Origin: Phoenix dactylifera
Taxonomy: Eukaryota > Streptophyta > Magnoliopsida > Arecales > Arecaceae
Direction: 5' to 3'
Assembly (NCBI RefSeq): GCF_009389715.1
Contig: NC_052407.1
Span: 2,027,001-2,091,000, forward strand
DNA length: 64,000 nucleotides
Made by a program: the position numbers and the translations under genes. Below the pieces are notes generated by a model. It was not told where the DNA came from. It worked only from the letters and a program-made list of their open reading frames with translations, and did not search any database. This document shows positions 1 to 64,000 of the stretch, in pieces (positions within the stretch are counted from its first letter, which is position 1; each line of letters opens with the position of its first letter).

Positions 1-1098
1 CGTACTAAAATGAGAATGTGAAGGAGCTCAAAATAAGAGAATAATTAACGTATTAAGTACTTCCAAACTAGGAAAACTATACGAGCAATCGATGCCTTTT
101 AAACAAAAGAAACCTCAATCACTAGCCAAAATTCACAAAGACACCAATAAGCACAAATTTCCACTTTAAGCAAAATAAATAACATTTGGTCGGGATATGA
201 ATTCTTGTGTTCAAGAGGGTCTATATAGAGATTTAAGTTTTCAAATATTATAAATTTCACTTGAAAAAAATATCTCGGCCATCGTGGAGCATTCCTATTC
301 ATTCTATTGGGCTAACACCAAATTGCACTGCAAACAAATAGGCATCGAGGAAATTTTCACCAACTGAACGAGTTTTTAGAGTGAGATTTCTTCATTATTA
401 ATCATTTCAGCATTTATATGGCTTCTTCATTGTCCAAGGCTCCTATCTATTCTCTTAAACTTTGCACAAAGCTAGTTGATAGTGATATTAAACTATATTC
501 TTGCACAAGAAAAACTAACTAATTGGGAAGACGTTTTCTTTTCGGTGCATTAAGTAAACTTGAGTGCTTGATTTTACAACTTGGTTCAGTAGATTCTTTA
601 CTCATATGCCTCGAATAAGTTCACCAATTGCTTATGATTTTTGGTACCTTATATTCCCACTTAGACTCATTTAATTTTAGGTTAGAATGTTATTGGATCC
701 ACATCCGACCCTAACTGATCCATACCCATCCTAGATGGAGCTGGGTTTGGTCGGGCTTTGGGTTGGGTCGAACTTTTAGATTGGGTCAACTTTTGCCACC
801 TTTACTATCCATCCATGCATCTCTAAGTATTCTTTGGGTCTCTAATGCGACATTCCCCTCACATTATCTTGAGATATGTTTTCCAATATCCGACTTTAGG
901 ATAAGCTTATTAGTATTCCATATATGACTCAAAGAGAAAGGTCGGAGCATGTTGAAAGATTGTTTCGTTGATTTGGTATGTGTTGGAGACAAAATTATTT
1001 AAAGCCTTTATCTTTCTGATGGCAGGCGAATGTACCTTGAATACCGGATATCTTCATATATCAAATTCAACAAGCTGAATTAAATATCTTAACTCTTT
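1..1098. repeat. Direct repeat copy 1 (JRL-associated)
   Basis: This AT-rich non-coding block recurs at 3430-4526 with an offset of about 3430 bp and many scattered substitutions. A shuffled third copy is at 9405-10077. It contains no coding sequence that I can support. Short open stretches in it appear in both copies only because the DNA is duplicated. Its right end runs into a jacalin half-domain at 1099, as copy 3 also does, so the block is probably the upstream or intron part of a duplicated lectin gene. Confidence 0.8.
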
Positions 1099-1224
1099 CC
1101 AAAATCAAAATCTGCCGCACTGAGGATGTAATCCTTTCCATCTCGTTCCAATGCAAGGATGGTGAGACACTTGGCTGGTCCCCTAGGTGCGGGTGTGACA
1201 GTGGTGCAGCCCAGCCAAGATCTG
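1099..1224 (+). pseudogene. Jacalin half-domain relic
   Basis: One frame encodes about 42 residues that align with the first half of the jacalin domain of the copy at 6533. KIKI...DVILSISFQ..DG.T..WSP matches KIKI...DVIDSISFQ..DGKTARWSP. The GPWGG start and the whole second half, including the GXXXD sugar-binding motif, are missing. Several Gly positions of the conserved GG loop are Cys. No splice-linked partner exon lies within the next kilobase. I read it as a dead fragment left by local duplication. Confidence 0.7.
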
Positions 1225-2094
1225 CTTTACACTCACAATGGTATTTATTAGATTTTTAGTTAAAAATATTTATTTATTTATTTATTTAATGTACTTTTAT
1301 AATTGGAAAAATGAATTTTTTGTCTCTACAAAAAGTCGTTATGGTTGGGTTCAGGTTGTATCTTCCGCATGAAAGAATGATCGACCATTGGATTGTATAT
1401 TGCACAGATCTCCAAAAATTTCAACTTTTTTCTTCTATCTCTGTATAAATCTCGAAGCAGCCATTGCACGACCATAAGGGAAGGTGAATCATTCTTTCAT
1501 GTGAAAGATACAACCCGGTGGTTATTATAGCAGAATTTAACTATCAAAAATGAGCATGGTCCTCAACGTGGAGAAAAAGAAACTTTGTTTTGCTTTCTAT
1601 CACAGCCTTCCATCCATGGAGGTTTGGGGTTTTTTTGGTGCAATTGGAGTTTAATTGAAAGGTTCTCCTGGACCAATTGGAAGATTTCTTATGATAAGCA
1701 TCCTCCCTATATGCTTTACTAAGTGACCAAAAACTTGAAAGAGAGTTTATACCAATCCCCCTAACGCAAGTCTGCCATAAGAGTGCATATTCAGTGAATA
1801 AGGTTTGAGATTTTTTCTTTGCAAATCGATATCTATAAAGAGAGCCATCTTTCAAAAATTATAAGAAAGCACAATTGGTACCTCTCCCAGCTGTGGGAAA
1901 TAGGGAAAACATCTGAGCTCCTCTAGCTGCAATATGTTTTCTATAATGTAAGGGCTTCATTTTTGCTATTATTACTAGCAGGTAATGAAATGATATGTGC
2001 GAAGATCCTTGCTGGGGTGCTTTTAATTCCACATCAGCTATGCATTGGATAGAACTTAGGTACTTATTAAAAACCAAGGAATCTAAATAGCACT
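1225..2094. other. Intergenic, nothing recognised
   Basis: AT-rich sequence with short random open frames on both strands. I see no gene, RNA gene or bounded transposon. Confidence 0.5.
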
Positions 2095-2150
2095 TTTCGG
2101 CTAGCCTTTCCAGATGAGATTTTGGGTTGTGACAAATTGTATCAAAGCAA
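2095..2150 (+). repeat. Possible LTR end plus primer-binding-site relic
   Basis: The string GGGTTGTGACAAATTGTATC followed by AAAGC resembles the 3' end of a gypsy LTR (...TTGTGACA) joined to a decayed tRNA-Met primer site (consensus TGGTATCAGAGC). No coding part of a retroelement follows. A chance match cannot be excluded. Confidence 0.3.
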
Positions 2151-3429
2151 ATCCGACTTATGGCCCATGTACACTAGAGGACACTGCAACACAGACCTAA
2201 CTGCATGGGTTGACCATGAACTAGTTATGGCATTTGTGATTGGCTTCATGGTACTTGTAATTAAATTTGAATAAATTTAGATTCTTAACCTGATGAGAAT
2301 GCTAGAACTTAAACGGAAGGAGTATGCGGAGGATCCGTTCGGACATATATTTAGCTCCACATGGGCAATGCATTTGATAGATCTTGTTTACTTATATAAG
2401 GATGCATTTCTGTATATTAATTCACTCTCTATATTTAGTGCATTTGATTTGCTATTTGCTTGGATGTATCCATGTCTGATAGATACTGCAGGTAAAAGCA
2501 AATAGTGCATCTTGCACTTGCCTAGCAGGTGGGTAACGAGGTTTTCATGACCTTTTAGCTGGTAAGCACTAGGCATGACTATAGCAAGTGCAGATCATAT
2601 GCAATTCTCTCTGTCAAGAGTATGAGCAATTGAGTCCAGCAAGTCTACAGGACCATACCCAGGCAGTACGCTTGGTGTCTACTGGGCATGATATATGAAC
2701 AATTCTTTTATTGTTGATCTGTCAGTATGCAGCTTGTATCTGTATGGCCTTTCTAGCTGATCTTGCTCTTCATTAAGAGTATCGTTTGAGAGGATTCAAT
2801 CATGATATGATATCCTGGTGGGTAATTCAACATGATCTTCTTTAGAGCTTCCAAGTCACCATAATCTCGCCTCAATCCACAACCCCAACTTGTTTCTGTG
2901 CACAAATTTCTACTGTAGCCCAGACTAGTTTAGCGAAGTCATGTGGCTATGTGGTTTTAATTGTTCCAACGATCATCCTTCATATCATAGCACGGCACTC
3001 AAATGAGAGACACAATCAACCTTCTACGATCTACTGAGGAGGCAAGTATAGTGCAGTTGGCCCTAAAATCTCTCAATAGGTTATAACCAAGTGTGCTTAA
3101 TGGGTGAGTCATTGATTTCCTTCACATAATTTTTACTCTAGACATCATTCCTTGGAAATTGAAAACATGAAAAAAAATTATTGCAACTAATTCAATCATT
3201 AATCTTGTCTTCTCTTAGACCAAACGAAAAATGTTTTAAATTTTCTTCACATTGTCCATGTTTGTGTCACTTCAACGGCTTTTTTCTGCATCCGGGCAAG
3301 CGTGCAAATTTCTCCTTGCTTCACATTTTCTGCTTCAATCTTTAAAATTTAATACCCTCCAAATATCTGAAACTAGCCGAATCCAAGTTACATATATATT
3401 TTTAAAAAAAGTTGGTGGAGTGGAACTCT
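2151..3429. other. Intergenic, nothing recognised
   Basis: This is the spacer between copies 1 and 2 of the direct repeat. The open frames are short and show no family resemblance. Confidence 0.5.
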
Positions 3430-4526
3430 GTGTACTAAAATGAGATTGTGATGGAGCTCAAAACAAGAGTATAATTGAAGTACTAAGTATTGCCAAACCA
3501 GGAAAACTATACCAGCAATCCATGCCTTTTAAACAAAAGAAACCTCAATCACTAGCCTAAATTTAGGAAGATACAAATAAGCATAAATTTCCACTTTAAG
3601 TAGTCTAAGCAAAATAAATAACTTTTGGTCGGGATATGAATTCTTGTGTTCCAGAGGGTATATAAAGAGATTTAAGTTTTTAAATATTATAAATTTCACT
3701 TGAAAAAATATCTCGGCCATCATGGAGCATTCTTATTCATCCTTTTGGGCTAACACCAAATTGCACTGCAAACAAATAGGCATTGAGAAAATTTTCACCA
3801 ACTGATCGAGTTTTTAGAATGAGATTTCTACATTATTAATCATTTCAGCATTTATATGGCTTCTTCATTGTCCTAGGCTCCTATCTACTCTCTTAAACTT
3901 TGTATAAAGCTAGTTGATAGTGATATTAAAATATATTCTTGCACAAGAAAAACTAACTAATTGAGGAGACATTTTCTTTTCTGTGAATTAAGTAAACTTG
4001 CGTGCTTGATTTTACAACTTAATTCAGTAGATTCTTTACTCATATGCCTCGAATAAGTTTTCCAATTTATTTCGATTTTTGATACTTTATATTCCCACCC
4101 AAACTAATTTAATTCTGGGTCAGAATATTATTGGATTCATATTTGACCCTAACTAAAGAATCTATGATCCATACCCATCCTAGATGGAGTTGGGTTCGGT
4201 CGGGCCTTGGGTTGGGTCGAACTCTTAGGTTGGGTCAACTTTTGTCATCTTTACTAACCATCTATGCATCTCTAAGTACCCTTTGGGTCTTTAATGCGAC
4301 ATTCGCCTCACATTATCTTCATATATGTATTCCAATATTCAACTTTAGGATAAGCTTATTAGTATTTCATATATAACTCAAGGAGAAAGATAGGAGCACA
4401 TTGAAGGATTGTTACCTTGATTTGGTATGCATTAGAGAAAAATTTATTTAAAGCCCTTATCTTTCTGATGGCAGGCTGATGTTCCTTGAATATCGGATAT
4501 CTTCGCATATCAAATTCAACAAGCTA
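3430..4526. repeat. Direct repeat copy 2 (JRL-associated)
   Basis: This matches 1-1077 nearly end to end with small indels. It stops at CAAATTCAACAAGCTAAG, just before the point where copies 1 and 3 continue into a jacalin half-domain. The lectin fragment is therefore missing from this copy. Confidence 0.8.
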
Positions 4527-4899
4527 AGAACATGTTTAGAAATTATTAGATTTCAAAAGACATTTATATCTCTAATCCATGGAGCTGAACAACCAGCAAA
4601 CTGGCATTAATCAAACTCGGCAACTTGGACATATGAGTTCCTCTTATTTTTTGCATGATCTTGGACGATGGCTGGGGTCTCTTTGTGCTAGCGATCGGAC
4701 ATGATCTTGTCATAGGGCTTCCTCGAAGAGAAATTATGCCTTACACTACTTCATCCACACTATTCAGATTTTTTGTTCCTATGGGCTCTATACGGCTCGG
4801 TCTCGGATTGTTGCCTCCCTCACCGCGCCGCGGGACCTTTTTGATGAATATAATAGGGGTATAATTTCTCCTGCTCAAACCTTTTTGTCCTCATTGAAT
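4527..4899. other. Short intergenic stretch
   Basis: No gene or repeat recognised between the direct repeat and the MITE. Confidence 0.5.
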
Positions 4900-4902
4900 T
4901 AG

Positions 4903-5383
4903 GGGCTCGTTTGGTTCGCGGGAAAAGAAGGGGGGAAAGTGTGGTCAACGGGAAAGTAATGAGATGCCTCTTGTTTGGTTGGAGTTTTCAAAGGAGAGAG
5001 AAGGGAAAGTTATATTCCCATGGGAATGTGATTCCCACATTTCATGGGAAAGTCTTTCCCATGAGAAACATGGGAAAGTTACTTTCCCATGAGGCGGGAA
5101 TCACTCCATTTTTACTTTTTCCCAAAAAGTCCTTTCAGCATTAAAGAAGCATTAAAAAGGCATTAAAAACCTAATTTTTATTAAGGGCATAATAGGAATT
5201 ATATATAACTTTCCTAGGAAAGTGGATGGCCAACCAAACATAAGCACCTTGGAAATTTGTCACTTTCCCATGGTCAACCAAACATGCCAAAAGTACTTTC
5301 CTAGGCATCCTCTTCCTAGGAATTTGTTTCCCAGGAATCATATTCCTAGGAAGGAAAATGCTTTCCGCGAACCAAACGAGCCC
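4903..5383. mobile_element. PIF/Harbinger-like MITE, complete
   Basis: The ends are inverted repeats: GGGCTCGTTTGGTTCGCGG at the left and its exact complement at the right. TAG flanks both sides (4900-4902 and 5384-5386), fitting a 3-bp target duplication. The interior has no transposase and contains short self-complementary TTTCCCATGGGAAA-type motifs. A second, 5'-truncated copy is at 11411-11735. GGGC(C/T)CGTTTGGTT termini with 3-bp T-A-rich duplications are typical of plant Harbinger MITEs. Confidence 0.8.
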
Positions 5384-5386
5384 TAG

Positions 5387-5942
5387 AGGTTTAAAGGAGG
5401 TAGTGCTTCTCCACGCGTTCCATGGGGATAGCTGGAAGTGGGAACTATTTTATTATGCGAAGTAGGAACTCGTGGCCTTAGCGGGAAAAAAAAAAAAAAA
5501 GTAGGAACTCGTGCAATAGCATGTGGTGTTCCCAGCCTTTCGCGTCACTTGTATTGGAATGTTGGATTAAAATTTTAAAATTCTAGTTCTTCAATTTTCC
5601 TATCCCACGTGCATCATGCACGTATCACGTTACATGCATGGATCACTACATGTTTTTTGAGTATAAGGAGGCCATGGCGTCGTTCCAAGAGATAACGCCA
5701 GAACGTCATCCCGACCAAGTGATGGATTCTCGAGTATGCTGAGCAAGTTGCATCAATATTTTAAAACTTGAAAAGATTTAATTTTTCTAAGTGCCAGCAC
5801 GCTTCTCAAAAGCTGCGGTTTTATCCTGGAGAGAATAAACTTACGAATACGATAAAATATCATGACGAGAGAGGGAAAAAAAAAAAAAAAAAATGCTGCC
5901 GCTAGCTACCACAGCGCGTCTTGACTGCATTCCACGTCCAAA

Positions 5943-5982
<40 letters not shown>

Positions 5983-6430
5983 CACCTTATTCCTTTAATC
6001 TTTGAAGTATAAAAAACAAAGCATCTCACGTGGCCCATGTACTTGCAACCAAAAAATTTAAACACAAAAGACACGGCGGTCGGCGCAAGGTGACGGAATT
6101 ACCGGCATATTGTTTGGTTCTGGTTCGTTTCTCACGTTGCCCTTCGCCCGAAATAATGGTACACCTTCCTGTGCGCCTGCGGACCGTAGGATCAACTCCA
6201 TCCGCTTCGAGAAATGTGCGGGTGGACGAATGATGTACTTTTGAACGCTTTGAGATTTCGCAGCGGATGATCCAACCGTGGATGGCGCGAAGGAAGGTGC
6301 CTCCTCCTTCGGGCCGAAGGATGCAACCGGGTTCCCGTAGATACATCACGCCTAGATGTGCTCAATTAATTGGCCAGTTCGTGCTGCCATTTGGACCGCT
6401 ACTGTTGTCAGCTTGTGCTATACTGCTAAT
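5387..6430. other. Intergenic, upstream of lectin copy
   Basis: Contains A-tracts at about 5487 and 5876, and a TA microsatellite. The part at 6060-6430 is less AT-rich and leads into the promoter of the two-domain lectin copy. No coding sequence supported. Confidence 0.5.
5945..5980. repeat. (TA)n microsatellite
   Basis: An uninterrupted TA dinucleotide run of about 17 units. Confidence 0.9.
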
Positions 6431-6457
6431 GCATGCACGTCCGTGGCCCTATAAATA
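6431..6457 (+). promoter_or_regulatory. Putative core promoter with RY motif
   Basis: TATAAATA lies at 6450-6457, about 75 bp upstream of the first ATG of the lectin copy. A GCATGCAC motif just upstream (6431) matches the RY element (CATGCA) bound by B3 factors of the ABI3/FUS3 class. RY boxes are common in seed-expressed genes. The seed link is inference. Confidence 0.5.
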
Positions 6458-6532
6458 CCCATTATCCCTTCATTCGCTCGTTCATCAAAACCAACCGAGA
6501 GGAAACCATTTTGTAGTCAGCACAACTTCTCA

Positions 6533-8775
6533 ATGGTGGGGGTTCAAGATTTTGTAGTTAGCTCAACTAATTTCATCATCAATAGTTCATTTTATATTAT
6601 GAATTCGACTAGAGCTAATAGGTGTCCACTGTTACAGGCTAGCAGAGAGGATGCTACGAATATGTTAGGGCCATGGGGTGGTTCTGGTGGGACAGCATGG
6701 TCGTTTGAGAAGGCCCAAGCCATCACCAAAATCAAAATTAGCGGGGGGGATGTCATCGATTCAATCAGCTTCCAGTATATGGATGGCAAGACAGCCCGCT
6801 GGTCCCCCACGTACGGAGGTGCCGGGGGCAAGCCTACAGAGGTGCCTACGCTGAGATTCTTTTTTCCCCTTAGATTTAATTTTCTTTTTTTATGAAAAAA
6901 TTACTTCCTCACTATTGTTTCGACGCTCATTCAACAACTATATATGCCAGTTAATTAATTTGCAGGCCTCTGTAATAGATACGGCAGTCAACATTAGCAA
7001 GGCTTGCCGCTGTCTCAATAATTTATTTAGAAAATAAATATATGTATATATAACGAAAGCAATCACTTGGCCAAACGATGCACCCTTCAAATTACTCATC
7101 ACTGCTAATATCGTCATTATTATTTGTTTTACAGATTGAGCTTGGACCGGCCGAGTTCATCATCTCTAATGAAGGGCTATTACGGTGCTTACAATGGAAT
7201 GACAATTATATACTCACTCACTTTTGTTACCACGGTTCGTGAGTACGGCCCATATGGCCAAGAGCAAGGAACTCAATTTTCTGTTCCCAAAGGTACAGGT
7301 TGGATCGATGGCTTCTTTGGACGCTCGGGTACACTACTTGATGCAATTGGGGTGTACAAAAAAACACCTTTTGAGGTAAAAAAAATATTTCAGTTTGCAT
7401 TAGATGATTTGATAATTAAAATCCCAAAATAAATCTAACAATAAGGTCCATTATAAGCTTACTTGCAAATATGTTTTATTGTAATAATAGTTAAGCTAAT
7501 TAGGTATGCCTGTTGGCACCCCACTTTTCACCACATGCACTATAAAAAACTTCAGAACCTCACTTGAAAGAAGGCATTCCCGTTGTATTTTCTCGAAATA
7601 TTTATTTATTTATTTTTTTATGAGATAGTAAACTAATTGTCGGTTAACAAGCAGTTGTCAACATAGTGCATTTGATCAAATTATTTACTTCAAGCCTCAT
7701 CCAAGTTGACAAATTGGATGAGGATCCAAGTTATAGTTTAAACTTAGATATCCATAACAATTGAGAGACATATGGCCTTAATTAACTGTTGGCAATTAAA
7801 TTGTACATATGGTTGATGTTATATATATTGCTCTAAAATGATTGAGCTTTACATAAACTTTTGAGAAAAGATGTAGTCATTCTGGATCTCGAAAAGTAGT
7901 TTCTTACTTTCTTGTTCCTTCATAATGGATGCAGTCCTCTAGCTCACGATTGTTCTTATTTTGCGAATGACTGTATGGTACAGTGTGGACTTGTTAAGGT
8001 GGGCCCATGGGGTGAATTACAACCACAAAATTTACGGACATCGTGGGCACTCCGACACAACTTACCAAAATCATAATTCGCTATAGCGGAACTATCGAGT
8101 CGATTAAATTCCAGTACGTGGCCGACGGAGTGGCCAAATGGTCTTCCACCTGGGGCAGCGAATCCGGATCCACGGCTGAGGTATGGTTCGCAAACGTTCC
8201 TCCTCTCTTCTCCTATTGTTGATGCATATATATATATATATTTGTACCTTTGTTTGTCATCAAAACAATATGCTTATACCTTTGTTATTTTTTAACATAT
8301 TTTCTACAAGGGATTTCTTTCTTTTTTTTCTTAATGTAAAGGAGGCATTGCCGCCCATTTTATTATTTTTGTTCGAAGTGTTATTGTTAGTTATTTGTTA
8401 TAAGGGGTCTTTTTTTTTTACTAATTTGTTTTCTTGTTTTTAATTTGGACTACTAGTTTGGTTTTAAACCACCTTTCAGCTTGCAAAGAATTGTTCCAGG
8501 TCTGACTTTAAATTTATCGTTTTGTTTTGTAGATTGATCTTGGAACCAATCATTACCTTACAGCTATGTCTGGCTACTATGGCAATTATTATGGCTACAT
8601 CGTCATAAGATCACTTACATTTGTGAGCACCATGGGCACCCATGGACCATACGGTCAGGAGGAAGGAACTGCTTTCTCTCTTCCTGTGAAAGCTGAAAAA
8701 GTTGTTGCCTTCTTCGGACGTGCAGGTCAGTGGCTTGATGCTCTTGGATTCTACTTGAAGCCCAATTCGGTCTAG
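6533..8775 (+). pseudogene. Two-domain jacalin-related lectin, frameshifted
   Basis: Four exons can be read: 6533-6843, 7135-7378, 7984-8178 and 8533-8775, all joined in phase 0 by GT-AG sites. They encode two jacalin domains, each split at the usual mid-domain intron. Domain 1 has GPWGGSGG and ends with GTLLD; domain 2 ends with GQWLD. Both keep the GXXXD sugar-binding motif. Exon 2 carries one extra A near 7168, so its start and GYYG core lie in different frames. In exon 3 the GPWG frame and the rest of the domain are also out of register around 8005-8020. The final exon is intact with a TAG stop. It may be two adjacent single-domain copies instead. No signal peptide is seen; an alternative ATG is at 6600. 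Two breaks argue for a pseudogene unless they are assembly errors. Confidence 0.7.
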
Positions 8776-9260
8776 TTATTCCAAATTAGCTATGGATGTT
8801 TGCTTACAATCGCATTGTAATAAATAATGGAGATGCTATCTCCAAGCTAACTGTGTTTGTTGTTGTTTTGTTGGTCTGTGCTACCAACTATGTATGTTTG
8901 CTTTTGATCTATCTCTTGGTAATAAATGGAAATGCAATGAACTCCGGATGGTATTATCCTAATAGATTCGGTTGGTAGATATATTGCACCGCTATGGAGC
9001 AAAGCTTGAGGCATCATTTGGATTTAGACTTGGAGAATGCATGTAATTCCTGGTATCCTATTCTAAGTCTTACTTAGAAGCCTAATTTGGCCTAATTATT
9101 CCAAATTACCAATGGGATGGGATATCTACTTCTGATCTATGCCAAATTGTAATAAATAATGGAGTCGCTATCTCCAAGCATTTTCCTTATCCGTTTGTAA
9201 TAAATGCAGATGTTATGGACTCACTACGATTATTATCCTATTGGCTAGCTATGTTGGTTG
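8756..9260 (+). repeat. Duplicated lectin 3' end
   Basis: The stop-codon region and 3' flank (about 8756-8960) recur at about 9070-9255. Shared marks are AAGCC..ATT.GG.CTA.TTATTCCAAATTA, GTAATAAATAATGGAG and TATCTCCAAGC. The second copy lacks the domain itself. GTAATAAAT repeats may act as polyadenylation signals. Confidence 0.7.
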
Positions 9261-9404
9261 ATTGGAAGGGTGTAAAGAAGTAGGTCCCTCCTACTGGTTA
9301 TTCGGCATCTCCAAAGTCCGATCTACCACTCTGCCTACCCACCACGTCACCATCCCATATCTACATCGACTCCTATTGGAGCATTTCTATCCATCCCTCT
9401 AGGC

Positions 9405-10077
9405 TCTAGTCTAACACCATATCACACTGCTGACAAACACGCGGCAAGCGAACTTTCAGCAACCGATCGAGTTTTTAGTACAAGATTTCTATATAATTAA
9501 TCATTCCAACTTTTATATGGCTTTCGTATTGTCCTCGGCCCCCATTTGCTCTCCAAGACTATATACCAAGTCTTGTTGACAGTAATATTGAACTATATTC
9601 TTGCCCAAAAACAACTAAATAATTGAGCAGACGTTTTCCTTTTGGTGCATTAAGAAAACTTGTGTAAGTACTGCCAAACCACAAAAATTATACCAGCAAT
9701 TCATGCCATTTAAACAAAAGAAACCTCAATCACAAACCAAAATTCTAGAAGATACATATAAGTACAATTTTTCACTTTTAAGTAGTCTAACCAAAATAAA
9801 TAACTTTTGAGTCTCTAATACGGCATTCGCCTCGCATTATCTTGAGATATGTATTCCAATATTCGGCTTTAGGATAAGCTTATTAGTATTTCATATATAC
9901 CTCAAAGAGAAAGGTAGGAGCACGTTGAAAGATTGTTACCTTGATTTGGTATGTGTTAGAGAAAAATATATTTAAAGTCCTTATCTTTCTGATGGCAGGC
10001 TAATGTACCTTGAATACCGGATATCTTCATATATCGATCAAATTCAACGAGCTAAGAGCTCCATGGGAATTAAATAT
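9405..10077. repeat. Direct repeat copy 3, segments reordered
   Basis: Here the block found at 1-1098 is shuffled. The part matching about 311-563 comes first (9405-9663), then the part matching about 57-185 (9664-9808), then the part matching about 836-1080 (9809-10077). The segments join without spacer, which points to rearrangement by recombination between copies. Confidence 0.7.
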
Positions 10078-10216
10078 CTTAACTCTTCTTGCCAAAAGCA
10101 AAATCTGCCGCACTAAGGATGTAATCCTTTCCATCTCGCTCCAAGGCAAGGACGGTGACACACTTGGGTGGTCCCCCATGTGCGGGTGTGATGGTGGTGC
10201 AGCCCAGCCAAGTGGT
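10078..10216 (+). pseudogene. Jacalin half-domain relic
   Basis: Close sister of the relic at 1099-1224, with the same DVILSIS.Q.KDG.TLGWSP core and the same Cys replacements in the GG loop. The two diverge right after CAGCCCAGCCAAG, where a GC-rich insertion starts. The second half of the domain is absent. The open frame running on to 10651 is a fusion of this relic with the insertion, not a gene. Confidence 0.7.
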
Positions 10217-11410
10217 GAGGTTTCCTCAAATTCCTCCCTTGATGGCGGCCAAACCAAGGAAGACAAGCAACAACAAGGAGCCAAGGCGGAGGCCGAGCCA
10301 AGCCCAACCTCGCCAAGTGCCCACTTGATGGCCATCGAGGTTAGCCACTTTTTCTTGTTGCCACACCAAGCCGAACCTCACATCAGGCTTGGCGGGCGTC
10401 ATTCGGATCCCTTGGCATTGGGCTCGGCATGCACCAACCCTACGTGCCCGGCCAAAGGCCGCGCGCAGGGGTTTGGCATGCATGGCCATGCCCAATGCCA
10501 TGGGTGCCCGACCCAATCGGGCACCACAAGTCACCGCATAGCGCGTGCGGCCTTAGCCTTTCAGGCCTTGGCCGGCGCACGCCCAAGCAAGGAACAAACG
10601 CACGACTACCAGCCCGCGCGCACACGCATGGAGCAGGCGCACGGCCAGTAGACTGAGCACGTGCACAGGGAAGAGGTGAGCGGCAGACAGCCCGCGCGCG
10701 CGGATAGGGTGCCCCAGGCCCTGGCCGGCGCACGCACGCGCAAGGAAGAAATGCGCGGCAAGCGGCCCCGCCCGCGTGCGACCTTGGCGCCAGAAGCCTA
10801 GGCCGGCGCGCTCGCGCGCGCCAAGGAACGGGGGCGCACATGAAGAGCAAGCACGCGGCAAACGGGCGTGTGCGCGAGGTTCTTGACCGCGCGCGGGCTG
10901 CCCGACCAGGCGCGCCCAAGGCAAGCGCCCAGATGCCTAGCGCCCCAACCAACAGCGGCCGGACCAAGCCAACCGGCCAAGCGCAGGAGACAGCGGGCGG
11001 CACCAAGCCAACCCACGCCCACGCGCAGACCACCAGACTGCACGTGCCAAGGTTCTGGCCTGCGTGCCATGCCAGCGCCAGTCAATAGCCACAAAGCGCA
11101 GGCCACAGTAGGGTATAGCGCTAGCCAACAATAAGAAACCACCGCCAAGGGGCTGCTGCAGCGCCATAGCCAGCCAACCGCAGAAAACCACCAAGAACCA
11201 CCGGCCAAACCACTTGGCAACCGGATGGCAACCATGCCATCTCTTCAGCCCACCCAATGCAAGTACTCAGCGGTTGCCATCATGTTTACTGCAGCAACAC
11301 ATGGCGCCCTTTCATGCATTGTAAAGGCCTATATAAAGGCCTAAGTGAGGAGAGTTTGGGGGACTTTTGGACATTGTATTTAGCCACCATTAAGTGTGTT
11401 CGGCCGCAAT
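10217..11410. repeat. GC-rich LTR-like insertion
   Basis: This 1.2 kb block is very GC-rich in an AT-rich setting, with runs of GCGCGC and GGCCGGCGCACGC. It starts exactly where the lectin relic stops matching its sister copy. Near the right end is CTATATAAAGG (about 11330), like an LTR promoter, followed by an abrupt return to MITE sequence. Long open frames exist on both strands only because GC-rich DNA has few stops. I read it as a solo or truncated LTR; a second LTR, target duplication and internal genes are not visible. Confidence 0.4.
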
Positions 11411-11735
11411 GCTACTTTCCCATAGGAAAGTTACTTTCCCATGAGACGGGAATCACTTTATTTTTACTTTTTTCCAAAAAGTCTCTTCAGCATTAAAGAA
11501 GCATTAAAGAGGCATTAAAAACCTAATTTTTATTAAGGGCATAATAGGAATTATACATAACTTTCCTAAGAAAGTGGATGGCCAACCAAACAAAAGCACT
11601 TTGGAAATTTGTCACTTTTCCATGGTCAACCAAATATGCCAAAAGTACTTTCCTAGGCATGCTCTTCGTAGAAATTTGTTTCCCAGGAATCATATTTCTA
11701 CGAGGGAAAATGCTTCCCACGAACCAAACGAGCCC
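11411..11735. mobile_element. Harbinger-like MITE, 5'-truncated
   Basis: Copy of the right two thirds of the element at 4903-5383, with close identity from TTTCCCATAGGAAAG to the terminal CGAACCAAACGAGCCC, followed by TTA. The left terminal repeat is missing; the sequence before it belongs to the GC-rich insertion. Confidence 0.75.
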
Positions 11736-11739
11736 TTAG

Positions 11740-12640
11740 TGCATTCACCTTGGGCCCCCAAATGCATTGGCCTACTTTTACTGCCAATATCGCCTGATCC
11801 CCATCTCCCTCGTTACGCATTCACCGATCCACGAGAACAGTGAGCCACAAGCCATCTCCGACGACTGATCTCGCCCCGCCCGGAGTAGATGATATACAAC
11901 TGCCGATGGAACCTGGAATCATTGATGCATGTAACGGGATATCTCCAATGATCGAGGCTCCAATCTCGGGCTCCAACTCCGGGATCAATATCTACGTTTT
12001 TGTGTGGTGGTTCCTCCATCCTATGCAGGTGGAATACCGCTGCCGACAGAACCTGGAATCGTTCCGGATACGCCCAGTAGCATATCACCGAGGGTCAGGG
12101 CTCTGATTACAGCCAAGGTCATGTCTGCTGAAGGGAATCTACCGAAAGGAATGCCGACAAGTTTGTTTCAATTTCTTTTTAGTTTTTCTATGTACTGTAG
12201 CTCTACATGGCAGAATGCTATAGTTCCGATCTATAATTGAGCTGGTAGACCGGCTCTAGGATATAACTTCCACGTCCTAAAAGTAGCACCGTACAATATG
12301 ATTCAAAATATAGTTGAACAAACTACAAGCAAGAAAATAAAGTACGGTCATACTCTTTTTTAAGAGAAAAAATTTTATATTTGAAACTTGAGAGGTACTT
12401 TGGTAGAGCCAATCAGTCTTGGCTCAGCTAGTTGGCATCTCGTGCCGTTTGAAAGAGACCAAAGTTGGAGTTAAGGCTGGCGGAAAGCTCCGTATCTATA
12501 CCCATTCATCGATAGATAGTGGATGCAGCCTAGATGAGAACATGGTGGGATTGATAAGACACTAGATTATCTTATTCTCCCACACCACGATTCAAGGGTC
12601 GCGAAAAAGCAGCCCCAAGCTCGGGTTACCGAAACAAATG
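11740..12640. other. Intergenic, with a short internal duplication
   Basis: Two related stretches of about 70 bp occur at about 11882-11960 and 12025-12095. Both contain CTGCCGA.(A/G)GAACCTGGAATC and then ATATC.CC. They could be a decayed Pro/Glu-rich coding repeat, but no gene model holds. The rest is unremarkable. Confidence 0.4.
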
Positions 12641-12705
12641 TGCCCCGAGAGAAACAGCAATTCAAGCCACCCGCAACTAATCACCATCTCCATTCAATCC
12701 TCTCC

Positions 12706-12717
12706 AAAAATAAATAC
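12706..12717 (+). promoter_or_regulatory. Putative TATA-like box
   Basis: AAAAATAAATACC lies about 90 bp upstream of the ATG of the secreted lectin relic. The spacing suits a plant core promoter. Confidence 0.35.
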
Positions 12718-12800
12718 CTCCACATCCCATCCATCCAGGTTACTGGCTTCAAGAGAGGGACTTCGGATCCCGGAAAATACACCTGGAGTCCCAGCTTCAA

Positions 12801-14294
12801 ATGATGACGGAGCTGCCGAAGTTATGGTTCAAGCACCTAGTCTTGGTTGGTGTAGTTCTTGCATGTATTCTTTGGGCACAGGCCGACAGAATTGTCTATA
12901 ATAAGGTTGGCTAAGTTTGGCATAATCAATCATAAATTAATCAAGATAAAATTAGGTAAGGCTAACTAAATTTGGTACAATCAATTACAAATTAATCAAG
13001 CTCTTAATCAATTAAATGATTTTAGCAGTCAAGATGGAAAAGTAGAGAGGGACCGGAGGAGGCGGGGAGTGGGACATGGGAACTGCCGCCAACCTGCGGG
13101 ATATCAGAATTCTTGCCAAGGCCACCATTGATGCTATTCAAATTACGTATGAGAACAACGGGAAGATTGCATGGACTCCCCGGTATGGGGGCAACGGCGG
13201 GGACTCCAATGATGTAACTACTGCAACTTTGTCTTCTTCTTCTTCTCTATCCCTGTTTACCATTGGAGAATGTTTTCTCTCTCCCAAAAGCTATAAATTA
13301 GGAGTTTTCAGGGAAGCACCAGAGAGATATTGACCCCAAATTAGGAGACCAAAAGCCAAGTTTGCATCCACCCGCCTCCAAATACTTTATTTTTGATGCA
13401 AGGAAGGCAGAACTCATCACCCAAGACTTGTACCCAGACTTTCTGGTAAGCAGGCAGAGGCGTGTGATCACCAGGGGGCACATTCTTCTTTGTTAAACGC
13501 TGTATGCACCTTCATGGAATCTGTTTTTAGATATTTTTCCAAGAAAAATGGGAAAAGAAGTCAGAACCAATCAACTGTGATTTCATATCGGATTTTAACG
13601 AAGTTCCAGGGCTCATAAATAAAAATTTAACACGTGAAAAGCTATGAGATTCCTTTCAACTCTCTTAGAAATTTTATTTGCCCATGCAAACTGATAGCCA
13701 ATTTCCCTAACAATGTCATTAGAGAACTCCATAGATCCAGATTCCACAATCTCAAGTAGAGTTTAGATAGGAATTTCATAGAACCAGGAACATGAGGAGT
13801 AACAAAGTGTTGCAAAATTATGCAACGTATGGATGTGTTTATTTCAAAAAAATCTCACTATGCAATAGCATGGCTGCACTCATTAAGTATATATCTTCCA
13901 AAAAAAAAAATGCCAATGTGGTTTTCCATGTAATAATTTGATATAAACGTTTGTGGTAAAATGGCTGGTTCAATGTTAATAATAGAGATGATTAATTTCA
14001 ATATTCTGAGTTTTATTTTGATTTAATTAATTGATATTTTGTAGGTTACCTTCGAGGAAGGGGAATTCCTTACCTATATATGCGGTTATTATGGTCCCTT
14101 CCGGGACATGCCAAACATGATAAGATCACATACTTTCGTCACCAGCACCAATAGGACATATGGACCGTATGGCGAGCAGCAGGGAACCACATTCTCCAAT
14201 CTCCATTCCACTGGCAGCCGGTAAATTTTTGGGCTTCTTTGGACGCTCACGAAACCTCCTTGATGCAATTGGGGTTTACTTGGGGCCGAGTTAG
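12801..14294 (+). pseudogene. Secreted-type jacalin-related lectin, broken
   Basis: Three exons are readable: 12801-12905, 13029-13213 and 14045-14294, with GT-AG introns in phase 0. Exon 1 gives 35 residues shaped like a signal peptide: a basic start, hydrophobic HLVLVGVVLACILWAQA, then DRIVYN. Exons 2 and 3 encode the two halves of one jacalin domain. In exon 2 the GPWGG motif is lost and the frame shifts near 13055-13065; the remainder (ANLRDIRIL...DAIQITYENNGKIAWTP) is in a different frame from the splice acceptor. In exon 3 a 7-bp tandem duplication near 14193-14207 shifts the frame and creates an early stop at 14221. The frame after it still runs to the normal TAG. The GXXXD motif reads RNLLD. 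Most JRLs lack signal peptides, so this was a distinct subtype. Confidence 0.7.
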
Positions 14295-14589
14295 CTCATA
14301 TATATCATCTTCATGGGCGGTTTTCGCTTTAATTTGTGAGCAATATCAAATGTATATACGAGGAGTGCTTACCTTTAATGTGTGTCCTGGAATTAGAAGG
14401 AGAATATTATGAACTTGTTTGCAGCTTTTGTTGTAAATGCTGATTAATAAAGTCAAAAGGATCATGTTTTGGAAGTGCTGGATCCTAGTTCTCTCAGCTA
14501 GGTATATATCAGCTATCAGCTGCCGATTCCCCCCCCCCCCCTTCTCTCTCTCTTTTTCAGACACACATCTGTGCTAATACTAAACCCAA
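14295..14589. other. 3' flank of lectin relic, with poly-C tract
   Basis: Contains a 13-base C run (14529-14541) followed by CT repeats. No gene supported. Confidence 0.5.
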
Positions 14590-14740
14590 AATATGCCATG
14601 TCAATACCAGGCTTATCCCAGTGCTACTCTATTATTATGTCGATATTGTACGGTACATAGCCGGTTCGACGTACTAAATGTCGGTATGCCACTCGTATTG
14701 TATACCAGCACCGAATCAGTACAAATGCCAGGACTTCACC
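14590..14740. repeat. Tandem-like TACCRG/GTACGG patch
   Basis: Short permuted motifs (ATACCAG, GTACGGTAC, GCCGGTTCG, GTCGGTATGCC) recur every 10-20 bp. The composition matches the longer patch at 23999-24190 in intron 5 of the lectin gene. No coding sense. Confidence 0.45.
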
Positions 14741-15967
14741 CCAAAAAACTAGCTCGAAGGAATTTCTTTGGATTTCTTAATTCTGTATAAATATCCAAGA
14801 TCTCAGCGAATAACCAATGTGGGACTAAATAGACACCGCATGGATTCTCACAAAATCTCCTCATTCAAGCCTTGATATCCTCGTCAATTCAATCTATTCA
14901 AATCTAATCACAAGCACCATGATCGACACGTGGTTAGCCTCCATGAATCCGTGTTGTAGTATCTCGTAGTCCACATAGGCTATGGACCTCGTTCGCTTCG
15001 ATACCATTTGTAACAATTCAGGACTTCGCCCAAAATGGCTAACCGAAATTTTTTTTTTTAGTTCCTCAATTTTGTATAAGTACCCAAAATCTTCTCGTCG
15101 AATAATCAATGTGGGATTAAACACATGCCCGCACAGATCCTCACATTTAACAAGATCATTAAATTAAAGAACTTAGGATTTTAGAACCTTACATCCGCAT
15201 CCATGCACTGCTCTCTTTCTCTCTCTCACGTGCTGGCCTTCATTTTTGTATATCTATGCAGAACCACAAATTTTAAGCTAAAGTTGGATCAATGAGGTTT
15301 CGGCCTTTTGGTTAGCATCCCTCTTCTGGAAGCTGTGTCTAATTATAAAATTCCAAGTTCAATCTTGGAAGACGGTGCTCCTACCGTTATTTTCAAAGAT
15401 ATGTAATTTTAGGGAGTCAGAGGAACATGAGAATCATAACAAGAAAACGGGAGTAAATATACAAATTCATGAATCCAAATAATTATTCGTCGAGGCCAAC
15501 GGCCCGAACCCTGTGAGAATACTAATATTATTTTGGGCGGTCAAATGTAAGTAATAACAGCGGCATCTCATGTTTTGACTTCTAATTGCAATGGAGTTAT
15601 TGCTTGCAAGTCCCTATTGGATGTTATTATTATATCTAAGTACCTGTCTTCTTTGTATAAAACTCCCAACCCCTTCCAGTCCCTCCTCCATCTCCCCATA
15701 CTGGCTGGAGAACATTGGGGTTGCCGTCGGTGGCTCCCGGGACGAAGAAGATGTCATCTGAAACATGCCCAAATCAATGCTTCTTATCATCAAGAAATGT
15801 CCGGTGATATTTTGAAATCATAGCAGTTGATATATCATGATGATATAATGGTTTATATACTGTTGTAGAATTTTTTTCTTCTTGAGAAGTAAAATAATAT
15901 TACCTTTATTTGTTTTTCGAATCGAAGCAGCTTGGGTTGGAAATAAAACACAGTCAAATTAGGCTAA
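14741..15967. other. Intergenic
   Basis: An internal repeat is visible: AGGACTTC.CCC.AAA.....TTTCTTAATTCTGTATAA-like text at about 14730-14800 recurs at about 15020-15085, each followed by AATAACCAATGTGGGA-type sequence. At 15293-15376 a short tRNA-like stretch (GGTTAGCATCC ... AGTTCAATCTTGG) might be a SINE head. No gene supported. Confidence 0.4.
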
Positions 15968-16235
15968 AGGCCTGTTTGGATGATTGGGCTGAAACTTCTA
16001 TAAGATTTGTGGGTTCGTCCAATACAACTAATAAAATCATAGGATTACAAGTTGGGTTAGGAGTAGCTTTGGAGTGTGCCAGTCCGAATCTCATTGAGAG
16101 AAGAAAAAAAAAATCTACTCCCAGATAGTTATGAATATAGGCCTAGCCCAGCCTATAATATTATGATTTTGTTGGTTGTACCGGCCTAATTTACAAATCG
16201 TCTAGAATTTTCAGTCCAATCATTCAAACTGGTTC
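15968..16235. mobile_element. MITE with long terminal inverted repeats
   Basis: The left arm AGGCCTGTTTGGATGATTGG pairs with the right end (CCAATCATTCAAACTGGTTC). The complementarity continues inward for about 90 bp per arm with mismatches. TAA flanks both sides (15965-15967 and 16236-16238). There is no coding capacity. Size, TIR start and 3-bp TAA duplication fit a Harbinger/Tourist-type MITE. Confidence 0.7.
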
Positions 16236-16238
16236 TAA

Positions 16239-17263
16239 ATAGAGAAACTCTGGCAAATGTAACGGTTGCTACATTTCTCAAGCGCCCAAGCTAGATATAC
16301 TTGATTTAGCTTGTAAAGTTCTTGTGACGTGATATCCATCGGCTGGTGAAGGAGTGCAGTACCTTTCAGGCTGTGCATGTCACCGAAAGACGTATAGAGC
16401 TGCAAACTAGGTTACTACTTATGCTGCTCGGCACTTCGGAGAGGTCTTCTGAATGCATCAGGAGGTTTCTCCTTCATCTTTAGGCTATTTTCTTACTTAT
16501 GATTTTATTGACTGTACCTATTTTTGAGTTGGATGTTCAGTTGTTGTACCCAAAAACCAAAAAAAAAAGGAAAGAAAAAGTGTGAATAAGCATGTGCCGG
16601 TGGACACTGTATTTAATGGGACGGAAGGCCCAACCGCATCTAATCCCTACCCTTTTTTTTTTTACTACAAAATAACGGCTTTCTTTCTTCCCCCGGCCCC
16701 ACCCGATTCCCTCCTCCGCCTCTAGCCCCTGTTTCGAGTTTCCGTCTCACACACGGGGCAGCGACGGCCCCCATCCGGACTTCTGCGGCCGCCGGCGCGT
16801 CCCCTATGGCCGCCAGAGGGATCCCGGCGGCCCTCGCTCCGGCCCCTTGTGGTTCCAGTCACTGTGAGGGATAGGAGAAGGAGAAGGAGAAGAAGAAAGA
16901 GAGGGATTGCTGGCGGTGGCGCCGGCTGGTGGCTTCCATGTTCGAAAGGATTGGAGAAAGGATAGGAAAAGGCACGTTTCTTTAATTTTTGGTGTTTCTC
17001 AACTTTGCCGAATTTTCCAGAAAGGTTACTCGCTCGAATTAATACTTCTTAGTGCGCTGGGGAAAGAAAGGTACTTCTTTTAATTTTCATCGTCAATGCA
17101 AGAAAAGTAATCTTGAAAAGAGGGTTCTTTTTTTAGTGCGATCTTGCCATAGGTATCGAATTCGATGAGTTTTTCAAATGTTGAGTGCGACTGCGAATAA
17201 TGTTTTTTTTATTTTATTGTTTGCTCACTAAATTTCTCAAAAACTATCGTCTTGACCGATTGT
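16239..17263. other. Upstream region of the three-domain lectin gene
   Basis: A GC-rich island (about 16680-16900) with C-rich runs, then GAA repeats, lies in otherwise AT-rich sequence. It may be a CpG promoter or a non-coding first exon of the gene at 17361. A short frame from 16939 (MFERIGER...) would be an upstream open frame if transcribed. Confidence 0.4.
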
Positions 17264-17270
17264 TATAAAA
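17264..17270 (+). promoter_or_regulatory. Putative TATA box
   Basis: TATAAAA lies 91 bp upstream of the proposed ATG at 17361, giving a 5' UTR of about 65 nt. Transcription could instead start in the GC-rich island at 16680-16900. Confidence 0.4.
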
Positions 17271-17360
17271 ACCACCCCTGCATTCCATTAGCTACAACTT
17301 CTTTGAGCTCAAGAAAAGGTAGGAGTTCGCGAAATCGAGATCGTCCTGTATTGTGTAAAA

Positions 17361-20300
17361 ATGGTAAATTTATATATTTGAAGTAGCTGCAAAGTAGTAG
17401 TATAGTTTGAATTCTTTTGTTTGCGGATGAAATTAAGTAATAATAATGTCTGTTGTGTGAATAGAGCTTTTCGAATGGAAATGAGAAGAGCCCCATATTG
17501 GTGGGACCATGGGGAGGGGAAGGAGGAAGCCCATGGGATGATGGGGTGTACACGACGATAAGGCAGGTGGTGGTCGTTCATGGAGCTGCAATTGATTCCA
17601 TACGAATTGAGTATGACAAAAAAGGGAGCTCAGTTTGGTCAGAGAAGCATGGTGGCAATGGTGGTACCAAAACAGACAAGGTAAGTAGAATAATTAAGAC
17701 TAAATCAATTGGTAGGGGAAATTAGCATACTTGTAAAATTATGAAATTTTTTGACTATGACGACCAATAGATACTCTTCTAAAACGTTTTGAATAAGGAA
17801 GCATTTAGGAAATGGGTGCATCGGCAAGTTTCAGGAGAGATTCTGAAGTTGGTGTGCCACCCTGGTGGAAGATATTTGCTACTAAGATGGAGAATACTGA
17901 AAACAAATTTTGGTGCTCCTACTGAAAATTCACCTTTATAGAATTAGTTGTCTAGCTGATAAATCTTTCCTTAATACATGATTCACACCTTGTAGGATAA
18001 ACACAACTCCATTTATTATACATGTAGGTTTTAGTTTCTAAAATCTTGGTTCTAAAGTTCTCTACCAATGCCATGATAGCAAATATAAGATATGCCCTTT
18101 ATGGGTCTCATTACAACTACAAGCAAAAGTTGTCATACACATTTGTAAAATTGTTATACCAAAGGTTTATATTATTATATATTGTAATGTTCTTGATTCA
18201 GAGGTATAGCGATTATCCTCAGATTGCATTAATCTAAGATCCAATTTAATATGGATGATATGAGTATTCATATAAAAGTCTTTTAAGTCTTTATTAAACA
18301 AGAGTATTTGAACATGATTCATTTTGTTAAAATGATAAATGCCACATTAAGTCTAGTACTTTTTTTGTTACTTACTTGCTAAGTCAAGAGTTAATCAGAT
18401 TTTTGAGTTAACCGTCCAAGCCAATTCCTTAGGATTACCAATCCTTTGAAGTTTGAATTATCCTTCATATCAAGCAACATTCTGTACATAACATACAGGC
18501 AACATCATATTCTTTTGAATATCGTTTCTTTATGAATTCTAATAATTTTGTTTCTTTTGAGTATTCAAATAATAGAAATAACATCAGTTTCTAAATCCTT
18601 TATCACTATTTTAATCCAAGTTCTTTAGCCTCCCCTCTATTGTTACCATTTGACCTGTTTTCAGGACTCCTACTGAGCAATCTCCTACTTACATGGGCGA
18701 ATCATATTTATTACTATCTCATTTATTGCTTTTATTTTTGCAATCTCATTTTTAACTCTATAATTAACACATCCACCTCAACATCTTCATCTCCAATAAC
18801 TTTATCGGCATAATAAAGATGGTCTTTTAGTTGTATATTCTGGGAGTGCATTTCCAAACATGAGACTTGATCCTCAACTAAATTTGATTCAAATTAGTCT
18901 GCCTTTTGAAGTGCAGATGGTGCAGGAAAGACATGCAACCTCTAGCAACACTTTTATAAAACTAAGAAATGTTCAGAAATAGGTTTCCTAATATGGGAAT
19001 TATACATTTAGAGTTTCTTTTCTTACCTTTCCTTAGTAGCTACTTACTTGCACTCTCCTTTGGTCATTTTTTTTTCCTTCTCTTCCTTTTAGTGTAAAGG
19101 GACTGCCAATGATAAAAGGCCTCTCGTTTTGTGCAAAAATTACTGAAGCATGATTTTTGGTATATTTGCTTGTACACTAGGGTTAAGAGAGTTTTTCTCT
19201 TGCATTTTTCAAAAATGCTAATACTAAACTTACATCTTCCATCCTGTGCATGTGCTTCTGCAAATTTCTATAGTTCATAAGGCCATGAAGAGAAACTTAG
19301 CTTATGTTTATGGAAATATCTCTACTTTCACGTACTTATCAAATTTAAGTGTCACTAGTTGGTAATCTTCAATTTAGCATATTCTTTGAGCTCTTCAAGA
19401 TGTGATTAAACATGAAATCCGTTTCCATCTGACCATAGTGAAAGCTGATGAGCTTGTTCACTAATAAGATTCAGAGGAAGATTGGAAGACAACAATCCCT
19501 GCAATGATGCTAAGAAATGAGCAAATTAGAAGCATACCTAAGCAGTATAAAAATCCGTAATCTGTTTTTTTATGAGTCAACCACCTAGGGTACAAACTAA
19601 AATTCTACTCCATGATATGCTAGCCTGGTGGAATGCAGCCACTAAAGATCTCTAGCTAACCGTGTAATAATGTTCCATGACTCACAGGTAAAGCTTGACC
19701 ATCCACATGAAATCCTCACTTCAGTAAGCGGTTACTTTGGATCACTCTCAAGTGGGAGCCCCCTTATAAGATCACTGACATTCGAGAGCAATCAAGCGAA
19801 GTATGGACCTTTTGGCTTTGAACAGGGAATGCGCTTCTCATTCCCAATGAGTGGTGGCAAGATTGTTGGTTTTCATGGACGTTCAGGCTGGTATCTTGAC
19901 TCCATTGGATTTTATTTGAAACAACTGCGAAGTTCAAATCCGTCAAAAGCTTTGGTTCCATCACAAAGTCTAACTCCAAACTGGAATGGAAGATATGGTT
20001 ATAATGCTGTGGACGGAACCATTAGTAAAGGATATGACATAGTACTAGCAGTCAGAGAAAGGGGGGACGACTACATGATTCTATCCAACAATTATACGAG
20101 GGAAGGGTCACTCACTCAGGGATTCAGAGATGTCGAGCTGAAAAATAGGGTATGTGATTACAGACCTGATGATACATACTGCTATAACATAATATCAACT
20201 AAGTTGGCATAAACATTATATGAGTACAAAAGCATGTATGACCCTTACTATATGTATATGTGCTTGTAATCCTGATATATTGCTGCTTTTTGAGCTTTAC

Positions 20301-23300
20301 AATTTTACTGTTACATGCTTAAGTCTGCACTCCTAGCTGCCATGGAAGCTCTTTAGATTGCAAAGCCAATCCACATCTATAAGTGTCATTGATTAGATGT
20401 GGATGAACGAAAATATCTAATAAAAATTAGGACCTGTGAGTTATTGTAGGACGCAATTCAGGTGGCTGGATGAGGCCTTTGGCCAACTTACTCTCAACAA
20501 CATAGATAACATAATTTTTAACACAAAACCTTACTCGAACAATAGAAGAAAATTTGACTTGTACCAATTTGCACATGATTGAGCCAGAACAAAGTTAAAT
20601 CACCTCATGATGATTTTATATATGATCTAGGGGAAATCCTTGAGCCTAGGATGAATCCAATCAACCTAGAAAAAAGGGAGAGGGTGGGGAGGGAAAATGA
20701 TGGTAGAGAAAAGGAAGGAACGAACTTCATTTAGTTTTCATAAACTTGATCATTCTCCTTTGTGTAGGACTAAATTGACCAGATTAATATAAATGACTGA
20801 TTTAGTCAAAATTAATCCAAACCCTTAAAGCAAAGATATAAATTAAAAAATTTACAAAAAAAGATATTCATATTGCTGATTCTGCTTTATTCCTTCCAGG
20901 CCAAGTCAGCTTGGTCAATATGAGTTTGTTTGGTCCATCTGACACATTTAAGTGCCTCCAATTAAGGCACCTCAAAATTATATATAGTTTAGCTAAAGCA
21001 AAAGCTTATTTCTCAAGTTATGCCACAGAAAATCTATGGCTTTAATTAAATCTAAAATCAAATTAAATTTTATTCTAAGTCAAATGCTCATTTAATCCCA
21101 AGCTACTAAACTTAATCCAGATTGGGTAGCTTTATTTCTAATTATTGATGTTCATGACCTTCAAAATTGATTTTAAACAAACTTATGCTAAATGCATCGA
21201 TCAATGAAAAAATATTTTCAGCCCTTTGTCATACCAAATACATTGAACTGTTAATTATAGGCAAGGATCAGAACCAAGCAAGCCAACAGACAAGGTAACC
21301 TTAGTATTGTAGTCTTAAAGCATACGTATTTATACTATACATAACATAACATGGGGTGGCCCAAAATTGTTAGAAATTAGAACAGTTGTTATGAGTTATA
21401 TATTTTGTAGATATTCCAACATCTGTTCTACTATAGTCACACTGGTCATGCAAAACGTGTTGGATTGCACAGCATTTAGAACATGGTGGAAGATCTCCCG
21501 TGTGCATACCACCTCCTTTCCAATCCTCTGATTCCTTTGCTACACTTTTGTGTCAACAACCATGTGCCCAGCTATTAAATAAACTAATCAAGTCATCCTG
21601 AATTTGCAAGACAATAGCCATATAGATTAATAAAACCAACCCAAAGAATCCAGTTGTTTAATGTAATGAACCATGGGAAGAAAATATAGCTAATTGGATT
21701 GATTGAGTTGTTCAGTACAGATAGGTTTCCTTTTACTCCTTACCTTGTTTCTCTGATGATATTGCAAGGTATGCATCTTGGCTTGTCACTATTTATAGCA
21801 TTCATCTTGCCCAACAGCCGCATAACTGATGAGGACATTCAAAAGATCTATGCAGCATTCACTCAAGAATGATTCAGGCAGAAATGTCATGTTGATGGAA
21901 TCATTTTAACCATGCAAGAGTTTTTCATCCACTTTAGGGACTCTGAAAAGATAGGGTTCATCCTTTGGCATTGGTATTTGAATTGCCAAAAAGCTTCCTC
22001 TGATTTTCAATCAACCTTTTCAGTTATCCAGGTTATTGTTTTCTCAAGGTAGTACTTTCTAAACACAAAATGCTCTAGGCTTGAACAGAAAACATTTACT
22101 CTTGGAATCGATTGAAATCCCATAGTTCATTTTTTTAAGTCTTGGCAGAAATTTAAATTTCTCCCAAAGGAAGCGTTCAATTGCTTGAGCTAGTGAAGAT
22201 ATTTTCTTTATCTGTTTGGATTATATTTCTCATAAAAATAATTTTTCTTTATAAAAATCCCTTATCCATCCAACATTTTGTATTTCTCGTGTTTGTTTAT
22301 AAATATAAGGCAACTAGTGTATGTTTTGTAGTTCTTATCTTAATATGCCCAATATGGAATATCTCTCTGCTGTTTATGAATCAGAAGTGTTTTTAAAACT
22401 CAGTTCAATGGCAACCAGGTGATGTGCCTTATTATTAGGAATAGTTAGATTGTTTTAGTTCTGCATGGATGGAGTCCACTGCAATATAGTATAGGAAATC
22501 TCATGTGGTGGTAAAATTATGTCCCTGCTTTCATTCCAATGCGGTCTCCATTATCAAATTCCAGTCTGACTGTCCATGAACAATGTCTTCCTAGACTTTA
22601 AACTATTTTCAGCTATAGCTCATATTCCTCCTGTCAACAGCCAAGTCATCTTCATGGATGCTCTTCTAGCACAATCATGTCAGCAGATGCAGGTCCCTGA
22701 TAGGTCTCATGAAACAAAAACGGCACTTAACAATGAACAACAAAAATTTAAGAGCAAAAATAATGGCATAATTCACGGCTTTTATAAATGAAGCAACCAA
22801 TATTCTAACTTCTACGTGGAATAAGATAGATCCAGCTGATATTTTATAGAACAATTCCAATGGTAGCAAATGTAATGATGTCGTGTGACTACCAAACCTT
22901 TTTTCTTGATATAAATTAAATTTAATATATATATATATAAAGTAATGAACTTCACTCTTGCAGGCCGTATCCTTTCCTAGCTATACTGCAGAGAGAGGAT
23001 CCTCATTCCCAGGAGGTCCTATATCATATGGTCCCTGGGGTGGAAGTGGTGGAACCATATTTGATGATGGTATACATACAGGAGTTAGACAGATCAATAT
23101 ATCACGTAATGCAGGAATTACTTCAATTAAGGTTCTTTATGATAAAAATGGGCGGTCAGTATGGGGAAACAAGCACGGGGGAAGTGGAGGCATTAGAACT
23201 GACAAGGTTGGTTGAAAGCTTTTAGGAGTAGATGTTTTTTTAAACTAATTAGATTGGGAATTAACTTTATCACTTTTTTTTGCAGATAGTATTTGATTTT

Positions 23301-26300
23301 CCATTTGAGATTTTGACCTATATAACTGGTTACTTTGGAACTGCAATGTTTATGGGACCAACTGCGATAAAATCACTCACATTTCACACGACGAAGAGGA
23401 AGTATGGACCATTTGGAGATGAGCAAGGTATGTTCTTCTCTTCTGGCTTGGCAGATGCAATGGTTGTAGGATTTCATGGTAGAAGTGGATGGTACATAGA
23501 CAGCATTGGAGTTCATGTCCTTGAAGGAAAGGTGTCATTACCCCAAAATGCAGCTTCTGATTCAAAAACTGGAAATGATATGGAAATCAGTGAGCTGAAT
23601 AATCCTCGATGGTCTAATAAACTAGCCCCTGCAACAAGGGGAATTGGAGAAGAGGTAAGCAGTCTCTGAAATCTTTATTATCACTCAACCTTGAAATATG
23701 TTGATTGTTTACTTATGTCTTAGGAGGCTCAAAGTAGACTTATGAGGTTCATTTTATACTATTTTAGAAGTAAAATTTTTGATAACCATTTGATAACCTG
23801 GTGTTTGGAAAGGTAGAATAAACATATCACTAATGGTTTGTGATGGTTAAATTCAATAAGCTTATATTCTGTGGTTACAATGATATTGTAATTCAAGTTG
23901 TTGTTTCATGCTTGTTCATTACATAAGCAACATACGCATAATTGTATGAGGCTTTTAATTCAAGAAAACGAAAATGTTGGACGCTGGCACCTCTTATTAA
24001 AACTCACTGTACCAAAATTCGCCATACCGGTACCGGACCCCGTACCGATGCCGCACTAGATAGGCGTACTGAGTGTCAGTACGGTATGATACGTGGTACG
24101 CCTGGCATACCGGTATTAGTACCCACCGGTACCAGTACGATACGCCTGGTACCGACCGGTACTGACCGGTACAGCATACCATGCGCTGTATATTCCGGCA
24201 CATATCAATTTATATGCTAATATATGTTAGCACATGCTTGTGTGCTATGCGCTTAATCACGAGCAGACTGACATCCTAAATGGTTGAATGAACTGAGGGT
24301 TTCTACATCTAATGAACCATTGGAACTCTTTTATCCTTTTAATGAATTGTACAGTCATAAATAATCTTCATAGTATTTCTTATGTTTTATGATGTGTTAT
24401 CTTCATCATGTTGGTGGCAAAACCTTTAAATACACATGCATATATATCTAGACCAATGGTTGACGAGATCCTATGTTGCATTTAACATTTTATTCAACTC
24501 TGTCATGGTGTAAGAGCTTAGATTGTCTTTGCCCTGGAACCTCACGAGATGCTGGACAGCTGCATGAGATCGACACATATGCTTTTCATTGGCATCATGC
24601 CATTTTGGGGGATTGCCTTATTCTAGCAACTCACTATTGACAGCCAAAACCTCTACCACAATTCATCTAAATCAGTTGCATTAAAATGTCCTTCAAGGTG
24701 TGCTAGGAAAATGCTAGATATTTCAAAGGCATTGTATATTGGGAGGTTTAATTGATTCTTCTGGAACATTTCTCTCTTATTGTTTTATTTTGTTATTTCT
24801 TCTTCCTTGCTTATTGGTTTCCAATTAGGTTTCGTTTGTCACTTTCTTCCCCTTTCAGGCTATGATCTGATGGATCATGCTTTGATCCATAAAGCTGATT
24901 GTCATATAAATGTGTTAGGGTTTTGTCAGCTAAGGTGAAGGTTCCTTGTATTCATTTCCAAAAAATCTTTATGCTTTAGAACCCCTAAGCCTGAGACCAA
25001 GTGGTTTATAAACATCATTTTCGAAGGGAAGAGGTTTATAAATATCAATAGAGTAATTATTCACTTTCACAGAGAGAACTTTGAACTTAAAGTTGGATAT
25101 GAGTTCTTGTTTCCATGATGGAGATGAATTACAGTAAAATCTTCATGCAAAGAGATATCAAAGAAGAAAGAAGCCTATGTGACGTTTCGAATTTAATGTG
25201 ACACTTTTGTGGTTAATTCATGCCATTCCTCTTGGGATGTACTATTGAAAGAATTGATGCAGCTAAAGATATTCAGAATAGTAACTGACAGGTGTTTGTA
25301 GTGACCTGCTGGGAATAGGCAGGAGCTTTGTTCAGAATTGGGGGTTGACGGCATATGAGAAATAATTAAGGTTGGAAAAGGGGGAGATCAGCGGTTGGAG
25401 ATGACTTGGGGCTCACTGGTTCATTGGATCGGCAAATGGGTATTGAGGAAGATGGGGATCAGGCGATCTTGGCAGAATGATTAGGGAAAGGGACATTAGG
25501 GAAAGGAACTCATTCTCATGATTCTAGACAGAATGATTATTAGTTGATTTGTTATGTAAGGTTTTGTAACCCAGAAAATGCCTTGTCTCTTCTGCCTTGT
25601 TCTCAGTCAATGAAAGGAGCAAAGGGAAAGAATAGGTAAGATCAAATAGAATCTAAGGGATGAATTAGGGGAGTTGTATGATCTGTTTGGATTTCTCATG
25701 GCTTTGCTTTTGGCTCATTAGTTTTTATATCATTTTGTGTCTGTGTATATAAATTTATACAAAAAAGGGAATCATTCAATAACAATTAATCAGCTCAACA
25801 TTGAAAAGGAGTCAATGTACCCTCTACAATTTTGTGTTTAGTGTAGAATGGAATCATTCACTAACAATTAATCAGCTTAAGATTGATAAGGAGTCATGTA
25901 CCCTCTTTTTATTTTCTGTTTAGTGTATCAGATTTGCTCTGTATGTTTCCCCTTCACATTAAAGGGTACCCAGAGCCTCTTAAGTTTTCTTTATTTGCCA
26001 ATGCAGCTTGTAAATCATTTGCTATTTTCTTCAAGATATGGCATTCACAATTCTGAACATAGGGAAGGGGTTATTTTCCATGACGTAGCTTCTGTCAAAA
26101 AAAGAATGATTTTTCTCTTCGCATATGTTTCATATAATTCATTCATGCACTTGCAACAACTCAGGAAAGACAGTTCTGTTTACTTGAGTCTTCTTCTGAT
26201 ATTTCACTCTTCCTTAAAGCTAAAACTCTTTCACTTCATTAATCAGTTATTTTTGTCAAGGGATAGTTTATTTGATTCCTATTGTTAAAGGGAGGTCTCA

Positions 26301-28055
26301 AAACCACTGTAGTACATTAGGCGCCAACTAGGTCAATTAGTAAAGTCACTGGTAGTTGGGCACCAGTAACTTGGGTTCTAGCCCTATATATGACTTCAAT
26401 TAATTACCTTAATCAGTTGGGTAGGGGCTGAAACTGTTTTTCTTGTTTATAAACCAGGAAGTAAAAGAAAAAAAAAACTGTTGTACATATTGATATACTT
26501 TTGATTAGGGTCAGCAGAATCGTCCTGAACCAGGCGGTTCCGGCTGTTTCAAGCTGCCCCAACAGCTGACCGGCACGGTTCCAGCAGCGGAAACAAAATC
26601 CGTTGTTGGAGGGGGAGAAGGAAAAGAAAAGAGAGAAAAAGAGAGAGCGAACGGGGAAGCGAGGGAGAAGGAGAGGAAGGAAGAGAGAGGGAGGCGGAGG
26701 CCGGCGAGCCGTGCAGAGGATGCTCCTTTGGGCTCCAAGGTCGAAAAACAAGGTGGATCCCCTATTTCATTCGAAATAGGGGTCCGGCTATTTTTTTTTT
26801 TTATTGTGCCATGTTTAAGTGAAGTCGGCAAATTTCTTTCCGACTTCACTTAAACATCACAAAATAAAAAAGAGGAGGTCGGACCCCTGTTTCGAATGAA
26901 ATCGGGCACTCGCTCTGTTTTTTCAACTGCAGAAGTTTCCTCCGCCTCCTGCCTGGGTCGTCGTCAGCCTTCGACCCCGGCCTCCCTCCCTCTCTCTCTC
27001 TCTTTTCCTCTCTCCCTCATCTCTGCTATGTCATGTACGAGCCCGGCCCGGCATGGCACGGGCCCGTATCGTTTGATATACTTCCATACAGAATGAAAAT
27101 GAATAGGAATAACTTTTTATTTTCCTTATACAAAGAATAAACTTATTATTATTAGATAGTTTTTTTCCATCCATCTTTCCCTTCTCTTGTATTATGATGT
27201 GAATGATTGGTGTGGCAGATTAACTTCTAGGACTTGCATCTTTGATTGGAAGTAGCAAATCTAGTGTAGTAGCGTCTATAAGTCAAACAAATCAAGTCTA
27301 TTCTCCTTTTTCATATAAAAAGTTAAAAAACCTGGTTTCAGAAAATCGAAATGTAATGCTGAAGATCTAAAATTTTTTTCTGATTACGATCTCTTTCAGG
27401 TTACATATGGTGTTACAAAAGAGCCAGTTCCAATTGGACCAGGACCCTGGGGTGGAGATGGAGGTAAACCATGGGATGATGGAGTTTACTCTGGAATCAA
27501 ACAGTTATATATCACATGGGGAGAAGTCATAAACTCCATACAGATAGAGTATGATCGGAGCGGGCAGTCTGTTTGGTCTACAAGACATGGTGGTAGTGGA
27601 GAGACCACTCACAGGGTAATGTGCAGAACCCTTAGCTATGAGAAATGGGGAAAAAAGAGAAAAAAGGGCACATTTATTAATATTTTGCACACAAACGTGC
27701 ACAACTGTAGACAGTTTTTCTTGCAAAAAAGAACTCATTTTGGTTATTATTGCAGATCAAATTTGACTACCCCCATGAGGTTCTGAATTGCGTGAGTGGA
27801 TACTACGCCACCATTAACCGAGATGAGAGGCCAACAGTCATAAAATCACTTACATTCTGCACAACTAGGGGAAAGTATGGACCGTTTGGGGAGGAGGTAG
27901 GAACCCATTTCACGTCTGCTACTACAAAAGGGAAGGTGGTTGGATTCCATGGTAGGAGCGCGCTGTATTTGGATGCTATTGGGGTCCATATGCAACATTG
28001 GTTGGGTGAGAAGTCATCTGCTACCAAGTCCTTGCTTTCTAAGTATTTCTTTTAA
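17361..28055 (+). CDS. JAL3: Jacalin-related lectin 3-like, three domains
   Basis: Seven coding exons: 17361-17363, 17465-17680, 19688-20149, 22964-23206, 23286-23654, 27400-27615 and 27756-28055. All introns are GT-AG in phase 0 and the joined product is 602 residues, close to Arabidopsis JAL3. Each of the three jacalin beta-prism domains is split by one intron. The first halves start at GPWGG (residues ~15, ~246, ~446). The second halves carry YGPFG..(Q/V)G and the GXXXD site: GWYLD, GWYID, and in domain 3 ALYLD, which lacks the Gly. A Ser/Asn-rich linker of about 75 residues follows domain 1. With no signal peptide, the protein should be nucleo-cytoplasmic and bind mannose/glucose-type glycans. 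The ATG is placed at an exon end because exon 2 is preceded in frame by TAG and ATG|gtaaat offers a strong donor. If intron 3 is retained, the frame stops at 20212. Confidence 0.88.
20150..22963. other. Intron 3 of the three-domain lectin gene
   Basis: A 2.8 kb AT-rich intron. I see no bounded transposon or gene in it. Its donor is GTATGT and its acceptor CTTGCAG. Confidence 0.6.
23999..24190. repeat. GTACCGGT-rich patch in intron 5
   Basis: About 190 bp packed with permuted TACCGGTA, GTACCGG, CCGGTACTG and GGTACG motifs in both orientations, so it can fold on itself many ways. It is sharply more GC-rich than the flanking intron. No terminal repeats or target duplication are clear. The smaller patch at 14590-14740 looks related. 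Confidence 0.6.
26318..26480 (+). mobile_element. SINE-like element in intron 5
   Basis: A tRNA-like head contains an A-box-like stretch (CAACTAGGTCAATTAGTAAAG) and a B-box-like TGGGTTCTAGCCC about 45 bp later. A unique body and an A-rich tail (AAAAGAAAAAAAAAA, ~26464-26478) follow. Target duplications are not evident. Confidence 0.45.
26520..27075. repeat. Foldback element with perfect-like hairpin core
   Basis: The core (26760-26907) is a hairpin with arms of about 68 bp and a 12-base loop (CAAATTTCTTTC). The arms share ATTTCATTCGAAA.AGGGGTC and GTTTAAGTGAAGTCGG, and differ mainly in the T-rich middle. Outside the core, a purine-rich left flank (GAGAAGGAAAAGAAAAGAGAG) faces a pyrimidine-rich right flank (CCTCCCTCCCTCTCTC), extending a looser inverted repeat to both ends. 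No coding capacity is supported. It sits in intron 5 of the lectin gene, so it should be transcribed as part of the pre-mRNA. Confidence 0.7.
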
Positions 28056-28799
28056 AATGATGATGCTTAGCCTTTGTATATCACCTATAGTGTTGAACAT
28101 GTACTAATCCTATAATCCCAATTACCAGTACCTAATGTATGAGATGAAGTTTTCGGTGCTAAGCTATTGTATCCATAACTGGCATGTCAAGGAGTTTCTG
28201 CATTGATGCTCAACATGTTGAGTTTTATCCTATGTGAAGTTGTTGGATGCTACAGTGTTTTGTTATTCTACTTTCAGAAGTTCACTATTTTTCTTTTAAC
28301 TAAAACCTACGATAATAGAATTTATACCTTTTTTTCTTAGTATATTTGTTTTAAGCTAGGAGCTTATGCAGGTAAAGATGTCACTTGGCAAAGTCACCAG
28401 TACGGCTTTCGTGAACAAATTAGCATGCTATATGTTGAGCCTTTGATTAAACATTTGATTATTATAATTTCAATAACTGGACATTTGAATTGAAGATATA
28501 CATTTTGGTCATGCTCTACTTAGTAAAAGATTGATAAAAATAAAAATAAAAATCTAGAAGTTTGTAATGTACGGTTTAAATGATATAAAAAATAGATAAA
28601 CTTTTTAGTGGCATATTGGATGTTTTGTTTTGATCTAAAGTACTGAAACCTACTAAATTCTAATTTATATATGTTTAAAGAAGTGTTCTGTTTTTTATAA
28701 TACTAGACATTTTGTACCTTCTATTTTATGTTTACTTGTTATATAAAGAAGTTGATCTATAAAGTTGGCTACTTGAGCATTGTTTGTAATGTGAATCAA
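28056..28799. other. 3' flank of lectin gene
   Basis: Contains the presumed 3' UTR of the three-domain lectin. No other gene recognised. Confidence 0.5.
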
Positions 28800-28955
28800 C
28801 TGAGTTGTCATGGTCTTTTCTTTTCCCTTTTTAAGAGAGAGGGGGATGAGAGTATGCAGCATGGTAAAGACAGAGATTGAACCTATGTCAACAACACCTC
28901 TTGTCAACTGAATCAATTGGCACTTGCAGATGACCAATTGAGCCAAATTTGAAAT
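28800..28955 (-). mobile_element. SINE-like tRNA-derived fragment
   Basis: Read on the minus strand, GGCTCAATTGGTCATCTGC (A-box-like) is followed by CATAGGTTCAATCTCTG (B-box-like). The layout matches the SINE-like element at 26318. The boundaries are uncertain. Confidence 0.35.
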
Positions 28956-30978
28956 ATATTTTTTCGATTGAAATTAGGATAACATAAGCTGCACCCAGGT
29001 TGAGGTATGCTTGGATGTAGAAAATGTAGGCATAAAAGCTTCATAATTCCTAAGCTAACATTTTATTGCAGAATAACTGTTATAAAATCGGAGAGGACTG
29101 GCCAATCTGAAAGGAAACCGAAAATCAGACCCCTGGCTGATCTAGTTTCCACATAAAACCAGAAATACGATTCAACCAGCTTAGAACCGTCCAACCTGCC
29201 AGTTTTCGACGAAACTTGCTGAACCTATTGGGTGCACGAGGGGTGAATCGACTTGCTTTAAAATGTTCTAAAACATTTTCAAATTTGTGCTTGAGTAGAT
29301 TGAGGATTTCATAGCTATCTCTCAGCTGCCAAGTAAGTACTAATTCTTGAAAGTTTATCAAGCAACAAAATCTTTATTATATTTTCCTAAAGATGATATT
29401 TTTTCACTAAGTTAATAATCAATTCTTTTTGATAAAAAATAGTCAATTCCTTTCCTCTTTGGTGCAAAATTAAATATATACCTACTTCATTTATTTGGAT
29501 ACTCTTAATGCTTTCTTGTCTAAAAAGAAAATAACAAACTTTATATTTTTCCTATACTATATACAGCCACACTTAAATCATTTAAAAACTGATTGAATCA
29601 AGATTTTTTTATTTATACTGCAATTAATAAATAATTTTCATAAATTTTATAAATCGTTATACATATTTTTTTGAATATTTTTAGTTATAATCCGCTCTGG
29701 ATTAGCCGTTAGATCGATGATCGGTGATCCGAGGTCTTGCCGGGCCACTCACTTAAGTAGATGTTATCTAAAGTCAGCAAGCTGAAAGCAGCTCGAGTAG
29801 CATGAGGCTATTATTATTTAAGATTTCATGATGTGCGATAAGTTTATATCAATTTCTTCTCTTAAACAACAAACCATTTGACAAACCAAAAGAACGATCC
29901 TCACAAATGACACAAACAGCACCAGTTTGTGGAGGAGGAGGGTGTGACAAAGTCGAATTAATGAGAGAGGATTGGACTTGGCGAAGTACAAGAATTCGAT
30001 AAGATGGCCCACTGTACTGGGTATCATCTAAAAGTTGGTGAAGACAAGATACATATTACAAAAGAGCTACCACCATCCTCATACCTAGGGGCTATTTTAA
30101 AGATTCTTAAAGGAGCTAGGGTTGGTCGTTTCCTTGTTAAGTATTGCTTAGGGTTGGTCGTCTTCTTGTCAAGTACTGCTTTATTAGAACCCCTCCTTCA
30201 GACCTTACACTGAAGGCAGTATGCAGTGGACCTGGAGCGTTTGCGTTGGGTGGCAACGCATGAGATGAGACCCTCCCGGAAAAGCAACAAAAGGGAAAGA
30301 GGAAACACAGGGCAGTGCCCGTATTATATATCTTTGTGGTACCAACAGTTTTGCCACCTTAAAGCCACTTCCACCCACGGCCTGGCATCTCCTCCATGGA
30401 AGCCAGGCCAGTCTTGTTCCCATATCTTCCTTGGTATCTCCAAAAGATGAGAGAATCTGGGGTCAAGTCCAGCCTTTGGGTCCCCCCCGGGGTTGTGCCT
30501 ACAGGGATCAACCTTTCTACCCAAAGTTGGTTTGGGTGTAAGCTTTTACGAGTCAAATCCTAGCTTCCTAGCTGTGGCCGTAAGATACGAGAGCCCATTG
30601 AGGAGGTTGGGTCCACCCCTCGTTAGGGCAAGGGAGGAGGCAGGTAAGGCTAACTTTCAGGACTTCAGCATCTGGAAACGGATCTCACACATGAGCGGCG
30701 TATTATTCCTTTGTTGGACGCATATGAACATTAGCCTAGCATCTTGGTCCCCCTATCACATCAGTGTAGCATCAAAGTGGGTGCCTACTTAAGGCACCAC
30801 CCCTCATGGGCCATGGCTAGCTTCGGGTACCTGTCTTTTAGGTTCCTATTTGCTTTGTGTTTCTCTTGTTCTTTTCTTTTTCTTTTTTTTAATGATAATA
30901 TAGAGAGAAAGGAAGATAAATTTGTTTGTACCAGAATTATCCAGATACAAATTGACTCGTAGGATGCGGCAATTGAGA
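28956..30978. other. Intergenic, repeat-like
   Basis: AT-rich to about 29690. The part at 30000-30850 is more balanced and contains short near-duplicates (TAGGGTTGGTCGT at 30117 and 30149). It may be retroelement debris but shows no recognisable protein. Confidence 0.4.
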
Positions 30979-31450
30979 TTTTTTTTTTTTTTTTTTTTTG
31001 CTAGAACGAATGATTTATATAATCCTAATACTAATACATCCAAAAAGAATGAAATATAGTAACTCCCGAAGCGTTTTAGGCAGCTTCCTCTCTCCGACCC
31101 ACAAGACGCCTTTAGAGTGATTGGCCACATACGAGGCCACTCAATATGTAGCCTCATTAATCTTTTTGTATGCATGTTTAGCCTGGACAACCACATCACC
31201 ATTAAACATAGTCCGAATATTACGAAGCAGGGGGTGACATCTACATACACTGCATGTGCATTTCTGGACCCAGCCGATCACCATAGTCGAGTCATCCTCA
31301 AACATAACTGCTCTGACCCGTAGCACATGTCGGGAATAGCCCAACCTGGCCCATGCCGCTTTAGCTCAGCATTCGGCATCAAAGTATCAAAGATCTGACT
31401 CCCACCAGCAATGATCATTCTGGAGTCTGGGCCTCTGATATAAAAAAACC
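30979..31450 (-). mobile_element. LINE 3' end (RNase H part), truncated
   Basis: On the minus strand the fragment ends in a poly-A tail, seen as 21 T at 30979-30999. Upstream it encodes part of a plant LINE RNase H-like domain: ..FEDDSTMVIGWVQ...CHPLLRNIRTMF, matching the usual E.DS..VI.W......HPLL.DIR layout. The rest of the element is missing, as in typical 5'-truncated insertions. Confidence 0.7.
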
Positions 31451-32023
31451 TTATTCACAAGGGAATATATTTCGCCGAATTAGGTTATAATTAATGATGC
31501 ATCCTTGAATAGGAGAGAAGAGGCATGTGGATTTTAAAAGCATTTGCCATACCTACTTTGCAGCACATTACCCTTTGTTTTGCTTTACGATATGCTAGTC
31601 GCTCTATTTGCCGAGGGGTCCTTTTTATTATTATTATTTTTCCATCGAAAGGGTATTCATAAGTTCTATTTGTATGTTTGTCTTGTTCATCAGTATATAT
31701 TAGGTTTTTATGTGTCAAAAATCATGCAGAATATACTGTGGGATTCTAGCTTCCCTTTTCTTTTGAAAATAAAAATTAATTTCCCTATTTGCTTCACAAA
31801 ATAAAATAAACATAATATTTATGTACAATCTAACCACTAGATCTGTGTCTAATTAGTTGTAGTTATCATGAGCAAGTGCAGATGAAATACCAGGCGATGA
31901 TGTAGCTTAAACTAGAGCAATTATAGTTACATTGTGGGCAACACTTATATTTACTCGTCCAATGCCCTATATTTACGCTCGTTGACTGCTTAATGGCTAA
32001 TCATGGTTACTCTGGCCATTTGT
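31451..32023. other. Intergenic, nothing recognised
   Basis: AT-rich spacer between LINE fragment and CACTA element. Confidence 0.5.
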
Positions 32024-32026
32024 CAC

Positions 32027-33269
32027 CACTACAAAACTCATCTTTCCCGATGCTTGTTCTAACCTTTACCGACGCTTATACGCGTCGGCTAAAGTTCCAA
32101 CAACGCTAATTAAAGCGTCGCAAAAGCGTCGGCGATACTGGAGTGGCAAAAGTTTTTGCCGACGCTACACGAAAGCGTCAGCAAAAACAGGAAAAGCGTC
32201 GAGAAATCTCTATTTCTACAAAAAAAATATAGTCTATTCCGACGGTTATAAGCATCGTTGTAAATATTTTTTTAAAAAAAAAATTATTTACAAATCTCTG
32301 GGGCCTTGAGGACGGCTTATAAGCCCTAATCATTGCCGATGCTACATGAAGAAGAAGAGGGAAGAGGCAACCTAGCCCTGATCATTGCCGGCATCTCAGA
32401 AGAGGGAAGAGCTCCAGATCTCAGGAAAAATAATCGCATGCCAACCTAGCTCAAAAGATGTAATAAATAGCCATACCTAGCCCAGGAGCTCCAGATCTCT
32501 CTTCCCGCTATCCACAGCCATCACTGCAAAAGAGAGAGAGAAAAAAAAATTCAATCAAAGTTTGTTCTCTGAAACTATATCTTTTATCCTAAAAAAAAGA
32601 AAGAATCAAGAACGGAAAGAGAAAAGAAGATGAAAAAGAAAAAAAAAGGAACAAAAAGAAGAAATGAAGAAAAGAAATGAAGATAAATAATAAGGAAAAA
32701 TCTGAAAACCCCTCTGGTCAATGGAGCTATCGTCGACGGCGAGGACGTGCAGCTCTCCGCCGGTGCTCATACACCCTCTCTCCATCGCCATCCACTGTTC
32801 TCCTCCATTGCCATCCCCTCTCCGCCGGATCGAAACCCTAAAATGAAGTAGAAATATAAATAGAGGGAAAGGGAGTGAGAGAGAGAGAGAGAGGAGGAGG
32901 AGGAGAGAAGAAAAGGACCGCCACTTTTCTTTGGGGTTGGAGCATCTCCTCCACCTATTTAAAGCTGGACCATGGCCATGGCTTCGGATCAGGGGTTAGG
33001 GATAAGGAGGGCGGCAGGCGGCGGGAGCTGGAAGGGTTAGGGATCGGGAGGGGTTTGTATATATGTGGGTGGGAGTGGGTGTGAAATGAGAAGCGTCGTG
33101 GGACTCCGACGACGCTTTTAAGCGTCGTCTAATCCCCGCTTCTCAGCTCTAGCGTTGTGACCGCCGACGCTTCGAAGCGTCAGCAACTTTTGGCGCTCGG
33201 CAAAAATTACCAACGCTTTTAGGAAGCGTCAGCGTATATGCATTGGCGCTTCTCCTTTTTTCTGTAGTG
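32027..33269. mobile_element. Non-autonomous CACTA element, complete
   Basis: The ends are CACTACAAAA at the left and TTTTCTGTAGTG at the right, and CAC flanks both sides as a 3-bp target duplication (32024-32026 and 33270-33272). Both termini hold many copies of GACGCTT/AAGCGTC in both orientations, the subterminal repeats to which a CACTA transposase would bind. The 1243-bp interior has purine-rich low-complexity sequence and no transposase, so it would need one in trans. Short open frames inside (near 32606-32791 and 32875-33084) resemble nothing I know. Confidence 0.88.
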
Positions 33270-33272
33270 CAC

Positions 33273-34842
33273 GTTTGCCATATTATATATATTAATTTCA
33301 ATAGCATACTAATTTTCCATATAACGGCAGCACAAGAACTCAAAGGAGTTGCTTCCAATAGCTAGAGACTCGTAGAGAGTCCAGTTGCATGCAGACATGG
33401 TTGACCTTTGGTAATTGGACTTGCAGGAAAGCTGCAATCACTGTTGATGTTTGGCTCTGAGCATGCAGTACGTGATCAGGAACCTTTTTATTCTTTTCTG
33501 AGTAGCTTAATCTTAAGAACTGAATAAATGATCGACCTACTTTGGTCAGAAAGCCTTACAAATTTGAAGCACTAAATCCAATGTGGCCTCTCCTGGCAAT
33601 ATACATGCTGCTTCACAACAGCCTTGGAGCTTCATATGTAGGGGTGTGATGTATGAGTTTGTATAGACTCTGGGCTCCATGCATGTATTGGATGTAGCGT
33701 GGGGACCCTGTGGTGCCCATGAGTTGATAGGTATGTAGAGAAGCTATCCCAATAGAAATATCTTGCACACTTACCCATGGGGAATCAGCATCGGTCATGC
33801 CACTTTATTCCCCAGGTCGATGATCACCATGCGAAAACTGTATTGGAGTTCTGGAAAGTTAAAAAACCATGTATGGTCTCGCTCTCATTCATGAGCTTTT
33901 CTTTCCTCTTTACGACGATATCTTTCTTTTGATTCCCCACATTCCACCGCGTACTGCATGCTGAATATCTCGAATGGGTCGCTTCCTTTTTTTCGGTTTG
34001 CAAAAAGGAAATTTTGAGAAGTTTTAAGAATAAAAAGCCTTCAAAAGCTGATGAGAAGCCGATTAGTGGGCACCTTTATTATGTGGTTGAACATGCTGAA
34101 GTCTTGTGGCCTCAGCATTTTATGGGAGCCTGAGCTAAAACTTTGATGCGTTTCCTCTGTTCTCCAAGAGACTAAAACAGGCATATAGAAGTACTGTATC
34201 TACCTCAAAGCAAGAAGTTGGTATGCTAAAAACCTTTGATTAATGCTGCTTCTTTTTTTAAATTTTGAGTAAGTCTTGCATTTGTAGGCAGCACATATGA
34301 TCCATTAGAACCAACAAAAAATATTTTTTTATATAATAGGCCAGATCAATCCTAGTCAAAAAAAAAAAATGGAATGAACTTGGATCTTTTCAATCAGATG
34401 ACTTGTCATGAAATTGTCCTTTGTATTTCGGCCGGTTCCGCCAAAGCCATGAACTGGTGAGACAAGTACGAGAACATGGTAGCCAAGTGCCTGGTTAAAT
34501 TGTAGCCATGAATGAATTAAGTGAAGCCTACCTCATTAGCATGTCTTATATATAAGTTTTTAATCTTCTGTTAAATAAAAATTTGCTGTACTAACTAGAG
34601 CTCTATACTGGCCATCTTAAATTCTACAAGTATCCCTGCATCTGGAACACAGCCTTACCCTAGGAAGTGTGACTGCATGGTGCCTGCCCCTGGTGAGAGG
34701 CAACTTTGGCTTTGAATTTCCATGATTTGATTTCAGCCCGAAGAGCTCATCAAATTTGCAAAGCACAACCCTGATAAATCCTCTGTATGCGTTCCTCTTA
34801 AAAGTGTAGCAATTATTATCCACCCGAAGAAAAACTTGATAG
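33273..34842. other. Intergenic, nothing recognised
   Basis: AT-rich, with only short open frames on both strands. Confidence 0.5.
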
Positions 34843-34845
34843 TTA

Positions 34846-35060
34846 GGCCCCATTTGGGGACCTTTTAAAGTGCCAAAAAGATTTTACAAAAGTACTTTCT
34901 CAGTTTGTTTACCAAACTTATGTTAAAGTATCACAGCACTTTAAAAATGTAGTTACCATACAACAAACAGCTTTTTATAAAAACTCTACTTCAGAAACCT
35001 CTACTTCCAACAGCTCTACTTTCAAAAGCTTTACTGCCAACAACTCTCCCAAACAGAGCC
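34846..35060. mobile_element. Harbinger-like MITE, 215 bp
   Basis: The imperfect terminal inverted repeats are GGCCCCATTTGGGGA and TCTCCCAAACAGAGCC. TTA is duplicated at 34843-34845 and 35061-35063. The right half, with GCACTTTAAAAAT.TAGTTAC and repeated CTCTACTTC motifs, is shared with the larger element ending near 57659. Confidence 0.75.
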
Positions 35061-35063
35061 TTA

Positions 35064-36177
35064 GTTATTAGTTGCTCCATTAAAGAGTAACCTCACTTAA
35101 AAAGGTACCTATCACATGGTCATTTAAGTCGTAATGTGGACACGGGGGCCAACTCTTTGGTTTTTGGCTTGAAACTCACACTAGTGGAGCTTAATTTGTG
35201 TGAAAATGTTGACCCGTACCCCATTGTCTTTGGTTTTTTCCCATTTCAATGTTTGTGACGACATTGTCCTTGCCAAAGAAATTGAGCAATTCCACCTTGC
35301 CGCCCTTGTCGAGATTGCATGACACATGAAACAAATGGCCCATTTCAAGCACGCCAACATCCTCTTTACCGGAATTTCTGGCCTCAAAGTCCAAGCAACA
35401 CGTCACTGAAAAGAAGGTAAGTTTAAAAGCCAGACAGCTCAACTCCTGCTAAAAGATCAAGATGGCTTCTTGCCATCATAAAAACAAGAATTAGGAGGAC
35501 CTACATAGAAGACATTAAAAGTGGTGCAAGGCTTAATAAATTGTATGAGTGGGGCCTTTGAATGGCTTGTCTAGTGGCCAACCTCAACCTCTTTTACTAC
35601 GAGCATCCAAAGGAAACAATGAGTACATAAGAAACGGGCTGGGATGAAGCCACATCCTTTATAAGGTGAAATTTTTAGTTCAACCAGATCAACCACTGAG
35701 CTGATGGACCAATCCAACCGCGAAACATAATGCACAAATGCATGCTTATTGCACTATTTTCCTTTTTAACTGTCTTTGTGTGTGTTGCTTCACGATTGGA
35801 CTGATCTAATCCAACCAATAATTTCTCTTTTACAAGGGTGGCCCATGCAGTAATGCATGTATTGTGCTATAGAGATTGAGGTGGTGCATGTTAATACCCA
35901 TACAATTACAGGAGAGAAACTTGCACAACTTGTGATACACATTGTAATCGTAATCAACGACAAAACCAAATCCCGTATATTATGTCTAGAATCATGCAAC
36001 TTGCATCATTATTATGACTTGCATAGTACCAAATATATATATTGGCCCCATAGTACGTAGCTCTAAATGATGACCTAGAGGATCAAATTAATGTGTTGGC
36101 TAGAACCAAATCTATATTCATGCATCATGGAAACGTCGGTGTCAAGTTTGTTGGACATTGCTCATAAAACTTCCATG
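35064..36177. other. Intergenic, nothing recognised
   Basis: The open frames on both strands are short and overlap each other. No gene supported. Confidence 0.5.
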
Positions 36178-36182
36178 GTCAT

Positions 36183-36448
36183 TGTTGAAATTACCACTTG
36201 TCTTAAAAGCTTAAGTTGATAGGATGAGGTAGATTTATTTATATATTTTGTTACACTCCTCCTCACATGTGGGCCGAACTTTTCTTTAATAGGTGAGCCC
36301 AATATATAAAATTTTTTATAATAGGGTTAAAGAGTGCAGAGACAAGGTCTGAACTCAGGACCTCTGCTCTGATACCATATTAAAATTACCACTTATTCTA
36401 AAAGCTTAAGTTGATAGGATGAGATAAATTTATTTATATATTTTCTTA
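36183..36448 (-). mobile_element. TRIM retroelement
   Basis: Two direct repeats of about 72 bp (36183-36255 and 36378-36448) share ATTACCACTT, AAAAGCTTAAGTTGATAGG and TTTATTTATATATTTT. Next to the right copy, read on the minus strand, is TGGTATCAGAGC (36366-36377), the tRNA-Met primer site. Next to the left copy is the purine tract GTGAGGAGGAG before TGTAAC. GTCAT flanks the whole unit on both sides. There is no coding sequence. These are the marks of a terminal-repeat retrotransposon in miniature. Confidence 0.85.
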
Positions 36449-36453
36449 GTCAT

Positions 36454-38064
36454 CACCTGCATTGCACATGATCAATACCAGTGTTATCTAATTTTGACCC
36501 AAGCCTTCGCTTCTGAGTTGGTTTTGGTTAGCAAACTTAAAGCTCTATATATTCTGGCAGTGGCCGGTTGGATATGAGCCTACGAGCTGGATCACTAGCT
36601 AGCTGCTACACTGGTCAGGTTTTGATTGGATCGATGCAAGAGCTAAGGCCAACTTGGATTCATTTCATGCCACGACAGAGCATGCAGGACCATTTGCACC
36701 GTGCTAGAAGCCAAAAACTTGCTATCTTCTCCTCCATCTTGGCAATGCAGCACGGCCAGAAGAAATGGTCCCCAAGAACGATGTAGAGAGGGGTAGAAGA
36801 ACATGTGTTAGATGTCCTACTCTTGAGAGCTAGCTATCGATTGCCTTGAAGAAGCATTCAATAACTTATCTCTTAAATGTGCCTTCTAAGCCAGACGAGG
36901 TAAAGATGTGCTCACATGCAGTACTATTTATAAGAATTTGTGTCACTGTCGACCTTCCGAATCATTCCATTGAACTCTGGCTTGCATGGCCAGCATGCCA
37001 TTGATGCGGACTCGCACTATTTGGACAGCTCGGTTTGATATAACCGTTGGACTGCATGCATTTTGCTGACGTGACTTCGATTTTGTTCACATATTCCACC
37101 AACATTGTTTGAAGACATTTAGCAAGTTGGATCGATGCTGAAGCAATAAAAATGTGACTCAAAATTAATGAAGTGTCTGGAAAATTACAGATGGTAGAAA
37201 GTTCACGTAAAAGAAAGCAGTAAATACACTGGAAATACAAGTTAAACAGATTAAAAAGTTCCCGAGGGATTTGCAGCATAAAAAGCTCGACCATTAAAGA
37301 ACACTATATTGGTGCGCCTTTTTCTTCAATTCTTTCTTCTTCTTTTTTTTGTTTGTTTTTTGAGCAAAGATTAGCAGAGATCTATTGCACTGGAGAATGA
37401 AATAAAATAAAGAATGCATGAAACTAGCAAACGCTGGAGACGACACCCGAAGGTGTCACTTTCCAGATTGCAACCCTCGATCTGTTCTCAGCTAAGCAGA
37501 CATCAAAACGAAGCAAGATACATCACTGAGAAAGCTAAAGGACTGATGTACAATGGACTAACCTCAGTAAAAATATATAATTAATTTCTTTTGCGGAAGT
37601 AACCACAGTAAAAACTCCGCAATTAGAAAGATCAATATGGTACTGAGAAGTCTATGACTTTTTCATACTGTTCAGACCTAATTCCTCTCACCAAGTTAAG
37701 ATCTTCTTGGCCAATTGGCTGCCAAGGAAAAAAAAGACTCAGTACAATTTTCTCAGTTACCATATGTCTAAACAATCAATTAATGGAGGATTGAAATTGA
37801 TACTCCTTACCTCAAAGGCAGTTACACCTACCAGATTGAATTAATTCATCATCAGCCTAAATCATATGAAGTCCTTCAAATGAGCAACAGTTAACTGAGA
37901 CTGTTATAAATCAAATATATGTTAGCCAATAAGACGATCTCCTCGTTGGCTAACATATACCACAAGATGACAAGAACGTCATAATAAGGAAATTTACCAC
38001 ATACTCTAACCGCAGGATTTTCCTGCCACTTGAGTTGTAACGGATTTGCACTCATTCTTAATTA
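36454..38064. other. Intergenic, nothing recognised
   Basis: AT-rich spacer up to the target site of the large retrotransposon. No gene model supported. Confidence 0.5.
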
Positions 38065-38069
38065 GCATA

Positions 38070-38815
38070 TGTTGCTGGTGGTCCAAACCGAGAACGATTG
38101 GCACAGCGGTGTGAACGGGGTTCCGTTTGAGTTGCCTTGGTTGGTATTGATTGCGCTCCACCTTCCACCGGGAAACCTGCAAGCAAGCCTCGCACCACCA
38201 CTGGGGTAGTGGGGGCCCTCCGACGATCAAGTCAGAGGAGATTGGAGGAGAAGGAGAGATAATAGTAGCAAGTAAGAGAATGCACTGGAAGTTCTTGCTT
38301 ACCTCCCCCCCTTCTCCCCCCAGCCGCATATATACCAGGCTGGGGGGTCCTTCTGGGGGGTTGGTCATCGTGTGGCACGATGGAGTTGCCACTGACATGG
38401 CCGTTACAGGGCGTCGTGGAGCAGCGCCGGATACGCCCGTTGCAGGGAGTAGTGGAGCAGAGGGTCGCGGCGTGCTTCAGGGGAACAGCCTGTCGTTGTC
38501 GAGAGATTGCCGACTCGGGGTCGGATTGCTGGATCAAGGGGCAGCCGACTCAGGGTCGGGCTGCGAAGCCGAAGATATCCGACTCGAGGTCGGACTGCTG
38601 GATCAAGGGGCAGCCGACTCGGGGTCGGGCTGCGAAGCCGAAGATATCCGACTCGGGGTCGGGTTACTGGATCAAGGGGCAGCCGACTCGGGGTCGGGCT
38701 GCGAAGCCGAAGATATCCGACTCGGAATCGGGTTACTGGATCAAGGGGCAGCTGTAGTCTTCTTGGGCGCGCGTGCCGGTCACGTGGGGCATGGTGGCTG
38801 AGTTTCTCCATAACA
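38070..38815 (-). repeat. 3' LTR of the gypsy element
   Basis: Begins TGTTGC and ends TAACA on the plus strand. It contains about 3.3 copies of a 69-bp tandem unit (GGATCAAGGGGCAGCCGACT core) at about 38510-38750. This unit is open in several frames on both strands, so the repeated open frames here are not genes. Confidence 0.92.
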
Positions 38816-38830
38816 GTAGCCCCCCACTTC
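38816..38830 (-). promoter_or_regulatory. Polypurine tract
   Basis: On the minus strand GAAGTGGGGGGCTAC directly abuts the 3' LTR. It is the expected primer for plus-strand DNA synthesis. Confidence 0.7.
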
Positions 38831-39073
38831 CGAGCCTGGAACCAGAAGGGGAACGGGTGAAGGAAGTGATGCTTCGAGATTGCCGCCATCCCTCGGAGAG
38901 GCGCGCGCGCTTCGAGCTCCCCGCCTTCTTTATGGCGTATGGCGGTTGTTGCTGACCTGGCAGTCTGAGGATTCGGCGGACATCCCTCCTTAATGGCGTC
39001 GATTCGCCTTTGGGGCGCGAGCGACCCTTCGGCAGCCAGGCGTCCTCACCATGGCGTCACCCACCTTTCCGCC

Positions 39074-39080
39074 TATTTAA
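39074..39080 (+). promoter_or_regulatory. Putative TATA box of the antisense gene
   Basis: TATTTAA inside GCCTATTTAACCGG lies about 265 bp upstream of the ATG at 39343, on the strand opposite to gag-pol. A promoter separate from the LTR is expected for an antisense gene. Confidence 0.4.
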
Positions 39081-39342
39081 CCGGAGGCCCTCCTCCGTCC
39101 GCCTCTCTCTTTACAGACATCTCCGGGTTTCTCCTTTGCGCTGTCATCATTGCCGTCGGACTGTTCGCTTGCTCCTCCTTTGACGCTCTCGGAGCCGTTC
39201 TTCCTTTTCTTCCGGTGAGTTGCCCCATTCTTCAATTTAAGGCTCTCCATACTTTCTCCTTTTGTATTAGGGTACTCCAGTCGTTCCGGTCCTTTCCCCC
39301 TTCTTGACCCCGTCCTGACCGTAGATTCACTGGCCATTAGGG

Positions 39343-41710
39343 ATGGGCGAAGTGAGAGCAGACCGCATTAAGTCGGAGCTGGTCGCTGAAGACCTAGATA
39401 GGTTCGTGGCTCGATACCACCTTCCCGAGGCCTGCAATGATACGCTCCCGGGGCCGGAGGAGAGGATGTCCTATCCTCCTCCAGGGAAGGTCGCCGTCAA
39501 TGAGGGCATTCTTCAGGCCGGGTTCCGCTTTCTCCCCTCGGACTTAGTCGTTCAGGTGCTTCGGGGTTTAAGAGTGACGCCGACGCAACTGGTGCCGAAC
39601 TCATGGCGCGCCCTGACGGCCTTTCAGGTTCTCTGCCGCATGCACGAGGTTCCCGCCACCCTGAATGTCTTTTGGGAATGCTACGGCCTGAGCGGCCACC
39701 CCCAGGATAAAGGGTGGTGGTGCTTTGCGGCGCGGCGAGGGTGCGGCCTCGTCAAGGAGGCTCCTACCTCCATTCACGGCTGGAAGGGGCGCTTCTTTTT
39801 CGTTGACGCAGATCCCTCTTGGGGAATCAGGGCAACCTGGGAGACGCCGATGAAGTCCCCGATTGGCCTATCGAGGTTGTCGAGGGAGGAATCCGATTGA
39901 GTCGCCGTCTTGAAGGAGTTGGTTGCCGAGGGCCGGCTCCCCCCGGTGGCTCGCCTTATTTCCGAGGATACCTTGGTGAACGTCGGTCTGAGCTCGGTCC
40001 CCGCTGACCGTGAGCCCGCCACCATTTCTTTTTAGCTCTTTTCTCCTCTTTCGTCTCGTTCTTTCCTTCAGTTTCTCAACCTCCGACCACCTCGTCCTTT
40101 TTGCAGAGATCGACGACGTCATGCGGTCGGACAAGGCAACGGCTGTTGGTAGGACGTCCCTACTGGAAGCAGTCCGGAGGAAGAAACGAGCTCCTCCGAG
40201 CGGGGCCCCACCGGCGAAGAAGTCCCGCCGGCAGGCGACTCCGACGCCGACAGACGGGTCCGGACCCACCGATCAGGGGGACGCCGCGGGCGCGGACCGG
40301 GAGTTGACGCTGTATCAGCCCTCCGATGCCGAGACTACCGTTTCTCCGGAGGCATCACCCGGGCGCGCCCGAGATGAACGGGTCGGACGTGATCGGTCCC
40401 CAGCCCAGCCTTCGACTCGGTCGGCTCCGGACGATACGAGGAGGGACGCGCCGAGGCCCCGGCCGAGCGGGACCCTGTCAATTCCAAGGGCGGTCCCCGC
40501 CCCGAGCATGGTCAGCATGACTCTTCCCCAAGCGATGGGTAAGGGTAAGGCTGCAGAACCACCGTCCGACTCCGGGGAGAAGTCGGGGTCGGCCTTCACT
40601 TTCGCCGGCGCCTGAAACCTCATCGAGACGGTGCTGCTGGAGAAGGACCGCAGGCAGGTCCGGGAGATGAGGGTCCCTGACGTTGGGGCTGCCAGCTGCG
40701 TCTGTCTCATGTCGGTGAGTACTCTTTTGGTCACTTTCATCATTTATAGGCTCTGTTGATCCCCGCCTGACGCCCTCGTTTTTCCTATCTCTTAGCTCGC
40801 CCAGTACATGATCCGCCTGGAGGAGTGCTACGAGGAACAGGCGAGGCTTCTGGCGAGGGCCGAGAGCCAATTGAAGGCAGTAGAGGAGGGAGGTCAGGCT
40901 GCGGCGGGGAGGACGACCAGGGACCTCGAGACGAGGCTCCAGGTGGCCGAAGAGCGGGCACTCGGCTTCGCCACCCTCGAGAAGCAACTGTTGGAGGCTC
41001 AGGAGCAACTCAAGGTTGCCTCGGGTCTCGAGGGCGAGATCAAGAAGGCGGAGGAGCGGGCCGAGAAGCAGTCCCGGAAGGCTGCCGACTACCGGGAGAG
41101 GTGGGAGAAGGCCCAGCGATCAGCCGACAACGCCCGCAACCGAACCCGGTCTCTTGAAGCCAAGCTGGGCGAATTGGAGTCGGCCTTGGAGAAGTCCCGC
41201 GCGAGCGACCAGGAGCTTCATTCGCGCCTGGAGGAGGCTGAGGCTGCTCGCATTGCTGCCGAGGCGAAGCACAAGGAGGCTCAGGCTGATCTGCTGAGGG
41301 TCTCCTCCGAGGCGGACGACCGGATTGTGGCGAAGGTCGTGGAGGCGAAGGCTCAGATTAGGGAGCGGGCAGAGGCGGCGCTGGCCGAGAAGAGTGCGGA
41401 GATCGGGCGTCAGGCGGTACAGGCTTATCGTCAGTCCGCCGAGTTCACCCGTGATATGTCGGAGGCGGTACAGGCCTATCGTCAGTCTGACAAGTTCGTC
41501 CGTGACATGTCGGACGCGGGGTCCGACTCCTTTGTCTTAGGCTTCGAGGAAGGCCTGGCAAGGGTGTCGGCTAAGTACCCCGAAATTGACCTGAGTGGGA
41601 TCTCCCTTCTCGACTCCCCTCCTGCGCCATTACCTGCTGCTTCTCCAACCGTCTCCCTACCCCCTGCGGACGTGCCCAACGTTCCCGACCCGGGGGTTCC
41701 TCCAAGCTGA
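39343..41710 (+). pseudogene. Antisense extra gene of the retrotransposon
   Basis: Three exons can be read: 39343-40009, 40107-40714 and 40796-41710, with donors GTGAGC and GTGAGT and acceptors TTTTTGCAG and ATCTCTTAG in matching phases, for about 730 codons. Exon 1 resembles the plant putative gypsy-type transposon domain (Pfam Transposase_28): ..FRFLPSDLVVQVLRG...LTAFQVLCR....WGWW-like WWCF. Exon 2 is basic and Pro/Ser-rich. Exon 3 is a long coiled coil (about residues 430-640) rich in EEA and Q heptads, ending in a Pro-rich tail. TGA codons at 39898-39900 and 40613-40615 interrupt the frame, which continues sensibly after each. The role of such proteins is not known. It runs opposite to gag-pol. 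Confidence 0.75.
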
Positions 41711-41877
41711 CCTTCTGTATTTTTGTTCTTTTCTTTGTGTGTTGGCGTTTTGCCAAGTTGTATGGGTCTCGGCCCTGAAACAATGAAAGTTAATGCAAAT
41801 AGAGTTTCTTCATTTCACTTTCGTCCTTCTTCTTTTTAACTCTTGGTAGCGTCTCGCTGACTCCCGACTCTTGAAAT

Positions 41878-42567
41878 TCTTCTGGCGCTAGGCCAGGTAT
41901 CTGAGGGTTAGGCCTCAGGGAATTCTTCCGGCGCTAAGCCAGGCATCCGAGGGTTAGGCCTCAGGAGCTTCTTCCGGCGCTAAGCCAGGCATCCGAGGGT
42001 TAGGCCTCAGGAAATTTTTCTGGCGCTAGGCCAGGCATCCGAGGGTTAGGCCTCAGGAACTTCTTCCGGCGCTAAGCCAGGCATCCGAGGGTTAGGCCTC
42101 AGGAACTTCTTCCGGCGCTAAGCCAGGCATCCGAGGGTTAGACCTCAGGAACTTCTTCCGGCGCTAAGCCAGGCATCCGAGGGTTAGGCCTGAGAAAATT
42201 CTTCCGGCGCTAAGCCAGGCATCCGAGGGTTAGGCCTGAGGAAATTCTTCCGGCACTAAGCCAGGCATCCGAGGGTTAGGCCTCAGGAAATTCTTCCGGC
42301 GCTAAGCCAGGCATCCGAGGGTTAGGCCTCAGGAAATTCTTCCGGCGCTAAGCCAGGCATCCGAGGGTTAGGCCTCAGGAAATTCTTCCGGCACTAAGCC
42401 AGGCATCCGAGGGTTAGGCCTCAGGAAATTCTTCCGGCGCTAAGCCAGGCATCCGAGGGTTAGGCCTCAGGAAATTCTTCCGGCGCTAAGCCAGGCATCC
42501 GAGGGTTAGGCCTCAGAAAATTCTTCCGGCACTAAGCCAGGCATCCGAGGGTTAGGCCTCAGGAAAT
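41878..42567. repeat. Tandem array, 46-bp unit, 15 copies
   Basis: Unit core: CTTCCGGCGCTAAGCCAGGC plus ATCCGAGGGTTAGGCCTCAG. Copies 1 to 4 vary more; later ones are nearly identical. The array lies just downstream of the antisense gene and may act as its 3' region. It runs straight into the 121-bp array. Confidence 0.93.
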
Positions 42568-44033
42568 TCCGCTCGTTGGGCGGCCAAGGCTGGCGCAAGC
42601 CGAGGCGACCGATCGGGGCTTCAGGCTAGTCTGCTCCCGGAATGATCATCGGGTTTAGCCTGGCATCCGAGGGCCGAGCCTCGGGAGATTCCGCTCGTTG
42701 GTCGGCCAAGGCTGGCGCAAGCCGAGGCGACCGGTCGGGGCTTCAGGCTAGTCTGCTCCCGGGATGATCATCGGGTTAGCCTGGCATCCGAGGCCGAGCC
42801 TCGGAAAATTCCGCTCGTTGGTCGGCCAAGGCTGGCGCAACCCGAGCGACCGGTCGGGGGCTTCAGGCTAGTCTGCTCCGGGAATGATCATCGGCGTTAG
42901 CCTGGCATCTGAGGGTTGCAGCCTCGAGAAAATTCCGCTCGTTGGTCGGCCAAGGCTGGCGCAAGCCGAGGCGACCGGTCGGCTTCAGGCTAGTCTGCTC
43001 CCGGGATGATCATCGGGTTAGCCTGGCATCCGAGGGCCGAGCCTCGGGAAATTCCGCTCGTTGGTCGGCCAAGGCTGGCGCAAGCCGAGGCAACCGGTCG
43101 GGGCTTCAGGCTAGTCTGCTCCCGGGATGATCATCGGGTTAGCCTGGCATCCGAGGGCCGAGCCTCGGGAGATTCCGCTCGTTGGTCGGCCAAGGCTGGC
43201 GCAAGCCGAGGCGACCGGTCGGGGCTTCAGGCTAGTCTGCTCCCGAGATGATCATCGGGTTAGCCTGGCATCCGAGGGCCGAGCCTCGGGAAATTCCGCT
43301 CGTTGGTCGGCCAAGGCTGGCGCAAGCCGAGGCGACCGGTCGGGGCTTCAGGCTAGTCTGCTCCCGGGATGATCATCGGGTTAGCCTGGCATCCGAGGGC
43401 CGAGCCTCGGGAGATTCCGCTCGTTGGTCGGCCAAGGCTGGCGCAAGCCGAGGCGACCGGTCGGGGCTTCAGGCTAGTCTGCTCCCGGGATGATCATCGG
43501 GTTAGCCTGGCATCCGAGGGCCGAGCCTCGGAAAATTCCGCTCGTTGGTCGGCCAAGGCTGGCGCAAGCCGAGGCGACCGGTCGGGGCTTCAGGCTAGTC
43601 TGCTCCCGGGATGATCATCGGGTTAGCCTGGCATCCGAGGGCCGAGCCTCGGGAGATTCCGCTCGTTGGTCGGCCAAGGCTGGCGCAAGCCGAGGCGACC
43701 GGTCGGGGCTTCAGGCTAGTCTGCTCCCGGGATGATCATCGGGTTAGCCTGGCATCCGAGGGCCGAGCCTCGGAAAATTCCGCTCGTTGGTCGGCCAAGG
43801 CTGGCGCAAGCCGAGGCGACCGGTCGGGGCTTCAGGCTAGTCTGCTCCCGGGATGATCATCGGGTTAGCCTGGCATCCGAGGGCCGAGCCTCGGGAGATT
43901 CCGCTCGTTGGTCGGCCAAGGCTGGCGCAAGCCGAGGCGACCGGTCGGGGCTTCAGGCTAGTCTGCTCCCGAGATGATCATCGGGTTAGCCTGGCATCCG
44001 AGGGCCGAGCCTCGGAAAATTCCGCTCGCTGGT
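42568..44033. repeat. Tandem array, 121-bp unit, about 12 copies
   Basis: Unit landmarks: CCGCTCGTTGGTCGGCCAAG, GGCGCAAGCCGAGGCGACCG, GATGATCATCGGGTTAGCC and GCATCCGAGGGCCGAGCCTC. The last part of each unit is a relative of the 46-bp unit next door. The last eight units alternate between GGGAGATT and GGAAAATT (or GGGAAATT) at the unit end, a 242-bp higher-order period. The unit is not a multiple of three, so the 81-residue open frames spaced every 121 bp are artefacts. Confidence 0.93.
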
Positions 44034-44640
44034 CGTGCGCCTGTCGCTTGCCGCCCGACGGGATTTCTCCATGGCCAGCTGCGATCGTGTTTCTCCTCCT
44101 CTCCAAGCGTCGCCTGGGGAACACCAGATGGGCATTAAATGCTAATTAAGGGGTTACCTGGGAAATCGGATCGCCAGTTGCTGCTTGCGAGGAGTGTCAG
44201 TTAAGCGGCCGCGATACGCGCGTTCTTCGAGGCGGATGCGGCCTGGGGCGCGAGCGGAGATACGTGGACCTAGGGGTACAGGCCACCCGGAGTGTCCTGC
44301 ACAAAGAATGCGATTAAGGAGAATGACGCTTAGGAAATCGCGGGAAGATACGCCTCGAGAGCCGGATCGGCTCCGGATTCAATGCGCCCGCATTTATTGG
44401 AGCCACCCGCATCGGAACGACCGGGGGGCCGCAGTTTGGCTATAAATATAGGTGCAGGTGCGATGGAGCCTGCCAAGCTGGAGCTGTTCAGGTTGCCATG
44501 GATCGTGGGCCTCCTCTCCGGCGCATGGTTGAGAGACCCCTACCGAAGGAACGGGAGGCGCGCCCTTCGCGACTTCCGCCAACTAGCCGTTTCATCTGGG
44601 ATCAACAAGGAGGTTCTCCCCGGCGGAACTCCGCTCTAGG
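44034..44640 (+). other. Joint region between arrays and reverse transcriptase
   Basis: This replaces the RNase H and integrase part. A strong TATAAATATA box (44441-44450) points along the plus strand, followed by a short open frame from 44464 that ends at 44639. The layout looks like the end of another LTR or a promoter fragment joined to the truncated reverse transcriptase at about 44640. Confidence 0.45.
44441..44450 (+). promoter_or_regulatory. TATA box in the joint region
   Basis: TATAAATATA follows a GC-rich stretch, as in plant core promoters. It would drive transcription antisense to gag-pol, through the reverse transcriptase remnant. No use is proven. Confidence 0.4.
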
Positions 44641-45368
44641 CGTTTCAACACCTTGAAGAAAGGTTGGCAGCGTTCGGCCGATTTTGCCACGAATCGTCCG
44701 AGCGCGGCGACCCTCCCAGCGAGCTCCTGAACCTCCTTCACTTTGGTCGGAGGGGACATATCTTGGATGGCCTTGATTTTGTCCGGGTTGGCTTCGATCC
44801 CCCGCTGGTTGACAATGAAACCGAGGAACCTCCCGGCCGAAGCGCCAAAGGCGCACTTCGCTGGGTTCAGCTTCATGTGAAACTTCTGCAAGGTGGCGAA
44901 AGTCTCCTCCAGATCCGCGATGTGCTGGTCTGCATGGCGGCTCTTCACCAGCATATCGTCCACGTACACCTCCATGTTCCGGCCGATTTGCTCTTTGAAG
45001 ATTTTGTTGACGAGGCGCTGGTAAGTGGCGCCAGCATTCTTCAGACCGAAGGGCATTACCTTGTAACAGTACAGCCCCCGGTCTGTTATAAAGGCAGTTT
45101 TCTCCTCGTCCTGTGGAGCCATCATTATCTGGTTGTAGCCGGAGAAGGCGTCCATGAAAGACAGCAGCTGATATCCGGAAGTCGCGTCGACCAGTTGGTC
45201 TATCCGCGGAAGCGGAAAGCTATCCTTGGGGCATGCCTTGTTCAGGTCGGTGTAGTCGACGCACATCCTCCACTTTCCGCTCGCCTTCCGGACAAGTACG
45301 ACATTTGCCAGCCATTCGGGGTAGCTGACCTCCCTTATGAATCCTGCCTCCATGAGTTTGTCTACCTC
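44592..45368 (-). pseudogene. Reverse transcriptase remnant
   Basis: About 235 residues of a Ty3/gypsy reverse transcriptase: AGFIREV.YP.WLANVVLV.K, ..DYTDLNKACPKDSFPLP, FMDAFSGYNQI, the catalytic YVDDM, and LGF.V..RGIEANPDK. Homology ends at FFKVLKR near 44640, where foreign sequence supplies a chance stop at 44592. It is in the same frame as gag-protease, separated from it only by a TAG at 45369-45371. RNase H and integrase are missing, so the enzyme is dead. Confidence 0.9.
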
Positions 45369-47876
45369 CTAGTCGACCACTCGGATCCGATCCGGGGCAC
45401 AGTGTCTCTTCTTCTGTTTTACCGGTCGGTGGGTCGGGTCGACGTTGAGGGCGTGAGAAATGACCTCCGGGTCGATCCCAGGTACATCGGCCGCCGACCA
45501 GGCAAACACATCGACATTGGCTCGGAGGAATTCCACCAACCGGGCCCGAGCTCCCAGGTCGAGATTGGCGCCGACCCGGATCGTCCTGTCCGGGCGACCT
45601 TCCTCGAGGGGAACTTCGATCACACCCTCGGCCGGCTCCCCGTGCCGCAAGGCCACCTCGTCTCTGGCGTCGAGGGACTCGACGCTTAAGGCTTCTATGG
45701 GCTTCTTCCCTTTGAGAGTTGCTAGGAAACATTGCCTTGCGGTCGGTTGGTCACCTCGGACCTCTCCAATCCCGGCCGCCGTGGGGAACCGCATGAGCAA
45801 GTGGTACGTAGAGACCACCGCGCGAAGGACGTTCAGTCCGGGTCGTCCGAGGATAGCGTTGTAGGCCGAGGGAACACGGACGACCAAGAACCCGAGCCGC
45901 ACCGTGGCTTCTGCGGGTGCAACGCCCGCAGTCACAGGCAGCTCAACGACACCTTCGGCCGAGACAGCGTCACCAGTGAATCCTATGAGGGGGGTGGATG
46001 TTTTGTGCAACAATTGTCTGGACAAGCTCATCTTTTGGAAGGCCTCGTAAAACAAAATATCAGCTGAGCTTCCACTATCCACAAGAACACGCCTTACATC
46101 ATAGTTTGCCATAGTGAGGGAGATCACCATGGCGTCATCGTGGGGGGTCTGAACCCCCTTTACATCTTCATCACAAAAAGTGATTACATTACCGACCCTC
46201 TGCCTCTTTGCGACGGCTGCCCCTGATGCTTCAGTCGAGCCCCCTGCGTTCCTCTCGGGCCGGGGGCAGCCCCCAGTGATAGTATGGATCACGCCCGCGA
46301 CGGGTCGATTCTGCTCCCGAGGCTCCGGGGGGGCAGGGTCGGCCGGACGCGAGTCTGCGGGGGGACGTCGGTCGTTCACATATCGACCGAGACGCCCTCG
46401 GCGGATGAGAGCCTCGATCTCGTCCCGAAGCTGGAAGCAGTCTTCGGTGTCGTGGCCGTGGTCCCGGTGGTACTCACAGTACGCCCGAGAGGGCCTCCTC
46501 CCAGGGATCTTCTTCATCTGTCTCGGGACCGGGAGGTCCTCCCGCCCCTTGATTTCCATGAGGATCTGGGCCCGGGGAGTCAGGAGAGGAGTGTACCGGT
46601 TGAAACGTCGGGGCGGAGAACGAGGGCGTAGGGCGCCGTGGTTCCTCGCCGGCGATGGGCTTCTGCGCCGACGTTGAGGCGTCGGGCTCCTCCTCTGGCG
46701 TGCCTCTTTTCGCCTTTTCTTCCCGAGCTTTGGAGGGATCTCGGCGGTCTCCTTGCTCCGGTGGGCGGCCGCCTCCTCGGCGTCCGCATACTGTTTCGCC
46801 CGGGACAACAGTTCCGGGAAGCTCCGCGGCAGGCGTTTGTCCAGGGAGAAGGTGAGTCTGCCCTTTCGGAAGCCACGCTTCAGGGCTGAAAGAGCCACTT
46901 CCTGGCTCAGGTTCCGGACTTCCAGCGTAGCCTTGTTGAAGCGGGTAAGATAATCCCGCAAGCTTTCTCCCTCGTTTTGCCGGACATCAAAGAGGGAGTC
47001 GGAGACCAGTCCCCGCCGGCTACTGACGGCGAAATGGGTGATGAAGAGGCGAGTAAACTGGTCGAAGGACTGGATTGAGTTAGCCTCCAAGCCGGCGAAC
47101 CACGCCCTTGCCGGGCCACGGAGGGTTGCCGGGAAGGCCTTGCAGAGGAGAGGATCTGATGCTCCGTGGAGGAGCATAAGGGTCCTGAAACTCTCGACGT
47201 GATCCCGCGGGTCCGCCGCCCCGTCATAGGGCTCGATCGCCGGCATTTTAAACCCCGGCGGATTCGGGGTCCGCAGGATCCTCGAGGCAAGCGCCGGCTG
47301 GGAGGAGATCTCCAAGTCGGCGAAGGGATCTTTGGAGTGGCCCTTCAGGACCTGGAGTTGTCGGTGGAGATCGTCCACCCGCCGGTCCAGGGAGCGCGAC
47401 CGATGGGTGGGAGACAAGGAGCACCGAGAGGGGGACCGACTGGAGCGCGGGTTCCTTGAGGACTGGGGGGTCTGGGAACGCGCCCGGGCCCGCCTCTCGT
47501 ACCCCGCGCAGCTCCGATGGAAAGGTCCCGGCAGAATGGACCGTGCTCGAGAATCTTCCTCGCGCCGGCTCTCCTCCCCATGGGAGAGGAAGGAGCGCGG
47601 GTTGAGGAGGACAGGTGAGCGCTCAGGGAGCAGCGGCTCCTGGGCCCGCTGCGGCGCCCGAGACATCACACCCTGCAGGTTCTGCACTGCCTCCGCGAGG
47701 GTGCGAACCTGCTGGGCTAACTGGTCGAACTGAGCGGCTTCGACCATCTGAATGGGGGGTGGAACGGTGGAGTGTTGCTGAGAATGTGTTGGAGACGCAG
47801 CGGCCTCCCGGCCGGAGGCGCGAGAGGCCCCGCGACCGGAGGCATTGGAAGCTCCACGACCACCTCGCCGTGCCAT
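45369..47876 (-). CDS. Gag-protease polyprotein of the gypsy element
   Basis: 835 residues from ATG 47876 (MARRGGRG..), chosen because the upstream open frame is only LTR and primer site. The N-terminal 200 residues are Arg/Ser-rich. The Retrotrans_gag domain is at about 215-370 (..AFPATLRGPARAWFAGL.., ..ESLRDYLTRFNKATL..). A zinc-knuckle-like CEYHRDHGHDTEDC is at 467-480. The aspartic protease is at about 585-720 with the active site LVDSGSSADIL. The last 45 residues begin the polymerase (PGIDPEVISHALNV). It ends at a TAG after which the same frame continues into reverse transcriptase. It forms particles and cleaves the polyprotein in intact relatives. Confidence 0.88.
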   Translation of the reverse strand: MARRGGRGASNASGRGASRASGREAAASPTHSQQHSTVPPPIQMVEAAQFDQLAQQVRTLAEAVQNLQGVMSRAPQRAQEPLLPERSPVLLNPRSFLSHGEESRREEDSRARSILPGPFHRSCAGYERRARARSQTPQSSRNPRSSRSPSRCSLSPTHRSRSLDRRVDDLHRQLQVLKGHSKDPFADLEISSQPALASRILRTPNPPGFKMPAIEPYDGAADPRDHVESFRTLMLLHGASDPLLCKAFPATLRGPARAWFAGLEANSIQSFDQFTRLFITHFAVSSRRGLVSDSLFDVRQNEGESLRDYLTRFNKATLEVRNLSQEVALSALKRGFRKGRLTFSLDKRLPRSFPELLSRAKQYADAEEAAAHRSKETAEIPPKLGKKRRKEARQRRSPTPQRRRRSPSPARNHGALRPRSPPRRFNRYTPLLTPRAQILMEIKGREDLPVPRQMKKIPGRRPSRAYCEYHRDHGHDTEDCFQLRDEIEALIRRGRLGRYVNDRRPPADSRPADPAPPEPREQNRPVAGVIHTITGGCPRPERNAGGSTEASGAAVAKRQRVGNVITFCDEDVKGVQTPHDDAMVISLTMANYDVRRVLVDSGSSADILFYEAFQKMSLSRQLLHKTSTPLIGFTGDAVSAEGVVELPVTAGVAPAEATVRLGFLVVRVPSAYNAILGRPGLNVLRAVVSTYHLLMRFPTAAGIGEVRGDQPTARQCFLATLKGKKPIEALSVESLDARDEVALRHGEPAEGVIEVPLEEGRPDRTIRVGANLDLGARARLVEFLRANVDVFAWSAADVPGIDPEVISHALNVDPTHRPVKQKKRHCAPDRIRVVD

Positions 47877-47898
47877 TACGATCGCTCTGAGATTCGGC

Positions 47899-47916
47899 CC
47901 TTCCTCTAGCGCCAAC
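47899..47916 (-). promoter_or_regulatory. Candidate primer-binding site
   Basis: Immediately inside the 5' LTR, the minus strand reads GTTGGCGCTAGAGGAAGG. TGGCGC starts are usual for primer sites of this lineage; I cannot name the tRNA with certainty. Confidence 0.5.
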
Positions 47917-48661
47917 TGTTGCTGGTGGTCCAAACCGAGAACGATTGGCACAGCGGTGTGAACGGGGTTCCATTTGAGTTGCCTTGGTTGGTGTTGATTG
48001 CGCTCCACCTTCCACCGGAAAACCTGCAAGCAAGCCTCACACCACCACTGGGGTAGTGGGGGCCCTCCGACGATCAAGTCAGAGGAGATTGGAGGAGAAG
48101 GAGAGATAATAGTAGCAAGTAAGAGAATGCACTGGAAGTTCTTGCTTACCCCCCCTTCTCCCCCCAGCCGCATATATACCAGGCTGGGGGGTCCTTCTGG
48201 GGGGTTGGTCATCGTGTGGCACGATGGAGTTGCCACTGACATGGCCGTTACAGGGCGTCGTGGAGCAGCGCCGGATACGCCCGTTGCAGGGAGTAGTGGA
48301 GCAGAGGGTCGCGGCGTGCTTCAGGGGAACAGCCTGTCGTTGTCGAGAGATTGCCGACTCGGGGTCGGATTGCTGGATCAAGGGGCAGCCGACTCAGGGT
48401 CGGGCTGCGAAGCCGAAGATATCCGACTCGGGGTCGGACTGCTGGATCAAGGGGCAGCCGACTCGGGGTCGGGCTGCGAAGCCGAAGATATCCGACTCGG
48501 GGTCGGGTTACTGGATCAAGGGGCAGCCGACTCGGGTCGGGCTGCGAAGCCGAAGATATCCGACGTCTCGGGGTCGGGTTACTGGATCAAGGGGCAGCTG
48601 TAGTCTTCTTGGGCGCGCGTGCCGGTCACGTGGGGCATGGTGGCTGAGTTCCCCCGTAACA
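47917..48661 (-). repeat. 5' LTR of the gypsy element
   Basis: Nearly identical to 38070-38815, including the 69-bp tandem units. The last units differ from the other LTR by small indels. The open frame of gag extends back through it without a stop, but this is not coding. Confidence 0.92.
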
Positions 48662-48666
48662 GCATA

Positions 48667-49265
48667 TATTACTGATATATAGTAATATAGACTACAATAT
48701 ATGGATGATACTTAATTAAGATCCTTCAATTAAGATTTCATCCCTTGTGCATTTTTTTTTTCTATTGGCCAAAGCAATATGTACATGAGAGAAAATGAGT
48801 CCACGTTGTCAACAGTAGATAGTCATCAAAAATATGGAAATTGATGGTCTTCATTGTTGGGAACTGGTAGAGTAGAACGAGGTTGACCATGGTGGTGTTG
48901 CTAATTTTTATGGCATTTGTTAATTTAAGATCAGCAAACATTAGTATTGCCGCTTTGCAAAGGGAAATTAAACATATCAAGCATTCAATCTATATAAAGT
49001 ATAAATTTTCGCAATTGTGCCGAATATTGCATATTTATTTATAATAGCTACAGACATTAAGGAGGGGACAACTGTGCATGTAGAATTAAGGAGAGGACAG
49101 CATACTTGTTTCATAGCTAAGTACAGCAACCGCCTGCATAGAGTTATGCATTTCGAGCATGGATGCATGGGGGAATAACTATGGATTGGAGAAATAAACA
49201 ATTACAGATGCAACAAAGTAAAGCTTGAACAATTGAAATGACAAGAAGACTCTAAGCAAGCCATC
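48667..49265. other. Intergenic, nothing recognised
   Basis: AT-rich flank of the retrotransposon, continuing the sequence interrupted at 38064. Confidence 0.5.
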
Positions 49266-49267
49266 TT

Positions 49268-49360
49268 AAGACTAGCCCGCAAGGGCACCTCTCCAATGAA
49301 GCTTTGCTCTTGGAGAAGGCCTTGGATTCAAATCTTTGAAATTGCTATTAAAAAGTTGAG
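49268..49360 (+). mobile_element. SINE-like tRNA-derived fragment
   Basis: AGACTAGCCCGCAAGGGC resembles a tRNA 5' part and TTGGATTCAAATCTTTG resembles a B box about 50 bp later. No tail or target duplication is clear. Confidence 0.3.
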
Positions 49361-49521
49361 AATGAGTAAAAACTATTTTTCCCCAGAAATGATAAAAATG
49401 GCAGCATTCTGACTAAACCTTGGATTTACTTAGATAAAAGAGTGGTGCCGACCAATGAATCAAAATCAAGTGCCAGCTAATCAATTAAAGTCAAGTGCCA
49501 GCCAATCAACCAAAGTCATGG

Positions 49522-49830
49522 TTTTTTTTTTTTTTTTTTTGTACGTCGGCAACTCACACATAACATATGTAAGTATTGTCCAAAAAGCCAGAAAGTAAAA
49601 TAGATTGCAAGGAAAACAGAACAGATGCCTAATCCATCCAAATAAAATTGCCTAAATGATGAGCCGCATAGGAGGCCTCTCTAGAAGTATAAGAGGTTCG
49701 ATGGGAGACGCATTCGCCTAATAGACAGCGAATATTATGGAGTAGTCGCATTCTTCAATTAGCACTCCCGATCTTCTGTATCTTCTCGATCACTATGGTG
49801 GAGTCCTCCTCAATGATCAAAGTCATGTGT
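49522..49830 (-). mobile_element. LINE 3' end (RNase H part), truncated
   Basis: The poly-A tail is seen as 19 T at 49522-49540. On the minus strand the far end encodes a degenerate IEEDSTIVIEKIQ....LLHNIRCLL, the RNase H-like motif of plant LINEs, with stops. It is independent of the fragment at 30979. Confidence 0.65.
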
Positions 49831-50484
49831 TTTGCTAAAGTCAAATTTTAATTAAATTTTTAAGTTGAGTGCTGCCATGACATTTTTGCTAGGGAGAAAT
49901 AAATGGAGAATTAGGAGGGTGGATCAGGTTAGCTCTACCCTCCCACCCTTCCCTCACGCACAGAATCTTGGGCTTAACCTAACACCACCTCTCGCTCTCG
50001 CTCTCTCTCTCTCCCGGGGTCCCCGCACTCGTGCATGTCACCGGAAACACAAAACTCCACGTGAACCCCAGCCCTTATCCCAGCTTCGCAAGGGCCCCAC
50101 CAATGGACCCCGTCCAGCTAATGATTTTTCCACCATTGGACTTACATGTGGCTCACGGGTCCCACTCTCCTTCCGATGAGATTCTGCCGCGTGTTAAACG
50201 AGAGCGAGAGATGGCAATGGCGGAGAGAGGAGAGTTAGCAAGCAGAGAGAGAGGAGAGTGAAAGAAAGAAGGAAACAGATCGAGTCAAATCTTTATTGTT
50301 TTCCTTTTTTTTATCCAAACGCCACCCGGCGCTGCAGTAGCTGAGGACGAATCTTAGCATGTTGCGTAGGGGGAGATCTTTAAAGCGCGATCTCGGCTTA
50401 CGGTAGCAATCCCCGCGAGTTCCCACGCAGTGCCACGATTTTGTTCCCCTCCCTCCTCACCTTTTTCTTCCTTCCCTTCTGTCC
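49831..50484. other. Upstream region of the cytokinin oxidase gene
   Basis: Contains CTCTCT and GAGAGA runs near 49990 and 50230. No gene supported; regulatory sites cannot be assigned. Confidence 0.5.
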
Positions 50485-50499
50485 TATATATACTATAAA
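50485..50499 (+). promoter_or_regulatory. Putative TATA box of CKX
   Basis: TATATATACTATAAA lies about 160 bp upstream of the ATG and is followed by a CT-rich leader, as is usual for plant 5' UTRs. Confidence 0.55.
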
Positions 50500-50655
50500 C
50501 CCCATATCTTCCTCCTCCCGCTCTCAAGCTCTCCTATCTCTCTCCTGTCCTTCTCTGTTTTCCTTCCTTTCTCGGTGCAGGCGCACGTTAGCGTCACTCG
50601 TAGCACGAACACAAACCAACCGCCCCTTAGGCTTGTTAACGGGAGTTTTGAGGAG

Positions 50656-53975
<3,320 letters not shown>

Positions 53976-55112
53976 GGCAGGCATCAAGAGAATGGAAATG
54001 GAAATGTCACTACTATGCTGCTTGCATTTTTTTGATGACTTGCTATCGCTCCTTGCTTGGGGTTTTGGGTTGAGGGAAATTGTTGGGTGGTTGCTTTTTG
54101 TGTATTTAATACACAAGACAAAGGAAAGGAGGAAGGAACAGAGCTGGATGCTAGAGAGAGATAAGTGGTGGGGACCCACGGAGATTGGACCACTGACCTA
54201 TGAGGACTTGGTAGCTATAGGGTGCTGGTCTTCCACTATGGAAAAGCAGCCTCCAATCAGAGAGGGTTCGTAAGGTAGGACCGTCCTATTATTTGTCTCC
54301 TATAGAAAACAATGCTTAGCCATAGATATATATATTACTTTTTGATGTCCATATATAGGTTTCTTGTACATGAAAATTTATTTGACATTATATAAAGCTC
54401 ATGGATTTATTGTGGATGCCGACTGCCAAGAAATTAGAGTCTGAAGAATGTTTATTTTGATAATTTTCTTCCTATATCTCCTTCGAGAGTGAAATGGTGT
54501 TGTGGACTGTCAGACTGAGACTGCATGCAGACGTCAGCTGTTACGTATCTAATTGAAGAATGAAAAGATTTATCTTCTTCTCTGGAAGAAAACATAATTT
54601 CATATAATTTCCCCTATGCTTTATCTTCCTTTTTTTCTGGAAACCATCCATTCATCACTTCTCAAAAATAAATAAATAAATGACAGAACACTAATACCTA
54701 ATCTAACGTAATAACAATATTTTAATATTTTTTTAAAAAAAAAAGTATATGACATCAACAAATTTGTAGCGGACATGAACACTATTGAGGGTGCTAGTTC
54801 TTTTTCCAAGGAAGTAGGTAGCTTCTATTTTGTGTGACAGAATTAGAAATGGATGAGTTGAGAGTACTCAAGAGAGAGGTCCATCCTGCTCCTATTTACA
54901 GGACATGAGGAAGAAACGAAAGAAAACCTAGCAAGAAAGCTCTGCAGCACAAAATAGAAATCAGACAAAATTAACCAAAAGAAATCAAAAGATCCAGCCA
55001 GCATGCAGAAAAAGAACAAGCACATGAGAGGTTGCTAGTGTTAAATCAAAATCCAAAACAAACCAATAAAGTTTGAGAAGAAAGCTTGGCATTACTACGA
55101 TCGAGGAAGATT
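53976..55112. other. 3' flank of CKX, intergenic
   Basis: Includes the presumed CKX 3' UTR. No further gene supported; frames on the minus strand at 53751-54193 are antisense shadows of the last CKX exon and UTR. Confidence 0.5.
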
Positions 55113-55724
55113 CTAAGTGCGATCATGACGGCAATCATGTTGACATCTAATGCTTTCTCCATTGTAAACAGCCACATCACTTGAGATGACGCTGCCATTG
55201 TTTTCATGCCGCGCTTTGCTCATGCCTGGATGTTGGAAGGTGGGTTCTAGTATGTGCCGACCAAAGTTAGGCCCAGAGTTGGAAGCTGTTTCCTGGTTGA
55301 TTCCATGGACCAATGGAAAAATGGTCAATTTTCCCACTTGAGATGGTTGAGAAGGTAAGTCCAAAAGAATATTGCTAGGTGGACCTAACATATCTCGTAC
55401 TAGTGGACCCCGAATGTGACACAAATTTGGACAACTGTTTTTTGTTTTTTCAGATAGATACAGAGAATGGGCCACCCAAGATTTACCAGAGATAATCATA
55501 CAGTAGAAGGGAGTTAAACGATCAACATAGTCGAAGAAGTAGGAGAGTCGAAAATAAAACAACAGAACATCTGGATAGGTAACAGGGGTCGAAGGTAGAG
55601 TTTGAAATGAGTCATAGCCTGCAGCTATCATACGTAGTCTGGAGTTATTGAAGAGAAGGCATTTGACCTCTGAAGTTAAGGGGTCTTTAGGATGCTTATC
55701 TCCATATTTTGTGTATATCTGCAA
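55113..55724 (-). CDS. Hypothetical protein, possible last exon
   Basis: A 203-codon open frame in AT-rich DNA, longer than chance frames nearby. I do not recognise the product. It has a charged start, then SRLRMIAAGYDSFQTLP, a hydrophobic aromatic middle and a polar Asn/Ser/His-rich end. No membrane segment is clear. A good splice acceptor (GCTGACTTGCAG) lies at its upstream edge, so it could be a terminal exon, but I found no convincing upstream exon. The sequence just upstream in another frame (GCLCGFHYESMQHLLLTC) looks faintly like the zinc-binding end of a LINE. The frame could thus be transposon debris. Confidence 0.3.
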   Translation of the reverse strand: MQIYTKYGDKHPKDPLTSEVKCLLFNNSRLRMIAAGYDSFQTLPSTPVTYPDVLLFYFRLSYFFDYVDRLTPFYCMIISGKSWVAHSLYLSEKTKNSCPNLCHIRGPLVRDMLGPPSNILLDLPSQPSQVGKLTIFPLVHGINQETASNSGPNFGRHILEPTFQHPGMSKARHENNGSVISSDVAVYNGESIRCQHDCRHDRT

Positions 55725-56617
55725 GTCAGCAGCAAGTGTTGCATCGATTCATAATGAAAACCACAGAGACAACCAGTATGTGATGCAGCCAGCCCCTTTT
55801 AATTTGATCATCAACTTCTCCTTCGAATTTAGACTTTATCAACAAAGGCCAACCAGGAAAATATTCAGAACTTCTCATAGTATTCTACATGTCCAGAGTT
55901 TTGTAGAAATTTTGGACAGCTTAGTCATCAGCTCCATCTTCCTCTTCATCATCAGCATGACATTCGATCTACGACTTGCAAGAAAATGATATTTAAGATA
56001 TATGCAAAGTAAAGATAATAAATAATTCAGAGCCCCATGACTTGGTTGCTGTATTATTGTGATCCATCTAGTATTCTTCAAGTCATTGGATGGAAACGCA
56101 TTTTCGTTTCAGAATCGACAGCAGTTGGGTGTTCTGAGATTGATGGAAGGGCATGACTTATATTTGGCTGCTAACTTAAACCAGCAATATCCTTGTGAAT
56201 ACCTAAATGACGTGAGCAGTTGGGTTTGGATGGTGGTTGGCTGTCTTTGTGCGCCCCAGATTTTCCATTATAAGACAAAATTTGTTGCAAAACTTGGTCG
56301 TAATTTATACGGAAAGAAACTTTTATATTTCCATAAAAAAAATTATTCTTCAAGCTGGTTGGATTCTATATCTGCAACCCAACATCCTTATAATAATAGG
56401 AGTGATATAAGGAGAAATTTTTTATGTAGTTAGGACATGCAAGTTAACCCGTGCCCATGGGAATTAATTAACATATCCCTATATTTTAGTGAATTCAATA
56501 GCAAGAATCTTGACATTAGGTAAGTTTGATGGTGCAGCTAGATGATGATGCAGGTTGGTGATTTTATTAAGTTATTCTTTCCCTTTGGACTTCCAGGCTA
56601 GCCCCTAGTAAACAAAT
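55725..56617. other. Intergenic, nothing firmly recognised
   Basis: Frames on both strands overlap and none shows a known domain. An acidic GATGATGAAGAGGAAGATGG run (minus strand, about 55930-55955) could be a remnant of coding sequence. Confidence 0.4.
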
Positions 56618-56620
56618 TTA

Positions 56621-57659
56621 GGCTCAGTGTGGCAAAATTTTTGAAGGGCCAGAAAGCATTTTCTAACTCTTCAAAAGTATTTTTGGAAGATATAATAATA
56701 TTTGGTAAACAAATCGAAAAGTAGTTTTGTCTTTGTGAGAAAGCTGAAAAGATCTACTTAAGAAAAATTCTATTTTGAAGCTTCTCCCCAAAAGTATTTT
56801 CTGACCAATGTCGGAAAGCTGTTTTGATTCTAATAAAATTTTCTAATGACCAAAATACCCACTAATAAATCTCATGATTACATCTTATATTATATCATAT
56901 CATATTATAATATATTATTATACTATAAATATAATATAATATATTAATATATTAATAATATATTAGTCATATTATATTATATTATTACATTATAGTAGTA
57001 TAATATATCATATTATTGTAGTAATACATAATTATAATATAATATATTCTATTATTATATTATAAGAATAATATAACATATTATTACAATCATAATATTA
57101 TATTATTATAATAATAATAGTTATAGTATGATAATATAATATATTATTATTATAGATTATATTATATTCTATTATATGATTATATTATAATATTATTATA
57201 TTGGTATATATATTAATATTTAATAACAATATAATATTATTATAGTATGCTAAATATAATCTATTGTTAGACTTGATTTTAATCCGTTATATTATACTAT
57301 ATTATACTATATTATTATAATATATTATATTGTAGTAATATTGTACTATTAATAATACATTATTATATCATATCATATTATGTTATATTGTTATGCTATA
57401 GTATTCAATATTATATTATACTATATTATTATAATATTGTGTATAATAATAATATTTTAATAGATAATAATATGTAATAGTATATTGTATTATACTATAC
57501 TATGCATAAATATGTAATATTTTTTATTCTTATTTTAGTTATCAAATATATGTTAAAATTTCGCAGCACTTTAAAAATATAGTTACTAAACAACAAATAG
57601 TTTTTTTGTAATACTCTACTACCAAAATCTCTATTTTTTGAAATTTCTACTTCTAAAAG
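56621..57659. mobile_element. MITE-like element with expanded AT core
   Basis: The left end TTA-GGCTCAGTGTGGCAAAA resembles other Harbinger-like ends here. The right 100 bp (GCAGCACTTTAAAAATATAG, CTCTACTACC, CTACTTC) matches the right half of the MITE at 34846-35060 but lacks the terminal repeat. The middle is a 650-bp AT-only stretch. Confidence 0.5.
56880..57530. repeat. AT-only low-complexity tract
   Basis: About 650 bp made almost only of A and T, with ATTATA, ATAATAT and TATTAT units. It is strongly self-complementary and probably grew by slippage. Confidence 0.9.
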
Positions 57660-57889
57660 GTATGGTGAATACATAACATACTGGAACGTGAGTTAAAACA
57701 AACCGGATTTGTGTTTTGCAATTGGCGCAAAAAAAAAATAAAAAAATAAAAAAATCAGAAGATGCACCAATTGGCCCTTTTCTAAAAGAATAGCCAAGAG
57801 GGACATCGATGCAAGATCCTCCATGACGCGGATCTCTTGAACGAAAAAGAGGAGCCCACTTACCTCTCTCCTGCAGAGCTAGATACAAG

Positions 57890-59291
57890 GGAGGATTTTG
57901 AAGTGGTCGCTAAATGAATTATTTGAAAAAGGAGAAAATTTATTGGTGTAACTATTTGGCTGATGGAGGGAGATCGAAGTACATCCTTCTTTCACAAAAT
58001 TGCATCCGGAAGGGAAAGAAGAAACCCCCTTTGCCTCACTCATGTATGATGGAATTGAATGCACCAATCAAGGGGACATTGCCTCTAAGCTTCATGCCTT
58101 CTGCAAGAATTTATTCGGTAACCCTTGCAACTCGGCCATCTCTATTAATTGGAGCTTGCTTCATGACTCTACTATAGCTGACCTTTAGATTTTCACGGCT
58201 GCCTTCTCTATTGATGCAATTAAACATGTTGTCTTCTCCCTTTGCATTCTCACAGATGCTGGAATCTAATTAAAGTTGACTTGTTTGCTCTTCCTGAAAT
58301 TTTTCACGTAGGTGAGTTGGATATGGCAAGGCTGAATTTTGCTAATATTACTCTCGTTCCCAAAAGGGATGGGTAGCTTGTTAACTGGGAGACCGGCTCC
58401 CATCCTAAGGAAGAGGGGAATTAAGATTAAAGAATATTAGAAGCATGAAGCTCACGCTACTTGCAGAATGTCCTTGGCAATTGTTACAAGATCCTAGGGT
58501 TCCTTGAATGCATTAGTTTTGGAAGCCTATTATTCCAGAAGAAAGGTTGGAAGAAGGTTTAAAAGATCTTCACCCACCTTTTTTCTTTAGTTGGAGAGAG
58601 ATTTGCAGAGAGGTCGATGCCTTTTGGAATTGCACCTTATTCAAAGTGGGCAATGGCGATGGTGTGGATTGGTTCAGTTCCCCTATCATACCTCAGAGGT
58701 TTTCCACAGAGCTACTAAACCAAATACTTATATCATCTCACAATGGAATTGGAGAATGGTGAGCTGGAATATTAAATTTTTCGGCCCATTCTCCCCGTAT
58801 GAATCAAGACAACTTGAATCTTTATAGGATTTTATTTCTACGATCAGACCCTCAAAGATTTGGATGTACCAGTGTTGGAATTTATAAATAATGGTGGTAT
58901 TGTCCATCCCTACTATAATATAAAAAATTTGGAAAACCAAGGTACTTGAGAAAGTTAATGTGTTCAAAATAGGTTGCACATAGGAAAAATCCTAGCCAAA
59001 AAGAGTTAGAATGGTAAGCACAAGTTGTCCATTATGTGGTTCAAGGATGGAATCAACTCTTCATTTGTTTATAAGATGACCGTTCACCAGAAATATTTGG
59101 TCAACATTGAAAAGTCTTCTTAATGTGAAAAGATTGGCCTTCCAACATCCATGATCTCTGAAGTTTATGGAGACTGGTAGTAACAAACTATTTGTTTGAT
59201 TTTCAACTTTTTATATAAAATCTTTTCTTATTTCTTTTCTCCTTTCCATGTACGTTACACTTTCTTAATTTTTATTAAAATCAGAAAAAAA
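57890..59291 (+). pseudogene. LINE reverse transcriptase remnant
   Basis: Plus-strand fragments fit a plant L1-type LINE in order: WLMEGDRSTSFFHKIASGR (57957 on), MARLNFANITLVPKRDG (58325 on, start of reverse transcriptase), and CPLCGSRMESTLHLFIR (59015 on, the zf-RVT domain), followed by an AAAATCAGAAAAAAAA tail at about 59276-59291. Many stops and frameshifts separate the pieces, and the catalytic core is deleted. It is dead and old. Confidence 0.7.
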
Positions 59292-59518
59292 AGTTCTCGT
59301 ATCCTTCGGCTGATTCGACTGAATAAAAATGATAATTTAATAAAAAATTTAAATAAATAAATAAAATGATTCACCGAGTTAAAGGTCTGTCATAGATGGT
59401 TATAATCAGACAGATTCTTTAAGAGAACAGTTGGGCGTGCATGTTTTTCATGCACACGATTTATTTTTTTTTCCGTTCTTGGCTTGGCATAGTTTTTGCA
59501 CGTAACTTTTTTTCTTTT

Positions 59519-59519
<1 letters not shown>

Positions 59520-59554
<35 letters not shown>

Positions 59555-59815
59555 TAGGCGGGCGCCTCATAGCACACGAGTACAGACACATCCAATAAAA
59601 GCTAAAAATAAAATATTGCAGAGGTAGAAAGTTTTGGACAACTCTCCACCCTGCGTCTATAGAGTACCGCCTGAATGACTAGCCACGTAAAAGACCATCC
59701 AATTTGCGGCCTCATTGACTTTTCTATAAATATGTTTGGCCTAAAAGGTCTCTCCATTTCTGCCCATGGCCCAAATGTCTCGGACCAAGAATTTGCATAT
59801 AACTTTTTAAGAAGC
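59520..59815 (-). mobile_element. LINE 3' end, truncated
   Basis: Starts with 32 T (the poly-A tail of a minus-strand insertion). The sequence beyond shares landmarks with the fragment at 30979 (GCCTCATTGACTTTTCTATAAATATG versus GCCTCATTAATCTTTTTGTATGCATG). It lies tail to tail with the plus-strand LINE. Confidence 0.65.
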
Positions 59816-60977
59816 ACATTGAGTCCATGTATATTTTGACTTTTTATTTTAGATACAGAAATAAGAAAGTATATCTAATGCATGGTCACAATCCTACTAA
59901 TTATGAAATATGTAAAACTGAAGAAAAAAAATTATTATATTGTATTACTAGATATTTCGCCATGCATGATGCAGGCGTGCTAGAGGCCTTAGAACAGCTA
60001 AGAACCAATAAAATAAATGGGCTTACGGAGTGCATTAATGGACTATTTGGGAGTAAACAAAACAAGGACACGGTTCTCCAAAGTCTCATGCATGTCCCAA
60101 CTTTTGATTTTTTTTATTTCTTTGGGTACATAAACTTTTGGTTTTAATAATATTAGGTCTGACAAGCTGTCAGCTTGATTGAACATGGGCCGAATAAATA
60201 GATTTGGGTGGATATCTTTTAAAGCCGGTTCGATTTTGGCTAATCCCCACTCAAAGGGCTCCCTAAAGGTGACTGGTTGGGAACATGCCGGCTTCTAGAC
60301 CTAACATAGTTGAATTTTACCCAGTTGTCGTTTCATATGATTTGATTCACTTAAAAAAGAAAAAATAAAAACAGTCTAGAGAGAGTGACCGACGGAAGTC
60401 ATGGGCTTTTGGGATGTAGGCTGCATTTTAGCTAGTTTCATTCTTTATTAATTTATTGCTGTCGTATATCTTAATTTTTTTCTAAATTTATGATGATTAT
60501 CATAATATCTTTGAAGTTAAATTTATTTGTATTGGCTCTGATCATGTTTTCCTTTTTTTTCAGTTATAGGTGAGGTTAATGAATGAAAAGTTAAATTGGT
60601 TGGTGAGTGATTATGGATTTATGTTAAATAAATGCATTAGTATATGACAATATTTTCAACGCTCGACTAGACTAGAGGCAAATCTAACCCAATCTAACTC
60701 ATTGCTACTTCTAATCCACATGAATTCCTTAACTGAAAGAAATTTATGATAGAGGGTCATGATCATTGATAAAGGAAATTAACCAAATATCTAGTGAAAG
60801 CATTTGTAGAAAGAATGCTTGCAAGTCCTTTAAAAATATTAATCTTTTAAATACCTTTTAGAACATTGTGTACAAATAAACAAATCGATAAAGCATATTC
60901 CAATTGGAATTTAAAATTAGCAATGTAATGCCATCTTTTGAACATTTTAATTGAAATTAAAAATAAATTTTGAAAGA
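59816..60977. other. Intergenic, nothing recognised
   Basis: AT-rich. The 106-residue open frame at 59827-60147 has a run like ..AMHDAGVLEALEQLRTNKI.. but no family I can name. Confidence 0.45.
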
Positions 60978-61070
60978 GTGAGGATAACTCAGTTAGGAAA
61001 GCGTTGGATTGAAAAATCAATACAACATTGGACTGAAGAAATGAAGGTCACGTGTCTTCTTTATATCCAT
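60978..61070 (+). pseudogene. tRNA-Phe-like relic, internally duplicated
   Basis: GAGGATAACTCAGTTAGGAA is close to the D-arm and A box of plant tRNA-Phe. It is followed by an anticodon stem-loop TTGGATTGAAAAATCAA with GAA in a 7-base loop. After a short spacer a second anticodon arm (TTGGACTGAAGAAATGAA) leads into a variable loop and a decayed T arm (GGTCACGTGTC...). Two tRNA-Phe-like pieces have been joined. The T arm lacks a usable GGTTCGA, so it is not a working tRNA. It might be the head of a tRNA-derived SINE. Confidence 0.6.
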
Positions 61071-64000
61071 TGTAAATTTTAGATTTTGTTTCGTTTCTTC
61101 TTGTTGCCATTTTTGTTGACTGTGTAGCACCATTGATGATGTGACAAAGATCATTTAGACTGTTTAATGAAAATCATTATACACATTAACAATTCTGTGA
61201 AAGCCAAATGCTTTTCATTTTCTGCTATTATTCTTCATCCACTTTCTCATATCTACGAGAGAGTTAACATAAAAAAAATTAGCTCATCACAAAGAACATG
61301 AAATTTACAAAACTCTTACTATAGAAAGATTAGCTTTATTTGAAAAGTTATATAATGCCATACCTGCTAATGCTACTTTATTGGTCATATCCAATATCCC
61401 ATTTTTTAAAGGTATTAAATAGCCTAATCCTATCCAAAAAAAAATGTCATGCCCCTAAGATCCTATCCAAAAAAATGTCATGGTGGATCTATAGATTAAA
61501 TTTGAAAAAAAAAAAGTTTGACAATGAGTAATGCATCTTCAATTTTTTTTTTGTATTAATGTCATTAAAGTGCTGAAAAAAGAATTTGATATCATGAGAT
61601 TAAGAGAAAACGCAATAATTATGAATTCTTAACTTTATTTCTACTATAAGTTATAACTCTTATGAAATCATGTCATAAGTGCTCCACATATATCATGTTA
61701 TAACTATTTTACAAACATCTTTATCATCATGGATGCATGTACAAGTCTTATTTCCCCTTTTAAAGTGGTAGAAAAATCAATCCTAAATTGGCCTATATTA
61801 GTGTTGTACAAGTTTAAAGAGAAGATAAATCCTACAAACAAGATTTAAGCCAATATTACTATTAGGCACAATAAATCGAGAATACAAACCAATAATTGTG
61901 ATGAACATATCTAGAATTCCGAATGACCCAAAATTAATCAAGTATGAATAGTTTAATCTTAAGGTTGCATTTTAAAGAACTATGTTTGGTTCATGTCAAG
62001 ACTAATCAAAAACTTTTTAATTGTAAAAAATTTATAGACTCAGATGATGTGAAATTAAACCACTATGTTATAATATCAAGCTAAATAGTTATACATCTGT
62101 GTGTAACAATATGAACCAATTTTTAATTGTGTGCAGAATCTCAATTCAGTCGTAATGGAAGCTACTCCAAAAGGGGTGATCTTGATTGAAGCAAATCTCC
62201 TCACAAACTATAGTTGCATTCAAAATAATGTACTGTAAAAATATTTTGAGATGGGCCAGTGCAGATATATATATAGTACTCTATGCCTCACATATGCTTC
62301 TTGCTCCTGTTAAAACTAAAATTTTGTTCTAACTGAAAGCAAATTTTAAATGCACTAACTACTATAGATGTTGCTTAACCTACAAAAACAAACTCATCAT
62401 GCTCCATCGTGGTTTATCTCGATTGACAATACGATCCATTTTGTTTGAATCAGAGATAGATTTCTATACATCGCATGCCGTCAATTCTGTTTGAATTGGA
62501 GGAAGATTTTTATGCACCACAATTGTGTACTTGTTTTCCTACTACCATAAACTCCAACGAAGGAAAGGATGTGAATTTGAGTACGATATCCAACTCTTTC
62601 TTTCCTCCTCATGATTTTGTATGTGTTTAAGAGAACAACTTTTTAGTTTTAACTGGTGATTGAAGTCTGAAAAGAGATTTTGTGATGCCATAGAGGTTTT
62701 GGATATGCAGCAACTTGCTAATCTTGTATCTATTATGATTTTTTTGCAAATAGATTTTGCTTTTGCTCTCTCCTTATATTTTAGTGCAAGAAAAATCGAG
62801 GAATAAGAGACATAATGTGGCATGAAAGTTGGATCTGCAGGACAGCAAGGCTAGCATTTATATGGCTCCTGTCACATTAGATAATGCCAATCATGGATCC
62901 ATACATTCTAAATCCAAAAACATACTTATCAAACTATACTGAAAATTGATGACACATAAAAAATCCAATAAACTATCAAAATAGTTAGCCCAATCTTCAA
63001 GCAAATGTTACATGTATGTGTATGCATGAATGGTTAACTTTTAAAGGATGTATGTGAGCTTTATCGGTCTAAAATGAGTTGGAATTTGTAGCACTCTTCT
63101 TTTTTTTTCAATTAAATTCCTCGTCGTAGCCTAATTCAAGCCAAAAAAGACAAGTAAATCCACAGTCAGGTTCTCACTTGATGGATTAGTCAAACCTAAC
63201 TAATTTCATCTTGTTTCACACTACATCTAACTGATTGTGATCTAAAAACCAACAAAGTAAGGAAGGTATAGACTGAAACACCTAGGGTGCAGACCAAATG
63301 GGATGTGGTCTAGGTCTAAAAGAGTAAAAATTATTGGCCTATAACGAGACCTTTATGGATTGGAATCCAAGGAGGATAGCTACACCCATATTCCTACTAT
63401 CCATAATGTGAGAGGAGGAATAGCATTACTTATCATGTATAGTAGTAGTTAGCCATATTGCAAATAATAGCAAGAACATATGTTCAAGAGAAGTAGTTGC
63501 ACCATCTTACCAATTACAGGAAGCAAATATCAAATTATAATGTCGAGAAAAAGGCCTTTCGATCCAGAACATATAAATAAATCCTAATTTATCTTTATTA
63601 TCTTTGCATTAGTTTTACTTTATCTTACACTTTATTTACCAATATGACTCTATCTTAGAAATAGTGTTAACTTAGATCTCTTCTATCATAGCCTAGGCTA
63701 CACACTATTTCTATCTAAAACTATCTTTTCTCATTAGTGATATGATGATTGTGAAAATCCTTAAAGATCGAGGTATCTAGACTCATACTACTCTTGTATC
63801 CTCCTTTTGATTACTTTCTTGCCAACTATTCTAATGCTAATATATACTTGTGGATCTATCTATTCCTTACTATTAGACTTGTCATGCAGCTTCTCTGATA
63901 GACCCGCCAAGAAACAAGTTTCTTTGGCTATCTGGAGAGAACAGCAGGCAAACCACATCTATAAAGGTGTCATTTCATTTATGGCTGAAGTTAGATCAAT
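61071..64000. other. Intergenic, nothing recognised
   Basis: AT-rich to the window end. The open frames are all under about 95 codons and show no family resemblance. No bounded repeat found. Confidence 0.45.

Follow-up and report, generated by a model that had tools for sequence, protein, structure and literature searches.

A Retand-type retrotransposon copy of date palm lacking RNase H and integrase, with a disrupted and probably spliced antisense Transposase_28 gene

The Retand lineage of Ty3/gypsy retrotransposons includes Retand from Silene, RIRE2 from rice, and Grande from maize (PMC11963269, PMC7264820). An antisense open reading frame encoding a Transposase_28 (TRP28) domain is found in all but 2 of 63 Retand clusters (PMC11963269), and PMC6317226 gives it for 23% of Retand elements. 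An additional RNase H domain, placed between RNase H (RH) and integrase (INT), marks Retand and is also present in Ogre (PMC6317226). Retand clusters devoid of RH and INT but bearing an antisense TRP28 are already known, exemplified by cluster 3b, with 43 copies, and cluster 2, with 55, from Alopecurus myosuroides (Table 1 of PMC11963269). A nuclear or regulatory role has been suggested for the TRP28 protein in the published work. In rice, Dasheng and RIRE2 constitute a pair of a non-autonomous and an autonomous element.

The element described here occupies positions 38070..48661 of the window (the whole stretch of 64,000 nucleotides of Phoenix dactylifera DNA that was analysed) and reads on the minus strand. 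It is flanked by the target site duplication (TSD) GCATA (38065..38069 and 48662..48666), whose 5 bp are the usual length for plant LTR elements and the length that Retand membership would have. The 3' LTR (746 bp; 38070..38815, minus strand), which holds 69-bp tandem repeats, and the 5' LTR (745 bp; 47917..48661, minus strand) align with 732 matches, 10 mismatches over 742 sites, and 7 gap columns (K2P 0.0137). All 10 mismatches are transitions, and an LTR clock with assumed substitution rates dates the copy to about 0.5–1 million years. In the interior, gag (PF03732) and reverse transcriptase (RT, PF00078) were matched by Pfam. The gag-protease frame (45372..47876, minus strand) is open for 835 codons up to a premature in-frame stop at codon 836 of gag-pol (45369..45371, minus strand), followed by the RT part of pol (44641..45368, minus strand), which ends at a deletion. 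Beyond it lie a spacer with no known domain (44036..44640, minus strand), preceded by the integrase in full copies, and two tandem arrays with units of 121 bp (12.4 copies; 42535..44035) and 46 bp (15.2 copies; 41873..42569).

This copy is a member of a large Retand-type Ty3/gypsy family. Like the Retand lineage, it holds an antisense Transposase_28 gene between pol and the 3' LTR, with tandem arrays in the same region; its LTR and internal sizes are within the range of the lineage, including the region from pol to the 3' LTR (38816-44640; 5,825 bp, against 2,933-6,566 bp in Retand), and in full copies of its family an additional RNase H-like domain separates RH from INT. Unlike the Retand descriptions, the antisense gene contains two introns (the word "intron" is missing from the main text of PMC11963269 and PMC7264820), and its repeat unit of 121 bp exceeds the 8–100 bp stated in PMC11963269. 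The copy resembles the two Alopecurus clusters in the presence of GAG, AP, and the antisense TRP28, in the absence of RH and INT, and in being recent. However, those clusters are amplified and have identical LTRs, whereas the deletion found here is present at two places and the antisense frame is broken. As in the case of Dasheng and RIRE2, a defective LTR element is found beside a full Retand-type family, although Dasheng has been amplified and its coding content differs. The perfect TSD, the near-identical LTRs, and the Tat-type nature of the element, all put forward in a preliminary description of this locus, are in agreement with these data, the last as Retand anatomy.

That RNase H and integrase have been lost, as that description also noticed, is confirmed by comparison with relatives. 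Measured against four full copies, 2,691–2,782 bp containing both domains are gone; all four retain this stretch together with the two 9-bp direct repeats that flank it, while a single repeat, GGCGTTTCA, is left at the deletion junction (44639..44647). The homology of RT relatives bearing RNase H ends at base 44640 in the nine tested, and among 31 stretches taken near LTR matches, the 14 that reach the end of RT all run on into RNase H/INT sequence. In the full relative L012, whose gag-PR carries a stop, RT, RNase H, RVT_3, and integrase share one open frame across the deleted stretch, in the order RVT_1, RT_RNaseH, RVT_3, Integrase_H2C2, and rve, in which the extra RNase H domain follows RH and precedes INT. 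On the other side of the junction, none of six ORFs tested from the spacer adjoining the RT end gave a Pfam match, the tail past the deletion is common to none of the 120 RT-relative database proteins listed (a comparison that adds nothing to the genome search), and searches of viral contigs, genome contigs, and plasmids returned no useful relatives. The spacer (44036-44640) was considered as captured foreign DNA, a reading that is rejected because the four full copies have it at the same place.

A search of the host genome (773 Mb) found the full junctions flanking the missing stretch at 1,527 and 1,425 places, and the deletion junction at 2. Thus, an integrase-less family sharing this structure, for which the preliminary description had proposed a search, amounts to one further copy; the defective structure is not amplified, and the outcome is close to the one-off deletion that had been named as the contrary case. 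The other deleted copy, C1911, has the same base-exact junction and a different TSD (GGTTT), and is an insertion independent of the window copy.

On the plus strand, a TATA-like motif, TATTTAA (39074..39080), is a candidate promoter upstream of three exons (39343..40009, 40107..40714, and 40796..41710) that join into a frame of 729–730 codons, with GT..AG introns of 97 nt (40010..40106) and 81 nt (40715..40795). Exon 1 bears the Transposase_28 domain (PF04195, E 9.9e-10), and database relatives match it at 87–91% and exon 3, whose relatives include P0124 and P0125, at 88–94%; structure prediction of exon 1 with three relatives gave a mean pLDDT of 35.1. The frame is open, and indels are confined to introns, in the three of three fully covered copies with RNase H/INT; copies C59 and C8 lack 14 nt of intron 1. 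The dN/dS of the gene ranges from 0.225 to 0.408 in four pairs of copies, both deleted copies being left out. Although the region has a G+C content of approximately 60%, a chance ORF in G+C-rich DNA, with no gene behind it, is highly improbable, being contradicted by the domain match, the relatives, the intron-only indels, and the dN/dS values, as well as by the shuffling of exon 3 (mononucleotide), in which a 300-codon frame appeared in 0 of 1000 shuffles. The three exons of the preliminary description were recovered, as was its TATA box in the form of a candidate TATA-like motif, and its two predicted introns are backed by the comparison of copies. However, its claim that the gene was kept is not supported, because two premature stops, at codons 186 (39898, exon 1) and 392 (40613, exon 2), break the frame, so that, given also the stop at codon 836 of gag-pol, neither frame of the element is intact. 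The reading of an antisense stop as a changed tryptophan codon found no support in the relatives. In C1911, the antisense frame is broken by a frameshift and a stop, and no lesion is common to both copies. To judge from sequence comparison, the antisense TRP28 is a gene under selection in the family that has decayed in the window copy.

The best explanation for this copy, with a probability of roughly 0.6, is a defective Retand-type copy in which RNase H and INT were lost via the joining of 9-bp repeats, probably in a reverse-transcription cycle, and in which the selected TRP28 gene then decayed. A full-length parent would have lost both domains when the two copies of the direct repeat were joined by template switching in the cycle that made the window copy, with the particle enzymes presumably supplied by full-length RNA, and the antisense gene would have decayed after insertion. 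It is also possible that the deletion took place slightly earlier, or after insertion, instead of during that cycle. The private changes of the window copy number 10 in gag-PR (17.2 expected since insertion) and 13 in the antisense gene (11.1 expected), and being below or near expectation, they give no sign of an extended prior period as a defective lineage. On the other hand, several observations count against this explanation: the junction recurs at the independent insertion C1911, the two deleted copies are weakly grouped in the gag tree and share a few exclusive gag alleles, the three stops, against about one expected since insertion, are a mild excess, and the gag-PR dN/dS between the window copy and C1911 is 0.276, compared to 0.120 and 0.131 for full copies, which is what a spell without constraint would give.

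In a rival explanation, one deletion founded a non-autonomous lineage copied in trans at least twice, giving rise to the window copy and C1911. This is conceivable, though doubtful. The deletion joins exactly the same bases at both sites, whose TSDs differ and whose LTR pairs are recent, and one mobilised lineage explains this more simply than two deletions do; both copies share three exclusive gag alleles and are weakly grouped in the gag tree (47/85; 44% of bootstrap trees), and the Alopecurus clusters provide a published case. However, a 72-bp LTR block present in C1911 and in four of four other aligned copies is missing from the window copy, which has one more 68/69-bp repeat than C1911, and in the antisense gene, no allele is exclusive to both copies and no clade unites them (25% of bootstrap trees). 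Furthermore, allowing at most one mismatch, a 30-base pattern of the window LTR subtype is present at 1,109 places, and nine of its ten exact same-contig pairs are spaced 11.5–12.4 kb apart, so that by their spacing they would be full-length copies. The 9-bp repeat also makes a recurrent deletion plausible. The mobilisation in trans presumed in the preliminary description is thus compatible with C1911 as an independent insertion, but the LTR subtype and the trees fail to group the two copies clearly. A deletion in the chromosome, through illegitimate recombination between the 9-bp repeats after insertion, with a deleted form that was never mobile, is unlikely. Deletions of this kind typically involve short direct repeats, and the private changes fit post-insertion time alone; nevertheless, C1911 would need another independent event, and nothing here favours this origin over an error of reverse transcription.

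What spread in the date palm genome is the opposite of the proposed integrase-less element: the junction 38990|41824, by which the whole antisense gene is lost, occurs at 99 places. A complete RNase H-integrase stretch is present at one or more of these, and some have lost pol as well. We tentatively propose, therefore, that the spliced antisense TRP28 may be under purifying selection in the family and yet dispensable in cis, having been lost by a sub-lineage at these places. The window copy itself represents ordinary decay within an abundant family. Nevertheless, the date palm genome pairs copies with a conserved, intron-bearing TRP28, pol-less copies, and 99 gene-less junction places, a mix that lets the cis and trans roles of TRP28 be separated by comparison. 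If TRP28 is indeed dispensable in cis, it would be a trans-acting accessory factor.

The window copy, a Retand-type Ty3/gypsy element on the minus strand (38070-48661), is flanked by perfect GCATA duplications, and its LTRs (746 and 745 bp) show 10 differences over 742 aligned sites, every one a transition, which bears out the perfect target site duplication and near-identical LTRs of the preliminary description. With the LTR clock set to 1.3e-8 or 6.5e-9 substitutions per site per year, the insertion would be about 0.5 or 1.05 My old, respectively. The interior comprises gag-protease, with 835 open codons, and reverse transcriptase (RT), and gag-pol stops prematurely at codon 836, where all 86 database relatives covering the position hold a sense residue. 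Two tandem arrays, with units of 46 bp (15.2 copies) and 121 bp (12.4 copies) that are alignable across a 34-base stretch, lie between a spacer with no known domain (44036-44640) and the plus-strand antisense gene. The spacer bears a plus-strand TATA motif, CTATAAATA, at 44440-44448, 0.2 kb off the pol deletion junction, identical in C1911, the second copy with this junction.

Cytokinin dehydrogenase exons (PF01565, PF09265; 50407-53975) begin about 2 kb beside the insertion, and the element may affect this adjoining gene. The window also holds several jacalin-like lectin exons (PF01419; 6455-28055) and a direct repeat of about 1.1 kb (2-1076 and 3432-4525, 88% identity), with more partial copies at 9.4-10.2 kb.

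The absence of half of pol, namely RNase H and integrase, is confirmed by the RNase H-bearing relatives, whose match ends at base 44640 in nine of nine tested. The host genome was searched over 773,078,369 bp in 2,391 contigs, with the window located on contig C16. Four full copies (stretches L011, L012, L013, and L015) hold 2,781, 2,782, 2,691, and 2,691 bp, respectively, between the bases that adjoin in the window. L012 has an open frame of 1,054 residues extending from RT through integrase (RVT_1, RT_RNaseH, RVT_3, Integrase_H2C2, and rve), and the longest open runs within the missing stretch alone reach 663 (L011), 743 (L013), and 568 codons (L015). All four carry GGCGTTTCA at both ends of this stretch; the window copy has thus lost it through a clean deletion bounded by 9-bp direct repeats.

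The existence of an integrase-less family, which had been raised as a check, finds no support at this junction. A 19-base pattern across it, allowing up to two mismatches and with the pattern read backwards as control, occurs at only two places in the host genome, the window and C1911, both exact (control 6), versus 1,527 (control 3) and 1,425 places (control 6) for the two junctions bordering the RNase H-integrase stretch in undeleted copies. With a 401-base query, two of the 40 places scored among 3,285 candidates span the junction, and 38 end within the repeat. Among 31 stretches from places chosen among 40 LTR matches scored of 2,299 candidates, 14 reach the end of RT, and all 14 run on into RNase H-integrase sequence, one of them (L021) with an extra internal gap; the other 17 lack the RT end, with 12 holding no family sequence, two only array, and three (L024, L029, and L040) other deletions or breaks. 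In L049 (contig C34), L021, L024, and L040, pol is likewise broken or deleted with different end points.

The family has two LTR subtypes, set apart by a 72-bp block, and the number of 68/69-bp units varies too. The window-type pattern occurs at 1,109 places in the host genome (up to one mismatch, control 0). Ten exact window-type LTR pairs on the same contig were considered by spacing alone; in nine the LTRs lie 11.5-12.4 kb apart, and the tenth is the window pair. At G000:C225:129989-131069, two family LTR matches in the same direction lie 751 bp apart.

The LTRs of C1911 (3053-3799 and 12156-12904) show 6 differences over 747 sites. This copy has GGTTT duplications and does not match the window flanks over 1 kb, so that it is an independent insertion. 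Besides the pol junction, it shows an 18-base deletion in RT, and its gag-protease frame is interrupted by stops at codons 172 and 437. The two copies may share the pol deletion by descent, which would account for a junction identical to the base and for three gag alleles exclusive to the pair, together with a gag-protease dN/dS of 0.276 between them and a gag tree that joins them weakly (47/85, 44% of bootstrap trees). However, the antisense gene holds no allele exclusive to the pair and its tree no such clade (25% of bootstrap trees), C1911 has an equal number of exclusive gag-protease alleles in common with C12 (three) and a larger one with C79 (six) and C59 (four), and the 72-bp LTR block, present in C1911 and in all four other copies aligned, is absent from the window. 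Private changes in the window number 10 in gag-protease versus 17.2 expected since insertion, and 13 versus 11.1 in the antisense gene; those of C1911 number 27 versus 10.2 and 28 versus 6.6, so that its interior holds about three to four times the changes predicted by LTR divergence. The C1911 template had thus probably already diverged when it was copied.

The antisense gene (39343-41710) is predicted to join three exons into 730 codons through GT..AG introns; since exons 1 and 2 do not share a frame, joining them requires splicing. Exon 1 matches Transposase_28 (TRP28; PF04195, E 9.9e-10). A candidate further intron with a GTGAGT donor, read by eye, lies at 39215-39324 in the 5' untranslated part. 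The gene had been described as kept by the element; in the window copy, its frame is in fact interrupted at codons 186 and 392, stops not present in C1911, where one base is missing from an exon and a stop lies at 616. Ten further copies were picked as LTR pairs or by a spacer identical over 208 bases. In the three fully covered (C12, C59, and C8), the frame runs uninterrupted to its normal end and indels fall solely in introns, and four partly covered (487-700 codons) have neither stops nor exon indels; C31 has exon indels, and the stretches taken from C79 and C34 hold no antisense gene. Comparison of copies supports the two introns proposed: GT/AG dinucleotides are found in all eight further copies covering them and in both deleted ones. 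Gag-protease carries stops in C12 and C59 despite their open antisense gene, and none in C8. The dN/dS ratios are 0.225-0.408 for the antisense gene (four pairs among C12, C8, C59, and C89) and 0.131 and 0.120 for gag-protease (two pairs). Open frames, intron-only indels, and low dN/dS indicate a real gene under selection in the family; in the window copy and C1911 it has decayed.

According to PMC11963269, 97% of Retand clusters contain antisense TRP28 and roughly half contain tandem arrays; of the 63 clusters, 10 are defective. Two Alopecurus clusters with GAG, AP, and TRP28 but neither RH nor INT appear in its Table 1, while its text mentions one. The antisense ORFs of Grande, RIRE2, and Retand are reviewed in PMC7264820, which urges the study of spliced antisense transcripts. 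The word "intron" does not occur in the main text of either paper, and the literature search found nothing closer; no priority is claimed for these introns, the earlier RIRE2 and Grande literature lying outside the comparison.

Some copies lack the antisense gene itself. C1a (stretches L029, L014, L092, and L093), with LTRs at C1:10140685-10141433 and 10148637-10149385 that differ at 4 of 749 sites and a CTATC duplication, joins spacer position 44296 to gag at 46097, and 38990 to 41824 (window coordinates). It is a gag-plus-array element, with an enlarged 121-bp array and devoid of RT, RNase H, integrase, and the antisense gene. Its spacer-to-gag junction occurs at six places in the host genome, five of them exact (control 0). 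Among its carriers, C1124 has its own duplication (CTTAT), C10 has a different right flank and both junctions in common with C1a, and C547 (two mismatches) has its own duplication (CTCCT) and still holds antisense-gene sequence, with indels. C1b shows another break at 39045, and no 5' LTR was found for C1b or C225 within the stretch taken. The antisense-gene deletion junction (38990/41824) occurs at 99 places (50+49; up to two mismatches, control 0), three of which were inspected (C1a, C10, and C8:6953563); three on C11, 7.5 kb apart, may be tandem duplicates. C8:6953563, where the 5' LTR end was not found, has a complete RNase H-integrase stretch (97.9%) after this junction. The presence of this structure at many places suggests that the antisense gene is dispensable in cis.
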